Part shown: positions 1 through 37,269 of the stretch, piece by piece
How positions within the stretch are numbered: position 1 is the stretch's first letter
Layout: every line of letters starts with the position of its first letter
Virus record (IMG/VR): IMGVR_UViG_3300049919_000146
Span: 1-37,269 of that record
Direction: 5' to 3' (one strand)
Source of the DNA: a virus
Length of the DNA stretch: 37,269 nt
The notes under the pieces: generated by a model
What the model saw: only the letters and a program-made list of their open reading frames with translations
What the model was told of the DNA's origin: nothing
Databases searched by the model: none
Position numbers and translations under genes: made by a program

Positions 1-190
1 TAAAGCATCCATACGAGATTTGCTCCATCCTCAATTTTTTGCATTGATGGAAGCTGGTTTACCAAATCTCTTTCGCAAGCTACCCCAAGAGTTGTGATTG
101 GCAAGGTTAAGAGAGGTTTACATAAACCTACTGCGTATTCACCTGAAACATATGAAGTCGAATGCTGAATAGTTTGAATTGATCTAATAC
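1..190. repeat. Left copy of terminal direct repeat
   Basis: This 190-bp segment matches 37080-37269 base for base except one position (C at 63, T at 37142). It lies inside a coding sequence that continues across the join. The simplest reading is an overlap produced when a circularly permuted or circular phage genome was assembled. A physical terminal repeat of the T7 kind is possible but would be unusual within a virion gene. Confidence 0.9.
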
Positions 191-833
191 CAGCATCACC
201 AGACTGTAATGGCATAAATGGCCCGAACTTCCCTAAGCCTGTTCCTGAGTGAAGAATCAACCCATTGGACGCTGCTGTTTTTCCTACCGGAAGAGTCGTA
301 GGAGTAGCACGTCCGGCCGTGCCTGCGCTATTCGTGTAACCAATACTTAAGTTTGGAGTCGCTGCACCTAGGGCCGTAGTGTTTGTATTCCACATAAACG
401 CTTGAACGCCTGCACCGTTTGTATAACGAGGAAGCGTCACTGTGTTGTCTGTCGCTTGCGCTGTAATAGTGGTTACTGATGTTACTCGGTAAAATCCAAG
501 TAAATCAACAAGCATTAAAATACATGGAGCAACCGTTGCTGCTGCCGTAAATGCAGAGGCGTTTAAAAGGTGTTTTGTAGCAGGAGAAACATTTCCTCCG
601 TGAGGAATACCACCAGCGTTTGCTGTTGTTTCTGATGTTGCTTGAAATGCTAAGTTTGTACCAGAGTTATAGATTGATCCTGTTGCAGGATTTCCAGTCC
701 CTTTAACAAGACAATGCCACTCTCCTGCGAGTGCGGCCGTTGTCGGTAAAAAGCTTTTATTCCAATCAAGCCTTGCGAATTGTCCATCATTCGTGACTTT
801 AGAAATTAGGTTATCCATTGATGAAAAGCCCAT
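1..833 (-). CDS. Virion structural protein, 5' part of gene spanning the contig join
   Basis: Reading starts at ATG 833-831, whose first base overlaps the TAA stop of the upstream gene (TAATG), so translation is probably coupled. The frame is open to base 1. Through the terminal repeat it continues at 37079 and stops at 37018-37016, giving about 298 residues. The product is a paralogue of the neighbouring 291-residue protein. Shared patches include TLPRY.(N/D)G.GVQ, YTN..G..GR.T and GPF(M/I)PLQSGD(A/S)G(I/V)RSI. No signal peptide or enzyme motif is visible. Its place between tail-region genes and its Thr/Ser/Gly-rich beta-like composition suggest a virion surface or tail protein. I do not recognise the family by name. 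Confidence 0.8.
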   Translation of the reverse strand, partial: MGFSSMDNLISKVTNDGQFARLDWNKSFLPTTAALAGEWHCLVKGTGNPATGSIYNSGTNLAFQATSETTANAGGIPHGGNVSPATKHLLNASAFTAAATVAPCILMLVDLLGFYRVTSVTTITAQATDNTVTLPRYTNGAGVQAFMWNTNTTALGAATPNLSIGYTNSAGTAGRATPTTLPVGKTAASNGLILHSGTGLGKFGPFMPLQSGDAGIRSIQTIQHSTSYVSGEYAVGLCKPLLTLPITTLGVACERDLVNQLPSMQKIEDGANLVWML

Positions 834-1708
834 TATATACCCCAAGATGTAGTTATTTCGCCATGTATTGCTGTTGCTGCAAGTGATCCCACTGGGCAAC
901 AAATTAGATTAATGTAAGCGTTGTCTTCAATTACTGGACAGTGAGAAAAGTCTTTTAAGTAATCGACTTCTGTTGGCGCATCGATACCAGTAATACTCAT
1001 TTGCCCAAGTGGCTTAACGAGCACTAATGTCATTAGCCCCACATCACTTCCGGTCATGGTTAAGCTCTCAATACTTCTCACGCCTGAGTCTCCGCTTTGC
1101 AAAGGAATGAATGGCCCGGATGTTCCAACAGTAGAAAGAGATGTTGTGATTATCGTACCGTTTACGAATTGATTGTTTAAATTAACAGGCGTTGTAATGC
1201 GTCCACTTACGCCGTCTTGATTAGTGTAGGAGCAAACAAAAGATTGAGTTAGTCCTGTGGCGTGTCCAGCAACAACCACCGCCATAATTTGAACGCCCTT
1301 ACCGTCGACATACCTTGGAAGTGTTGCCGTGTTAATCATTAACTGTTCTTCCCCGTCTAGCGACTCATCAATAAACGGGTAATACATTAGATAATCGAGA
1401 ACTTTAATATTTAATGGAAGTGCGGTCGCTGCCGTTGCAAGCGCCATGACTTTTCTTAAAACTTTCTTAGCTGGTGAAACAGATTGTCCGTGATTCATTC
1501 CGCCATTAGTAGACCTGGTCATTACTACTGATTCGTATGGTGCCGAGGCGTAATAGAATGGAGCAGGATTGCCAGGAGATAAAGCAAGATCGAACCAGAC
1601 ACCAGAGCCAGTAACCTGAGTTGGAGATTTTCTCCATGTAGCATAGTGAGACTGACCTAGATCGACCTCACTCTCTACAAGATTTTTAATCGACTTAAAC
1701 CCGGCCAT
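833..1708 (-). CDS. Virion structural protein, paralogue of the join-spanning protein
   Basis: This is a 291-residue protein beginning MAGFKSIKNLVES. It shares order and spacing of conserved patches with the next gene downstream: an N-terminal (S/N)VSPA(K/T)K..L segment, TLPRYVDGKGVQ in the middle, and FIPLQSGDSGVRSI about 200 residues in. The pair therefore arose by tandem duplication. The gene ends in a TAATG overlap with its paralogue. It sits in the virion block downstream of the lysis cassette. Composition is rich in Ala, Thr and Val with no membrane segment. I infer a capsid or tail surface role, without a named family. Confidence 0.8.
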   Translation of the reverse strand: MAGFKSIKNLVESEVDLGQSHYATWRKSPTQVTGSGVWFDLALSPGNPAPFYYASAPYESVVMTRSTNGGMNHGQSVSPAKKVLRKVMALATAATALPLNIKVLDYLMYYPFIDESLDGEEQLMINTATLPRYVDGKGVQIMAVVVAGHATGLTQSFVCSYTNQDGVSGRITTPVNLNNQFVNGTIITTSLSTVGTSGPFIPLQSGDSGVRSIESLTMTGSDVGLMTLVLVKPLGQMSITGIDAPTEVDYLKDFSHCPVIEDNAYINLICCPVGSLAATAIHGEITTSWGI

Positions 1709-1717
1709 TTAATCGCC

Positions 1718-2125
1718 TTAATCAAGAGTGAATACTAAATCACCTGCGCTGAATTGAGGCTGATTCCCTGTAACAATTGTTTGCGAAGCATTTAAAGCGC
1801 CCGATGCAATAATTGTACCTGCGCCACTTAATGTTGTTACAATTGAAATATGAGTCACTGTAGACGAGCCACCCGTTGAAATAGGAAACTGAGCAAGCGC
1901 AGCGTTTTCGACCGTTGCACCTGACACTGTAAAGCCTGATGCTCTACTTACTGCCACGCGAGCGTAAGATGTGTAAGTAGTCTCACTTGTAATAGCTGAT
2001 CCTGCTTCACCTGGATCGGCCGTATGAAGGGCAAGCCACAGATCAGCGTTCGCGTTCCATGGAACATCTGTTCCCATAAATATATAGTTATTGATTGCTG
2101 TTTCCGCAGTATTTGAAAAACTCAT
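1718..2125 (-). CDS. Small virion protein of the LHTADPG type
   Basis: This is a 135-residue protein with an N-terminal alpha segment (MSFSNTAETAINNYIF) followed by LWLALHTADPGEAG near residue 30. I know that motif from many small phage structural proteins in tail/fibre regions. The rest is Thr/Ser/Gly-rich and likely beta-stranded (TSYARVAVSRA, then STVTHISIVTTLSGAG). The start ATG overlaps the stop of the upstream coiled-coil gene (ATGA), so the two are coupled. Its role is probably as a head or tail decoration or fibre-attachment protein; this is inferred from family resemblance and position only. Confidence 0.75.
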   Translation of the reverse strand: MSFSNTAETAINNYIFMGTDVPWNANADLWLALHTADPGEAGSAITSETTYTSYARVAVSRASGFTVSGATVENAALAQFPISTGGSSTVTHISIVTTLSGAGTIIASGALNASQTIVTGNQPQFSAGDLVFTLD

Positions 2126-2622
2126 AACATTACCGCCTTAAGTTTAGCTAATTTCTCTTCGTATTCTTTGATTAGTGCCTCTGCTTTGGCCTTGCAATTG
2201 TCGGCCTCTGCGAACTTGGCCACAGCGGCAACCTCTTTTGAGTTAATTATTACCATTTGCTCAGCTTTTAAATTTTCAAATATTTTCTCCAATGCTTCCA
2301 AGTCAGATTTTTGCGCCATTATCTCGCTAGAAAGTTTTTTCAATTCCCTTGCTTCAATTAATGCCCTTTCATCCATGCCTTGAACTTTAATTTCTAGCGC
2401 TAAAAGCTCAGATTCCTTTTCTGAAATCTGTTTTAATCTTGCCTCAATGGTAGAGAGTTTTTCGTCATGTATAGATTTAGCATCCGAAAACTCAACCGAA
2501 GCACTGTGAAGATCTTTAATTATTTTCTTAATTTTTGCAGGCTCACTTACAGTCTCAAGGATTGACAACACGTCAGCGAGTGAAGATGTTGGGTAAGGTA
2601 GATTTACGCTCATAAAGTTCAT
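2122..2622 (-). CDS. Coiled-coil virion-region protein
   Basis: This is a 166-residue protein, strongly helical and charged. Heptad-like patterns run from about residue 40 to the end (for example LSTIEARLKQISEKESELL and EALIKEYEEKLAKLKAV). Cys is nearly absent. A second in-frame Met lies at residue 4, but a purine-rich AAGGG element about nine bases before the first ATG favours the start given. The gene lies between two small structural genes and overlaps the next by ATGA. It could be a tail-fibre trimerisation stalk or a chaperone for fibre assembly. No named family is recognised. Confidence 0.7.
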   Translation of the reverse strand: MNFMSVNLPYPTSSLADVLSILETVSEPAKIKKIIKDLHSASVEFSDAKSIHDEKLSTIEARLKQISEKESELLALEIKVQGMDERALIEARELKKLSSEIMAQKSDLEALEKIFENLKAEQMVIINSKEVAAVAKFAEADNCKAKAEALIKEYEEKLAKLKAVML

Positions 2623-2631
2623 GCTTAGCCC

Positions 2632-2931
2632 TTATGTATTAGTTATGACTGCCACTTTGTCATTTCTTACAACCTTAAAAAATGTTGTAGAATTAGCTGG
2701 TAGCCTCCATGAGTTAGTGGTTGCCGTTGGATTTGTTCCAAATTCAACCGAACAAACTGCATCGGTTGTAATCATTACGAACTTTGTTGCGGAATTAAAT
2801 GCGCTTGACTGCGCACTTGCTCCTCCAATCGCTACGTTTTGCGACACCAAGGGAGGCATTGGGGCCATCTGGTATGGTTGACCCATAGTAACCTCTAGTT
2901 TCTCAAGTTCGGCAATATATACCTTGGCCAT
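2632..2931 (-). CDS. Small hypothetical virion-region protein
   Basis: This is a 99-residue protein beginning MAKVYIAELEKLEV. It is preceded by an AAAGGAAAA Shine-Dalgarno-like run. The middle carries a Met/Pro-rich stretch (YQMAPMPPLVSQ) and the C-terminal half looks beta-stranded (TKFVMITTDAVCSVEFG, FFKVVRNDKVAVI). Proteins of this size and pattern are common in phage virion blocks, sometimes beside head or fibre genes, but I cannot assign a role. It is the first gene after a 195-bp spacer, so it may have its own promoter. Confidence 0.65.
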   Translation of the reverse strand: MAKVYIAELEKLEVTMGQPYQMAPMPPLVSQNVAIGGASAQSSAFNSATKFVMITTDAVCSVEFGTNPTATTNSWRLPANSTTFFKVVRNDKVAVITNT

Positions 2932-2991
2932 ACCATTTTCCTTTGTTTTATTAGTTAAATATTAAACCAAATAAACCAATATTAACCTCTG

Positions 2992-3009
2992 GCTTCGAGT
3001 GATCGAAGC
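2992..3009. terminator. Perfect 7-bp hairpin, possible terminator or processing site
   Basis: GCTTCGA and TCGAAGC flank a GTGA loop. On the plus strand a T-rich tail follows (TTCTTACTTTT). On the minus strand, which carries the genes here, no U tract follows. It is therefore a weak terminator candidate for leftward transcription and may be an RNA processing or stabilising hairpin ahead of the 2931 gene. Confidence 0.35.
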
Positions 3010-3018
3010 TTCTTACTT

Positions 3019-3075
3019 TTAATGCTCTTTCTTTTTAGTTAATCCAATAGTCTGCCTAATCCTTAAATGCGCCAT
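3019..3075 (-). CDS. Possible 18-residue basic peptide
   Basis: An ATG at 3075 follows an AAGGAG element by about nine bases and opens an 18-codon frame, MAHLRIRQTIGLTKKKEH. It ends just before the hairpin at 2992-3009. The good ribosome-binding site and basic composition are the only support. It could be a leader peptide or chance. Confidence 0.25.
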   Translation of the reverse strand: MAHLRIRQTIGLTKKKEH

Positions 3076-3126
3076 CTCTTTGCGCTCCTTGCGCGACCTT
3101 ATAAAGTGTGTTTATTTTAAAAGCTC

Positions 3127-3501
3127 TTAGCTTAAAATTTCGACGTGAGGCCAATCAATAAACTTAAAATCTCTTCCAAGTCTTATCTTAATGCCTAACT
3201 CGTCCGCTTTTTGCTCAAAGGTTAAGCACATTAATTCAAATGATTTAATATCTCCCCATTCAATTGTAGCGGGGTTTTTATCTGGATCGGGCACGAAGTC
3301 CCCTGCAAGGCTTGGCGTTTTATTGTGTTTTGAATTGGGGTATTTAAGTTTTGAAAATCCGTTTTGAAATGCCTTGTCTTGATCTAGTTCGTTTCGATGA
3401 CCACAAATGCACTGAATAGGAAATATCTCGTTTACAGCTTTAGCGAGGCGGATAATATCGGGATGACAGGTGCTAAGTTTTTTAAGGGCAGTTTTATTCA
3501 T
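3127..3501 (-). CDS. Endolysin, M15-family peptidoglycan peptidase
   Basis: This is a 124-residue single-domain protein. The zinc-peptidase signature of M15 endolysins is visible: H59 in NSKHN, D68 in LAGDFVP and H119 in DWPHVEI, with ICGHRNELDQDKAF near residue 35 matching the usual GxRs..Q/e..fxxG pattern. Family members cut the peptide crosslinks of peptidoglycan (L-Ala-D-Glu or D-Ala-D-Ala type). There is no signal peptide, so release needs a holin-like pore. The start overlaps the stop of a 32-residue basic ORF (ATGA), which in turn overlaps a lipoprotein gene. This places it at the end of the lysis cassette. Confidence 0.9.
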   Translation of the reverse strand: MNKTALKKLSTCHPDIIRLAKAVNEIFPIQCICGHRNELDQDKAFQNGFSKLKYPNSKHNKTPSLAGDFVPDPDKNPATIEWGDIKSFELMCLTFEQKADELGIKIRLGRDFKFIDWPHVEILS

Positions 3502-3596
3502 TTTTTGGTCTTCTTTTTAGGCTTCTCGCCTTTCTTTAAACCTCTCTCAAGTAGAGCTTTTTCAAGTGCTAATTCAGCTTTAGATTTAATCTTCAT
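3498..3596 (-). CDS. 32-residue highly basic protein in lysis cassette
   Basis: The ATG at 3596 overlaps the TGA of the lipoprotein gene, and its own TGA overlaps the ATG of the endolysin gene, so it is held in place by two ATGA junctions. The peptide starts MKIKSKAELALEKALLERG and ends in a Lys-rich run (KKGEKPKKKTKK). About 40 percent of residues are Lys or Arg. Its function is unknown. The double overlap makes translation likely, perhaps chiefly to carry ribosomes from the lipoprotein to the endolysin. Confidence 0.6.
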   Translation of the reverse strand: MKIKSKAELALEKALLERGLKKGEKPKKKTKK

Positions 3597-3937
3597 AGCT
3601 TTGGCCTCTTGCGCTTAGATAACCCAAATCCGTTATGGTAAAACCATTCAAGATCATGAAACTCTACTTTCTTGACTTCCCAACGATGACACCAGATAAA
3701 TTTCTTAACACATTCACGCCACTGATAAGACGGGACTATCTTACCGTTCTTATCTCTTCGTAGTGGATAAAAAGCGTCTTCTCTTGAGAATGGTATTTCG
3801 GGAGCAATTAAGACCAATGAAGCTTCTTTATTTTCGACTAGCTTCTGCGATGACAAGCTTGGCGAGTGACTCGGCATCGAAGTGCAAGCGGTCAAGCATA
3901 AGATCAGACTGCTCATTATCAGGCTTAGATATTTCAT
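3593..3937 (-). CDS. Lipoprotein, possible outer-membrane spanin subunit
   Basis: The start at MKYLSLIMSS is chosen because an AAAAGGAAT element precedes it by about eight bases and because it gives a proper signal peptide. An upstream in-frame ATG (3955) is less likely. The N-terminus is a lipoprotein signal ending LCLTAC, with lipid attachment expected at Cys18. The mature part is about 97 residues, with a Pro/Ser-rich linker (TSMPSHSPSLSSQ) and a basic C-terminus. Its 5' end overlaps the 3' end of the preceding gene in another frame, reminiscent of Rz/Rz1 pairs. Spanin function is inferred from lipobox, size and lysis context only. Confidence 0.7.
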   Translation of the reverse strand: MKYLSLIMSSLILCLTACTSMPSHSPSLSSQKLVENKEASLVLIAPEIPFSREDAFYPLRRDKNGKIVPSYQWRECVKKFIWCHRWEVKKVEFHDLEWFYHNGFGLSKRKRPKL

Positions 3938-4049
3938 CCATCCATTCCTTTTCAAGCTTTAGAAACTTTTTCAAGAAACGGTCCTTCCTCTCATCTTTAA
4001 AGATTTCCAAAGATAGCTTTAAAACTGAGAGGACTAGACCAAGCTCCAT
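3828..4049 (-). CDS. Small helical protein overlapping the lipoprotein gene
   Basis: This is a 73-residue protein, MELGLVLSVLKLSLEIF then a very charged helical body (KDERKDRFLKKFLKLEKEW). The first 17 residues are hydrophobic but amphipathic and short for a transmembrane helix. The gene follows the 89-residue gene by one base and overlaps the lipoprotein start. By position it might be the inner partner of a spanin-like pair, but it lacks a clear membrane anchor. Unrecognised family. Confidence 0.6.
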   Translation of the reverse strand: MELGLVLSVLKLSLEIFKDERKDRFLKKFLKLEKEWMDEISKPDNEQSDLMLDRLHFDAESLAKLVIAEASRK

Positions 4050-4050
4050 G

Positions 4051-4320
4051 TTAAGCTGCTTCGATTTGTTTAACTAAAGCGTGAACTTTTTGGATAAGAA
4101 CAACCACTTCGGCAACGTCAAGGTCTTTACCTTCCTCGAATACTTCACCAACTGCTTTAAAGTCCTCGATAAATACAGGGATTTTAGGTAGTAATGCGAT
4201 CAAGTGGGCAATATCGGCAACGTCAACTTTGCCATCTTCCTTAACTTTTTTGCCGACGATAACTAGCTCTTTAATTGAGGCTAGAAGTTTTTCAATTTTT
4301 TCAGTTCCTAACTTTTCCAT
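4051..4320 (-). CDS. Small acidic helical phage protein
   Basis: This is an 89-residue protein with an excellent Shine-Dalgarno sequence (AAGGAGGGA, four bases before the ATG). It is built of Val/Ile/Leu helices with Lys/Glu/Asp, including GKVDVADIAHLIALLPKIP near residues 31-49 and DVAEVVVLIQKVHALVKQI at the end. I have seen similar short proteins with a KvDlaDl motif in phage lysis or virion regions, usually without a function assigned. The strong ribosome-binding site suggests high expression. It lies between the membrane protein and the lipoprotein of the lysis cassette. Confidence 0.65.
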   Translation of the reverse strand: MEKLGTEKIEKLLASIKELVIVGKKVKEDGKVDVADIAHLIALLPKIPVFIEDFKAVGEVFEEGKDLDVAEVVVLIQKVHALVKQIEAA

Positions 4321-4336
4321 ATTCCCTCCTTGGGAT

Positions 4337-4546
4337 TTATTTACTTTCCATTAGAATTCTTTCAATATTTCTTGTTCTAATTGTTATCTCTTCCACGTTC
4401 TTCCCGATCGCATCTACACGAACCTTAGTTGGTTCAACGGCTGTATTGGCACGATTAACTACATACCCGTCAAAGGCGTAGAAAATACCAACCACTGTAG
4501 TACATGGGACAACAACGTATTTAATGACCAATGCAAAGGTTTTCAT
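4337..4546 (-). CDS. Single-pass membrane protein, holin candidate
   Basis: This is a 69-residue protein with one hydrophobic segment at about residues 4-25 (FALVIKYVVVPCTTVVGIFY) and a charged, soluble C-terminal half (KVRVDAIGKNVEEITIRT). The start overlaps the stop of the upstream secreted-protein gene (ATGA). Size, membrane segment and location in front of the endolysin fit a holin or antiholin, or a small membrane anchor. No specific holin family is recognised, so this stays tentative. Confidence 0.6.
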   Translation of the reverse strand: MKTFALVIKYVVVPCTTVVGIFYAFDGYVVNRANTAVEPTKVRVDAIGKNVEEITIRTRNIERILMESK

Positions 4547-5133
4547 TCCTGCGCCTCAATTAATTTCTGCACCAATGCCTTAAGCTGTGCAATAGTACTA
4601 ACCTTTGAGAAGTCCGTTTCTTTAAGTTCATTCTTTTTGGTTTCTTTCTCTAGCACCTTTACTTTCTCTACATCTTCTTTTGCTTTAATCGCTGCCTCAT
4701 ACGCTGCTTTTTTCGTTGGTGAATTAACTAGCTTCTTACCATTAAGAACTTGCTCATACCCTTCAAGCTTGGCGCAATAAGCCTCATAACCTGAAAGAAT
4801 TAAATTCTCAGCGTAGAAAAAGAGTTCATCTTCTTTACATAAATTAGTTCTAAGCAATTCGCATGACTCTTTAGCTTCACAAGCTGTTTCGTTTTTCCTG
4901 GGTGAATAGATGGGTTTGCCGTTTTCATAGTTGTCTATAAACTCGGCATACTCCCATTTTTCAATATGTGAAAATTCTAGGCATTGCTCATCTTTTTTAT
5001 CTTCACAAGTATAAAGCCCTGCTACTCCATTTGGAGCAGCGTCGATATATCTTTGCGCCTCTGATAGTGGCACTCGGTTAGCGAAAGAGTTTAATGGAAT
5101 TAAAGAGAGTAATAATAAAACTAAATATTTCAT
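4543..5133 (-). CDS. Secreted, Cys-containing hypothetical protein
   Basis: The start at MKYLVLLLLSLIPLNSFA is preferred over an ATG 27 bases upstream because AAAGGAAAAT directly precedes it and a textbook Sec signal peptide follows, with cleavage expected after SFA at residue 18. The mature chain of about 178 residues has six Cys (YTC, EQC, TAC, ESC, NLC, AYC), an even number that fits disulfide bonding outside the cytoplasm. The C-terminal third is a Lys/Glu-rich coiled coil. The 3' end of the fibre-like gene lies nine bases upstream. Function unknown; it could act in the periplasm during lysis or be attached to the exported fibre-like protein. Confidence 0.7.
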   Translation of the reverse strand: MKYLVLLLLSLIPLNSFANRVPLSEAQRYIDAAPNGVAGLYTCEDKKDEQCLEFSHIEKWEYAEFIDNYENGKPIYSPRKNETACEAKESCELLRTNLCKEDELFFYAENLILSGYEAYCAKLEGYEQVLNGKKLVNSPTKKAAYEAAIKAKEDVEKVKVLEKETKKNELKETDFSKVSTIAQLKALVQKLIEAQE

Positions 5134-5141
5134 ATTTTCCT

Positions 5142-6926
5142 TTATGGTGTTCCGATGCACACAACAGAGGCGCCCGCAGTATTAGCTGCCGTTACCCCTT
5201 GGCCCCATATTGTATCCGCATAAGCTGATGTGCTGCTTGATTGAACATGAATCCCTGCGTTGTACCCTGCATTGTTGCCTGTACCGAGGCAAAAATACTT
5301 CGTCCCATCCAATCCATTTATACGATAATTACCCGTTGCGTTCCACGTGACTGACGTAATCTTATTCCCTGACTGTTGGCAAATTGTACAACTTCCGGTT
5401 GAGCAAGCGGATGTACATGACCCGCCCGACCCAAAGTAAACCGACTGAAGGTCGCTTCCACTACTCCCACGAGTTGTCGGAATTTCTTTAAAACTCCCTT
5501 GAATCGTGCGAGATGCTGTGAAGTCTGCACCTGTTTTTTTACAAAATAAGTTAAATGCAGAAGTAGATTTTGAACTTAGATAATTTACGGTCCTAACAGC
5601 TACTGACGAGGATGAGATTGTGGCGTTATCCACGCTTACATTTCTTTCCGTTAATGATGCAGAGGTGGCATCTGGTGTTGTCCAGCAATTTGGAGCGACT
5701 GAAAATATTCCTGAGTTGAATGTGAAAGTATAAAGAGAAGTATCAGTAACGGACGCACTCCCGTTAATCCAATCTATCTCTTCGCCACTTACTACCCCTG
5801 CGCTTGAAACCTTCGCACTAAACGTATCCACACACTCAGCACCGCATGAAGATGAAAACATGTTTACTGAATTGGCGAGTTGAGCGACTGGGACTGAGGC
5901 GAAGAATGAAATCGTGTCCCCAGAGCTAATGTCTGAAGAACTTGCTACTAATTTAGACGTTCCGCCCCTCACGCTAGTTTGAACCCCGAATGTTAAGTAG
6001 CCTACAGACGGTTCTATTAGTGGTTGAACAGAAAAGAATGCTGCGTTTGCCGTACTTCTTTGTCCCTGTCCAACAATTTGAACACTAGGGATAGTCCCTA
6101 TTGGTGAAGATGTATACCCAGACGGTAGCGTTATTCTAGGTTCGACAGCGGTCGTAGTCCCCGAAGTAAACTTTCCTCGTATCTCAATATTACTCCCAAC
6201 TTGTCTCCATTGGAATTCTGTACTCGTAGCAGTTCCGAAGCCTGTAAATGTAGGAGTGTAAGACGCCCATGCGCTTATTGCACCACTTGAAGATGTTAGG
6301 CTATTTTGCTCTACTCTCACATTGTCAACATAAGTATCACCCGTGCCACTTGCACCTGAAACGCTGATACCATTCGATGTAGCACCTAAAATTATTGGAA
6401 GGGCGATTGTATTAAGCCCACCACTTCGCATTGGCCCGTCTACGGTTTTACAACCAGTGGTTAAAGTAGTTCCTGCGCTTCTAGGACAAATTGTTATGTC
6501 AGCATTGTGGGTTGACCAAATATCTACCAGTAAAACACCCTGCGCTCCTGCGCTCCATCCGGCCGCATACAAGGTAGAATCTTGAGTGAGTGTGAGGGTT
6601 TGTGAGGAGGCGGTAAATTTAAGGGATTTAGCACCGCTCGAGATATAGGTCGTTGACGTGTTTGCCGAAGCTGTAGCCGTTCCGCCTACTGTCCAACCAG
6701 TTGAATAGGTCGAGTGTTCAAAGCCGCAGTTTTCTAAAATGTTATTAGAGCTTCCGCAGTTATCAATCAGGACGGTAGCACTCCCTAGATCAGTAATTTG
6801 ATTATTAGGTACTTTTATGACTACAGGGTATTTATTGGTTTGGTTTTGCCCACTAATCCCCATTGGTGGTGCCGTTAAAGCATGATGAGAAAATAAGAAC
6901 GCAATCAGTATTAAAATATTTTTCAT
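5142..6926 (-). CDS. Large tail-fibre-like protein with Sec signal peptide and paired cysteines
   Basis: This is a 594-residue protein. Residues 1-19 (MKNILILIAFLFSHHALTA) form a Sec signal peptide. Next comes a segment with NILENCGFEHSTYSTGWTVGG at about 60-80, typical of carbohydrate-binding-like beta-sandwich modules. Then follow Ser/Thr/Gly-rich repeats and a Cys-rich region near 500-520 (SCTSACSTGSCTIC). I count 14 Cys in the mature chain. The gene lies at the end of the fibre genes and just before the lysis cassette. Ordinary phage fibres lack signal peptides and are Cys-poor, so either the virion takes up an exported protein or this is a secreted accessory acting at the cell surface. 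Confidence 0.75.
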   Translation of the reverse strand: MKNILILIAFLFSHHALTAPPMGISGQNQTNKYPVVIKVPNNQITDLGSATVLIDNCGSSNNILENCGFEHSTYSTGWTVGGTATASANTSTTYISSGAKSLKFTASSQTLTLTQDSTLYAAGWSAGAQGVLLVDIWSTHNADITICPRSAGTTLTTGCKTVDGPMRSGGLNTIALPIILGATSNGISVSGASGTGDTYVDNVRVEQNSLTSSSGAISAWASYTPTFTGFGTATSTEFQWRQVGSNIEIRGKFTSGTTTAVEPRITLPSGYTSSPIGTIPSVQIVGQGQRSTANAAFFSVQPLIEPSVGYLTFGVQTSVRGGTSKLVASSSDISSGDTISFFASVPVAQLANSVNMFSSSCGAECVDTFSAKVSSAGVVSGEEIDWINGSASVTDTSLYTFTFNSGIFSVAPNCWTTPDATSASLTERNVSVDNATISSSSVAVRTVNYLSSKSTSAFNLFCKKTGADFTASRTIQGSFKEIPTTRGSSGSDLQSVYFGSGGSCTSACSTGSCTICQQSGNKITSVTWNATGNYRINGLDGTKYFCLGTGNNAGYNAGIHVQSSSTSAYADTIWGQGVTAANTAGASVVCIGTP

Positions 6927-6927
6927 A

Positions 6928-7755
6928 TTACGCTACCTCTACGATTTCGACTGACTGTGCTGCGGTGTCTGAAATAAGGTAGTATTCACTTGCGTCTAAT
7001 GAGAATTCAAGTCTATCTGGCCCTATGATTTCTAATCCGTTTGCAGTTGTTACGCCTGAAGCTCCAAGATAAATTTTCCCAGAGTTAGACGTGCTTGGTT
7101 TAATGAGTAATTTTTTTCTTGTTGCATTTGGCGCCGAACCCGAGACGGTGGCCCTAACTACCGACGTCCCCACTGTTACTTTTGCAGAAGTTACAGTGCC
7201 GGAAACCGTTTGAGGCGTTGAGCTTGTAGGAAGTGCTGTTTGGTCTGATGCTAAAGTTACGGCAAGCGAATTTGCCATTGTTTTCTGGCCAAGAGATACA
7301 GGAATCAATGCGATTAAAGAAGTTATTCTTTGAGCAATTCTTTGAAGTCTTCCATTTAATCCACTTGAGGCTGTATCCGAAGCAGGAGCAGTTTCTGCGG
7401 CCGCGCCAATTAGAACTGCTTCAGCGTCTTGTTTGGTACTTGTTGCAAAGTCTACAGCGTTTAAGGCGTCTTGCTTTGCCTCGGTGGCAAAACTATCCGG
7501 CATCTCGTAAACTACTTGTAAAACATCTGAGGCATTCATGGCCGAAGTATCAAGGAAAAGCGTAACAATCGAACCAGTAACGTCAGTGTATTTAACTGTT
7601 TCGCTGCCAGTGGAATAAATTACTACACCGGCAGTCTGGTTAATAATGGCAATAAGTCGCTTTTTATCAAAAGAACTTATTCCAGAAAGGTCAACCGTAC
7701 CAACGCCGCTTATCCCTGGAGTGAAAGTATAGGAAGGTGTGATAAATGCTTTCAT
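6928..7755 (-). CDS. Tail/fibre structural protein
   Basis: This is a 275-residue protein, MKAFITPSYTFTPG at the start, beta-rich at both ends with a central linker containing ATEAKQDALN and STKQDAEAV (about residues 92-115). That linker motif is common in phage tail and neck proteins. The C-terminal third, with IIGPDRLEFSLDASEYYLIS, looks like a beta-sandwich fold used to plug into a virion. It starts nine bases after the Ala-rich adaptor gene and is followed after one base by the secreted fibre-like gene. No enzymatic motif. Role inferred from position and composition. Confidence 0.75.
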   Translation of the reverse strand: MKAFITPSYTFTPGISGVGTVDLSGISSFDKKRLIAIINQTAGVVIYSTGSETVKYTDVTGSIVTLFLDTSAMNASDVLQVVYEMPDSFATEAKQDALNAVDFATSTKQDAEAVLIGAAAETAPASDTASSGLNGRLQRIAQRITSLIALIPVSLGQKTMANSLAVTLASDQTALPTSSTPQTVSGTVTSAKVTVGTSVVRATVSGSAPNATRKKLLIKPSTSNSGKIYLGASGVTTANGLEIIGPDRLEFSLDASEYYLISDTAAQSVEIVEVA

Positions 7756-7764
7756 ATAGTGACC

Positions 7765-8049
7765 CTATCCAAAGATTAAAGCGTTAATAATTGAGTTTTG
7801 ATTAGCTGTGGCCTCTGCATCGGCAGCGGCAATAGCACTTGCAGCGGCTGCAACGGCGCTCGCGGCGGAAGCGTTTGCACTCGCTAATGCGGCAGCGGCC
7901 TCGGCTTCAGCGTCACTAAGTGCTTCCATTACTCTCGAGTCAGGAATAGCGATATTGAAAAAATTAACCGTAATCGGATTCTCTTCCGTTATGGTTATTT
8001 CAATAACGGTTTCTTGCTCCGTAATGGTTAAATTAATTGACTCACTCAC
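7765..8049 (-). CDS. Ala-rich coiled-coil tail adaptor protein
   Basis: This is a 94-residue protein started by GTG at 8049, in a GTGA overlap with the upstream stop. Residues 1-40 are beta-like and rich in Ile/Thr/Glu. Residues 43-80 are an Ala-rich helix (DAEAEAAAALASANASAASA) such as is seen in trimeric stalks at fibre N-termini. The protein probably joins a fibre to the tail, or nucleates trimerisation. The short size compared with normal fibres suggests the distal part is encoded by the following gene. Confidence 0.65.
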   Translation of the reverse strand: MSESINLTITEQETVIEITITEENPITVNFFNIAIPDSRVMEALSDAEAEAAAALASANASAASAVAAAASAIAAADAEATANQNSIINALIFG

Positions 8050-8399
8050 GCTTTTGTTACCTCAGGGTAAAGCTTTAAGCGTCCCTCAAGAACTCTGGTA
8101 ACGTACCCGTCAGCGTCAACCATTTCTATGTCGTAAATGTAATTGGTTTCTTTATTGATTGAGACAGCACTTGAGTCAACGGCAGTTAAAATCATGTCTA
8201 CGATTCCAGTATCACTAACCTGATCGCGCAAGGTAAATCCGAATGAAAAAACCGGGTCTTGCTCTTGATACGATAGTTTAACTTGGCCTCGAAATTCGTA
8301 GCCAGTCAGATCCATTAAAACGGCAGAGTTATCTTTAAATTCAAGGGCGCGGCGATAATCGGCACCTTGGTAAACTGTTAAGTTTTGTCTCGCTACCAT
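8046..8399 (-). CDS. Small beta-rich tail protein
   Basis: This is a 117-residue protein, MVARQNLTVYQGADYRRALEF at the start. The pattern of N-terminal QGAD(Y/F) followed by LTGYEFRGQVK and a C-terminal GRLKLYPEVT is one I know from phage proteins beside fibre genes; they resemble the small N-terminal fibre-attachment domains of baseplate upper proteins. It is probably a beta-sandwich that binds the tail and the Ala-rich adaptor encoded next, to which it is coupled by GTGA. Function inferred. Confidence 0.7.
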   Translation of the reverse strand: MVARQNLTVYQGADYRRALEFKDNSAVLMDLTGYEFRGQVKLSYQEQDPVFSFGFTLRDQVSDTGIVDMILTAVDSSAVSINKETNYIYDIEMVDADGYVTRVLEGRLKLYPEVTKA

Positions 8400-8420
8400 G
8401 CTTGACCCCTATGATTTAAG

Positions 8421-8651
8421 TTATTTTTTCTTATTTTTCTTCTCAAGTCTTGGTTCGCTTTGTTCGACCGAAGAAGAGTCAGGCATCAATACTTCTGGCT
8501 TTACTTCTTTTAAAATTGTTATGGATTTCCCGAATTGCTTCTCAAAAAGAACATGGGAAAGCTCACCGTTAGGGAATTCAATAATGCCTGATTCTTTATG
8601 TAGTAAAACCTCTTGTTTGATACCAGTTGCGCTAGTAATGATGATTTTCAT
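8421..8651 (-). CDS. Small hypothetical protein with Lys-rich tail
   Basis: This is a 76-residue protein beginning MKIIITSATGIKQEV. The first two-thirds are mixed alpha/beta (VLLHKESGIIEFPNGELSHVL) and the end is a charged disordered tail ending RLEKKNKKK. It lies one base after the ejection-protein gene. It has no recognised family; it is likely a minor virion or assembly protein. Confidence 0.6.
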   Translation of the reverse strand: MKIIITSATGIKQEVLLHKESGIIEFPNGELSHVLFEKQFGKSITILKEVKPEVLMPDSSSVEQSEPRLEKKNKKK

Positions 8652-8652
8652 T

Positions 8653-10380
8653 TTATTTAGCTCCTTGAGTGCCTAGAGATTGAAATTTAGGGTCTTGTGA
8701 AAATTGCTGAAGTAGTGCTTGAAATTCCTGTGGTGAGCGTTTTGCGGCTTCAATTAGTGGCTCACCATATTTAGCAAGATTGGCCGGTTGCTGAAGTGCC
8801 TTGCCAAGTTTTTCCGCTCCTCTTGCGGCTAAGGCGGTTGAATGCCTTCCGTATTTGCCAGCGACTTTTCCGCCGACATAACCAAGTATCCCGTTCTTGA
8901 TTCTCTCTTCTGTGGTGTCACCTGAAAGTGCGCCTACCGTTGCTCCTGCACTTCCGCCCATTCTGTCGCCTAATGAGAAAAAGCGGTTAGCATTGTCTCT
9001 AGCGACTTTATCCACCCCGAATCTTTCAACCGTGGCAAGTTGGCCATATTCTTTGTTGGCCTGTTTTAATTCTTTGATTAGTTCTTTATTCTTAGTGATT
9101 TTTCCCACGACTCTGACTCTATTTTGAATAAATTTAGTCATCTCATCTCGGGCCGTGTGCATTTGTTTTTGAAGAATTGGGAGTTCGCCCATGCGTTTAC
9201 CGTAGTTGATCCTATCATCAAGACTGTTTCTTGCTTCTAGTATGTCTGCTATATCGGCATCATCACCAATCTTTTCAATATCGGTAAGTATTTCATCCAT
9301 CTTGCCTTTAACTTCAGTATTCCCGAGAACATTCTTTTGATACTGGTCGAGTCTTCCGCGGATTCTTTCGGACATTTTTTTTCCATCTAGCTTAGTTATC
9401 TCTAATAGGCCTTTTTGTTTTTCTGTAAGTGGCTGTCCCATGTCGTCTTTATAGTCATTAATGAATGTTTTAACTTGCCCATAGATTTGTCTTATTTTAG
9501 ATCCAGTCTCTTGTTTGGCAGTGCTAGTTTTAGCAACAATGTCCTCAATTGAGTCACCAGTATTAACAATATTTTTGGTTAAAAGAGTTTCACCTATTTC
9601 CGTTGCGGCCTTATCTCCTCGCGCCTGTCTGAAATCTTTCAGCATCGCCCCTGCCGCTTTAAAAGCTTTAATTTTAGAAAGGTCTTCTAAATATTTAGGA
9701 GCATTTTTAACAGAAGCCCCAATCTTGCCCACGACTTCTCCAGAGCCTTGACCGACGACACCGAAAGCTCCGCCCTTGGCAGCGCCCGCGCCTCTTTCTG
9801 TTAATTGTAAAGGAGCGACTACGCCTTGGTTGTCACCTGGATTAAAAACGGCACCCATAGCAGCGCCCATTTTAGTAGCATCTTTTAAACGTGCAATTCC
9901 TGAACCGCCTTGACCGACGAGCTTTAAGGCCTGAGCACCCTTGGCAATTGGTGACATAGTTGTGACTACGCCCGCCACTTTTCCGGCTAGAGCATAGTTT
10001 GGATCTCTGGCATCCTGTATTTGCATTCGATTGATATTTTGATCGCGTAAATCAACGTAAGATTCTCGAGGTACTTGAAAGCCTTGCGCTTGCAGTTGTG
10101 CATCTAATTCGGAATTTGGATTGCCGAAAAGTTTTTCTACCCCTGCTTGAATTTGCGGCAAATAACCGAAAGCGATTTCATTACCGGCACTTTCCAGAAA
10201 GGCTTGACCCTTTTGTTCTAGTCCTGACTCTGGTAATGCTTGGAATTTGCTCAAATAAGCGTCAGGGTTAAACTCGGCAACATTCCCGCGCTCTTTTGGG
10301 AGATCGCTAAGTGACTGCCCTGGCGCTCTTTCTGGTTGTGTTTTTTTTGCCAAATATGCGTCAGGATCAAATCCCATCAT
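8653..10380 (-). CDS. Large internal virion (ejection) protein
   Basis: The start is placed at ATG 10380 (MMGFDPDAYLAKK), which overlaps the upstream stop as ATGA, rather than at an earlier in-frame ATG at 10443. This gives 575 residues. The N-terminus carries two copies of a short motif, FDPDAYLAK and FNPDAYLSK, about 37 residues apart. The middle is helical with long coiled-coil stretches. Near the C-terminus lies a Gly/Ala-rich segment (GGSAGATVGALSGD, then GILGYVGGKVAGKYG) suited to membrane insertion. Large size, glycine zipper and three-gene context match ejection proteins of P22-like phages (gp7/gp20/gp16), which travel with the DNA into the cell. Confidence 0.75.
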   Translation of the reverse strand: MMGFDPDAYLAKKTQPERAPGQSLSDLPKERGNVAEFNPDAYLSKFQALPESGLEQKGQAFLESAGNEIAFGYLPQIQAGVEKLFGNPNSELDAQLQAQGFQVPRESYVDLRDQNINRMQIQDARDPNYALAGKVAGVVTTMSPIAKGAQALKLVGQGGSGIARLKDATKMGAAMGAVFNPGDNQGVVAPLQLTERGAGAAKGGAFGVVGQGSGEVVGKIGASVKNAPKYLEDLSKIKAFKAAGAMLKDFRQARGDKAATEIGETLLTKNIVNTGDSIEDIVAKTSTAKQETGSKIRQIYGQVKTFINDYKDDMGQPLTEKQKGLLEITKLDGKKMSERIRGRLDQYQKNVLGNTEVKGKMDEILTDIEKIGDDADIADILEARNSLDDRINYGKRMGELPILQKQMHTARDEMTKFIQNRVRVVGKITKNKELIKELKQANKEYGQLATVERFGVDKVARDNANRFFSLGDRMGGSAGATVGALSGDTTEERIKNGILGYVGGKVAGKYGRHSTALAARGAEKLGKALQQPANLAKYGEPLIEAAKRSPQEFQALLQQFSQDPKFQSLGTQGAK

Positions 10381-11258
10381 TTTGCTCCATGAATTTTCAA
10401 TATTGCTTGTGCTCTTGGGTCTTGTGCATTCTGTTTGGCCCACTGAATTGCGGCCTCGTCTTCACTTGGTGCTAATTGCTGTGGTTGGGCCAGTTCGGTA
10501 AATGATTTCCCTTGCTGTATGCCAGTAGAGGTTTGCTCATTTCTTTTAACTCGACCGCCAAGCATTTCAGAAAAGTTTCCAATTTGCTTTCTGAAGCCTC
10601 CAAGGTCACGACCAACAAAAGCACCTGGTTGAGTAATGTTACCCATATGATATTCAAGGTAAGAACCGACGCGCTTGGCCTCTTCAGCACCTACAGCATC
10701 GGCACCATCTGGCGAATTAAGTGTTTTGTATAACCCTTGACCGATCTTTACTTTTTCATCGTCAGGGGTATTAGGGTCGTCGAATTTTGTGATTGCTTCA
10801 TCAATTGAGTTTTTAACATTTAGGAGCTTAATATTATCTTCGGCTATTTTTTTAACGCCTGAATTAGTAAGTGCCCTCTTCTCCTCGTCTTGCTTTCTTT
10901 CAACTGCCCGTTCTTCTGATTTTACCTTAGCACCCTCTTGCACTCCAAAGCGATTATAATAAGCCTCTTCGCTGGCCTTATGTTTTGCTAATTGCTGCCT
11001 ATAATCGTCTCTTTCCTCAAGTGGCTTTTTAAGCTGTTCAATACCGTAAGCTTTTTGCTGCCTATCCATTTGGGCATTTTCTTTTTGTATTCCAAGTAAT
11101 TCATTTTCTCTTCCTATTTTTTCTTGCGCTCTTTTGGCATCCACCGCCCTTCGGCGGTTTTCTTCAATACCCTCAAGGCCTTGAACCGCCACATTTAGGC
11201 CCTGGTTAAATCTATTTTGTCGATCTCTGTCTATTTCATATTGAGTAATGTAGGCCAT
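10377..11258 (-). CDS. Coiled-coil internal virion protein
   Basis: This is a 293-residue protein dominated by charged coiled coil (residues 25-130, rich in Gln/Glu/Lys/Arg), beginning MAYITQYEIDRDRQNRFNQG. It contains a segment near 205-225 (YHMGNITQPGAFVGRDLGG) and a Gln-rich tail. There is no membrane segment. It sits between the two glycine-zipper proteins and overlaps the large ejection gene by ATGA. By position and composition it is the second of three probable ejection proteins. Confidence 0.65.
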   Translation of the reverse strand: MAYITQYEIDRDRQNRFNQGLNVAVQGLEGIEENRRRAVDAKRAQEKIGRENELLGIQKENAQMDRQQKAYGIEQLKKPLEERDDYRQQLAKHKASEEAYYNRFGVQEGAKVKSEERAVERKQDEEKRALTNSGVKKIAEDNIKLLNVKNSIDEAITKFDDPNTPDDEKVKIGQGLYKTLNSPDGADAVGAEEAKRVGSYLEYHMGNITQPGAFVGRDLGGFRKQIGNFSEMLGGRVKRNEQTSTGIQQGKSFTELAQPQQLAPSEDEAAIQWAKQNAQDPRAQAILKIHGAK

Positions 11259-11267
11259 AGTTTCCCC

Positions 11268-11828
11268 TTAAGAGTTTGCGTAAGCTTGTCCAAGACCCAT
11301 GCCCACTTTAGCGCCTTCAGGGCCAAAATAAGCACCCGCCGCACCACCAATTAGCGCTGCCATCCCGCCTTGCCTTGATTTAGTTGTTTGCATTTGTACA
11401 GGCCCTTGAGATGCTTTGATATTCCACAGACTATTACCCGCATCTATCTGACCTTGACCATTTTGTATTTGCATATCTCTTATCCGTGAAACTCCACTTG
11501 CATTATTTATTGCCAGCGTATCCATTAAGCTTTTTCTTTGTCCCATTTCAGCGCCTAGACCAATTGATGAACTACCTAGACCCCGTTGAGCGATTAGGCC
11601 TTGCGTGCGTCTTGTGGCATCGCTGGCGGCTGCTCTTGCGAGTTTATTCTCTATCCCGATCTGAGTATTAACAACTTGAGATGGGTCTTCATTGTAAGCA
11701 CTGTTTAGCCTGTTAGCTCCTGCGGTCAGGTAGCCAATTCCGGATTTGCCAGCGGCGTTTATATCCCCCGCTAGAGGGTCGGCCTTTTGTTTAACAACCT
11801 TACCTTTGAGAAAATTATCTAATCCCAT
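11268..11828 (-). CDS. Small internal virion protein with C-terminal glycine zipper
   Basis: This is a 186-residue protein, MGLDNFLKGKVVKQKADPL at the start. It has a helical centre with IAQRGLGSSSIGLGAEMGQRK near residue 80, a motif arrangement common in podovirus internal proteins, and a C-terminal Gly/Ala segment (MAALIGGAAGAYFGPEGAKV, about 155-175) that could insert into membranes. It lies directly after the collar gene and before the other ejection proteins. It is likely the first ejection protein to leave the head, comparable in position and size to P22 gp7 or T7 gp14. Confidence 0.7.
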   Translation of the reverse strand: MGLDNFLKGKVVKQKADPLAGDINAAGKSGIGYLTAGANRLNSAYNEDPSQVVNTQIGIENKLARAAASDATRRTQGLIAQRGLGSSSIGLGAEMGQRKSLMDTLAINNASGVSRIRDMQIQNGQGQIDAGNSLWNIKASQGPVQMQTTKSRQGGMAALIGGAAGAYFGPEGAKVGMGLGQAYANS

Positions 11829-11838
11829 GCGTTCCCCT

Positions 11839-12582
11839 TTAGTGTTTAATGATAAAATGTACGTTGGCGTTTTCTGGCCTTGTTTCGGTGCCCGTGCCAG
11901 ATGTCGTAGTTGTAACCGTAGGCGACCCTGATGATGTTACACCGTTACCAGGAGTCCCAGCGTTGGAAGCGGCAAATGAATTTGCTACCCCTCCAAAATT
12001 GTTACTGGCGACAAAAGTATGTGCGTGTGATGGGTACTGATTACCCTGAACGGAACCTACATTGTCCGCAGTATTGCCTCCACTATTCATAGCAGTTCTC
12101 GAGGCCCTGTCTGGGTCTCTCCCTGCCCCTCCGTCAACACCTCTTAAAAAGCGCCCTCTAAGGTCTGGAAGGTGAAAAGTGGTTGAGCCATTGCCTGACC
12201 CAAAAGAGGTTCCAATTACTGCATAAAGGTCGGCGTAAGTAGTTCTTGAGACCGCTGTTCCATCACAGAGTAAATAGCCGGTTGGAGCAGTCGTTCCACC
12301 GAACGCAAGAATTGAGCCAACGGGAGTAAACTTTGCTAAAACTGCGTCCGCGATTTTTTCGGCAGTAATCGCATCGTCCGCGATCTTATCGGTTACAATT
12401 GATTCATCTACTAAACAGTCGCCTGCGAGGTTATTTACCTTTGTATAGACCGTATTTAAGTCAAGATTGTACTTTGTCGAAGTAAGCACCTGGTTAGAAG
12501 TGTTATTGGTTCTTGAGATTGGCGACAAGCAAGCCGCATAAGCGTTACTTGTCATAAATAAGAGCAGTAGAAAGTTTTTCAT
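11839..12582 (-). CDS. Tail collar domain protein with Sec signal peptide
   Basis: This is a 247-residue protein. Residues 1-16 (MKNFLLLLFMTSNAYA) look like a Sec signal peptide followed by AC, so cleavage by signal peptidase I or, less well, II is possible. Repeated coiled segments IVTDKIADDAITAEKIADAV lie at 62-80. A phage tail-collar domain follows at about 87-150, with PVGSILAFGGTTAPTGYLLC and HLPDLRGRFLRGVDG. The tail ends with a beta-rich segment closing NVHFIIKH. Collar domains are normal in fibres, but the signal peptide is not. It stands between the large connector protein and the ejection proteins. Confidence 0.85.
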   Translation of the reverse strand: MKNFLLLLFMTSNAYAACLSPISRTNNTSNQVLTSTKYNLDLNTVYTKVNNLAGDCLVDESIVTDKIADDAITAEKIADAVLAKFTPVGSILAFGGTTAPTGYLLCDGTAVSRTTYADLYAVIGTSFGSGNGSTTFHLPDLRGRFLRGVDGGAGRDPDRASRTAMNSGGNTADNVGSVQGNQYPSHAHTFVASNNFGGVANSFAASNAGTPGNGVTSSGSPTVTTTTSGTGTETRPENANVHFIIKH

Positions 12583-12591
12583 ATTTAATCC

Positions 12592-14499
12592 CTAGTTTTG
12601 ATTTCCGTTACGGTTAAATGAAATCTGAGCACTAACTAGCGCGATACTTGCGCCAATCTTGTTTTGGTAAAAGCCAATCAAGAGCGTTTCACCATTTAGG
12701 TTAATATCGGCGCGACTCTTCTCAATTGAGCGACCTGACTCAACTAGAGCATCCTCGTCTAAAACACTTATATCTAAAGCGAATCCGCTATCATTCGCTG
12801 GGAAGGTTATAGGCTGCGCCAGAGCTTCATCCGACGAGTAGTTAACAAATGCTCGCATAGTTAAGTCTCTTGAGCCGTCCACGCGCTTTAATGTTATATC
12901 TCTCCAGGAAAAGCTTGAATCCATATCCTCGCCTTCAAGCCATGGCAAAAGAGCAAAGGAGTTAACGGCATAAGCATCACCCAAGGAGTCATCGTCGGAT
13001 GCTTTTTCTTCACGGATTGAATGGGTGTAAACTGCGCCATTGGCATCACCCATAAAAACCACTTCCGCACCATCGGAATTTTCTCCGGTACAGGCAGCGG
13101 TTGAGGCGGTATTAAACTCATAAGGCTTAAATCCGCCCGTCTTAAACTCGAAGACGTAAGTTTTAGTAAAGTCGGTTGATCCGCCTTCCGGTACCCATGT
13201 CATGTATTGATCTAGCGTTGAATAATAGGCCGAAAAAGCATTTACTGCCTGAGACTTATTAATCTCATAGGTCATGCCCGGCAACTGAAAGATATCATCA
13301 ATGTCGCCGTTCCCAAGCGTAACAGGATTATTGTTGTCACCTGTAATAAGCCGCCCATTAGAAATAACTCGCCATCCGTTATCACTTAAAAAGTAAACGT
13401 CGCCGTTTTTAACCTGGATAGTCTCATGTGAGACGCATCCGATTTGATGCGAGATTGGTATGGCCCTTTCTTCGCCTGATATTCCTGAAAAGATTTCAAT
13501 CGATCTCTCTTTAAAAATAACCAAGTAAGGATCAAGAACCGAATTGTTATATAACCCCGTCGCAAGACCAGTGACCTGACCGTTGCCTTTAGCATAATGA
13601 ACTAGCCGATCAGGCCCGGTGCCATCATTAAAGGCGTCGGGTAAATCTTGCTCGGAAAAATAAACATCATTTCGATAATTATCATTTCCGGCATAAACTA
13701 AGCGCCCGTTAAATTCAGTTAAGAACTTACCGCCGCCTGATAATGGTTTAGCGCTAGAGATGGGCCTTGTTTCAGTAGATGAGGGATCCTCGCTAATAGT
13801 GTAATTAGTATTCCCTAAAGCAAGCTCAGCGACAAATGCCGGATCGTCCGGGCTTGCCATGTCTTCTAAGTAAATACGGACTTTATCAATAGTGGCATTA
13901 TCGGCGGTAGTCGGAATATCATCCACTAAAATACCATCGGTGGTCGTGGTGACTTCGGACGAATAAGATGAATTAGATTCAAATCCCGTAGTGGATGAGT
14001 AAAAAGTTAGGTGGACGCGATAAGTCCCATTAGTCAGCGTTCCGGTTGTAATTGCTACCGTATGTCCAACGGGAGGGTCTTGCCCTAGTTGAGTAAAGTC
14101 GGCGCCATCCCATTGGAAAAGCCCATCGTCCTCGATTGAAATAATATGGCGACTAGAAGAACCTCTTGACCATGAAATACCACGATGTTTGGTTCCGGCG
14201 CTTAATCCAGTCTTAATCGCTGTATGCGCTCCCGATGTAGCAATCGAATAAAGCGAAGTTCCAACTTTGGCCAGAACGTATCGAACACCAGATGAGGTTT
14301 TAAAAAAAGATAAGCTCAATACAGGCCCGGAAAGTAGTGTTGAATTATATAAAGATCGACCGAAGCGAGTTTCTAATCTTCCTTGGTTTGAATAAACATT
14401 TAAAGCATCCTTAAAGCGATCGCGATTCTCACCGATTCGGTAAGAAACCCCAAAATCAAAACTCCTATATAGCTTGGCGTTTTTCTGCTTTAAAGGCAT
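12592..14499 (-). CDS. Large head-tail connector/tail hub protein (P22 gp10-like)
   Basis: This is a 635-residue protein, almost wholly beta by pattern, with repeated blades such as SGVRYVLAKVGTSLYSIATS near 70-90, GGKFLTEFNGRLVYAGNDNY near 260, and DGAEVVFMGDANGAVYTHS near 480. This layout resembles the propeller-like tail hub or DNA-stabilisation proteins of podoviruses (P22 gp10 class). It begins immediately after the preceding connector gene and precedes the collar protein. It probably closes the portal after packaging and supports the tail appendages. Identification is by architecture and gene order, not by a diagnostic motif. Confidence 0.7.
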   Translation of the reverse strand: MPLKQKNAKLYRSFDFGVSYRIGENRDRFKDALNVYSNQGRLETRFGRSLYNSTLLSGPVLSLSFFKTSSGVRYVLAKVGTSLYSIATSGAHTAIKTGLSAGTKHRGISWSRGSSSRHIISIEDDGLFQWDGADFTQLGQDPPVGHTVAITTGTLTNGTYRVHLTFYSSTTGFESNSSYSSEVTTTTDGILVDDIPTTADNATIDKVRIYLEDMASPDDPAFVAELALGNTNYTISEDPSSTETRPISSAKPLSGGGKFLTEFNGRLVYAGNDNYRNDVYFSEQDLPDAFNDGTGPDRLVHYAKGNGQVTGLATGLYNNSVLDPYLVIFKERSIEIFSGISGEERAIPISHQIGCVSHETIQVKNGDVYFLSDNGWRVISNGRLITGDNNNPVTLGNGDIDDIFQLPGMTYEINKSQAVNAFSAYYSTLDQYMTWVPEGGSTDFTKTYVFEFKTGGFKPYEFNTASTAACTGENSDGAEVVFMGDANGAVYTHSIREEKASDDDSLGDAYAVNSFALLPWLEGEDMDSSFSWRDITLKRVDGSRDLTMRAFVNYSSDEALAQPITFPANDSGFALDISVLDEDALVESGRSIEKSRADINLNGETLLIGFYQNKIGASIALVSAQISFNRNGNQN

Positions 14500-15489
14500 T
14501 TAATTAACCTCAAATCCGCTATAGTTTCCATAAACGTCTCTAACCGAATACTCCACGTTCGCAACTCTTCCGCCTCGATTAATGGCATCGTATAAAGCGT
14601 TTTGGTAATCAGCTTTTTTCATTTCTTGTCTGTCACGGTCACGGTATTCAAAACCCATGGCTATCACTCCAGCTTTTAACACTGGTTTTAAATAGGCCGG
14701 AATATCAGGCTGTGAATCTTCTGAGTAATACAAGCGAAACGGTGTGCGGTAGTAGTAAAACGAAACTTCCATTTCTTCACCAGGGACAGGATAAGTAGCA
14801 ATACTATTTTGCGCCATTGGTGTGAAATATTCAGGGGTGCCAGATGACCACTGGCCCTGTGCTAACTTTCTTAACTGCTCAATGTCTCTGTAGTCTAAAT
14901 ACTTAGCGCGGTTATCTTCAAAAAATGGTGAACCCTTTAGGCGGCGAATAGCAGCGTAATCAGGTGCCTCAACGGTTGAATCAACGTCAGTGTCTACAGT
15001 ATAGGAAGTGGTAAAGTTATCTTCAATGGTTGAATGAAAATAAAACTCTCCATCATCTTTTTTTAAATAAATATTTCTTTTAGTAACTAATGACTCATCC
15101 GAGGTCGGGATATTGTCTAGGTAAATGGATTTAAGCGAAGCAGTTGTAACGACTTCGCTTGTTACTTCTCCGGCCAGGCTTTCTACTCCTGAATCTTGTG
15201 AAAAGGTAAAAAGTACCGAATAGATAGACCCGGCGGAAAGTTCGCCAGCGTCATCTAGCTCAATATCAGAAGCACCTGGAGGGTCAACCTCTAAGAGATG
15301 CTCCTCTATATCCTGTGCAAGGAATTTTTTACCCTTAACTAGATGAAAGGCCCAATCGTGCTTAGTGGAAATATCAATAATAGTATCATTGACCCATCCA
15401 AGAACACGCGTTTTAAAAGCGGTTGACGTATCGCCAAGAAGCGCCGAAAACTCGTCAACCAAACTCTCACCATTCCATGAGCGAGACAT
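14500..15489 (-). CDS. Head completion / head-to-tail adaptor protein
   Basis: This is a 329-residue protein. The N-terminal SLVDEFSALLGDTSTAFKTR followed by WVNDTIIDISTKHDW is a helix pair that I associate with adaptor proteins binding beneath the portal. The middle contains beta-stranded sections like those in the following hub protein (VLFTFSQDSGVESLAGEV, residues 90-110). The C-terminal part has YYRTPFRLYYSEDSQPDIPA and a helix with MGFEYRDRDRQEMKKA. It abuts the hub gene with no spacing. It probably corresponds to the gp4-type position in P22-like phages. Confidence 0.7.
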   Translation of the reverse strand: MSRSWNGESLVDEFSALLGDTSTAFKTRVLGWVNDTIIDISTKHDWAFHLVKGKKFLAQDIEEHLLEVDPPGASDIELDDAGELSAGSIYSVLFTFSQDSGVESLAGEVTSEVVTTASLKSIYLDNIPTSDESLVTKRNIYLKKDDGEFYFHSTIEDNFTTSYTVDTDVDSTVEAPDYAAIRRLKGSPFFEDNRAKYLDYRDIEQLRKLAQGQWSSGTPEYFTPMAQNSIATYPVPGEEMEVSFYYYRTPFRLYYSEDSQPDIPAYLKPVLKAGVIAMGFEYRDRDRQEMKKADYQNALYDAINRGGRVANVEYSVRDVYGNYSGFEVN

Positions 15490-15506
15490 GCCAACCGCCT
15501 TTTAAA

Positions 15507-15779
15507 TTAAATTCCGTAAACGATTAACTGGCCAACATCGCTGGCGGTTACGCCAGAAATATTAACGCTTCCTAGCTCGGCGGCGTTATCCGCAGCATTA
15601 CGATCATTCTTCACAAGCCCTTGAGCTTCTGAAACATTGTTAGTAAATGCCGTGAAAAGGATTTGATTAAATCCAGTTTTAACTAGTCCAGTTGTCACAG
15701 ATGCAAAGTCACAATCAAAGATTTTCACTTGCATCGTACCGACAACATCAAACTTTTTTACTGTGCTTGAAAATGCCAT
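15507..15779 (-). CDS. Small head protein, decoration or minor capsid candidate
   Basis: This is a 90-residue protein (MAFSSTVKKFDVVGTMQVK), beta-rich with one Asn/Ala-rich helix (NDRNAADNAAELGSVNISG). An AAAGGA element precedes the start by about nine bases. It follows the coat gene by 78 bp, the usual place for decoration or head-stabilising proteins. No family is recognised by sequence. Confidence 0.6.
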   Translation of the reverse strand: MAFSSTVKKFDVVGTMQVKIFDCDFASVTTGLVKTGFNQILFTAFTNNVSEAQGLVKNDRNAADNAAELGSVNISGVTASDVGQLIVYGI

Positions 15780-15857
15780 AAGATTTATTCCTTTTTAATT
15801 ATTCTAAGTTAAAGAAGAGAGGGTTTAACCCCTCCCTTCGGTTGGTCAAAGAACTAA

Positions 15858-16796
15858 TTAAGCAGCAACTTGAATATCGCTTAGCTTGCCTTGGCGGCGG
15901 CGCTGAGAACATCCAAGATTACCCATCCAGAAAATCTTAGTAAGCATTGAGTCAGTTGTTTCAAGAGAAGAGTGGTGTTCTTTTCTCATGTTGTTGTCTT
16001 TGTGAATGAAAAGATGAACATACTGCTCATTAAGAGCGTAGATCGTCTTAGCTGCAGCATGAGAGTCAACAACCAAAGGAATGCCGTTAATCATAAGTGA
16101 CTTGAAGCCAAGTTTACCCATGTCTTCAGATTCGATTCTTTGGAAAGCTGTGAAAAGATTGTAAGCTTCATCGAATACGTTTTGACGACAAGCTAAAAGC
16201 GTTGGAGCTTCTTTACCATCAGAAACCGCACCGATTAAAGTTTGGACAAGTGGAAGAGATAAAGCGCGATCAACCGCACCGTTAGATTTAACTACTGCGG
16301 CCCATGTTGCCATGTCGGCCACTGCAATTCCACCATAAGTAGAAGAAGTGCTAACCATAGCATCGAAACCAGTGATAACTTTAGAAGATGAGCCAGTACC
16401 GTCAGAGAAAAGTCCTACGGAAAGGTTTTCAGCAAAGTTAGATTCGCCAATTTTAATTTTAGATGCGATCAGGTCAAGCTTAGAAGCATCGCCAGAGCAT
16501 TTAGCAAGATCAAGACGAGATACGCGAATTGGCTCATAATACTGCTTCCAGTTATAAACCGCTGCACTCATGTTGTCTGTGCGATCAATTGTTAAAGCGT
16601 CAAGGTCTGAATAAGCACCGCCTGCTCCAGTAGCAGAACTAATAACCGGAACCTGGATAGCTAGGCCGCCAGAAACTTTTTTCGCTTTATCAGAAAAGCG
16701 CTTAAGCACTGGTGTACTAGCATAAATGTTATCAGTTAGAGTTTTGTCGATTGTGTTTTGAGAAATTGCTGTTAATTGAGCATACGTTAAGGCCAT
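15858..16796 (-). CDS. Major capsid (coat) protein
   Basis: The start is ATG 16796 (MALTYAQLTAISQNT). An in-frame ATG five codons earlier lies inside the GGAGGGA ribosome-binding site and is rejected. The product is 312 residues. Features typical of HK97-fold coat proteins of podoviruses and siphoviruses are present: an N-terminal arm, DKAKKVSGGLAIQVPVI near 40-55, and YNWKQYYEPIRVSRLDLAKC (about 87-106), which resembles the E-loop-to-spine transition of such proteins. The strong ribosome-binding site and position directly after scaffold and portal support it. The C-terminal KIFWMGNLGCSQRRRQGKLS matches the normal end of this coat group. Confidence 0.9.
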   Translation of the reverse strand: MALTYAQLTAISQNTIDKTLTDNIYASTPVLKRFSDKAKKVSGGLAIQVPVISSATGAGGAYSDLDALTIDRTDNMSAAVYNWKQYYEPIRVSRLDLAKCSGDASKLDLIASKIKIGESNFAENLSVGLFSDGTGSSSKVITGFDAMVSTSSTYGGIAVADMATWAAVVKSNGAVDRALSLPLVQTLIGAVSDGKEAPTLLACRQNVFDEAYNLFTAFQRIESEDMGKLGFKSLMINGIPLVVDSHAAAKTIYALNEQYVHLFIHKDNNMRKEHHSSLETTDSMLTKIFWMGNLGCSQRRRQGKLSDIQVAA

Positions 16797-16842
16797 AAAA
16801 ATTCCCTCCATGGGATTGTTAAAATAAAGTTAAAATTCTGTC

Positions 16843-17760
16843 CTAACTCTTTCCTGTGAGCTGCTTAGCAAAGTACCTAACCGCATCAAAAGTATTAGAT
16901 GGCACCGCTGCTTTAGTTGGAGCATTTGAACTTTTTACCGCACCGGCAGTAGCAACTGCAGGACGCGCTTGTACTTTCTTTTGAACCGCTTCAACTTTAG
17001 CTTTCGAGGCCGCTGCTTTAGTTAAGTTCGCGCCGTACATGGCATAAAAAGCATTCTCCAAAGAGAGCTTAGGATTATCCGCCCAGGCATCTTCAACTTT
17101 TAACCAATCAACTTTTATTCCCGCTATTTCTGCTTCTTTTCCAAGCGTACTTTTCACTTGGTTCATTTCTGAATCAAGTTTTGTGCGAGTAACTTCATCG
17201 CTGGCCTTGTTAAGAAAAGAGTCGAGCTTCTCATTTAAAGCTTTGTTCTGTTCTTTAAGTTCGTTAATGACCGGGTTGTTAAATTGCTTTTGATGGGCCT
17301 GAAACTTTTCTTTAATGACTTCAAATAAATCTGGGTCATTTTGTGCAGTCTCGGTGAGAAAAGAATCTAATTCGTCATGAGCTTGGACTTTCTCATGATA
17401 CTGAGCGCGAAATTCCTTTTCCACTTGAACTTTCTCTTCCGTGAAAGCTTTTCTTTCAAGCTCTAAAGTTTCCTTTGCGGCCTGAATCTCTTGAAATTCT
17501 TTGGCGGTTAATTTCGGTTCCTCCTTAATGGGAGCTTCCATTTCGGGCGCCTCAATGGGTGCCTCTGTTTCTTCGCCTTCAAGAGTTGGTTCATCTGATT
17601 CGCCATCATCTAACGCTTCAGTATTAACTGCTTCCTCGTTGACTTCGCCAATCGCTTCCGTGCTTTCGGTTTCTGTCTCAAAATCTGACCCCTCATCCAG
17701 AGTTGCCACGTCAATACCTAGTTCGCTCGCTGCCGAGTAAACGCTGTTAAGATCAGACAT
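16843..17760 (-). CDS. Scaffolding protein
   Basis: This is a 305-residue protein. Residues 15-75 are extremely acidic (Glu/Asp/Thr-rich). Residues 85-200 form charged coiled coil (LELERKAFTEEKVQVEKEF). The C-terminal 50 residues are basic and Ala-rich and end DAVRYFAKQLTGKS. This acid-coil-basic order is the hallmark of capsid scaffolds, whose basic end binds the coat. It lies between portal and coat, as in P22-like and T7-like phages. Four bases separate it from the portal stop. Confidence 0.88.
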   Translation of the reverse strand: MSDLNSVYSAASELGIDVATLDEGSDFETETESTEAIGEVNEEAVNTEALDDGESDEPTLEGEETEAPIEAPEMEAPIKEEPKLTAKEFQEIQAAKETLELERKAFTEEKVQVEKEFRAQYHEKVQAHDELDSFLTETAQNDPDLFEVIKEKFQAHQKQFNNPVINELKEQNKALNEKLDSFLNKASDEVTRTKLDSEMNQVKSTLGKEAEIAGIKVDWLKVEDAWADNPKLSLENAFYAMYGANLTKAAASKAKVEAVQKKVQARPAVATAGAVKSSNAPTKAAVPSNTFDAVRYFAKQLTGKS

Positions 17761-17764
17761 TCAG

Positions 17765-19738
17765 TTAAACTCCCTGTATTGGTGCTGTCGGTGCTTCTTG
17801 AGGCATCGGAGCGCCGTTTATTAATGCTTTTAATTGTTCGTTTTCTGCTTGCAGTTGTTGAAGTGCCAACATAGTTTCGTCGGCCTCATTTAGTGCTTCA
17901 AGAATTCTGGCCTTATTAGGCACGTCAATAGTCTGGAAATAAACTTGTGGCTTAATCCATCCCTTATCAACATAGGCCTCCATGACTCTGGCCTGTGCTT
18001 CTTTATCACTGCCAGCAAGGGAACTTTGAGTAACTCTTACGTCATACTCAAGATCGCGTACTTGCTCTGGATCAAACTTAACTAGCTTCACTTCGCCCGT
18101 GGTGTTATCTGTCACACGCATAAGGCGCTCAGAAGTCCAGTATTTAGCGTTTCTGGCGGCAACGAGCTTGCCTAGTCTAGGTATTGAGTAAAATACTAGA
18201 GAGCTTGATTTAAGCCTAATGCGCCCATTGGTTTGTTGCTGTAGCCGCTCAATAGCAGCGGCGGCAGTAATGCCTCCAGGTTGACGCCCTTGAGAGGCCT
18301 CATTTAGTCCTGTGATAATTTGCATGAATTGTTGGTCTGATTGTTTTCTAATTGAAAGCTGTGGAGAAGTTTGTCCAGGTTCTAAGCGTCTAAACTGTGA
18401 ACCCTTGTTAATGACATAAACCTTGCCGCGCTTATTAGTAATCGAGCCTGGCTCAACGCCACAATCATTCTCCATAACCCAACCAGGATTACTGGTTAAA
18501 TGAAGTGACTCGTATTCAGCGTTATCCATTTCGTTAAATGATTTCTGTGATGGTAAAATGTTTTTAACTTCACCTGTGGCCCAAATGGATTTTTCATCTT
18601 TGTAGCAATAGTAGGGAACTAGCGGTACCAACCCATCATTTACCGGTGGATTACCGTCATAGACAATTACGCTTCCAATCTTTATTACAAGTCTTAGAAA
18701 GTTTTCGTATTTCGGTCTTTCACCTTTAGGATTGATCGCTTCATACTGTTTATGAATGCGATTGTGATCTTGAATCATCTCAATAATAAGTCCCAATTCT
18801 GGATCTTCTTTAAGGGATTCAATGTCATTCTCGGTCACTAGCGCAGGGTTAAGACCAAGAGCTTCGGCGGTGATGGCCACTAATTGAGCTTCATGCGCCT
18901 CATAGTGCTGTGGATGATCTTCAAAGCGTCCAATGTCAGGATTAATGCCTTGAAAGAATTGCTCAGTTTCTTTTTCAATTTCTTTTAGTGTTTCTTCTTC
19001 TGGCACAGCTTGCATGGTGAAATCTTTAAGCCATGCCTCTTCTATTTCGCACATACCGTCGAGCTTGTACTTATCTTCGCCGTTTTCGGTGCCCTTAACG
19101 TAGTTATGGCGCGTCTCAGATAGTCCCTTGGAATCTTGTCCCATTGAACCATTAGCGTTTGATGTTGCCTTAATTTGATCTTTAAACTTAGGAAATTTTC
19201 TTTTGGCCTCTTCGACTCTGACTGGAAACTTAATTCCAACAAAGCTCGCCTCATCTAGTTCGGTTGCCGCTGGGTCTAAGTAAATATGCTCCCATGGGAT
19301 ATTTTTAATAGTAGTGATACCCTGGCCGTTTTCGGCATCTGGGTCATAGTCAACATAATGGAAGCCGGTGCCAGTTTTGAGCGCCGATCTTAGGGCCATA
19401 ACAAGCTTTAAAAAGAATGCTTGCTGCTCATAAGTAAAGTGGACCGAAGCCTCTAGCATCTTAGATGACTCTTCATGCTCTGCTTTACGGGAAAGAATAT
19501 CGGTCGAAGGCAAGGCATCGGTTAAGACAGCTACTTCTTGTTCAACCAAAGGAAAAACTAAGTTCTTAAATGAGCGGTTTTTATCTTTCCAGTGCTTACC
19601 AGAGTAAAAGTCCTCACACTCGCGCCACTCTTCTTCAAAGGTTTCACGATAGCTAAGCGCCTCTTTAAAGTGCTTATTAACTAGCTCAATGGTTTTAAGG
19701 TCAATATTTTGGGAGTCATTGTCTTTTTTAATTTCCAA
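17765..19738 (-). CDS. Portal protein
   Basis: This is a 657-residue protein beginning MEIKKDNDSQNIDLK. The N-terminal part contains YRETFEEEWRECEDFYSGKHW (about 33-53), a recognised opening of podovirus portals, and IKNIPWEHIYLDPAATE near 140. The central part has VPYYCYKDEKSIWATGEVKN, NEMDNAEYESLHLTSNPGWV and the NEASQGRQPGGITAAAAIERLQ stretch (about 480-500), typical of the P22/SPP1-wide portal superfamily. The portal is the dodecameric DNA gateway in the head. Length is close to the 650-725 usual for podoviruses. Confidence 0.92.
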   Translation of the reverse strand: MEIKKDNDSQNIDLKTIELVNKHFKEALSYRETFEEEWRECEDFYSGKHWKDKNRSFKNLVFPLVEQEVAVLTDALPSTDILSRKAEHEESSKMLEASVHFTYEQQAFFLKLVMALRSALKTGTGFHYVDYDPDAENGQGITTIKNIPWEHIYLDPAATELDEASFVGIKFPVRVEEAKRKFPKFKDQIKATSNANGSMGQDSKGLSETRHNYVKGTENGEDKYKLDGMCEIEEAWLKDFTMQAVPEEETLKEIEKETEQFFQGINPDIGRFEDHPQHYEAHEAQLVAITAEALGLNPALVTENDIESLKEDPELGLIIEMIQDHNRIHKQYEAINPKGERPKYENFLRLVIKIGSVIVYDGNPPVNDGLVPLVPYYCYKDEKSIWATGEVKNILPSQKSFNEMDNAEYESLHLTSNPGWVMENDCGVEPGSITNKRGKVYVINKGSQFRRLEPGQTSPQLSIRKQSDQQFMQIITGLNEASQGRQPGGITAAAAIERLQQQTNGRIRLKSSSLVFYSIPRLGKLVAARNAKYWTSERLMRVTDNTTGEVKLVKFDPEQVRDLEYDVRVTQSSLAGSDKEAQARVMEAYVDKGWIKPQVYFQTIDVPNKARILEALNEADETMLALQQLQAENEQLKALINGAPMPQEAPTAPIQGV

Positions 19739-19867
19739 ATGCCCATCCTAATTAAGCGCTGAATAGTTCCTAAATTGTGAATCATAAGTAGGGCGAACTC
19801 TACGCCTCCTTCGGCAGGTAGAAGTTGATAAGGAATGAGCACGGGTGTTTTAAGTAGGATTAAAAGC

Positions 19868-20275
19868 ATGAAAACATACTTATATAAATTCTCGGATGGT
19901 TCCGAGATTCACCGCGAACCGACTCGGGCAACCATGGATGAAATAGAAACCATTTGTTCCGAGCAAGGGATTAAATTAATCTTTAACGGTTTTCGTGACC
20001 AACTTGACTCGATCCAGTTACTTCGGGCCAACTCGCATAAGACTAAAACTGATGGCTTTCAACCTGGATTTCATCCGGCGCTTGGCATGGAAATCCGCAC
20101 CAATGGGCAATATCAGCAAGTATTAAAAGAACGGGGTATGGTTGAAATCGGTAACGAAAAGCGCACAGAGGTAAAACGTAAATCCAATGTGGCCGAAACT
20201 TTAGTACAAGAAGCTCAAAAGGCCGGTGCTGATCTTGGAGGAGTAGCAATTGATAAACTACTAGGGAAAACATGA
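19868..20275 (+). CDS. Plus-strand hypothetical protein beside the portal
   Basis: This is a 135-residue protein started at MKTYLYKFSDGSEIHRE, with TAGGA nine bases before. An upstream ATG at 19835 in the same frame also has AAGGA before it and cannot be excluded. The segment DGFQPGFHPALGMEIRTNGQ (about 59-78) followed by YQQVLKERGMVEIGNE looks like a small phage family often coded next to portals, with a helical, Ala-rich C-terminus. It opens a three-gene plus-strand island inside the minus-strand head module. Function unknown; possible assembly role. Confidence 0.7.
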   Translation: MKTYLYKFSDGSEIHREPTRATMDEIETICSEQGIKLIFNGFRDQLDSIQLLRANSHKTKTDGFQPGFHPALGMEIRTNGQYQQVLKERGMVEIGNEKRTEVKRKSNVAETLVQEAQKAGADLGGVAIDKLLGKT

Positions 20276-20457
20276 GGACTAATCATGCTGGTATCACTGA
20301 AAAAGCCGAGTTCAAAATCGATCAAGACAAGTTTAACGAGGGATGGGAAAGGGTGTTTGGAAAAAAGAAATGCACTTGCAAGGTTGACGTTACCGAGTAT
20401 GGCGAGGGCATATTTTATACGTGTGATTATTGCGAAGAGAGGGTTTTAAATGAGTGA
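20272..20457 (+). CDS. Small zinc-ribbon-like protein
   Basis: This is a 61-residue protein, with its start overlapping the previous stop (ATGA). It has four Cys arranged KCTCKVDVTEYGEGIFYTCDYC (CxC...CxxC), suggesting one bound zinc. It begins MRTNHAGITEKAEFKID. No family is recognised. It is part of the plus-strand island and probably translated through coupling. Confidence 0.6.
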   Translation: MRTNHAGITEKAEFKIDQDKFNEGWERVFGKKKCTCKVDVTEYGEGIFYTCDYCEERVLNE

Positions 20458-20528
20458 CTTGCACTTAATAGTCCTATTTTCATTGTATCAATGATGCTGA
20501 TTATCTTGCTTGAAAACGGTAATAAATA

Positions 20529-20780
20529 ATGGACGGACTAGCTAAATACGATTGGCGCGAGTTAAGAAAGAAAACACTGCAAGAAATTGCCGCTCATCGT
20601 GGACAAAAGATTTCTAAGCGGCGCACCACTAAGCAAACTAGAAAGATTCATTTACAAAAAAGCGGTCACTCTGTATGTGACATGGGGTGGAAGGGCCTAA
20701 TTGATCTAACTTTAGATGAAAACGAAGTGACTTGTTATTACTGCCAGAAAGTCTTAGGACAAATGCACGTTATTGATTAA
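20529..20780 (+). CDS. Small Cys/His protein of the plus-strand island
   Basis: This is an 83-residue protein, basic in its first half (TLQEIAAHRGQKISKRRTTK) and with SGHSVCDMGWKGLIDLTLDE and VTCYYCQKV in the second. The H/C plus CxxC pattern may bind zinc. The stop codon overlaps the stop of a minus-strand gene tail to tail. The 71-bp gap before it has a hydrophobic reading frame without a usable start. Function unknown. Confidence 0.6.
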   Translation: MDGLAKYDWRELRKKTLQEIAAHRGQKISKRRTTKQTRKIHLQKSGHSVCDMGWKGLIDLTLDENEVTCYYCQKVLGQMHVID

Positions 20781-20932
20781 TCAAAATAAGATTCAACCTC
20801 ACCCTTCATGACCTTGTCCTCATCTAGTGAAGGATCATAGGCCGGACGAAACACCATTGCCAGAAACTCAGTTTCATAGGCGCCAGCTTTCACCCCAAAC
20901 CATTTACGATAAAGCCTTATTAAGTATTTCAA
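20777..20932 (-). CDS. 51-residue protein with TTG start after large terminase
   Basis: A TTG at 20932 overlaps the terminase stop (TTGA) and opens 51 codons, MKYLIRLYRKWFGVKAGAYE to DEDKVMKGEVESYFD. A GAGGAAA run lies about ten bases before the TTG. The peptide is balanced in charge and its Tyr/Trp-containing N-terminus looks like real protein. It ends overlapping the stop of the convergent plus-strand gene by four bases. Support is the coupling, the ribosome-binding site and protein-like composition. Confidence 0.5.
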   Translation of the reverse strand: MKYLIRLYRKWFGVKAGAYETEFLAMVFRPAYDPSLDEDKVMKGEVESYFD

Positions 20933-22560
20933 AATGTAGTTTCCTCGTTTTCATCTTGTGAATACTTTAACATTTCATTTAGTGATTTGAAACGGGTCTT
21001 GTTAGTCGTTTCAAATGCTCCATTCGTTCCGGGTGTTACCGCTTGCGACAAGGCTATCAAAGCAATCCCTAAGCAGGCAACCCGGTCCTTCCCATTGATT
21101 AACACGTTTCCGTTATGTTGAACCACACAAGTTAGCATTTCTTTTAAGGTCTCTTCACACTTAATGGCCAGTGAACCATCTCGAAAGCATTCTTTGAACT
21201 GATCGAGCATTTCCATTTTAGACTTGGCCGTATTAAGCCATCCGATGCGATCTCTTAACTCTTTACCCGGTTCTTCCTTGGCCTCTCTTCTATATAAAGC
21301 GTGGTACTTGCGCCGCTTGATTGAATTCTCAACCGCATGCCCATGGTTATTTGACTCCCATGATAAAATGGCCTGATTGAAGTATTTGGCCACCTCAACC
21401 AAAAGACCGCCAAACAGGTCAGGATCGACTTTCCCGGCAAAGGCAGCATATTGTTCATAGTCCTTGCCAAGTACACTCAGGGCCGAATTATCCCCATCCT
21501 CAAGTCCTTCCGCCGGATCTCCTGCGACCGAATAGGCCATATCTTTATGTGGTTGTTTGAAAATCTTAACCTGATAGCAATGCTCACCGCCCTGCATATC
21601 CTCAACCACAAAGGTCTTTAACTCATACTCGACTTGCGCGGCGGTTTTTATAGCGGTAGCGATAAGCTTCTGGTTAAAGAATGGTCTACCTGATGCTAGG
21701 AATGCCTCTAGTGGGTAAGACGGGTACTCCTGCTCCATAAATTCTTTTTGTGATTCTTTCTTTAGTGCATACCAGTTCTTTTGATTTTGACTTAATTCAA
21801 TTGATTGATCTTGCTTAATATAGGCAAAGTAATCCAGAAGCTCTTTAGTGAATTCAACCTCTGCCTCCAGGGCATACTCTGGATTATTCCACCATGGATA
21901 GAAAAAGAATTTAAACTCCAGGCTTGCCAGCGCCTTATTAGACTTACCCATTGCATTCTGGCAAATCTCATAGAATTTTCCATTAGCACCCTCGGCGGTT
22001 GACTCAATATCAATATGCCCGTTCATTGGCACGGCCTCAAATGCACCTGAAATAATCTCTTTAGCTTTCTCGGGATATTTGGCCGAAATTTTACCAAGCT
22101 CTGAAATATGCAAGCGTGAAAGTGTTCCCCCTCGAAACGACGTATCAACACTAAAGACCGATCCGTTTGGAAAGCGATACTCCCCCACTTTGTCTGTCGT
22201 AGGTATACGATGCTTTTTTAACCAATCAGGTAAATACTCAAATGCTAGCTTGGCCTTCTCGAATATCTTGGCAGCATTATCCAGGTCATCGGCAATAATT
22301 CCGGCCTCAAAGTATTCATTGAATAAGCAATCATCTAAAGCGTCGATAACCGCCAACGTGGTAAAACCAAGCTGCCTGGCCTTAAGGTTCACGTTTCGAT
22401 TATGCCGATTCTGAATATAATGGGTTTGCTCTGGGTTAAGCTTAAACGGGATAACCGCCGCGCTCTTATCCCGAATGTAGTACAGGTGATTTAGCCGATA
22501 AAGCTTATTAGTAAAAACCTTTTCAAAATCTAAGTCACGGCTATTTATTTCTAAAGGCAT
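20929..22560 (-). CDS. terL: Terminase large subunit
   Basis: This is a 543-residue DNA-packaging motor. The ATPase domain shows an adenine-binding region with FKLNPEQTHYI (39-49), a deviant Walker A at 60-68 (KARQLGFTT), a Walker B-like SRLHISE ending in Glu154 and a coupling motif IESTAEG at 185-191. The nuclease domain shows AGDPAEGLEDGDNSA with Asp348, SWESNNHG with Glu402 and KDRVACLGIAL with Asp492, the three acidic residues expected for the RNase H-like fold. It overlaps the small terminase by 20 bases. The deviant Walker A and the motif spacing fit P22/T7-era podoviral terminases, but the packaging type cannot be read from this alone. Confidence 0.95.
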   Translation of the reverse strand: MPLEINSRDLDFEKVFTNKLYRLNHLYYIRDKSAAVIPFKLNPEQTHYIQNRHNRNVNLKARQLGFTTLAVIDALDDCLFNEYFEAGIIADDLDNAAKIFEKAKLAFEYLPDWLKKHRIPTTDKVGEYRFPNGSVFSVDTSFRGGTLSRLHISELGKISAKYPEKAKEIISGAFEAVPMNGHIDIESTAEGANGKFYEICQNAMGKSNKALASLEFKFFFYPWWNNPEYALEAEVEFTKELLDYFAYIKQDQSIELSQNQKNWYALKKESQKEFMEQEYPSYPLEAFLASGRPFFNQKLIATAIKTAAQVEYELKTFVVEDMQGGEHCYQVKIFKQPHKDMAYSVAGDPAEGLEDGDNSALSVLGKDYEQYAAFAGKVDPDLFGGLLVEVAKYFNQAILSWESNNHGHAVENSIKRRKYHALYRREAKEEPGKELRDRIGWLNTAKSKMEMLDQFKECFRDGSLAIKCEETLKEMLTCVVQHNGNVLINGKDRVACLGIALIALSQAVTPGTNGAFETTNKTRFKSLNEMLKYSQDENEETTF

Positions 22561-22855
22561 TCACAAGCTCAGTGATTGGATCAACGCCATCATTCCCGTC
22601 CGAATCAATCGGCCTGCGCTTTCCATAAAGGTAAGGCATTAGGTCTCTAGCAGCATCCATGCGCTTGTCGAGGTCAATATCAAACTCACTAACTTTCAGT
22701 GATTCAAAATCACCGATAGCAATCATCATTAAAATTTTGGCAGGATTACAACCAAGCTCATTTGCCATGTCGATAATCTCTTGATTCTTTTTATTAAGCG
22801 ATCCTGCTTTTCTTCCTGCGTTTTCGGGTCTTGGTTTGCCTGGTTCAAATGCCAT
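22541..22855 (-). CDS. terS: Terminase small subunit
   Basis: This is a 104-residue protein immediately upstream of the large subunit. It starts MAFEPGKPRPENAGRKAGSL, with a basic disordered N-terminus, then helices with GCNPAKILMMIAIGDFESL and MDAARDLMPYLYGKRRPID, a pattern I know from small terminases of podovirus-like phages. These bind the packaging start and regulate the large subunit. No ribosome-binding site is obvious just before the ATG. It is shorter than P22 gp3. Confidence 0.8.
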   Translation of the reverse strand: MAFEPGKPRPENAGRKAGSLNKKNQEIIDMANELGCNPAKILMMIAIGDFESLKVSEFDIDLDKRMDAARDLMPYLYGKRRPIDSDGNDGVDPITELVNAFRNK

Positions 22856-22887
22856 AAATCATGTTACTCTGTGTTATTTTAACGTGA

Positions 22888-23091
22888 TTACTCTTTAAAG
22901 TCTTGTCGATCCCATCCAGGAATTTCTTTTTCTTGAACTTTACCTTCGCCTCTATTGTATCTTAAATAAGTTTTTCTTTTTTTTGATTCTTCCTCTAGTT
23001 CTCCGGGTAACATTTTCTGAGTTGTATTAACCGTGCCTTTCCGGTTCTGAGGTATTTTACCCTTGCCACCCAATTCTTCCCACATTCCCAT
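22888..23091 (-). CDS. Small charged hypothetical protein
   Basis: This is a 67-residue protein, MGMWEELGGKGKIPQNRKGT at the start, very rich in Lys, Glu, Arg and Gly (KKRKTYLRYNRGEGKVQEKE). It is probably disordered or DNA-binding. It lies two bases after the secreted-protein gene and before the small terminase, so it may be part of the packaging transcript. Unrecognised. Confidence 0.55.
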   Translation of the reverse strand: MGMWEELGGKGKIPQNRKGTVNTTQKMLPGELEEESKKRKTYLRYNRGEGKVQEKEIPGWDRQDFKE

Positions 23092-23093
23092 TT

Positions 23094-23414
23094 TTATCCC
23101 TTTGCTTTACATCTGTAATAAACAGGCGCCTGGTAAGAACCTTCATGATACCTAATCACGTTAAAGCCAGATGGTGCGTATTCCCAACTTTCGCCTAGTT
23201 CTTTTTGAGGAGACCAAAACTCGGCATCGTCTCCACATGCTTCATAGACTATATGGCCAGCAATTTCGTAATCAGGCGCATGTGCTCTAGCGACTTCATA
23301 ACCTAGTCTTGTCCATTTTAGTTTATCGACCTGAGCAGTATTTTCCATCTCGCTCTTCGGCGCACCAAAGCTAGTTACTGGCATTAACAATAAAATAAAC
23401 AAAAGTGTTTTCAT
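23094..23414 (-). CDS. Small secreted protein
   Basis: This is a 106-residue protein with a clear Sec signal peptide (MKTLLFILLLMPVTSFGAP, cleavage after SFG or SFGA). The mature chain has two Cys (YEACGD, YRCKA), fitting one disulfide. The ATG is placed seven bases after a perfect TATAAT with extended -10 (TGGTATAAT), so the message would start at the ATG itself. Function unknown; the strong promoter and export suggest a host-surface or superinfection role, which is only an inference. Confidence 0.75.
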   Translation of the reverse strand: MKTLLFILLLMPVTSFGAPKSEMENTAQVDKLKWTRLGYEVARAHAPDYEIAGHIVYEACGDDAEFWSPQKELGESWEYAPSGFNVIRYHEGSYQAPVYYRCKAKG

Positions 23415-23420
23415 GCTATG

Positions 23421-23429
23421 ATTATACCA
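23421..23429 (-). promoter_or_regulatory. Extended -10 promoter for the secreted protein
   Basis: On the minus strand the sequence is TGGTATAAT, a perfect -10 with the TGn extension. A -35 is weak (TTCAGG at 18 bases). The usual start point, seven bases after the hexamer, falls on A of the ATG at 23414. A leaderless or nearly leaderless transcript is therefore predicted. Confidence 0.65.
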
Positions 23430-23493
23430 CTAATTCATCCCTATCCTGAATCCGCGCACTTGGTAGGACTTAACTCTTTTTTAGTGCCAATTT

Positions 23494-23856
23494 TTAGAGG
23501 TCACTCACTTCTTTAACCTTTATAACTAGCTTCTTTTCATTGCTAATTTTCTGATCGGTATTGATTTGCCTAATGTATTTCCATGAGTCGTTTGCGATAA
23601 TTTTTGAAAGTACAAGTGAATCAATAAACGGCTTAAATGAACTAATTAGGTTGTCGTAATCTAGCGCCCTTGCTCCATGCCTAGTGATTGAGATCTTAAA
23701 CTTCTCAAGCGGCATTTCTGGTTTCTTACCTCGGCACAATAACTCCATGTCTTGTTTAATTTTTTTAAATAGCGCATGATGAGCGAAGCGATTACTTCCC
23801 TTGGTTCGGTTAGCATCTGTCGCTGCGGTTGGAATTTCAATTTCAAGTATGTACAT
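23494..23856 (-). CDS. RusA-like Holliday junction resolvase
   Basis: This is a 120-residue protein. Its central motif is ALDYDNLISSFKPFIDSLVL (about 74-93), followed by KIIANDSWKYI. This is the RusA signature: two Asp in DxD-N, a third Asp in FIDSL and a fourth in NDSW, which bind the metal at the active site. RusA enzymes cut four-way junctions and help resolve replication intermediates before packaging. It sits in the leftward unit beside the terminase genes rather than with the RecT gene. Length matches the family. Confidence 0.82.
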   Translation of the reverse strand: MYILEIEIPTAATDANRTKGSNRFAHHALFKKIKQDMELLCRGKKPEMPLEKFKISITRHGARALDYDNLISSFKPFIDSLVLSKIIANDSWKYIRQINTDQKISNEKKLVIKVKEVSDL

Positions 23857-23914
23857 AAAGGAAGCGTATAGCCTCCCCTGTGCATAACTCTATTGCTACT
23901 TCGGATAAATGAAA

Positions 23915-24352
23915 CTAGTTAGAGGCCGGAAGCCTTTCCATTAGTGCTTCACATTCCCTTTCTGCATCTGTTTGAAGTTGACGGCTTTTGTTAATTGCCT
24001 TATCTCGCTCGTTACTAAAATACCAGTATGCCGCAATTCCTGGTAGTACATAGGCCAAATACCCCGCACCCGTTACCATGTCTTTAGTCCTAACCCATTC
24101 ATTATATTCATAGACCGGGCCTATCGATCTTTCTATCTCTATGGCCTTACACTTATCTACTATTGTTTTAGGAACTTCACACATTACGGATTCACCATGA
24201 TGGTTAGTGTGTCCGAAATTATAATTATAAGAGGAGCTATTAGTGCTTGCTACACCTGACAGTATCATGCCTTTCCTGGCGCAATCTTGCTTATATGAAC
24301 GAGTGGCGAATCCAGCGCATGAGGTAATTAGTAATAAGCATAGGAATTTCAT
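23915..24352 (-). CDS. Lipoprotein with one internal membrane segment
   Basis: This is a 145-residue protein. The N-terminus MKFLCLLLITSCAGFATRS has a short lipoprotein signal with lipobox LITSC, lipid expected at Cys12. A hydrophobic segment lies at about 98-112 (AGYLAYVLPGIAAYWYF), followed by a charged helix ending EALMERLPASN. Four further Cys are present. It is the first long gene of the leftward unit and so may be made before virion proteins. An envelope role such as superinfection exclusion is possible, but nothing in the sequence proves it. Confidence 0.7.
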   Translation of the reverse strand: MKFLCLLLITSCAGFATRSYKQDCARKGMILSGVASTNSSSYNYNFGHTNHHGESVMCEVPKTIVDKCKAIEIERSIGPVYEYNEWVRTKDMVTGAGYLAYVLPGIAAYWYFSNERDKAINKSRQLQTDAERECEALMERLPASN

Positions 24353-24368
24353 AGCTATCCTTTGTTGG

Positions 24369-24488
24369 TTAGCTGTCCTTTCGGCACTTCTTTAATTTTT
24401 CAGACTTAATTTTTCTTAAGTATCTCTCTAATGCCCATAATTGCATTTTAGAACAAGTAAAAACTTCACGCCATAAAAGTATGTGCAA
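24369..24488 (-). CDS. Possible 39-residue peptide with TTG start
   Basis: From TTG at 24488 the minus strand reads MHILLWREVFTCSKMQLWAL and continues with a basic helix (ERYLRKIKSEKLKKCRKDS) to a TAA. AAGG lies ten bases upstream. Composition looks protein-like, with an aromatic N-terminus and a Lys-rich C-terminus. It would be the first gene of the leftward unit. The TTG start and small size keep confidence low. Confidence 0.35.
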   Translation of the reverse strand: MHILLWREVFTCSKMQLWALERYLRKIKSEKLKKCRKDS

Positions 24489-24495
24489 ATTTATG

Positions 24496-24524
24496 TTGCC
24501 TTAAATTACATATACGACTAATAT
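24496..24524 (+). promoter_or_regulatory. Sigma70-type promoter for the early unit, leaderless start
   Basis: TTGCCT at 24496-24501 and TAATAT at 24519-24524 are separated by exactly 17 bases. The start point expected seven bases after the -10 coincides with the A of the ATG at 24531. No Shine-Dalgarno sequence is present. This mirrors lambda cI, whose maintenance message is leaderless. Confidence 0.7.
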
Positions 24525-24530
24525 CGTCAC

Positions 24531-24749
24531 ATGAAAGATTCAGTAAATATTAAGCTTCTAAATAAATGGTGTGCCTCTCAACCAATGAGAAATCCACGGG
24601 CAAAATTGGCGATCGAGACTGGATTATCCCTGTCTCTTATAGAAAAGTTATTTTGCGGAAGGGTTCCCAGTAAGGTTAACCAAATCAGGATAAGCGAGCT
24701 TCTCGGTGTTGAGCCAGAAGAGTTATTCCCTGAAAAAGAATCGGCTTAG
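24531..24749 (+). CDS. Small HTH regulator (Cro/CI-like)
   Basis: This is a 72-residue protein. A helix-turn-helix of the XRE/Cro type can be seen at about residues 20-60: PRAKLAIETGLSLSLIEKLF then SKVNQIRISELLGVEPEELF, with the typical closing l.vep..Lf. It has no additional domain, so it is Cro-sized rather than a full CI repressor. It is the first gene of the rightward unit and lies at the divergent region, where it probably acts on the flanking promoters. Its message is predicted leaderless. Confidence 0.8.
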   Translation: MKDSVNIKLLNKWCASQPMRNPRAKLAIETGLSLSLIEKLFCGRVPSKVNQIRISELLGVEPEELFPEKESA

Positions 24750-24781
24750 TTTTTAGCTATAACCATGAGAGCGAATTAGGT

Positions 24782-24797
24782 GCGGTCATTTGACCGC
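24782..24797. promoter_or_regulatory. Perfect 7-bp inverted repeat, candidate operator
   Basis: GCGGTCA and TGACCGC are separated by TT. The element overlaps a TTGACC hexamer that could be a -35, although the matching -10 is poor. It lies in the 146-bp gap between the small HTH gene and the next gene, a natural place for that regulator to bind. It lacks a U tract, so it is a weak terminator. Confidence 0.4.
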
Positions 24798-24895
24798 CAC
24801 GCTATTGCTTTAACTAAATTTAATAAAGCGGAGTTTAGATTGTCAGCTTCGAAGACCGCTATACCAAACCTCGCAACTGTCACTTTAGGAGTTTT

Positions 24896-25099
24896 ATGAA
24901 AGATCGAACTATCACGCTGGCCACACTGGATGAGCTTATTAGCGAGAAAGAAGACCTTTATCGCGAATGGTTTTCCAGAGGAATTATTGACGAGAAAGAA
25001 TTTAAAGATAGGTCAGAAGCAATGAACTCACTCAAGGGTCTTGCATTGTTTCATGCTAAAAAAACACTAAAAGACGGTTCGCTACAGGAGGCAAAATGA
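24896..25099 (+). CDS. Small helical protein upstream of RecT
   Basis: This is a 67-residue protein with TAGGAG seven bases before the ATG. It is charged and helical (LDELISEKEDLYREWFSRGI, then EKEFKDRSEAMNSL). It overlaps the RecT start as ATGA. It may be a small partner of the annealing protein or a regulatory peptide. Unrecognised. Confidence 0.6.
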   Translation: MKDRTITLATLDELISEKEDLYREWFSRGIIDEKEFKDRSEAMNSLKGLALFHAKKTLKDGSLQEAK

Positions 25100-25854
25100 G
25101 TAATATTATCTTATCAAAAGACGCGCAAATTTCAACGTGGGACTTTGCTGTAAAATTATCTAAGTCAAAAATGGTCCCGGCCATATTTCACGGAAAACCA
25201 GAGGACATATTTGTATCTGTTCTTTACGGTAATGAGCTTGGCCTTGCTCCGATCATGTCACTTAATTCTATTTGCGTAATTCAAGGTCAAGTAACCCTTA
25301 AGGTTCAAACCATGAATGCTATAGTAAGAAGCAAGCACCCAGATGCGGTTATTGAAATCGTTCAAGACGAAAATAATCTATCAGTAACGGTTAAGGCCAA
25401 GAGGAATAAAGAAGACGCTGGATATACTTCATTCTGGGATATGAATAAAGCTAAGTTAATGGGCCTTGCATCTAAAAACAACTGGCAAGTTCAACCGATG
25501 AATATGCTCAAAGCAAGAGCATTGTCGGATGCCTTAAGAACCGTCTTTCCAGATTCTTTACTAGGTCTTTACTCCCAGGAAGAAATGGAAGATTTACCGC
25601 CAATTAGAAACGATATCGAAAAAGACATTGATAAAGACTTCCCTATCCCTCCTGAAGAGAAAACTGTCGGGGATCTATACAGAGTTCAAAACGGAAAGCT
25701 TCGAGGGAAGCAGCTTAAAGATTTAAGCGTTGATGAAATTTCCGAATACCGAGAAGAGTTAATCAAGCGCACCACTCCGAAAAAAGAATGGGAGCTAGAA
25801 TTGATTAGTGTTTTTTCTCAATACCTAAACTCACTAGAGCCAGTAGTTGTTTAA
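25096..25854 (+). CDS. RecT-family single-strand annealing protein
   Basis: This is a 252-residue protein. The conserved RecT core is visible: FVSVLYGNELGLAPIMSLNS (about 50-69) followed by ICVIQGQVTLKVQTMNAIVR, then YTSFWDMNKAKLMGL and NMLKARALSDALRTVFPDSL (about 134-155). These match the order in phage RecT/Redbeta-like annealing proteins (GlxPmxAlnxlyvi.G.p.l...am.al, then PxxmLraRA). It would bind single-stranded DNA and promote recombination or replication restart. No matching exonuclease gene is visible in the window. The C-terminal part (residues 190-252) is charged and less conserved. Confidence 0.82.
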   Translation: MSNIILSKDAQISTWDFAVKLSKSKMVPAIFHGKPEDIFVSVLYGNELGLAPIMSLNSICVIQGQVTLKVQTMNAIVRSKHPDAVIEIVQDENNLSVTVKAKRNKEDAGYTSFWDMNKAKLMGLASKNNWQVQPMNMLKARALSDALRTVFPDSLLGLYSQEEMEDLPPIRNDIEKDIDKDFPIPPEEKTVGDLYRVQNGKLRGKQLKDLSVDEISEYREELIKRTTPKKEWELELISVFSQYLNSLEPVVV

Positions 25855-25864
25855 GAAAATAAAA

Positions 25865-25979
25865 AGCCCTCGCAAGAGGCTGGCTACAGCGTAAAGCCAC
25901 GCACTGGACTAACAAGATAGAGCCAGAAAAACGCTCGGCCGCCCCAATCGAGCCGTATAAGAGTTGTGGGAGTTTTTTT
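25865..25979 (+). ncRNA. Candidate structured RNA ending in an intrinsic terminator
   Basis: Four consecutive hairpins can be drawn by eye: AGCCCTC/GAGGCT closed by a GCAA tetraloop, TGGCT/AGCCA, CTGG/CCAG and GCTCG/CGAGC. The last is followed by CCCCAA pairing with TTGTGGG and a run of seven T (25973-25979), which looks like an intrinsic terminator. The run lies 10 bases after the RecT stop. It may be the 3' untranslated region of the RecT transcript, an anti-terminator element or a small RNA. No Rfam family is recognised from memory. Confidence 0.4.
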
Positions 25980-26113
25980 GTGGCTAGGTGTTTTTTTGTA
26001 GAGTTAAAAAACCGATCCGGCACATTACCCAGCTTGAAGGGAAGTGTAACTCATTTACGAATGTGCGCTAATGAGTGGGTTTGATGGCCAGATTTCTTGA
26101 AAGAAAAGCGGCC

Positions 26114-26132
26114 ACCATCTAAAGATGGTTTT
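26114..26132 (+). terminator. Small hairpin with short T tract upstream of the 44-residue ORF
   Basis: ACCATCT and AGATGGT enclose an AA loop and are followed by TTT. The stem is AU-rich at its ends, so termination would be weak. Its position 20 bases before the ORF at 26151 would also allow control of that gene by attenuation. Confidence 0.4.
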
Positions 26133-26150
26133 AATAATTACGAGGGATAA

Positions 26151-26285
26151 ATGGCATCAGGTAAAAAGAACTATTTCAGGTATTCTTTTTTTGCTTCAGA
26201 AGACGCAAAAATTCAGCAAGTAATTGAAGAGATGGGTGAGGCTTTAGAAAGAATAGGCATGAAATGGGGAGATCAGTGGTTATGA
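26151..26285 (+). CDS. 44-residue partial paralogue of the replication protein N-terminus
   Basis: An ATG after CGAGGGATAA opens 44 codons, MASGKKNYFRYSFFASEDAK followed by a helical tail ending WGDQWL. The first 15 residues match 14 of 15 in the replication protein coded 374 bases downstream. Between the two, seven third positions differ without changing the residue, and the only replacement is Tyr to His. This shows selection on the protein, so the ORF is real. It ends in an ATGA overlap with the zinc-ribbon gene. It might compete with the replication protein or simply be a domain remnant under selection. Confidence 0.7.
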   Translation: MASGKKNYFRYSFFASEDAKIQQVIEEMGEALERIGMKWGDQWL

Positions 26286-26500
26286 AAATAAGATTCAAAT
26301 TCCATGCCCGTAAAAATTGCCCTGAATGCGAAGGCGATGGCTTTATCGTCACTGGCACTAGGGCGGGATTTAACCCCTGGACGTTCGAGATAACCGACGA
26401 AGACGATGGCCATTACTGCTCTCTTTGTCTTGAAAAGTCCCAGAAAGATTACGAGTACGCGCAAGAGCAGAAATTTCAAGAAATGAGAGATGAAAGATAG
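26282..26500 (+). CDS. Small zinc-ribbon protein
   Basis: The start at ATG 26282 is taken because it overlaps the previous stop. An ATG at 26264 in the same frame is also possible. The 72-residue product has two Cys pairs, NCPECEGDG and YCSLCLEK, a classical zinc ribbon with about 30 residues between the pairs. The first pair resembles DnaJ-type CxxCxGxG. It ends with a charged helix (EYAQEQKFQEMRDER). It lies between the truncated and full replication proteins and may assist them. Confidence 0.65.
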   Translation: MKIRFKFHARKNCPECEGDGFIVTGTRAGFNPWTFEITDEDDGHYCSLCLEKSQKDYEYAQEQKFQEMRDER

Positions 26501-26524
26501 CTAAAAGCTTTTAAGGAGAATGAA

Positions 26525-27283
26525 ATGGCGTCAGGGAAGAAGAATTATTTTAGGCACTCGTTTTTTGCGAGAAATGACCTTAAACTAAAGATGCTTAGGG
26601 GTCGAGTTGGCGTTGGTTTTTACTTCTATTATTTCTCACTTTTAGAGCAATGTGGCGAAGCGTCATCGGATGAATTAAAAGAAGAATACACCTTTCATGA
26701 TTCAACAATTCGTAATTTGTGGTGCATTAATTTGAAAAAGAGCGAACGAGTAGCGATCGAAATGATGTCTGTCGGTCTGCTGGAATTTAAAAAAGCTCAA
26801 AATACTTTTCAGTTCACAATACCTAACCTCGCAAAATACTTAGGCAAGTACGATTCCAAATCTATCTCAAATAACCCTAATAAAAGAAAAGAAAAAGAAA
26901 TAAAAGAAAATAAAATAATAATAAGCGATGAGAAAAAATCTTCGCCACTAAGTTTTTTATTCAGCAAGAATCCAGAAATTCAAAAATGGTTAAACGATGG
27001 CATCCATGAAACTCACATGATGCTACTTAAGAAATATTCACATCACGAACTTGCTGACCTGATTGAACAGGCCTACTCATGGGCCTTACCAAGAAATATC
27101 CGGGCCGAGACATGGTTATACACTTTCACATCAAACAAAAACACGAACGCATATGGCGCAAATCAAGGCCAGGTGAAGTTTAAATCAAAAACTAATGGCG
27201 TAGTACCGACCCCTGAAAATCCTACAGGAAACCCATATAAAGCACAACGCCTTGCAATAGAAAACAAGGGAGAATCAGCATGA
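26525..27283 (+). CDS. Replication initiator-like protein
   Basis: This is a 252-residue protein. The N-terminal part, KNYFRHSFFARNDLKLKMLR followed by GVGFYFYYFSLLEQCG, matches the winged-helix N-terminus of phage replication proteins (the Lin1244/DnaD-like or O-like group, which begin with ..yF.HD..a..D.ki..L). A Lys-rich linker follows at 115-140. The C-terminal half, IRAETWLYTFTSNKNTN, ends in a Pro-rich tail. It probably binds the origin and recruits host helicase. It overlaps the G39P-like gene (ATGA), forming a replication pair. Confidence 0.75.
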   Translation: MASGKKNYFRHSFFARNDLKLKMLRGRVGVGFYFYYFSLLEQCGEASSDELKEEYTFHDSTIRNLWCINLKKSERVAIEMMSVGLLEFKKAQNTFQFTIPNLAKYLGKYDSKSISNNPNKRKEKEIKENKIIISDEKKSSPLSFLFSKNPEIQKWLNDGIHETHMMLLKKYSHHELADLIEQAYSWALPRNIRAETWLYTFTSNKNTNAYGANQGQVKFKSKTNGVVPTPENPTGNPYKAQRLAIENKGESA

Positions 27284-27837
27284 GTGATTTATTGAAAATT
27301 AAAGAAGCGATTTATGAAGTTGGATTGCTTTTCAATCAGCAACCAAGCGACGAAAAAATTACGGCATATGCAAAGGCCCTAGTTAATTACACGCCGAAAC
27401 AAATAGTTTTTGCATTTAACCAAGTTATTCTTTCGGGTTCGGCATTCTTCCCTTCACTTGCCGAAATACTTAAACACCTTCGCCCATCGGTTGAGGCCGT
27501 CGTTGATCGCGCCCCACAAGTCGCTAATGAGATTTTGAAAGCGTTAAGAACTTATGGCCCACATGATGAAGCGAACATGCTTTTAAGTGTTTCAGACGAT
27601 GCAAAACTGACTCTTCAAGCAATTGGCTACACTGGCGATATTAGAAACTCAGAAAATTACGAAACGACTAAGGCGCAAATTGAAAGACTTGCCCGTGGAG
27701 TTTTAGCGTCGAAAGATGCGAATACTAAAAACGAAAGGCTTCAAAAGATCGGCATCGATACCAAAAATGTTTTGTCGATGAATCGACCAGGAATGAAGGC
27801 TATAGATTTTTCTAACTTCACAACGGAACCAGCATGA
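27280..27837 (+). CDS. G39P-like helicase-loading/replication accessory protein
   Basis: This is a 185-residue protein. The N-terminal 75 residues (QQPSDEKITAYAKALVNYTP then FPSLAEILKHLRPSVE) follow the helical pattern of the helicase-inhibitor/loader G39P family: a short helical domain with YxxaL.....v..A........FFPslaEi. The rest is helical and charged. It follows directly after the replication protein and probably works with it at the helicase. The assignment rests on the pattern and on gene order. Confidence 0.65.
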   Translation: MSDLLKIKEAIYEVGLLFNQQPSDEKITAYAKALVNYTPKQIVFAFNQVILSGSAFFPSLAEILKHLRPSVEAVVDRAPQVANEILKALRTYGPHDEANMLLSVSDDAKLTLQAIGYTGDIRNSENYETTKAQIERLARGVLASKDANTKNERLQKIGIDTKNVLSMNRPGMKAIDFSNFTTEPA

Positions 27838-28025
27838 TAACCCCAAATGAATACATTGCTTATAGTCACAGCATTCAACAGGCCCTTAATGAAATGCACG
27901 AATTATTCTGGGTAAATGAAGATGCAGCCATGGAAAAAGTTTCCGAGATATTAAAAAGAAATATTATGGAAAGGTTTGAGGAAAAACGTGCCAATGAAAT
28001 CCTAGGATTAAAGCATGAAGATTAA
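27834..28025 (+). CDS. Small acidic helical protein
   Basis: This is a 63-residue protein joined to the preceding gene by ATGA. It is helical throughout (YIAYSHSIQQALNEMHELFW, AAMEKVSEILKRNIMERFEE). It overlaps the next gene by 11 bases. Unrecognised; position suggests it belongs with the replication genes. Confidence 0.6.
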   Translation: MITPNEYIAYSHSIQQALNEMHELFWVNEDAAMEKVSEILKRNIMERFEEKRANEILGLKHED

Positions 28026-28419
28026 TCGTAAGTATCATCATTATGAAAAATGGGAAGACTTTCAATCCGGCATGTATGCGAACGTTGAAACAAAAAATAA
28101 AAGTGAAGCTTTCAAGAAGTGCCTTGAGTTTATTAAGTCAGATGCCTTTTTTAATGCAATGGAGAGGGTGATTTATGAATGGCCTTTTTCATGTGAGCAA
28201 AACCTGACAAATATAAACTCGAACCGTGTGGCATGGATTGGCCAGGCCGCTTGCACTATAGCGCTTGCAATCCCTGAAGATATTACCAGACAAGCATGGG
28301 GAAACCTGGAAAAGTCAAAGAAGCGAAAAGCAAACCGAAAAGCAGAGTTAGTGATTTCAAAATGGGAGAAAATGTATGCAGGACAAAGTTGGCAAATACG
28401 TTTCAAGCTGGATGCTTAA
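28015..28419 (+). CDS. Conserved phage protein upstream of the IbrA/IbrB-like genes
   Basis: This is a 134-residue protein. The segment VIYEWPFSCEQNLTNINSNR (about 52-71) followed by VAWIGQAACTIALAIPED and TRQAWG (about 72-95) is one I know from short proteins that accompany PAPS-reductase/ParB-like gene pairs in phages. It is helical in its second half. It probably works in the same module as the following genes. Its molecular activity is not known to me. Confidence 0.65.
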   Translation: MKINRKYHHYEKWEDFQSGMYANVETKNKSEAFKKCLEFIKSDAFFNAMERVIYEWPFSCEQNLTNINSNRVAWIGQAACTIALAIPEDITRQAWGNLEKSKKRKANRKAELVISKWEKMYAGQSWQIRFKLDA

Positions 28420-28615
28420 GGGTTACGAAAATGGAATACCCGACGAGGCCGACCCAAGACTTGAAGGCATGGGACTTGCACCTTCATATAGACAAATTTG
28501 CCGGGCCATTATCAAAAACGATGCGGCCCTTACCTCGCTTGGTTTTAGTCGGCCTAAATGCGAAACTTATTCATTCTTAAAAAAAATTGAGATTGAAGCA
28601 AGGGAGAAAAAATGA
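28376..28615 (+). CDS. Free-standing copy of the IbrA C-terminal motif
   Basis: This is a 79-residue protein with GGGAG eight bases before its ATG; it overlaps the previous gene by 44 bases. The core NGIPDEADPRLE (19-30) and LAPSYRQICRAIIKNDAALT (34-53) then LGFS matches the C-terminus of the 438-residue protein coded next, where the line reads IPTYKRMCVCIMKNDHLCKY followed by MGFS. The shared pattern is P(S/T)Y(R/K)..C..I.KND......GFS. From memory the GIPDEAD-x-L-E plus this pattern is the normal end of DUF3440/IbrA proteins. So a normally fused module exists here as its own gene, joined to IbrA by ATGA. Confidence 0.75.
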   Translation: MQDKVGKYVSSWMLKGYENGIPDEADPRLEGMGLAPSYRQICRAIIKNDAALTSLGFSRPKCETYSFLKKIEIEAREKK

Positions 28616-29928
28616 ATGTTTTTGAAGCATCCGAAGAACGGATAGGAAAGATTTTTAATGAATTTGATAATGTCTATGTTTCATTTAGTGGAGGCAAAGA
28701 TTCCGGAGTATTGCTTAATCTCTGTATTGACTACATAAGAAAAAATCTTCCAGGTCGCAAGCTTGGAGTTTTTCATATTGATTACGAAGCTCAATATCAA
28801 ATGACTACGGACTACGTTGATCTGGAATTTTCAAAAAATAAAGACATTATTGAACCATATAGGATTTGCCTCCCTGTCGCTGCCAAGTGTGCAACGTCAA
28901 TGTACTCTGACCACTGGATCCCATGGGACAAAAAGGCCAGTGACCTTTGGGTTAGAGAGTTACCCAAAGAATCAATCAATGAAGATAACCATGAGTTCGG
29001 CTGGTTCGTTAAAGGCATATGGGACTATGACCTTCAAGTGAAGTTCTCTGAATGGATACATGAAAAGAAAAAAGCAAAACGAACCGCTTGCCTTGTTGGA
29101 ATTAGAACCGATGAATCACTTAATAGGTGGCGCGCAATTCATAGTGATAAAAACAAAAATAAATTTAAAGAACTATCATGGACACTTAAGCTTGAAAAAA
29201 ACATCTATAATGCCTACCCGATATATGACTGGAAGGTAGAAGATGTGTGGATAGCAAACGCAAAACTGGAATGGGACTACAATAAACTATATGACCTTTT
29301 TCATAAGGCCGGTGTGCCAATTGGTAAACAGAGGGTCGCAAGTCCTTTCCATGATTCTGGAATAGAAAATCTAAAATTGTATAAAGTTATAGACCCTAAA
29401 AATTGGGGTAAAATGATAGGCCGTACAAATGGAGTTAATTTCGCTGGCCTCTACGGAGGCACCACTGCAATGGGGTGGAAAAATATTAAACTACCAAAGG
29501 GTCATACATGGAAAAGTTATATGGAGTTTTTACTCTCTACTCTTCCAAAGGAGACCGCCGATGGCTACCGAAAAAAGCTTGCGATTAGCCAGGAATTTTG
29601 GCGCAAAACTGGCGGATGCCTCTCGAAAGATACGATAAAAAAACTTAAAGACCACAAGATTAAATTCTCTAAGGGTAAAGGAACCAAACGTCACACTAAC
29701 AAGATACCCATAACAATGGAATACCTGGACGATATAGACATCGATGAGTTTCAGTTAATACCGACCTATAAAAGAATGTGTGTTTGTATTATGAAGAATG
29801 ACCATCTTTGCAAGTACATGGGGTTCTCACTCAATAAGACAGAGACCGAGTTAAGGGAAAGGGCCGAAAAAGACTTTAAGAATACTTTTAAAGAGATTAA
29901 GAAAAAATATAAGGAGATCAAAGAATGA
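28612..29928 (+). CDS. IbrA-like PAPS-reductase-family protein
   Basis: This is a 438-residue protein. The adenylyl-binding P-loop VSFSGGKDSGVLLNLCID is at about 23-40, with SGGKDS at 26-31. A second conserved block GIRTDESLNRWRAI lies at 163-176, followed by WTLKLEKNIYNAYPIYDWKV. These place it in the PAPS reductase/ATP pyrophosphatase superfamily, DUF3440 (IbrA) branch. The C-terminal about 55 residues hold the P(S/T)YKRMC...KND...GFS motif shared with the small protein upstream. IbrA and IbrB regulate eib genes in E. coli; pairs of this kind in phages lack an agreed role. It overlaps the ParB-like gene by ATGA. Confidence 0.85.
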   Translation: MNVFEASEERIGKIFNEFDNVYVSFSGGKDSGVLLNLCIDYIRKNLPGRKLGVFHIDYEAQYQMTTDYVDLEFSKNKDIIEPYRICLPVAAKCATSMYSDHWIPWDKKASDLWVRELPKESINEDNHEFGWFVKGIWDYDLQVKFSEWIHEKKKAKRTACLVGIRTDESLNRWRAIHSDKNKNKFKELSWTLKLEKNIYNAYPIYDWKVEDVWIANAKLEWDYNKLYDLFHKAGVPIGKQRVASPFHDSGIENLKLYKVIDPKNWGKMIGRTNGVNFAGLYGGTTAMGWKNIKLPKGHTWKSYMEFLLSTLPKETADGYRKKLAISQEFWRKTGGCLSKDTIKKLKDHKIKFSKGKGTKRHTNKIPITMEYLDDIDIDEFQLIPTYKRMCVCIMKNDHLCKYMGFSLNKTETELRERAEKDFKNTFKEIKKKYKEIKE

Positions 29929-30440
29929 AAACATTTATGAGTCCCGTTTATCATGTTGTTGGAGTTCCAGTAGATAAAATCAGGGCCAACACCTACAACC
30001 CAAACAGCGTAGCGCCTCCTGAAATGGAATTACTTGAAGTATCCATATGGGAGGACGGCTACACGATGCCAGTGGTTTGCTATTACATAGAAGAAGAAGA
30101 CGTTTACGAAATAGTAGATGGGTATCATAGATATACGACACTAAAAACAAGTAAAAGAATTTTTGAGCGAGAAAGAGGCATGTTGCCAGTCGTGGTTATT
30201 CAAAAAGACCCATCTAATCGAATGGCCTCAACGGTAAGACATAACAGAGCAAGGGGTTCTCACTCAATAGACTTGATGTCTAATATTGTTTCCGAATTAA
30301 CTAAGGCAGGAATGAGTGACGCCTGGATTCTTAAACACGTAGGAATGGACAAGGATGAACTCTTAAGGCTTAAGCAAATTACAGGAATAGCAGGGTTGTT
30401 TAAAGATAAAGAATTTAGCGAAGCATGGGACGAGACATGA
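29925..30440 (+). CDS. IbrB-like ParB-domain protein
   Basis: This is a 171-residue protein. The ParB/Srx-like fold is visible: VPVDKIRANTYNPNSVAPPE (14-33), then a box with VDGYHRY (about 65-71) corresponding to the ParB GERR position, then RARGSHSIDLMSNIV (105-119) and a small HTH-like end (AGMSDAWILKHVGMDKDEL). In the family this half pairs with the PAPS-reductase-like IbrA. It is coupled to IbrA in front and to the next small gene behind by ATGA overlaps. It is likely to bind nucleotide and possibly DNA; no partition gene parA is present. Confidence 0.85.
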   Translation: MKTFMSPVYHVVGVPVDKIRANTYNPNSVAPPEMELLEVSIWEDGYTMPVVCYYIEEEDVYEIVDGYHRYTTLKTSKRIFERERGMLPVVVIQKDPSNRMASTVRHNRARGSHSIDLMSNIVSELTKAGMSDAWILKHVGMDKDELLRLKQITGIAGLFKDKEFSEAWDET

Positions 30441-30736
30441 TTAATATTAACGAATACCCATTAACATATTTCTCAAGAATATCCGGCAAAGAGTTTAAGG
30501 GAAAAACTTTAATTCAAGGCGAACTTATCGCAGTCGTGGATTTAGAAACTGGGATTGTGGAAAAACTCAGTCTTTACAAATTAAAGAAAAGATACAGGAG
30601 CGATTCAAGTAATAAGAAACGCGGACAAAGAAGTAGAAACGCCAGAGCTAAATTTTACTATGGACCTGAGTATGAAGAGTATTTAGAGAGCGAAATTAAG
30701 TACGACGACAAGACATTAAATTTCAAAATTTCATAG
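30437..30736 (+). CDS. Basic hypothetical protein after IbrB
   Basis: The start at ATG 30437 overlaps the IbrB stop; an in-frame ATG at 30425 is less likely. The product is 99 residues. The N-terminal half is beta-like (INEYPLTYFSRISGKEFKGK then LIAVVDLETGIVEKLSLYKL). The middle is very basic (KKRYRSDSSNKKRGQRSRNA), suggestive of nucleic-acid contact. It is probably part of the IbrA/IbrB module by coupling only. Family not recognised. Confidence 0.55.
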   Translation: MININEYPLTYFSRISGKEFKGKTLIQGELIAVVDLETGIVEKLSLYKLKKRYRSDSSNKKRGQRSRNARAKFYYGPEYEEYLESEIKYDDKTLNFKIS

Positions 30737-30783
30737 AGATTATTTGTAAGATTTATTCGTCTTGCCGAAGTCAAAACCTCCGA

Positions 30784-30802
30784 CTGTATTAAAGGAATAC
30801 AG
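30784..30802 (+). promoter_or_regulatory. 7-bp hairpin just before the second HTH gene
   Basis: CTGTATT and AATACAG enclose AAAGG and lie next to AGAGG, the ribosome-binding site of the gene at 30812. As DNA the element could be an operator for the HTH protein; as RNA it could affect ribosome access. The 75-base gap holds no other clear element. Confidence 0.4.
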
Positions 30803-30811
30803 AGAGGCTTT

Positions 30812-31132
30812 ATGGAAGAAAATTTGTTAATGCCGATTGATATGCCTGAGACGAATGAGAAGAAAAAGAAACCAAGAATTAATATTTTGCAAGATATTTT
30901 TCTGGAGCTTTTAGAAGAAAGAAAAGTCACCTTGTCTCAAGTGCAAAAAGCGACTGAGATTAAATGGGGAACTTTAATGGGCTGGCACGATGGTTCGGTA
31001 AGATCACAGATGGCGGATAAAAACCTTTTGAGGCTTGCGCAGTTTTTTAATGTTTCACTAGAGTACTTATGTTTTGGAATTGGTGACGACTCTGAGGCGT
31101 ATGAGAAATTTGAAGAAGAAAGTAGGCAGTGA
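30812..31132 (+). CDS. XRE-family HTH regulator
   Basis: This is a 106-residue protein. A helix-turn-helix of the phage-repressor type is at about 36-80: LLEERKVTLSQVQKATEIKW then GTLMGWHDGSVRSQMADKNL and LRLAQFFNVSLEYLCFGIGD. The N-terminal 25 residues are a Lys/Glu-rich extension (MPETNEKKKKPRINI). It follows a 75-bp gap with a hairpin, so it may start its own transcript. It probably controls the genes for the DUF6948-like and methyltransferase proteins. Confidence 0.8.
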   Translation: MEENLLMPIDMPETNEKKKKPRINILQDIFLELLEERKVTLSQVQKATEIKWGTLMGWHDGSVRSQMADKNLLRLAQFFNVSLEYLCFGIGDDSEAYEKFEEESRQ

Positions 31133-31204
31133 AGATTTTAAATACTAGGTGCCCACTAACAACAATTAACAGGTTGTGAGCGAAAAAATAATAAGGAGTT
31201 TTAC

Positions 31205-31573
31205 ATGTCGAAAGAAATTGAAGTGATTAGCATTAATGGAGTTGATTATGTCAAAAAAGACGCGATCAAGTCTTTTCCCCAGAAAGATGGTTTAAAGTAC
31301 GCCATCGTAAGAACTTATTCGGCAGGAGTTTTTGCCGGATATATCGAATCGCAAAATGGTCAAGAGGTTATAATGATTAATGCTAGAAGATTATGGCAAT
31401 GGGCCGGTGCTGCCTCTCTTTCTCAGTTTGCAATGGAAGGAACTTCAGCACCAAAAAGCTGTAAGTTTCCATGTGAGGTGGATCGCGTAAAACTTATGCA
31501 GGCAATAGAGATTCTGGATGCTACACAAAAATGTAAAGAATCTATTGATGGTGTCCCTGTATGGAAAGCGTAG
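31205..31573 (+). CDS. DUF6948-like phage protein
   Basis: This is a 122-residue protein. AIVRTYSAGVFAGYIESQNG (about 37-56) then ARRLWQWAGAASLSQFAMEG (61-80) and SCKFPCEVDRVKLMQAIEIL (about 85-104) form the conserved line of a small, widespread phage family that I remember as DUF6948. Its function is unknown. It is preceded by AAGGAG, and its stop overlaps the start of the Gly-X repeat ORF. This family often lies beside such a repeat ORF in other phages as I recall; that should be checked. Confidence 0.75.
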   Translation: MSKEIEVISINGVDYVKKDAIKSFPQKDGLKYAIVRTYSAGVFAGYIESQNGQEVIMINARRLWQWAGAASLSQFAMEGTSAPKSCKFPCEVDRVKLMQAIEILDATQKCKESIDGVPVWKA

Positions 31574-31737
31574 TTAATATTGGCCATGGCTCTGGCGATG
31601 GCTCTGGCTATGGCTATGGCTCTGGCTCTGGCGATGGCTCTGGCGATGGCTCTGGCGATGGCTCTGGCTCTGGCTATGGCTATGGCCATGGCTCTGGCTA
31701 TGGCGATGGCTCTGGCTATGGCTCTGGCCATGGCTAA
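31561..31737 (+). CDS. Gly-X repeat protein (58 residues)
   Basis: ATG 31561 lies inside the previous gene's last codons and opens MESVVNI, then 25 Gly-X pairs with X drawn only from Ser, Asp, Tyr and His, then a final Gly before the TAA. Every Gly is GGC and every X codon is TCT, GAT, TAT or CAT. The frame stays open to the end of the array. No strong ribosome-binding site precedes it, so translation probably depends on coupling. It has no obvious fold; its Asp/His/Tyr content could bind metal or phase-separate. The opposite strand gives an Ala-X ORF that lacks support. Confidence 0.5.
   Translation: MESVVNIGHGSGDGSGYGYGSGSGDGSGDGSGDGSGSGYGYGHGSGYGDGSGYGSGHG
31582..31734 (+). repeat. Hexanucleotide array GGC-NNT, about 25 units
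   Basis: The array is a run of GGC followed by TCT, GAT, TAT or CAT. Unit length is exactly six bases throughout and no unit is out of register. Such arrays expand and shrink by slippage, so length probably varies between relatives. Confidence 0.9.
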
Positions 31738-31830
31738 TATTTAAAAGAGATAAGATAAGGCGGCCTAATTTTTTAGTTTTAGTTTTCCTATCGGGGTAAA
31801 GGTCGCCGCCCTGAATATCAAAGAGGGTTT

Positions 31831-31971
31831 ATGAAGTTTACACTAATTTACTTATGGCTACTTTCGATACTTGGATCGATCTTTCTTGGTCATGAAATTT
31901 CGCTCATGTTTCCAGCTAAGAAAGAGCAAGGATACGATTTTAAGAACACATTGCATGCGTTTAGAGAATGA
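31831..31971 (+). CDS. 46-residue membrane peptide
   Basis: This ORF starts at ATG 31831 after AAGAGGG (seven bases) and is MKFTLIYLWLLSILGSIFLG for its first 20 residues, one transmembrane helix, then a charged tail (AKKEQGYDFKNTLHAFRE). Its stop overlaps the methyltransferase ATG (ATGA). The strong ribosome-binding site and coupling support it. The methyltransferase itself has only a weak site, so this peptide may be what delivers ribosomes to it. Function unknown. Confidence 0.65.
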   Translation: MKFTLIYLWLLSILGSIFLGHEISLMFPAKKEQGYDFKNTLHAFRE

Positions 31972-32873
31972 AAAAAGGAAAGTTAAATGGAATCAGCTTA
32001 TTTACTGGATATGCAGGAATTGACCTTGCCCTTACCGATTACGTTAGACCCTTGCTCTATTGCGAAATCGAAAGATACGCTCAGGGAATTTTGCTTTCAA
32101 GAATGGCGGACAATGCAATCGATTTCGCTCCAATCTGGGGTGACGTTAGAACTTTGGACGGAAACCAATTTAAAGGCCTGGTTGACATTATTTACGGGGG
32201 ATTTCCCTGCCAGGACATTAGCGTTGCAGGAAAGGGCGCAGGACTGGAAGGAAAGCGAAGCGGTCTTTTTTTCGAAATCATCCGAATTTGCAAAGAATCA
32301 TCCCCTCAATTTATTTTCCTTGAAAACGTGCCCGCAATTAGAACCAGAGGAGCTCTCGAAGTGCAAGAAGCTCTGGCCTCAATCGGGTATGATTGTCGAT
32401 GGACTACTTTATCCGCTTCCGAAGTTGGCGCAAATCACAAAAGAGAAAGATGGTTTTGTCTTGCTACCAACACCAATAACGGTAGACAACGGAAGTCGAT
32501 TCAACAAGTCGGCGAGCTCAGGAGCAAAGAATCGGCCCACATTGGGAGCAATGGCAAAGTTCGAATTATGGCCAACTCCGACAGTTTGCGGAAACTACCA
32601 GAACAAGAATGGAATGAAAGGACTTGCTACGAAAGTGAAGGAGTCGGATACGACTCCTTGTGCGAGAGACTGGAAGGACAACAACTCTCCATCAGAACAC
32701 AGAAGAAACACACCGAAATTAGCGACTCACGCTGGTGGCAAACTGAACCCGACGTGGGTCGAGTGGCTAATGGGGTTGAATTCAGAGTGGACAGAATTAA
32801 GGCCTTGGGTAACGGAGTGGTTCCTTTGCAAGTCAAAACGGCGTTTGAAAAACTAATAGGAATTTCGGAATGA
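31968..32873 (+). CDS. DNA cytosine-5 methyltransferase
   Basis: This is a 301-residue enzyme that transfers a methyl group from S-adenosylmethionine to cytosine C5. Motif I is ISLFTGYAGIDLA (9-21), with the first Gly of the usual FxGxG displaced. Motif IV is GGFPCQDIS with catalytic Cys81. Motif VI is FLENV (117-121), motif VIII is KRERWFCLA (158-166), and motif X is RVDRIKALGNGVVPLQV near 275. The length is short for a Dcm, so the target-recognition part (about 170-265) is small. A second frame is open across nearly all of the gene. It probably protects phage DNA from host restriction; no matching nuclease is seen. Confidence 0.92.
   Translation: MKKGKLNGISLFTGYAGIDLALTDYVRPLLYCEIERYAQGILLSRMADNAIDFAPIWGDVRTLDGNQFKGLVDIIYGGFPCQDISVAGKGAGLEGKRSGLFFEIIRICKESSPQFIFLENVPAIRTRGALEVQEALASIGYDCRWTTLSASEVGANHKRERWFCLATNTNNGRQRKSIQQVGELRSKESAHIGSNGKVRIMANSDSLRKLPEQEWNERTCYESEGVGYDSLCERLEGQQLSIRTQKKHTEISDSRWWQTEPDVGRVANGVEFRVDRIKALGNGVVPLQVKTAFEKLIGISE
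31987..32856 (+). CDS. Second long ORF overprinted on the methyltransferase gene (+1 frame)
   Basis: This is a 289-codon frame inside the methyltransferase gene. Its ATG follows AAGGAAA by about five bases, a site provided by codons 2-5 of the first gene. It contains blocks I know from stand-alone phage and bacterial proteins annotated near Dcm: GDFPARTLALQERAQDWKES (71-90), WPQSGMIVDGLLYPLPKLAQ (130-149), WPTPTVCGNYQNKNGMKGLA (195-214) and GKLNPTWVEWLMG (251-263). The block LNPTWVEWLMG is read from the same bases as EPDVGRVANGVE of the methyltransferase, and FPARTLALQ from the same bases as FPCQDISVAG. The function is unknown to me. Confidence 0.65.
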   Translation: MESAYLLDMQELTLPLPITLDPCSIAKSKDTLREFCFQEWRTMQSISLQSGVTLELWTETNLKAWLTLFTGDFPARTLALQERAQDWKESEAVFFSKSSEFAKNHPLNLFSLKTCPQLEPEELSKCKKLWPQSGMIVDGLLYPLPKLAQITKEKDGFVLLPTPITVDNGSRFNKSASSGAKNRPTLGAMAKFELWPTPTVCGNYQNKNGMKGLATKVKESDTTPCARDWKDNNSPSEHRRNTPKLATHAGGKLNPTWVEWLMGLNSEWTELRPWVTEWFLCKSKRRLKN

Positions 32874-33070
32874 ATAACGAACTAATCACCACTACCCTTC
32901 GCATGGAGGGAGATAGATTTAAGCTATTGCGAAAATTGGACAAGTGCCATTCGATTTACGTCTATCCTCAAATCAAAAAAGAGATCGAGGAACTAAGTGT
33001 GAAAATCGAGCAGTATCACAACATCATTGAGGCGTTTAGAAATAGACCAGGGACGAGGAAGAAATGTTGA
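32870..33070 (+). CDS. Small helical protein after the methyltransferase
   Basis: This is a 66-residue protein started in an ATGA overlap with the methyltransferase stop. It contains a probable coiled coil (YPQIKKEIEELSVKIEQYHN, 33-52) and a basic end (RNRPGTRKKC). It overlaps the next gene by seven bases. Unrecognised. Confidence 0.6.
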   Translation: MNNELITTTLRMEGDRFKLLRKLDKCHSIYVYPQIKKEIEELSVKIEQYHNIIEAFRNRPGTRKKC

Positions 33071-33333
33071 AAAATAGTTTTCACACTGAATTGGCAATAG
33101 GGATTTTAATTAGCGACGAGGAGACACTTGATGCGAAACTCGACCTACTCACCGAAATATCTCTCACGGCAACAAACAAAGAAACCTTTGCAATCTGTGA
33201 AAAATTCCGTGAGCGTCTTTGTAGTAAAGAAATTCAGGAAAGCAGGAAATACGATTTACATTGTGAATCTCAAGGGATTAATAATGGAAGTCTTGGGAAA
33301 AAAGTCAGTGATGCGATTAATGGAGATTCATAA
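33064..33333 (+). CDS. Small hypothetical protein
   Basis: This is an 89-residue protein whose ATG lies within the end of the previous gene. It is helical in the centre (EETLDAKLDLLTEISLTATN, then AICEKFRERLCSKEIQESRK). The coupled start supports it over the +1 frame ORF at 33128, which has no such junction. The next gene starts directly after its stop. Unrecognised. Confidence 0.55.
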   Translation: MLKNSFHTELAIGILISDEETLDAKLDLLTEISLTATNKETFAICEKFRERLCSKEIQESRKYDLHCESQGINNGSLGKKVSDAINGDS

Positions 33334-33756
33334 ATGAAATTTAAAAACAACGTAATTAATAAAGACATAGCATTTGCCGTGATGGTCGCAGAAACATTGT
33401 TTCAACCAGAGTCATTGATGATGCAAGAACTCAGGGAGAAGAATGATTTCGCTTTCAATAGTGGTAGCGGTATCGAGGTTTATAACAAGATTTTAAACTG
33501 CAAAACGGTAGCACCGATTTTTACCTATCGCTCAAAACTCCCCTGGTCAAAGGCGATGGGTTACTCGGATGGAAAAGCGATTCATTTGAATCTAAGAAAG
33601 CTTAATGGGTTAAATATTCCTGAATTGGTCGGACTGCTTTGTCATGAATATTTACACCTCGTGGGATTTGGCCACGGAAACAATTTTAAGACAAAAGAGA
33701 AGTGTGAATTTAGCGTTAATTATTTTGCGAGTTCAAATATCGGGAAGTGGATTTAA
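33334..33756 (+). CDS. Small zinc metallopeptidase-like protein
   Basis: This is a 140-residue protein. The zinc motif HEYLHLVGFGH (104-114) has the HExxHxxGFxH form of metzincin-like proteases, with Glu105 as the general base. Upstream lies AIHLNLRKLNGLNIPELVGL, which fits the helix and strand that precede the motif. Similar short proteins occur in many phages, usually without known substrate. It might process a virion or host protein, or be an anti-defence factor. The start abuts the preceding stop. Confidence 0.75.
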   Translation: MKFKNNVINKDIAFAVMVAETLFQPESLMMQELREKNDFAFNSGSGIEVYNKILNCKTVAPIFTYRSKLPWSKAMGYSDGKAIHLNLRKLNGLNIPELVGLLCHEYLHLVGFGHGNNFKTKEKCEFSVNYFASSNIGKWI

Positions 33757-33769
33757 TTAAAAGGAAAAT

Positions 33770-34660
33770 ATGAAAACAATAGTAATTAAGACACAAGAAG
33801 AATTAGATTTATTACCATTAAAATTTGATGAATACACGGTAATTGAAATTAGATCAACTTCTAACATTTGTGTGAAACAAGCTAGGGAAAATTCCAGGGT
33901 TGAAGCTAGGGGAAATTCCAGGGTTGAAGCTTGGGGAAATTCCAGGGTTATAGCTAGGGAGAATTCCAGGGTTATAGCTAGGGAAAATTCCAGTGTTGAA
34001 GCTTGGGGAAATTCCAGGGTTGAAGCTAGGGGAAATTCCAGGGTTATAGCTTGGGAAAATTCCAGGGTTAAAGCTTTCTTGTGCGCTACTGTCTTTGTAT
34101 TTTCAATCTATGTGACAGTTAAAAAACTTTTGGATAATTCTCATCTTGTTTACAAAAAAGCCGACTGTAAAAGACCGGAGCAAGTAGATTCATCGGCAAA
34201 GATCACTAAGTTTAAAGACTTAATCACACCCACTTTTGAGCAATGGTTAGAGCGTGGTTACGTTGTTGCTGATGGCATAACTCAAAAGCTTGTCTCGAAA
34301 AAAACAATTGGCGAAGTCACAATCTTTGAAACCACTGACTTTTTTGAAAAAGAAAAAGCGTATGCTGCCAAGCTTGGTAATAAGTTTGCTCACGGTAAGA
34401 CAATCGAAGAGGCAAAAAATGATCTTCGGTACAAACTTTCCGACAGAGATACCTTGGAATATAAATCATGGGACATTGTAGATCAAAAACCAATTGATGA
34501 AATGATCGAAGCCTATATGGCCATAACTGGAGCTTGTTCGTTTGGGACTAGGCAGTTTTGCGAGTCACACGTTTTAAAGTCTGAATACTCTCCAAAGGAT
34601 ATTATTGAGTTAACAAAAAATAAATACGGCAACGAAGCCTTTACGGCTTTTTGGAATTAA
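33770..34660 (+). CDS. Repeat-bearing (beta-helix-like) phage protein
   Basis: This is a 296-residue protein with AAAAGGAAAAT before its ATG. Residues 1-37 are a small alpha/beta opening (MKTIVIKTQEELDLLPLKFD). Residues 38-101 are eight copies of an eight-residue unit of the form A(R/W)(E/G)NS(R/S)V(E/I/K), expected to stack as a parallel beta-helix. A hydrophobic segment follows (LCATVFVFSIYVTV). The C-terminal domain (about 140-296) has FEQWLERGYVVADGITQKLV, NKFAHGKTIEEAKNDLRYKL and ITGACSFGTRQFCE, a block I know from phage proteins with such repeats. Function unknown. Confidence 0.75.
   Translation: MKTIVIKTQEELDLLPLKFDEYTVIEIRSTSNICVKQARENSRVEARGNSRVEAWGNSRVIARENSRVIARENSSVEAWGNSRVEARGNSRVIAWENSRVKAFLCATVFVFSIYVTVKKLLDNSHLVYKKADCKRPEQVDSSAKITKFKDLITPTFEQWLERGYVVADGITQKLVSKKTIGEVTIFETTDFFEKEKAYAAKLGNKFAHGKTIEEAKNDLRYKLSDRDTLEYKSWDIVDQKPIDEMIEAYMAITGACSFGTRQFCESHVLKSEYSPKDIIELTKNKYGNEAFTAFWN
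33881..34072 (+). repeat. Eight in-frame 24-bp tandem repeats
   Basis: The unit reads GCT AGG GAA AAT TCC AGG GTT GAA with single-base variants, mostly R/W at codon 2, E/G at codon 3 and E/I/K at codon 8. It fills exactly 192 bases in register with the gene. The high identity between units indicates recent expansion or gene conversion. Confidence 0.9.
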
Positions 34661-34681
34661 CCGCTAACCATTGGGAGATGT

Positions 34682-34940
34682 ATGAGTTTTACTAAAGAAT
34701 TTGAAACCTATTGGTATAAACCACTCTATGATTCATGTAATTACAGCGGGGAGTGTGCCAGATCAAGGCCTTTTTAGATATAAAGACCTTGGCAAGCAAA
34801 GCGCATGGTTGGCATGGGAATATCAAGATGTGCGAACTAAAGATCTTGAGGCAAAGCTTGAGATAGCGAAAAATGCGCTTGAGCTTATCATTACTGAAAA
34901 TGATGAAGCACTTAAGAAACTTAAAGAAATGAGAGGGTGA
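34682..34940 (+). pseudogene. Small phage protein split by a +1 frameshift at 34772-34777
   Basis: ATG 34682 follows GGGAG and reads MSFTKEFETYWYKPLYDSCN then YSGECARSRPF before TAG at 34775. Skipping one T in the T run gives RYKDLGKQSAWLAWEYQDVR and continues to TGA at 34938-34940 with a coiled-coil end. The joined product of 85 residues has the SGE...A.....YKDLGKQSAW.AW pattern of common small phage proteins, so the two halves belong together. The site is CCT TTT TAG, preceded by AAGG. It is either a broken gene, a sequencing error in T5, or programmed +1 shifting as in prfB. Confidence 0.65.
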
Positions 34941-34942
34941 GG

Positions 34943-35107
34943 ATGAGTGAGTATATTGCAGGGATAATTACTGTCGTGATCGCAGGTTCTGTTATTTTCA
35001 TGGCAATAACGATAAATACTTCGGCTTACAGAAATGCCATAGCAAAGAATAGCCCTATTGTTATTAATAATGAGGTTTATAGATGTGAAAAAGAGGCTGT
35101 AAAATGA
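34943..35107 (+). CDS. 54-residue membrane protein
   Basis: ATG 34943 follows GAGGGTGAGG and opens MSEYIAGIITVVIAGSVIFM with a transmembrane helix at about 5-25, then a soluble tail (INTSAYRNAIAKNSPIVINN). The stop overlaps the next ATG (ATGA). It could be a holin-related or envelope peptide of the early unit. No family is recognised. Confidence 0.6.
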   Translation: MSEYIAGIITVVIAGSVIFMAITINTSAYRNAIAKNSPIVINNEVYRCEKEAVK

Positions 35108-35298
35108 ACAACGAACTTAAAGAAATTGCAAAAAAGTCATGGAAAGAGAACAAAGACGATGAATATGATTTTGAACTAGATGGAGATTATTACATAGACG
35201 GTTTCCTTGCCGGACATAATCACGCTAACAAAAAGATTAATGAGCTTGAAAAAGAGCTAAGTAATCGAGTTCGAATATGTGGCGGACGGGATAAGTGA
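35104..35298 (+). CDS. Small acidic protein with repeated coiled-coil tail
   Basis: This is a 64-residue protein, MNNELKEIAKKSWKENKDDE then an acidic Tyr-rich centre (YDFELDGDYYIDGFLAGHNH). The last 20 residues include NELEKELSNRVRICG, coded by a 47-bp segment that is repeated exactly in the gene at 35629. After the repeat it stops within five codons, so its C-terminus may have been cut by the recombination that produced the repeat. Confidence 0.55.
   Translation: MNNELKEIAKKSWKENKDDEYDFELDGDYYIDGFLAGHNHANKKINELEKELSNRVRICGGRDK
35238..35284 (+). repeat. 47-bp direct repeat, copy 1
   Basis: The segment is identical to 35805-35851 over 47 bases and is read in the same frame sense in both genes (NELEKELSNRVRICG). 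Flanking bases differ on both sides. The spacing is 567 bp. It points to recent recombination or copying between these small genes. Confidence 0.95.
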
Positions 35299-35409
35299 GG
35301 CGGTAAACGTGCCAGAGAATTTCTCGCAAAGCTGGAAAATAACAAGTGATTAAATGATACGAAAGGCCTTATATGTATCAATTAAACGGTAATTAACATG
35401 GAGGAATGA

Positions 35410-35475
35410 ATGAATAGTCACCTAACTCTAGCTATTATTATTAACAGACAGTTATATATTAATGGTATCTCATGA
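35410..35475 (+). CDS. Possible 21-residue leader peptide
   Basis: The ORF starts at ATG 35410 after GGAGGAA and encodes MNSHLTLAIIINRQLYINGIS. Its stop overlaps the ATG at 35472, and the following gene has no ribosome-binding site of its own. It could exist to couple translation. The rest of the 110-base gap before it (35299-35409) shows no ORF of note. Confidence 0.35.
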   Translation: MNSHLTLAIIINRQLYINGIS

Positions 35476-35660
35476 GTGAACAAATAGAAGTAAGTGAGAT
35501 GTGGCACAAGTTACCAATCATGCCATGCAGTAAATGTATGACTAATTGTGAAAAGCTATGGTCATCAGTTAAGCTTAAAGAGTGGTTATGTGAAAAGTGT
35601 TTTGAAGCTAAGTTAAAGGAGTATACAGATGGGAACGACCAGCAAAGCAATAGAAGATAA
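35472..35660 (+). CDS. Small zinc-binding protein
   Basis: This is a 62-residue protein with two Cys pairs, MPCSKCMTNC and WLCEKCFEA, consistent with a zinc ribbon. The N-terminus is acidic (MSEQIEVSEMWHKLPI). It starts in an ATGA overlap with the 21-residue ORF and overlaps the next gene by 32 bases. Unrecognised family. Confidence 0.6.
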   Translation: MSEQIEVSEMWHKLPIMPCSKCMTNCEKLWSSVKLKEWLCEKCFEAKLKEYTDGNDQQSNRR

Positions 35661-35925
35661 ACGTAGAAAGTGTAATAGTTCTATGGTTGAATATCACACG
35701 AAAAATCCATGGATAGACGACTTTGAGAGTGAATGTCCAGCGTGTGAGCCAGGTGAAGCTGTAAGTAGGTTACGTTCACGAGAGAGACGTGCTGCTAGAG
35801 AGAATAATGAGCTTGAAAAAGAGCTAAGTAATCGAGTTCGAATATGTGGCGAACTAACAAGACTAAATACTGAGTTTGCCGCTGAACGAGATGAGTTAAG
35901 AATGAATCTCTCACATCAAGCATAA
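35629..35925 (+). CDS. Coiled-coil protein carrying the second 47-bp repeat
   Basis: This is a 98-residue protein with AAGGAG eight bases before its ATG. The N-terminal half has CNSSMVEYHT and SECPACEPGEAVSRLRSRER, including a CxxC pair. The C-terminal half is coiled coil and contains NELEKELSNRVRICGELTRL, whose first part is coded by the repeated segment. It ends SHQA. Function unknown. Confidence 0.6.
   Translation: MGTTSKAIEDKRRKCNSSMVEYHTKNPWIDDFESECPACEPGEAVSRLRSRERRAARENNELEKELSNRVRICGELTRLNTEFAAERDELRMNLSHQA
35805..35851 (+). repeat. 47-bp direct repeat, copy 2
   Basis: Identical to 35238-35284. Here the coiled coil continues past the repeat (GELTRLNTEFAAERDELRMN), so this copy looks like the donor and copy 1 the recipient, though direction cannot be proved. 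Confidence 0.95.
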
Positions 35926-35928
35926 CTA

Positions 35929-36063
35929 GTGGACGCCACAAATAACGAAGAGTTACTTCGGATTCATATGAATCGCATTGGTTACAATAAGCTTAAAGAA
36001 CTTGAACGTGAACTCGCTCAGCAACGCTTCAATAATGAGCATATGGATGAGTTCTTTCAATAA
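35929..36063 (+). CDS. 44-residue coiled-coil peptide with GTG start
   Basis: A GTG at 35929, four bases after the previous stop, opens MDATNNEELLRIHMNRIGYN followed by a helix KLKELERELAQQRFNNEHMD. The LKELERELAQQ line resembles the coiled coils of the two preceding genes. It is the last gene of the rightward unit. No clear ribosome-binding site, so moderate confidence. Confidence 0.45.
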   Translation: MDATNNEELLRIHMNRIGYNKLKELERELAQQRFNNEHMDEFFQ

Positions 36064-36144
36064 AGGCGCACAAAAGTCGCACAAAAATTCCGCCTACCTG
36101 TTCATCATTCTTCCAATATTTACCATGAATAAAACAGAGTGATA

Positions 36145-36178
36145 TTCTGAGTCAGATGGCGTAAATATTGACTCAGAA
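36145..36178. terminator. 10-bp perfect inverted repeat between convergent units
   Basis: TTCTGAGTCA and TGACTCAGAA enclose a 14-base loop. The element lies in the 176-bp gap where the rightward and leftward units meet, the natural site for a bidirectional terminator. No U tract follows on either side, so it could instead be a protein-binding or recombination site. The rest of the gap shows no ORF. Confidence 0.45.
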
Positions 36179-36239
36179 TTTGGCGGGAAGTATGAACCCG
36201 TGAAATACGTCTTTGCAAAGTATCCTAGAGCAAACATTT

Positions 36240-37017
36240 TTAATCTTTGGTTATGGTAATGGCCGTCCTGTTTCCATTTGCGTCTACCGTGGCAATAATT
36301 CTGTCCACAGTATCATTAACATCTCTAATTGATATACCGGAAGATCCGGCCCCTGAAAGCTTTCCAGATAATGCTGACAAAATAACCCGAAGACTCTCTC
36401 TCATTGAGTAGCCAGTCTCAATATCCTGGTTATCTAGTAACTCCTCAGCTAATCCCTGTGGTGATAATTCAACCGGGCCGCCAATGTCGGCGGATAAATT
36501 TACTTGGTTTGTGATACTGTTAGAGATTGATCCACTTGCAGAAAGTGAGGCGATCATCCCTACAATGATATTTAGCTGTGCATCAGTATATATTCCGCCC
36601 GCAGATAGATTTGCCTGTAAAAGCAAAATGATTGCCATATTAGCATCAGTAAAGCTTCCGCCAGCATCCAGGTTCGCTTGAAGTGCCACAATCAATGCAA
36701 GAACAGCGTTTGACTCGACAAGCGAAGCGGATAGGGCCGCCTCGACATTGATACCAAGAGCAGACAGGGCTTTCGTCTCTGATAATGTTGCCGATAATTG
36801 CTTGTGACTCGCTAATCCGCCAGAAACTTGCGCCATCGCCCATGTATAAGGGTGAACGTATCCGCTAGGGATTGCTGTAAATTTTGCTGTAGCAAAAAAT
36901 CTATTTCTAAGTGATCCAGACTTTGAGAAACTAGCTCGGTTAACCACGTTAGAAATCCCAGACATAAAAGTGCCAGGCGATTTATGGAGAACCGAATAGT
37001 TCCCAAGTATTCCCATT
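36240..37017 (-). CDS. Tail protein with conserved C-terminal virion domain
   Basis: The start at ATG 37017 overlaps the upstream stop as TAATG; a TTG farther upstream in frame is rejected. The product is 258 residues. Residues 85-165 contain three related helical repeats (VALQANLDAGGSFTDANMAI, LLLQANLSAGGIYTDAQLNI). The C-terminal line GYSMRESLRVILSALSGKLS followed by GISIRDVNDTVDRIIATVDA is a conserved domain I know from many phage tail proteins (e-x-G-y...R-...-a-l-aGkvsGa...irdv.dtk.RI.A.vD..GNR). It is the last gene of the leftward unit. Confidence 0.8.
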
Positions 37018-37269
37018 ATGCCCAACCAATATCAAGATGTCCGTAGATGGATGAGTTGACTGGAGTGGCCGCGCCCGAATAAAGCATCCATACGAGATTT
37101 GCTCCATCCTCAATTTTTTGCATTGATGGAAGCTGGTTTACTAAATCTCTTTCGCAAGCTACCCCAAGAGTTGTGATTGGCAAGGTTAAGAGAGGTTTAC
37201 ATAAACCTACTGCGTATTCACCTGAAACATATGAAGTCGAATGCTGAATAGTTTGAATTGATCTAATAC
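37016..37269 (-). CDS. Virion structural protein, 3' part of gene spanning the contig join
   Basis: The last 64 bases before the repeat complete the gene that begins at 833. The frame runs through the right copy of the terminal repeat and ends IGWA with TAA at 37018-37016, overlapping the ATG of the following gene. See the entry starting at base 1 for the product. Confidence 0.8.
   Translation of the reverse strand, partial: IRSIQTIQHSTSYVSGEYAVGLCKPLLTLPITTLGVACERDLVNQLPSMQKIEDGANLVWMLYSGAATPVNSSIYGHLDIGWA
37080..37269. repeat. Right copy of terminal direct repeat
   Basis: This segment repeats bases 1-190 with one difference (T at 37142 for C at 63). The difference is the third base of a codon (Val) in the join-spanning gene and silent, as expected for two members of a population joined in one assembly. 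Confidence 0.9.

Follow-up and report, generated by a model that had tools for sequence, protein, structure and literature searches.

IbrA and IbrB are named in Escherichia coli for a role as transcription co-activators. The pair—encoded by adjacent genes in E. coli phage PhiR5_2 and, as YbdN/YbdM, in E. coli K-12 (PMC9068703)—belongs to the same two core families as the locus described here. The locus under study lies in IMG/VR record IMGVR_UViG_3300049919_000146, the whole of which (37,269 nucleotides) is called the window. The PhiR5_2 locus (L100) features a canonical IbrA, with a C-terminal domain bearing a GIPDE loop fused to the enzyme, and no gene for the 134-residue protein gp134 was found in it; the window, in contrast, carries an IbrA lacking GIPDE, a free GIPDE-type domain, and gp134.

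Microcystis phage Mwe-JY13 belongs to the canonical three-gene type. Its genes for IbrB, gp134, and IbrA are adjacent, as in the window, but the GIPDE-type domain forms part of IbrA. The gp134 of this phage is annotated "ParB/sulfiredoxin." Mycobacterium phage Gaia resembles the window in having IbrA (gene 103), a ParB-like protein (104), gp134 (106), and the free domain (107) and differs from it in the order IbrA–IbrB–gp134–free domain and in an extra gene, 105, in between. The annotation of gene 104 includes an ectoine-synthase-like region; genes 106 and 107 are annotated as hypothetical. Pseudoalteromonas phage XCL1123 likewise carries IbrA, a ParB-like protein, gp134 (QGJ84331), and the free domain in one run but has, unlike the window, an ectoine-synthase/ParB-annotated gene beside IbrB. 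The ORF of its free domain (locus L097, 4932–5237) is unannotated.

DndC, SspD, and BrxP of the phosphorothioate systems are PP-loop enzymes resembling PAPS reductase, as is IbrA. The similarity to IbrA is partial and weak, and no Dnd or Ssp partner was found among the five window proteins scanned. Published work places PAPS-reductase homologues in phosphorothioation systems (PMC12839542, PMC11437467) and describes DndB as a member of the ParB superfamily (PMC10853773). A literature search found no description of gp134, of the free domain, or of the function of the phage module.

Organization of the locus

The locus consists of four genes on the plus strand. It opens with gp134 (28015–28419), an all-helical protein of 134 residues with the motifs WED..GM, W..SCE.NLT, NR.AWIGHAACC, and TR.AW, whose start lies upstream of the interval 28376–30440 considered in the earlier note. 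The free domain, a protein of 79 residues (28376–28615), starts inside gp134, and its stop overlaps the start of IbrA (28612–29928; 438 residues). IbrB (29925–30440; 171 residues) follows. An earlier description as four coupled genes agrees with this layout: all four reading frames between 28015 and 30440 overlap, which is consistent with translational coupling.

IbrA features an N-terminal PP-loop domain resembling PAPS reductase and a DUF3440 domain, which matches Pfam PF11922 over its whole length with 282.9 bits (cut-off 25). Further matches are phrog_2302 (E = 3.5e-98) and PF01507 (E = 8.9e-14), and an SGGKDS-like PP-loop motif is present in 52 of 52 aligned IbrAs. The best fold match is CysH (Foldseek 6vpu, E = 4.7e-9), FAD synthase, TilS, and NcsA also matching the PP-loop fold; the C-terminal domain lies outside the region spanned by most of these matches. 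A sequence search of the PDB with IbrA yielded only noise (lipocalins, best E = 0.46). CysH PAPS reductase carries the C-terminal catalytic motif ECG[ILV]H. This motif occurs in none of the 52 aligned IbrAs, and the window IbrA scores 15.2 bits against the NCBIfam cysH cut-off of 165.1, so that membership in CysH is rejected. As a PP-loop enzyme devoid of the CysH catalytic motif, IbrA is therefore unlikely to be a "phage sulfate reductase"—indirect support for the suggestion in the earlier note that sulfur reduction is not its role.

IbrB is predicted to adopt a ParB/sulfiredoxin fold, as judged by its match to the ParB-like phrog_2159 (E = 5e-77), and carries a DGxHR motif. Its match to PF02195 (E = 5.7e-5, 23.5 bits) lies under the cut-off of 26.3. 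The genes for RecT, for a C5 cytosine methyltransferase, and—by a weak match—for replication initiation are found nearby in the window, and SF2/SNF2-type helicases, recombination, and replication genes surround the locus in relatives.

The free C-terminal domain

The 79-residue protein carries the motif P(S/T)Y(R/K)..C..I.KND......GFS in the form PSYRQICRAIIKNDAALTSLGFS (28481–28549), and IbrA carries it near its C terminus as PTYKRMCVCIMKNDHLCKYMGFS (29761–29829), which includes the conserved C390 and C400. The repeat was first noticed in the sequence and is not due to chance, as several searches converge. When the virus record is searched with its IbrA, the small ORF is recovered (E = 3.7e-4; 40 aligned residues, 38% identical); phrog_15645 hits the small protein with E = 1.5e-7 and IbrA as well; and an HMM built from free small proteins finds the C termini of canonical IbrAs (E about 1e-18 to 1e-23) and that of the window IbrA (E = 1e-5). 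The match to PF11922 covers profile positions 139 to 179 of 182 only (E = 1.8e-4) and, with 21.8 bits, stays below the curated gathering cut-off of 25 bits. At the level of sequence, the 79-residue protein is thus confirmed as a homologue of the domain at the C terminus of DUF3440/IbrA proteins, and the phage has, as proposed before, one fused and one free copy of this domain.

These copies are not equivalent, as judged from their alignment. Canonical IbrAs have a single terminal copy with the GIPDE loop. In the window IbrA, an insert of about 35 residues (approximately residues 335–369; 29614–29718, boundaries approximate) takes the place of this loop, and the free copy has kept it, within the segment NGIPDEAD (28430–28453). 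The earlier assignment of NGIPDEAD to the DUF3440 C terminus hence holds for canonical IbrAs and fails for the window IbrA, in which GIPDE is lost. Conversely, the cysteine equivalent to C400 of IbrA is absent from the free copy. The residue following ND.. is a cysteine in 83 of 91 window-type C termini and in 40 of 50 canonical ones, but in none of 56 free domains (47 Leu, 2 Phe, 7 unscored); identical sequences were collapsed for this count, and the N-terminal copy of locus L059 was placed in the window-type group.

In L059, the free domain and IbrA are joined in one ORF. The model of this fusion does not show the two motifs in different folds, but its pLDDT values are mostly 41 to 71 in the free-domain part, which a single sequence covers in the alignment; the low confidence arises because the alignment comprised IbrA rows only, MAFFT having aligned the free proteins with the C-terminal copy. 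A simple split of one IbrA gene is rejected as the origin of the free domain, since the tail, conserved cysteine included, is still present in window-type IbrA.

gp134 and its linkage to the GIPDE-type domain

The main new result is gp134, and the free domain—whose neighbor had earlier been named only as a partner—belongs with it. No convincing match to the window gp134 was found in Pfam, PHROG, NCBIfam, or PADLOC, nor to 32 members of the family in Pfam and PHROGs. Scans of genome contigs with gp134 and with the small protein found no relative. A fold search of the PDB yielded at best E = 1.8 with Foldseek and Z = 3.7 with VIA-align, which does not imply a new fold, and one unnamed viral model, A0A649V0K8, matches with E = 2.1e-6. 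With occurrences at no fewer than 594 places in the viral collection, gp134 thus represents a sizeable unannotated family.

A GIPDE-type domain directly follows gp134 in 122 of 126 ORFs (106 distinct after collapsing identical sequences), either as the free domain (67), as the C-terminal part of a canonical IbrA (54), or as an N-terminal fusion to IbrA (1); the remaining 4 end 0 to 917 bases from the end of the contig. The window has the same order (28015–28615), and its two copies, L001 and L002, were excluded from the locus counts. Among 75 loci found with IbrA as the sole query, both gp134 and a GIPDE-type domain are present in 24 and neither in 50, and the last one (L025) has the domain only, cut off by the start of the contig. 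The four-gene loci occur in three arrangements, IbrA–IbrB–gp134–free domain (29 loci), gp134–free domain–IbrA–IbrB (26), and IbrB–gp134–free domain–IbrA (6), in uncollapsed counts in which some loci are one contig found by different queries. The order of gp134 and domain is kept across all three and across four separate IbrA clades. In canonical loci with gp134, the gene lies immediately 5' of IbrA (IbrB–gp134–IbrA 55, gp134–IbrA–IbrB 49), and no separate copy of the domain is present. Linkage of the small gene to IbrA in relatives, on which the earlier proposal depended, is therefore strong and extends to IbrB.

Mutual obligation of gp134 and the domain is rejected. In an independent sample of canonical IbrAs, 6 of 63 loci lack gp134 (L228, L234, L237, and L200; also L236 and L238, both of which start at a contig edge), so the dependence is one-way: gp134 needs the GIPDE-type domain, not the reverse. 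Across 26 window-like loci, distances between gp134 proteins correlate with those of the free domain at r = 0.72, of the IbrA body at 0.49, of the C-terminal part of IbrA at 0.42, and of IbrB at 0.25; across 51 distinct four-gene loci, the IbrA body (0.70) lies slightly above the free domain (0.62).

Proposed function and alternatives

The four genes probably encode one phage enzyme system, in which gp134 and the free domain would be an accessory subcomplex docking in trans; we put the probability of this reading at about 55%. IbrA would be the ATP-using PP-loop enzyme and IbrB its nucleotide-binding partner of ParB/sulfiredoxin fold, with gp134 and the 79-residue protein serving as adapter or presenting the substrate. 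Canonical IbrA would carry the docking surface in its own GIPDE-type tail, gp134 usually being encoded just before it. In window-type IbrA, exchange of the GIPDE loop for the insert would have removed this surface, and the detached domain—having lost the conserved cysteine and encoded right after gp134—would supply the gp134-binding surface in trans. What the sequences show is that the two domains are homologous, that gp134 and the GIPDE-type domain are linked in a conserved gene order, and that the free domain is under purifying selection; physical binding and an adapter role are what we infer. The chemistry may, more tentatively, be activation or sulfur or amine transfer on a nucleic acid or nucleotide and not on PAPS.

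A modification of nucleic acid, possibly in evasion of defense, is plausible in view of the replication and recombination context, the ParB-like partner, and the remote similarity to DndC and BrxP. In its specific form, phosphorothioate-like or other hypermodification of phage DNA, it is a possible but less probable reading, compatible with the adapter model: a DndC- or TilS-like IbrA would act on phage DNA together with the ParB-like NTPase IbrB, gp134 and the free domain would be the adapter to DNA or sequence, and the product would protect from restriction. The PADLOC matches on which it draws, DndC (PDLC02661, E = 1.7e-6) and BrxP (E = 2e-6), cover IbrA only in part—residues 146 to 229 for DndC, short of a full-length match—and neither DndB, DndD, DndE, nor a cysteine desulfurase was matched among the five proteins scanned.

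The free domain may have originated by displacement, window-type IbrA having replaced a canonical body and left the old C-terminal domain behind gp134. This would account for the order of gp134 and GIPDE-type domain that window-type loci share with canonical ones and for the free domain beginning at about the position at which the domain starts in canonical IbrA. That the remnant is a mere relic is improbable, and the domain is not decaying: it is intact in four separate IbrA clades, has undergone a uniform and specific loss of the ND..C cysteine, and is under purifying selection, with a median dN/dS of 0.26 over the 61 pairs, from 36 chosen sequences, that passed the divergence filter.

A competitive antagonist or regulator binding where the C-terminal domain of IbrA itself would sit would also keep the fold-defining motif and lack the conserved cysteine, but the linkage of the free domain to gp134 and not just to IbrA, and canonical loci without a separate copy, make this unlikely. 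Co-activation of prophage or host transcription is similarly unlikely. Several phage annotations read "co-activator of prophage gene expression," and in E. coli K-12 ybdNM adjoins a LysR regulator (PMC9068703); the name, however, gives no mechanism, an ATP-using enzyme would be an odd plain co-activator, and locus L100 of the E. coli phage showed no gp134. A CysH-type auxiliary metabolic gene for sulfate assimilation, suggested by PF01507 and the best fold match, is very improbable given the missing catalytic motif and the low cysH score, and a regular ParB-like partner would be unexpected for CysH.

Returning to the docking reading, its boldest extension—conjectural at this stage—is an undescribed four-protein modifier of nucleic acid or nucleotides, composed of the PP-loop ATPase IbrA, the ParB/sulfiredoxin-fold NTPase IbrB, and the gp134–GIPDE adapter, fused or separate, sometimes with an ectoine-synthase-like cupin. 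The adapter pair would have passed from one IbrA lineage to another like a plug-in, and the modification produced would be one not seen so far.

Phage genes of this kind are labeled "PAPS reductase," and phage homologues of that reductase are often taken as sulfur auxiliary metabolism (PMC10434257, PMC6145125), though the genes in those two papers may not all be of the DUF3440 type. A fixed partner family devoid of a model in the libraries searched, tied to one particular loop in the tail of IbrA, offers a handle on what this enzyme does, and the question can be tested in phages that can be cultured, Mycobacterium phage Gaia among them.

The four-gene module of the window

The window, a single virus record of 37,269 bases, carries on its plus strand four overlapping genes: gp134 (28015-28419), which codes for a 134-residue protein; a gene for a 79-residue protein (28376-28615); IbrA (28612-29928), a PP-loop protein matching DUF3440 (1.3e-84) and PAPS_reduct (8.9e-14); and IbrB (29925-30440), a protein of ParB/sulfiredoxin fold matching phrog_2159 (5e-77). 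No convincing match to gp134 was found in Pfam, PHROGs, NCBIfam or PADLOC. The 79-residue protein matches the end of DUF3440 at 1.8e-4—slightly below the curated cut-off—as well as phrog_15645 (1.5e-7), which also matches IbrA, and its ORF is recovered by an IbrA query against the same virus record (E=3.7e-4). The repetition of the IbrA C-terminal motif in this protein, noticed in the earlier note, is thus real, and the protein is referred to here as the free domain.

Two kinds of C-terminal domain

Canonical IbrAs have a size of approximately 400 residues and end in ...W..RGYENGIPDEA..LE...PSWRRVCKSLLRND..CKGLGF. The free proteins feature the same domain from the first helix on, GIPDE included. 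The window IbrA (438 residues) keeps the helix and the motif and carries an insert of approximately 35 residues in place of GIPDE. Hence, a fused and a free copy both exist, as had been claimed, but they are of different kinds—insert versus GIPDE loop. By pattern count, the [IL]P[DEQ] loop is present in 54/56 distinct free domains, 47/50 distinct canonical C-termini, and 3/91 distinct window-type C-termini, the last group taking in as one row the free copy of L059, a natural fusion of the free domain to IbrA. A Cys after 'ND..' occurs, by the same kind of count, in 83/91 window-type and 40/50 canonical C-termini and in 0/56 free domains, where the position is Leu in 47, Phe in 2, and unscored by the pattern in 7. 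The most conserved IbrA cysteines in a 52-row alignment are C86 (45/52), C390 (41/52), and C400 (46/52). Since the fold-type motif is kept and the 'ND..C' cysteine is absent, the comparison suggests a role of the binding rather than the catalytic kind for the free copy.

The model of gp134 is all-helical and of high confidence (pLDDT 93.8, pTM 0.85); it has no fold match in the PDB and is clearly related to one unnamed viral model, A0A649V0K8 (E=2.1e-6). The L059 fusion (526 residues) was modeled with a pLDDT of 80.8. Fold matches of its PP-loop domain include CysH (E=4.7e-9) and human FAD synthase (Z 16.3, rmsd 2.9, 176 aligned), as well as FMN adenylyltransferase, TilS, and NcsA. Confidence is low for the free-domain part, since a single sequence covers it, so that a common fold of the two copies is deduced from sequence homology; the helix order is predicted alike in both.

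Linkage of gp134 to the GIPDE domain

With the gp134 alignment as query, the family was confirmed at at least 594 places in viral contigs, the best 80 of which were retained as loci. Among the 126 gp134 ORFs of all loci collected at that stage, 122 precede a GIPDE-type domain: 67 a free one, 54 an IbrA bearing it C-terminally, and 1 an N-terminal fusion to IbrA. In the remaining 4 (L113, L120, L142, and L177), the contig ends within 0-917 bases. A later set comprised 146 distinct gp134 sequences. Here, 135 loci possess IbrA, IbrB, and the domain, and each of the 11 exceptions has a contig end at the expected place of the missing gene. Loci collected by the IbrA query alone (75) contain gp134 and the GIPDE domain in 24 cases, neither in 50, and the domain only in 1, namely L025, which is truncated at the contig start. 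The canonical-IbrA query yielded 63 loci, 57 with gp134 and 6 without, 2 of the latter starting at a contig edge; in the E. coli phage PhiR5_2 locus, no gp134 gene was found either. The dependence is thus one-way. The 134-residue protein had been named merely as a partner; the linkage holds, with the refinement that gp134 is the real partner of the free domain.

Gene order, phylogeny, and selection

With A for IbrA, B for IbrB, G for gp134, and s for the free domain, window-type loci are ordered ABGs (29), GsAB (26), BGsA (6), or AB (46) and canonical loci BGA (55), GAB (49), or AB (6), besides a few truncated or fused orders. A and B swap places, gp134 always lies immediately 5' of the GIPDE-bearing gene, and these two move as a unit. 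A quick maximum-likelihood tree built from 150 IbrAs splits the canonical from the window-type proteins. The free-domain state requires 6 changes on this tree; as 2 of them (L025 and L177) reflect loss at a contig end, four separate clades remain. In 26 window-like loci, gp134 distances correlate best with those of the free domain (0.72, versus 0.49 with the IbrA body, 0.42 with the C-terminal part of IbrA, and 0.25 with IbrB); when all 51 distinct four-gene loci are taken together, the free domain is not the best (0.62 versus 0.70 with the IbrA body). Purifying selection acts on the free domain, whose dN/dS has a median of 0.26 and a maximum of 0.67 in the 61 pairs, drawn from 36 sequences, that passed the divergence filter.

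Relatives and gene neighborhood

Named relatives of the free type are Mycobacterium phages Gaia and Nebkiss and Pseudoalteromonas phage XCL1123, whose free-domain ORF (L097:4932-5237) is without annotation in the record. Those of the canonical type are Pseudomonas phage Amjad_SA and Microcystis phage Mwe-JY13; the gp134 member of the latter (PP438406.1 26942-27367; L099:2589-3014) is labeled 'ParB/sulfiredoxin', apparently a mis-annotation. The IbrA and IbrB families are already known. A literature search found no demonstrated function for them in phages and, with subscription papers and preprints thinly covered, no description of gp134 or the free domain.

Two loci feature extended GIPDE proteins. 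In L111:5401-6051, the free domain is followed by an extra C-terminal region of approximately 140 residues, which has no PHROG match and is GNAT-like by eye only. In L139:4074-5333, it lies in frame, N-terminal to a DNA polymerase processivity factor match (phrog_947, E=5.3e-35)—a single contig that could reflect an assembly effect. If true, this fusion would tie the putative adapter to the replication clamp. In Gaia-type loci, an ectoine-synthase-like cupin (L158:4035-4421, L098:3384-4280; PF06339 at E=6.4e-38 for L158) adjoins IbrB or is annotated as fused.

Two-gene IbrA–IbrB loci (e.g., L060 and L055), which lack both gp134 and a GIPDE domain, contain a helicase gene cluster at most 4 genes from the module, mostly adjacent, in 48/55 cases; of the remaining loci, one does. 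The helicases are of SNF2/ResIII type in the two members scanned. Possibly, this distribution is a phage-lineage effect or a functional alternation.

Two tandem repeats lie 3' of the module in the window. A 12-bp repeat at 31581-31736 (TGGCTATGGCTC, approximately 13 copies) can be read through in several frames, one of which gives a Gly/Ser/Tyr-rich ORF of 58 residues (31561-31737). A 24-bp repeat at 33879-34076 (8.2 copies), within a 296-residue ORF (33770-34660), would encode an 8-residue peptide repeat.

Proposed mechanism

IbrA would be an ATP-using enzyme with IbrB as its nucleotide-binding partner, and gp134 together with the GIPDE-type domain may form an accessory subcomplex. The data establish the homology of the domains, the linkage and order of the genes, and the selection; for gp134 and the domain, we infer binding and an adapter function. 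Canonical IbrA would itself carry the docking domain. Window-type IbrA would have lost the GIPDE loop, and phages retaining gp134 would retain the detached domain too. Sulfate reduction by IbrA is disfavored, in agreement with the earlier note, which had considered sulfur reduction the less likely role.

Upstream of the module, the window contains RecT and a replication-initiation gene (weak match). Approximately 1.5 kb 3' of the module lies a C5 cytosine DNA methyltransferase gene (31968-32873; PF00145, E=9.3e-38), overlapped by a long ORF in another frame. Helicase and recombination genes are found around the module in relatives. Because the module sits among DNA-metabolism genes, a nucleic-acid chemistry is favored for it, short of proof.

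Follow-up and report, generated by a model that had tools for sequence, protein, structure and literature searches.

Overlapping reading frames in a phage locus probably encode one C5-cytosine methyltransferase as two polypeptides

The DNA analysed here (the window) is the whole 37,269-nucleotide stretch of the viral record IMGVR_UViG_3300049919_000146 from IMG/VR. In it two long genes are read from the same bases, and this overlap is real, with two coding frames that are widely conserved among relatives. We estimate at about 0.83 the probability that the locus encodes one C5-cytosine methyltransferase as two polypeptides in overlapping frames, after the manner of M.EcoHK31I. Enzymes of this class are laid out as motifs I to VIII, a variable recognition region and motifs IX and X. 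The first product (ORF1, alpha) is without motif IX, the second (ORF2, beta) appears to contain it and the pieces are colinear on the DNA, so that a two-subunit enzyme is the most likely reading (Table 1).

Table 1 Features of the overlapping methyltransferase genes in the window.
Feature	Positions	Strand	Remarks
ORF1, alpha; C5-cytosine methyltransferase catalytic part, 301 aa	31968-32873	+	motifs I-VIII and X, without IX
ORF2, beta; 289 aa, +1 frame, ATG start	31987-32856	+	N-terminal overprint, LPTP/WPTP recognition-region-like part, probable motif IX
AAGGAAA, probable Shine-Dalgarno sequence of ORF2	about 31973-31979	+	within the first codons of ORF1; consensus match only
Alpha motif I region ISLFTGYAGIDLAL	31992-32033	+	
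Alpha motif IV with catalytic Cys GGFPCQDISVAG	32196-32231	+	C81 invariant in the alignment
Beta FPARTLALQERA	32203-32238	+	same bases as alpha motif IV
Alpha motif VI FLENVP	32316-32333	+	
Alpha motif VIII HKRERWF	32436-32456	+	
Beta recognition-region-like segment	32457-32739	+	basis includes the single-ORF relative L349
Beta LLPTPITVD	32461-32487	+	within the recognition-region-like segment
Beta WPTPTVCGNY	32569-32598	+	within the recognition-region-like segment
Beta probable motif IX KLNPTWVEWLMGLNSEWTEL	32740-32799	+	hhalign to canonical IX and shuffle null
Alpha motif X ALGNGVVP	32802-32825	+	ORF1 frame resumes right after beta IX

Results

A sequence-only reading of the window had reported a methyltransferase gene overprinted by a 289-codon ORF in the +1 frame, and both ORFs were recovered exactly where it had placed them. 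The openness of the second frame exceeds chance: in 300 synonymous shuffles of the ORF1 codons, the ORF2 interval acquired a mean of 5.7 stops and never stayed open. The start of beta lies 19 nt downstream of that of alpha and, as read directly from the sequence, is preceded at a spacing of about 8 nt by an AAGGAAA that is indeed built from ORF1 codons. The blocks singled out in that reading also share bases with methyltransferase blocks as it had claimed, positions 32203-32238 of beta lying on 32196-32231 of alpha, and positions 32740-32799 on an alpha stretch that reads EPDVGRVANGVE from 32745 onward.

To avoid selection on the tested feature, 80 IMG/VR loci were fetched by the ORF1 family alone, and the landmark interval was defined in alpha only (motif IV to EPxVGR). 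The +1 frame was open in 65 of the 66 alpha-selected loci with these landmarks, against 1.6 expected, and contained a single stop where synonymous shuffling predicted 228; loci from GTDB genomes had none against 186 expected. Between motifs VIII and IX, +1 stops numbered 0 against 86 and 0 against 63 expected, and +2 stops were near expectation. The +1 translations were also alike between diverged loci (mean BLOSUM 0.83 versus -0.09 in alpha-preserving shuffles, z 82), with z still at 57 when the null shuffles were kept free of stops. Similarity in the +2 frame exceeded its own null too, but more weakly, presumably through the constraint that beta places on the shared bases. Among 70 close pairs with duplicates removed, substitutions silent in alpha and changing in beta were depleted (SN/SS 0.41 versus 0.82 for the +2 frame). 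The sequence-only reading was right in seeing two coding frames here, and the +1 frame is conserved. A dNN/dNS of 0.54 was rejected as a stand-alone test and was not relied on, since a control stretch gave 0.64.

Profile matches of a second frame can echo the first, and a synonymous-shuffle control was therefore needed. A beta profile from whose construction both the window and the alpha-selected loci had been excluded scored 123 bits on the C-terminal half of the window ORF2, with a maximum of 62 in 20 shuffles. Full-length shuffles of the window still reached a median of 143 bits against the beta profile; because synonymous shuffles of alpha score moderately, beta-profile matches alone are no proof. 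Those moderate scores are what can be said for the view that the +1 frame is open merely through codon usage or a DNA-level constraint and is untranslated. We consider this extremely improbable, given that the depletion of stops is confined to this frame and stretch and is absent in chromosomal and T4-like relatives, that real scores lie far above those of shuffles and that +1 similarity exceeds its null. Intact methyltransferases with stops in the +1 frame were found only in these other branches.

With ORF2 as query, overlapping counterparts turned up in phages that included those of Acinetobacter and Microcystis. Further sets comprised 80 IMG/VR loci fetched by ORF2 and 80 GTDB-genome loci fetched by the beta family, the IMG/VR sets being best-match samples with partly shared contigs. 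Beta overlapped alpha in the +1 frame in every locus of the fetched sets, and its C-terminal profile matched 247 of 247 loci and none of 80 single-chain phage controls. The expectation that the overlap persists in other phages was therefore upheld; it is present in each of the 247 relatives not belonging to a control set, and beta was free-standing in none. According to record titles, the genome loci span Pseudomonadota, Nitrospirota, Verrucomicrobiota, Actinomycetota, Bacillota, Bacteroidota, Planctomycetota, Synergistota, Patescibacteria and others. The arrangement is common to hundreds of phages and prophages; in the annotated window-type records examined, alpha is listed and beta is missing.

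In 32 of 85 loci the beta start lies 4 nt past that of alpha, a distance at which a single ribosome site could serve both. The overlapping starts read ATGAATGAG in many relatives and GTGAATGAG in an E. coli prophage. The E. coli PCP07014 prophage (L430) has stops in both frames at about the same place (approximately 1860-1870) and its alpha is marked as a pseudogene in RefSeq, the overlapping pair having decayed.

ORF1 matched PF00145 (E 9e-38) over residues 7-220 only, as well as PHROG 363, and its match to M.HhaI covered residues 6-168 only. Motifs I, IV (PCQ), VI (ENV) and VIII (RxR) are present and in order; motif IX is absent from the chain, the PF00145 and M.HhaI matches ending upstream of it. 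M.HhaI and M.HaeIII were the top Foldseek matches of the AF2 model, which is ordered at residues 1-182 and 273-298 and has pLDDT below 50 over most of 183-265. The alpha stretch opposite the recognition-like region of beta is accordingly predicted to be disordered, and looks like an overprint.

ORF2 matched PHROG 1008, 'DNA methyltransferase', over residues 65-236 (E 3e-22). PHROGs thus place beta-like proteins in a family apart from that of alpha (PHROG 363), under a name that tells neither of the second frame nor of the partnership with alpha. Searches of Pfam, NCBIfam and the PDB gave no match to ORF2. The N-terminal half of beta, opposite motifs I-VIII, had no detectable canonical counterpart and looks like an overprint on these motifs. 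The C-terminal end is a near-invariant LNPxWVEWLMGxPxGWT, of which NPxWVEWLMG is near-invariant in A1, A3 and A6. When beta was aligned by hhalign to a canonical profile of 63 single-chain phage methyltransferases, LNPxWVEWLMGWPxGWTDL fell on RLTPRECxRLQGFPDxxF, that is, on motif IX (E 1e-3, probability 20%). This direct score is modest, and the assignment leans on a mycobacteriophage bridge, in which the window-type beta aligned with the mycobacteriophage form of beta (E 2e-11) and the latter with canonical motifs IX and X over 54 columns (E 1e-5). Either canonical score was reached by 0 of 100 column shuffles; with just five canonical sequences, hhalign did not detect motif IX. The AF2 model of beta alone was poor (pLDDT 61, pTM 0.26), revealed no recognition-domain fold and was set aside; a chain that needs alpha in order to fold might give such a model.

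On the window DNA, motif VIII (to 32456) is followed by the LPTP blocks of beta (32461-32598), motif IX of beta (32740-32799) and motif X of alpha (32802-32825); the canonical succession is thus preserved, and it is only the frame that changes. Judged from these alignments, the C-terminal half of beta is most likely the methyltransferase's own recognition region and motif IX, displaced into the other frame and colinear between VIII and X, and the recognition-like region probably sits in beta. The proposal that the second family was born by overprinting on dcm consequently fits the N-terminal half of beta and fails for the C-terminal half.

The pieces are divided differently in a mycobacteriophage form, in which alpha carries motifs I-VIII and beta, overlapping it only near VIII, carries the recognition region, IX and X, as in L348, Kyee and Inventum. 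Motifs IX and X occur together in the small subunit of Kyee, Inventum and L340-L348 and not in that of the window, where X is in alpha. Kyee gp78 reads GNPRLNAAFSEWMMGWEEGWVTD and then MKIIGNGVVVQQA, aligned to canonical IX and X. The separately annotated homologues near Dcm mentioned in the sequence-only reading do exist, as Kyee gp78 and Inventum gp69, but they are the partly overlapping downstream half of the enzyme and not an independent family. In L349 a single ORF runs through I-VIII, the LPTP repeats, motif IX and the beginning of X, and its near relative L348 has the same pieces in two frames; L349 is a metagenome contig whose single ORF could stem from an assembly indel. At 942-1884 of L350, a single-ORF methyltransferase harbours in its +1 frame a LAGLIDADG-like homing endonuclease sequence, YAAGLLDGEGCVLL, recalling the out-of-frame HNH insertions of mycobacteriophages.

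Two further explanations can be weighed against these forms. Beta might be a real but independent accessory protein, for instance an anti-restriction or regulatory one, that overlaps the methyltransferase by chance. An N-terminal half with no canonical counterpart and blank Pfam, NCBIfam and PDB searches would agree with this, but we hold it to be improbable since the C-terminal block aligns with motif IX, the very motif that alpha lacks, the mycobacteriophage beta adds motif X, and L349 fuses the beta part with I-VIII. Programmed +1 frameshifting from alpha into the beta frame could instead yield, besides alpha, a long chain with I-VIII, the recognition region and IX, in keeping with the colinear motifs and with the natural single-ORF forms L349 and L350. 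Such a chain would miss motif X and would leave the open beta frame over motifs I-VIII unneeded, and beta has its own start near that of alpha in many loci, often after a ribosome-site-like sequence; we rate frameshifting as very unlikely.

Besides the proposed two-subunit arrangement of the window, a third partition was found in a Firmicutes-type set (L253, L254 and L260-L339). Here a single alpha chain holds I-VIII, the recognition region and both IX and X, and the beta C-terminus is absent. The +1 frame nevertheless stays open between IV and VIII in 70 of 73 loci, with 15 stops against 291 expected, and shows no depletion after VIII (553 against 517); in controls, +1 stops numbered 97 against 108 expected in chromosomal and 52 against 52 in T4-like/SPbeta genes. 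SN/SS was 0.42, compared with 0.83 after VIII and 1.36 for the +2 frame. The +1 ORF ends in csLsDILEexVdeKYfLS (post-VIII segment DILEENVDEKYFLS), and this end matches the canonical post-VIII segment, such as TRLRDILEDNVDEKYYLSEEKT in L356, with an hhalign probability of 94%, E 1e-7 and a score of 43.5 against a shuffle maximum of 16. Canonical enzymes carry the segment in the main frame; in the Firmicutes type it is present in alpha in 7 of 75 and in the +1 ORF in 53 of 75. Single-chain phage methyltransferases also drew matches from the beta HMM, but these were rejected as evidence of homology: shuffled Firmicutes-type genes reached a median of 27 bits, nearly as high as the 41 of the real ones. 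Over motifs IV-VIII, matches to the beta profile mostly echo alpha, and no homology is therefore claimed between the N-terminal parts of the two kinds of +1 ORF.

In a tree of motifs I-VIII, the window and mycobacteriophage types formed one group (100/93), in which the window row was long-branched, and the Firmicutes type was placed among canonical enzymes without the +1 frame. This placement suggests separate origins, the Firmicutes-type partition having arisen independently of the window type, although repeated loss of the +1 frame may account for it instead. A query for canonical relatives of the Helicobacter-prophage type found none. On balance we favour at least two independent moves of an enzyme piece into a +1 partner, with differing cuts, and consider it rather probable that coding a methyltransferase in overlapping frames recurs among phages and that many phage 'solitary Dcm' genes stand for two-protein enzymes with one half unannotated.

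Discussion

In the proposed enzyme, alpha would supply SAM binding, catalysis and motif X, and beta would supply motif IX and probably target recognition too. Beta would be translated from its own start, with AAGGAAA in the window, and would have to join alpha for activity, as in M.EcoHK31I; translation of beta, assembly and DNA methylation are all proposed steps. The arrangement likely originated through compensating frame shifts flanking the recognition-IX segment of a single-chain ancestor.

In M.EcoHK31I the gene of the small subunit lies inside that of the large one, in a different frame, and the window and its relatives carry beta inside alpha in the same manner. M.EcoHK31I, described in 1995, recognises YGGCCR and is part of a restriction-modification system; its larger subunit has motifs I-VIII and X and its smaller subunit motif IX, and its predicted TRD was assigned in 2012 to alpha, not beta (PMC3404938). 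Compared by description, the division of motifs is the same as in the window. The window pair differs in being phage-borne, with no restriction gene recognised alongside, and in that its recognition-like region is apparently in beta, unlike the predicted TRD of M.EcoHK31I. The two-frame architecture was thus already known, the window being a phage member with variations, and this precedent makes the finding less new. The sequence-only reading, which knew of no description, was right insofar as we found no paper on overlapping phage dcm genes in the open-licence full-text literature, but it overlooked that M.EcoHK31I has the same motif division (PMC3404938). In the literature searched, no description seems to exist of the breadth over about ten phyla, of the mycobacteriophage form or of the third partition, that of the Firmicutes-type phages.

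Another split C5-methyltransferase, M.AquI (CYCGRG), consists of two polypeptides divided in the variable region (PMC3404938). The mycobacteriophage form, with IX and X in beta, resembles it; the window differs in keeping motif X in alpha and in the almost full overlap of its genes. In a phage methylase gene with an out-of-frame second protein, that protein belongs to an inserted homing element unrelated to methylation (PMC11855218). The window resembles this case in that a phage methylase gene is read in a further frame for another protein, but it has no insertion and bears methyltransferase motifs in both frames.

Two ORFs consisting largely of short tandem repeats (ARAIARAIAIARAMA; NSRVEARGNSRVIA) flank the methyltransferase in the window at 31423-31731 (- strand) and 33770-34660 (+ strand). 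Phosphoadenosine phosphosulfate reductase-like and ParB-like genes lie upstream at 28612-30440, and a PAPS-reductase-like gene is also annotated next to the pair in phage C72C1 (L005). None of six flanking ORFs resembled restriction genes when compared with PHROGs, which cover restriction enzymes poorly. With a phage-borne pair and no recognised restriction gene in the vicinity, the likely role would be that of a solitary, protective phage modification methyltransferase.

Phage cytosine methyltransferases are annotated by the hundreds as single proteins. Recoding alpha destroys beta, and a recoded alpha would therefore be expected to fail if the second half of the enzyme lies in the other frame. 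The overlap is of a rare kind in that both products would belong to one enzyme, and the partial-overlap and single-ORF forms, together with the non-overlapping outgroups, make the origin of such overlaps testable.
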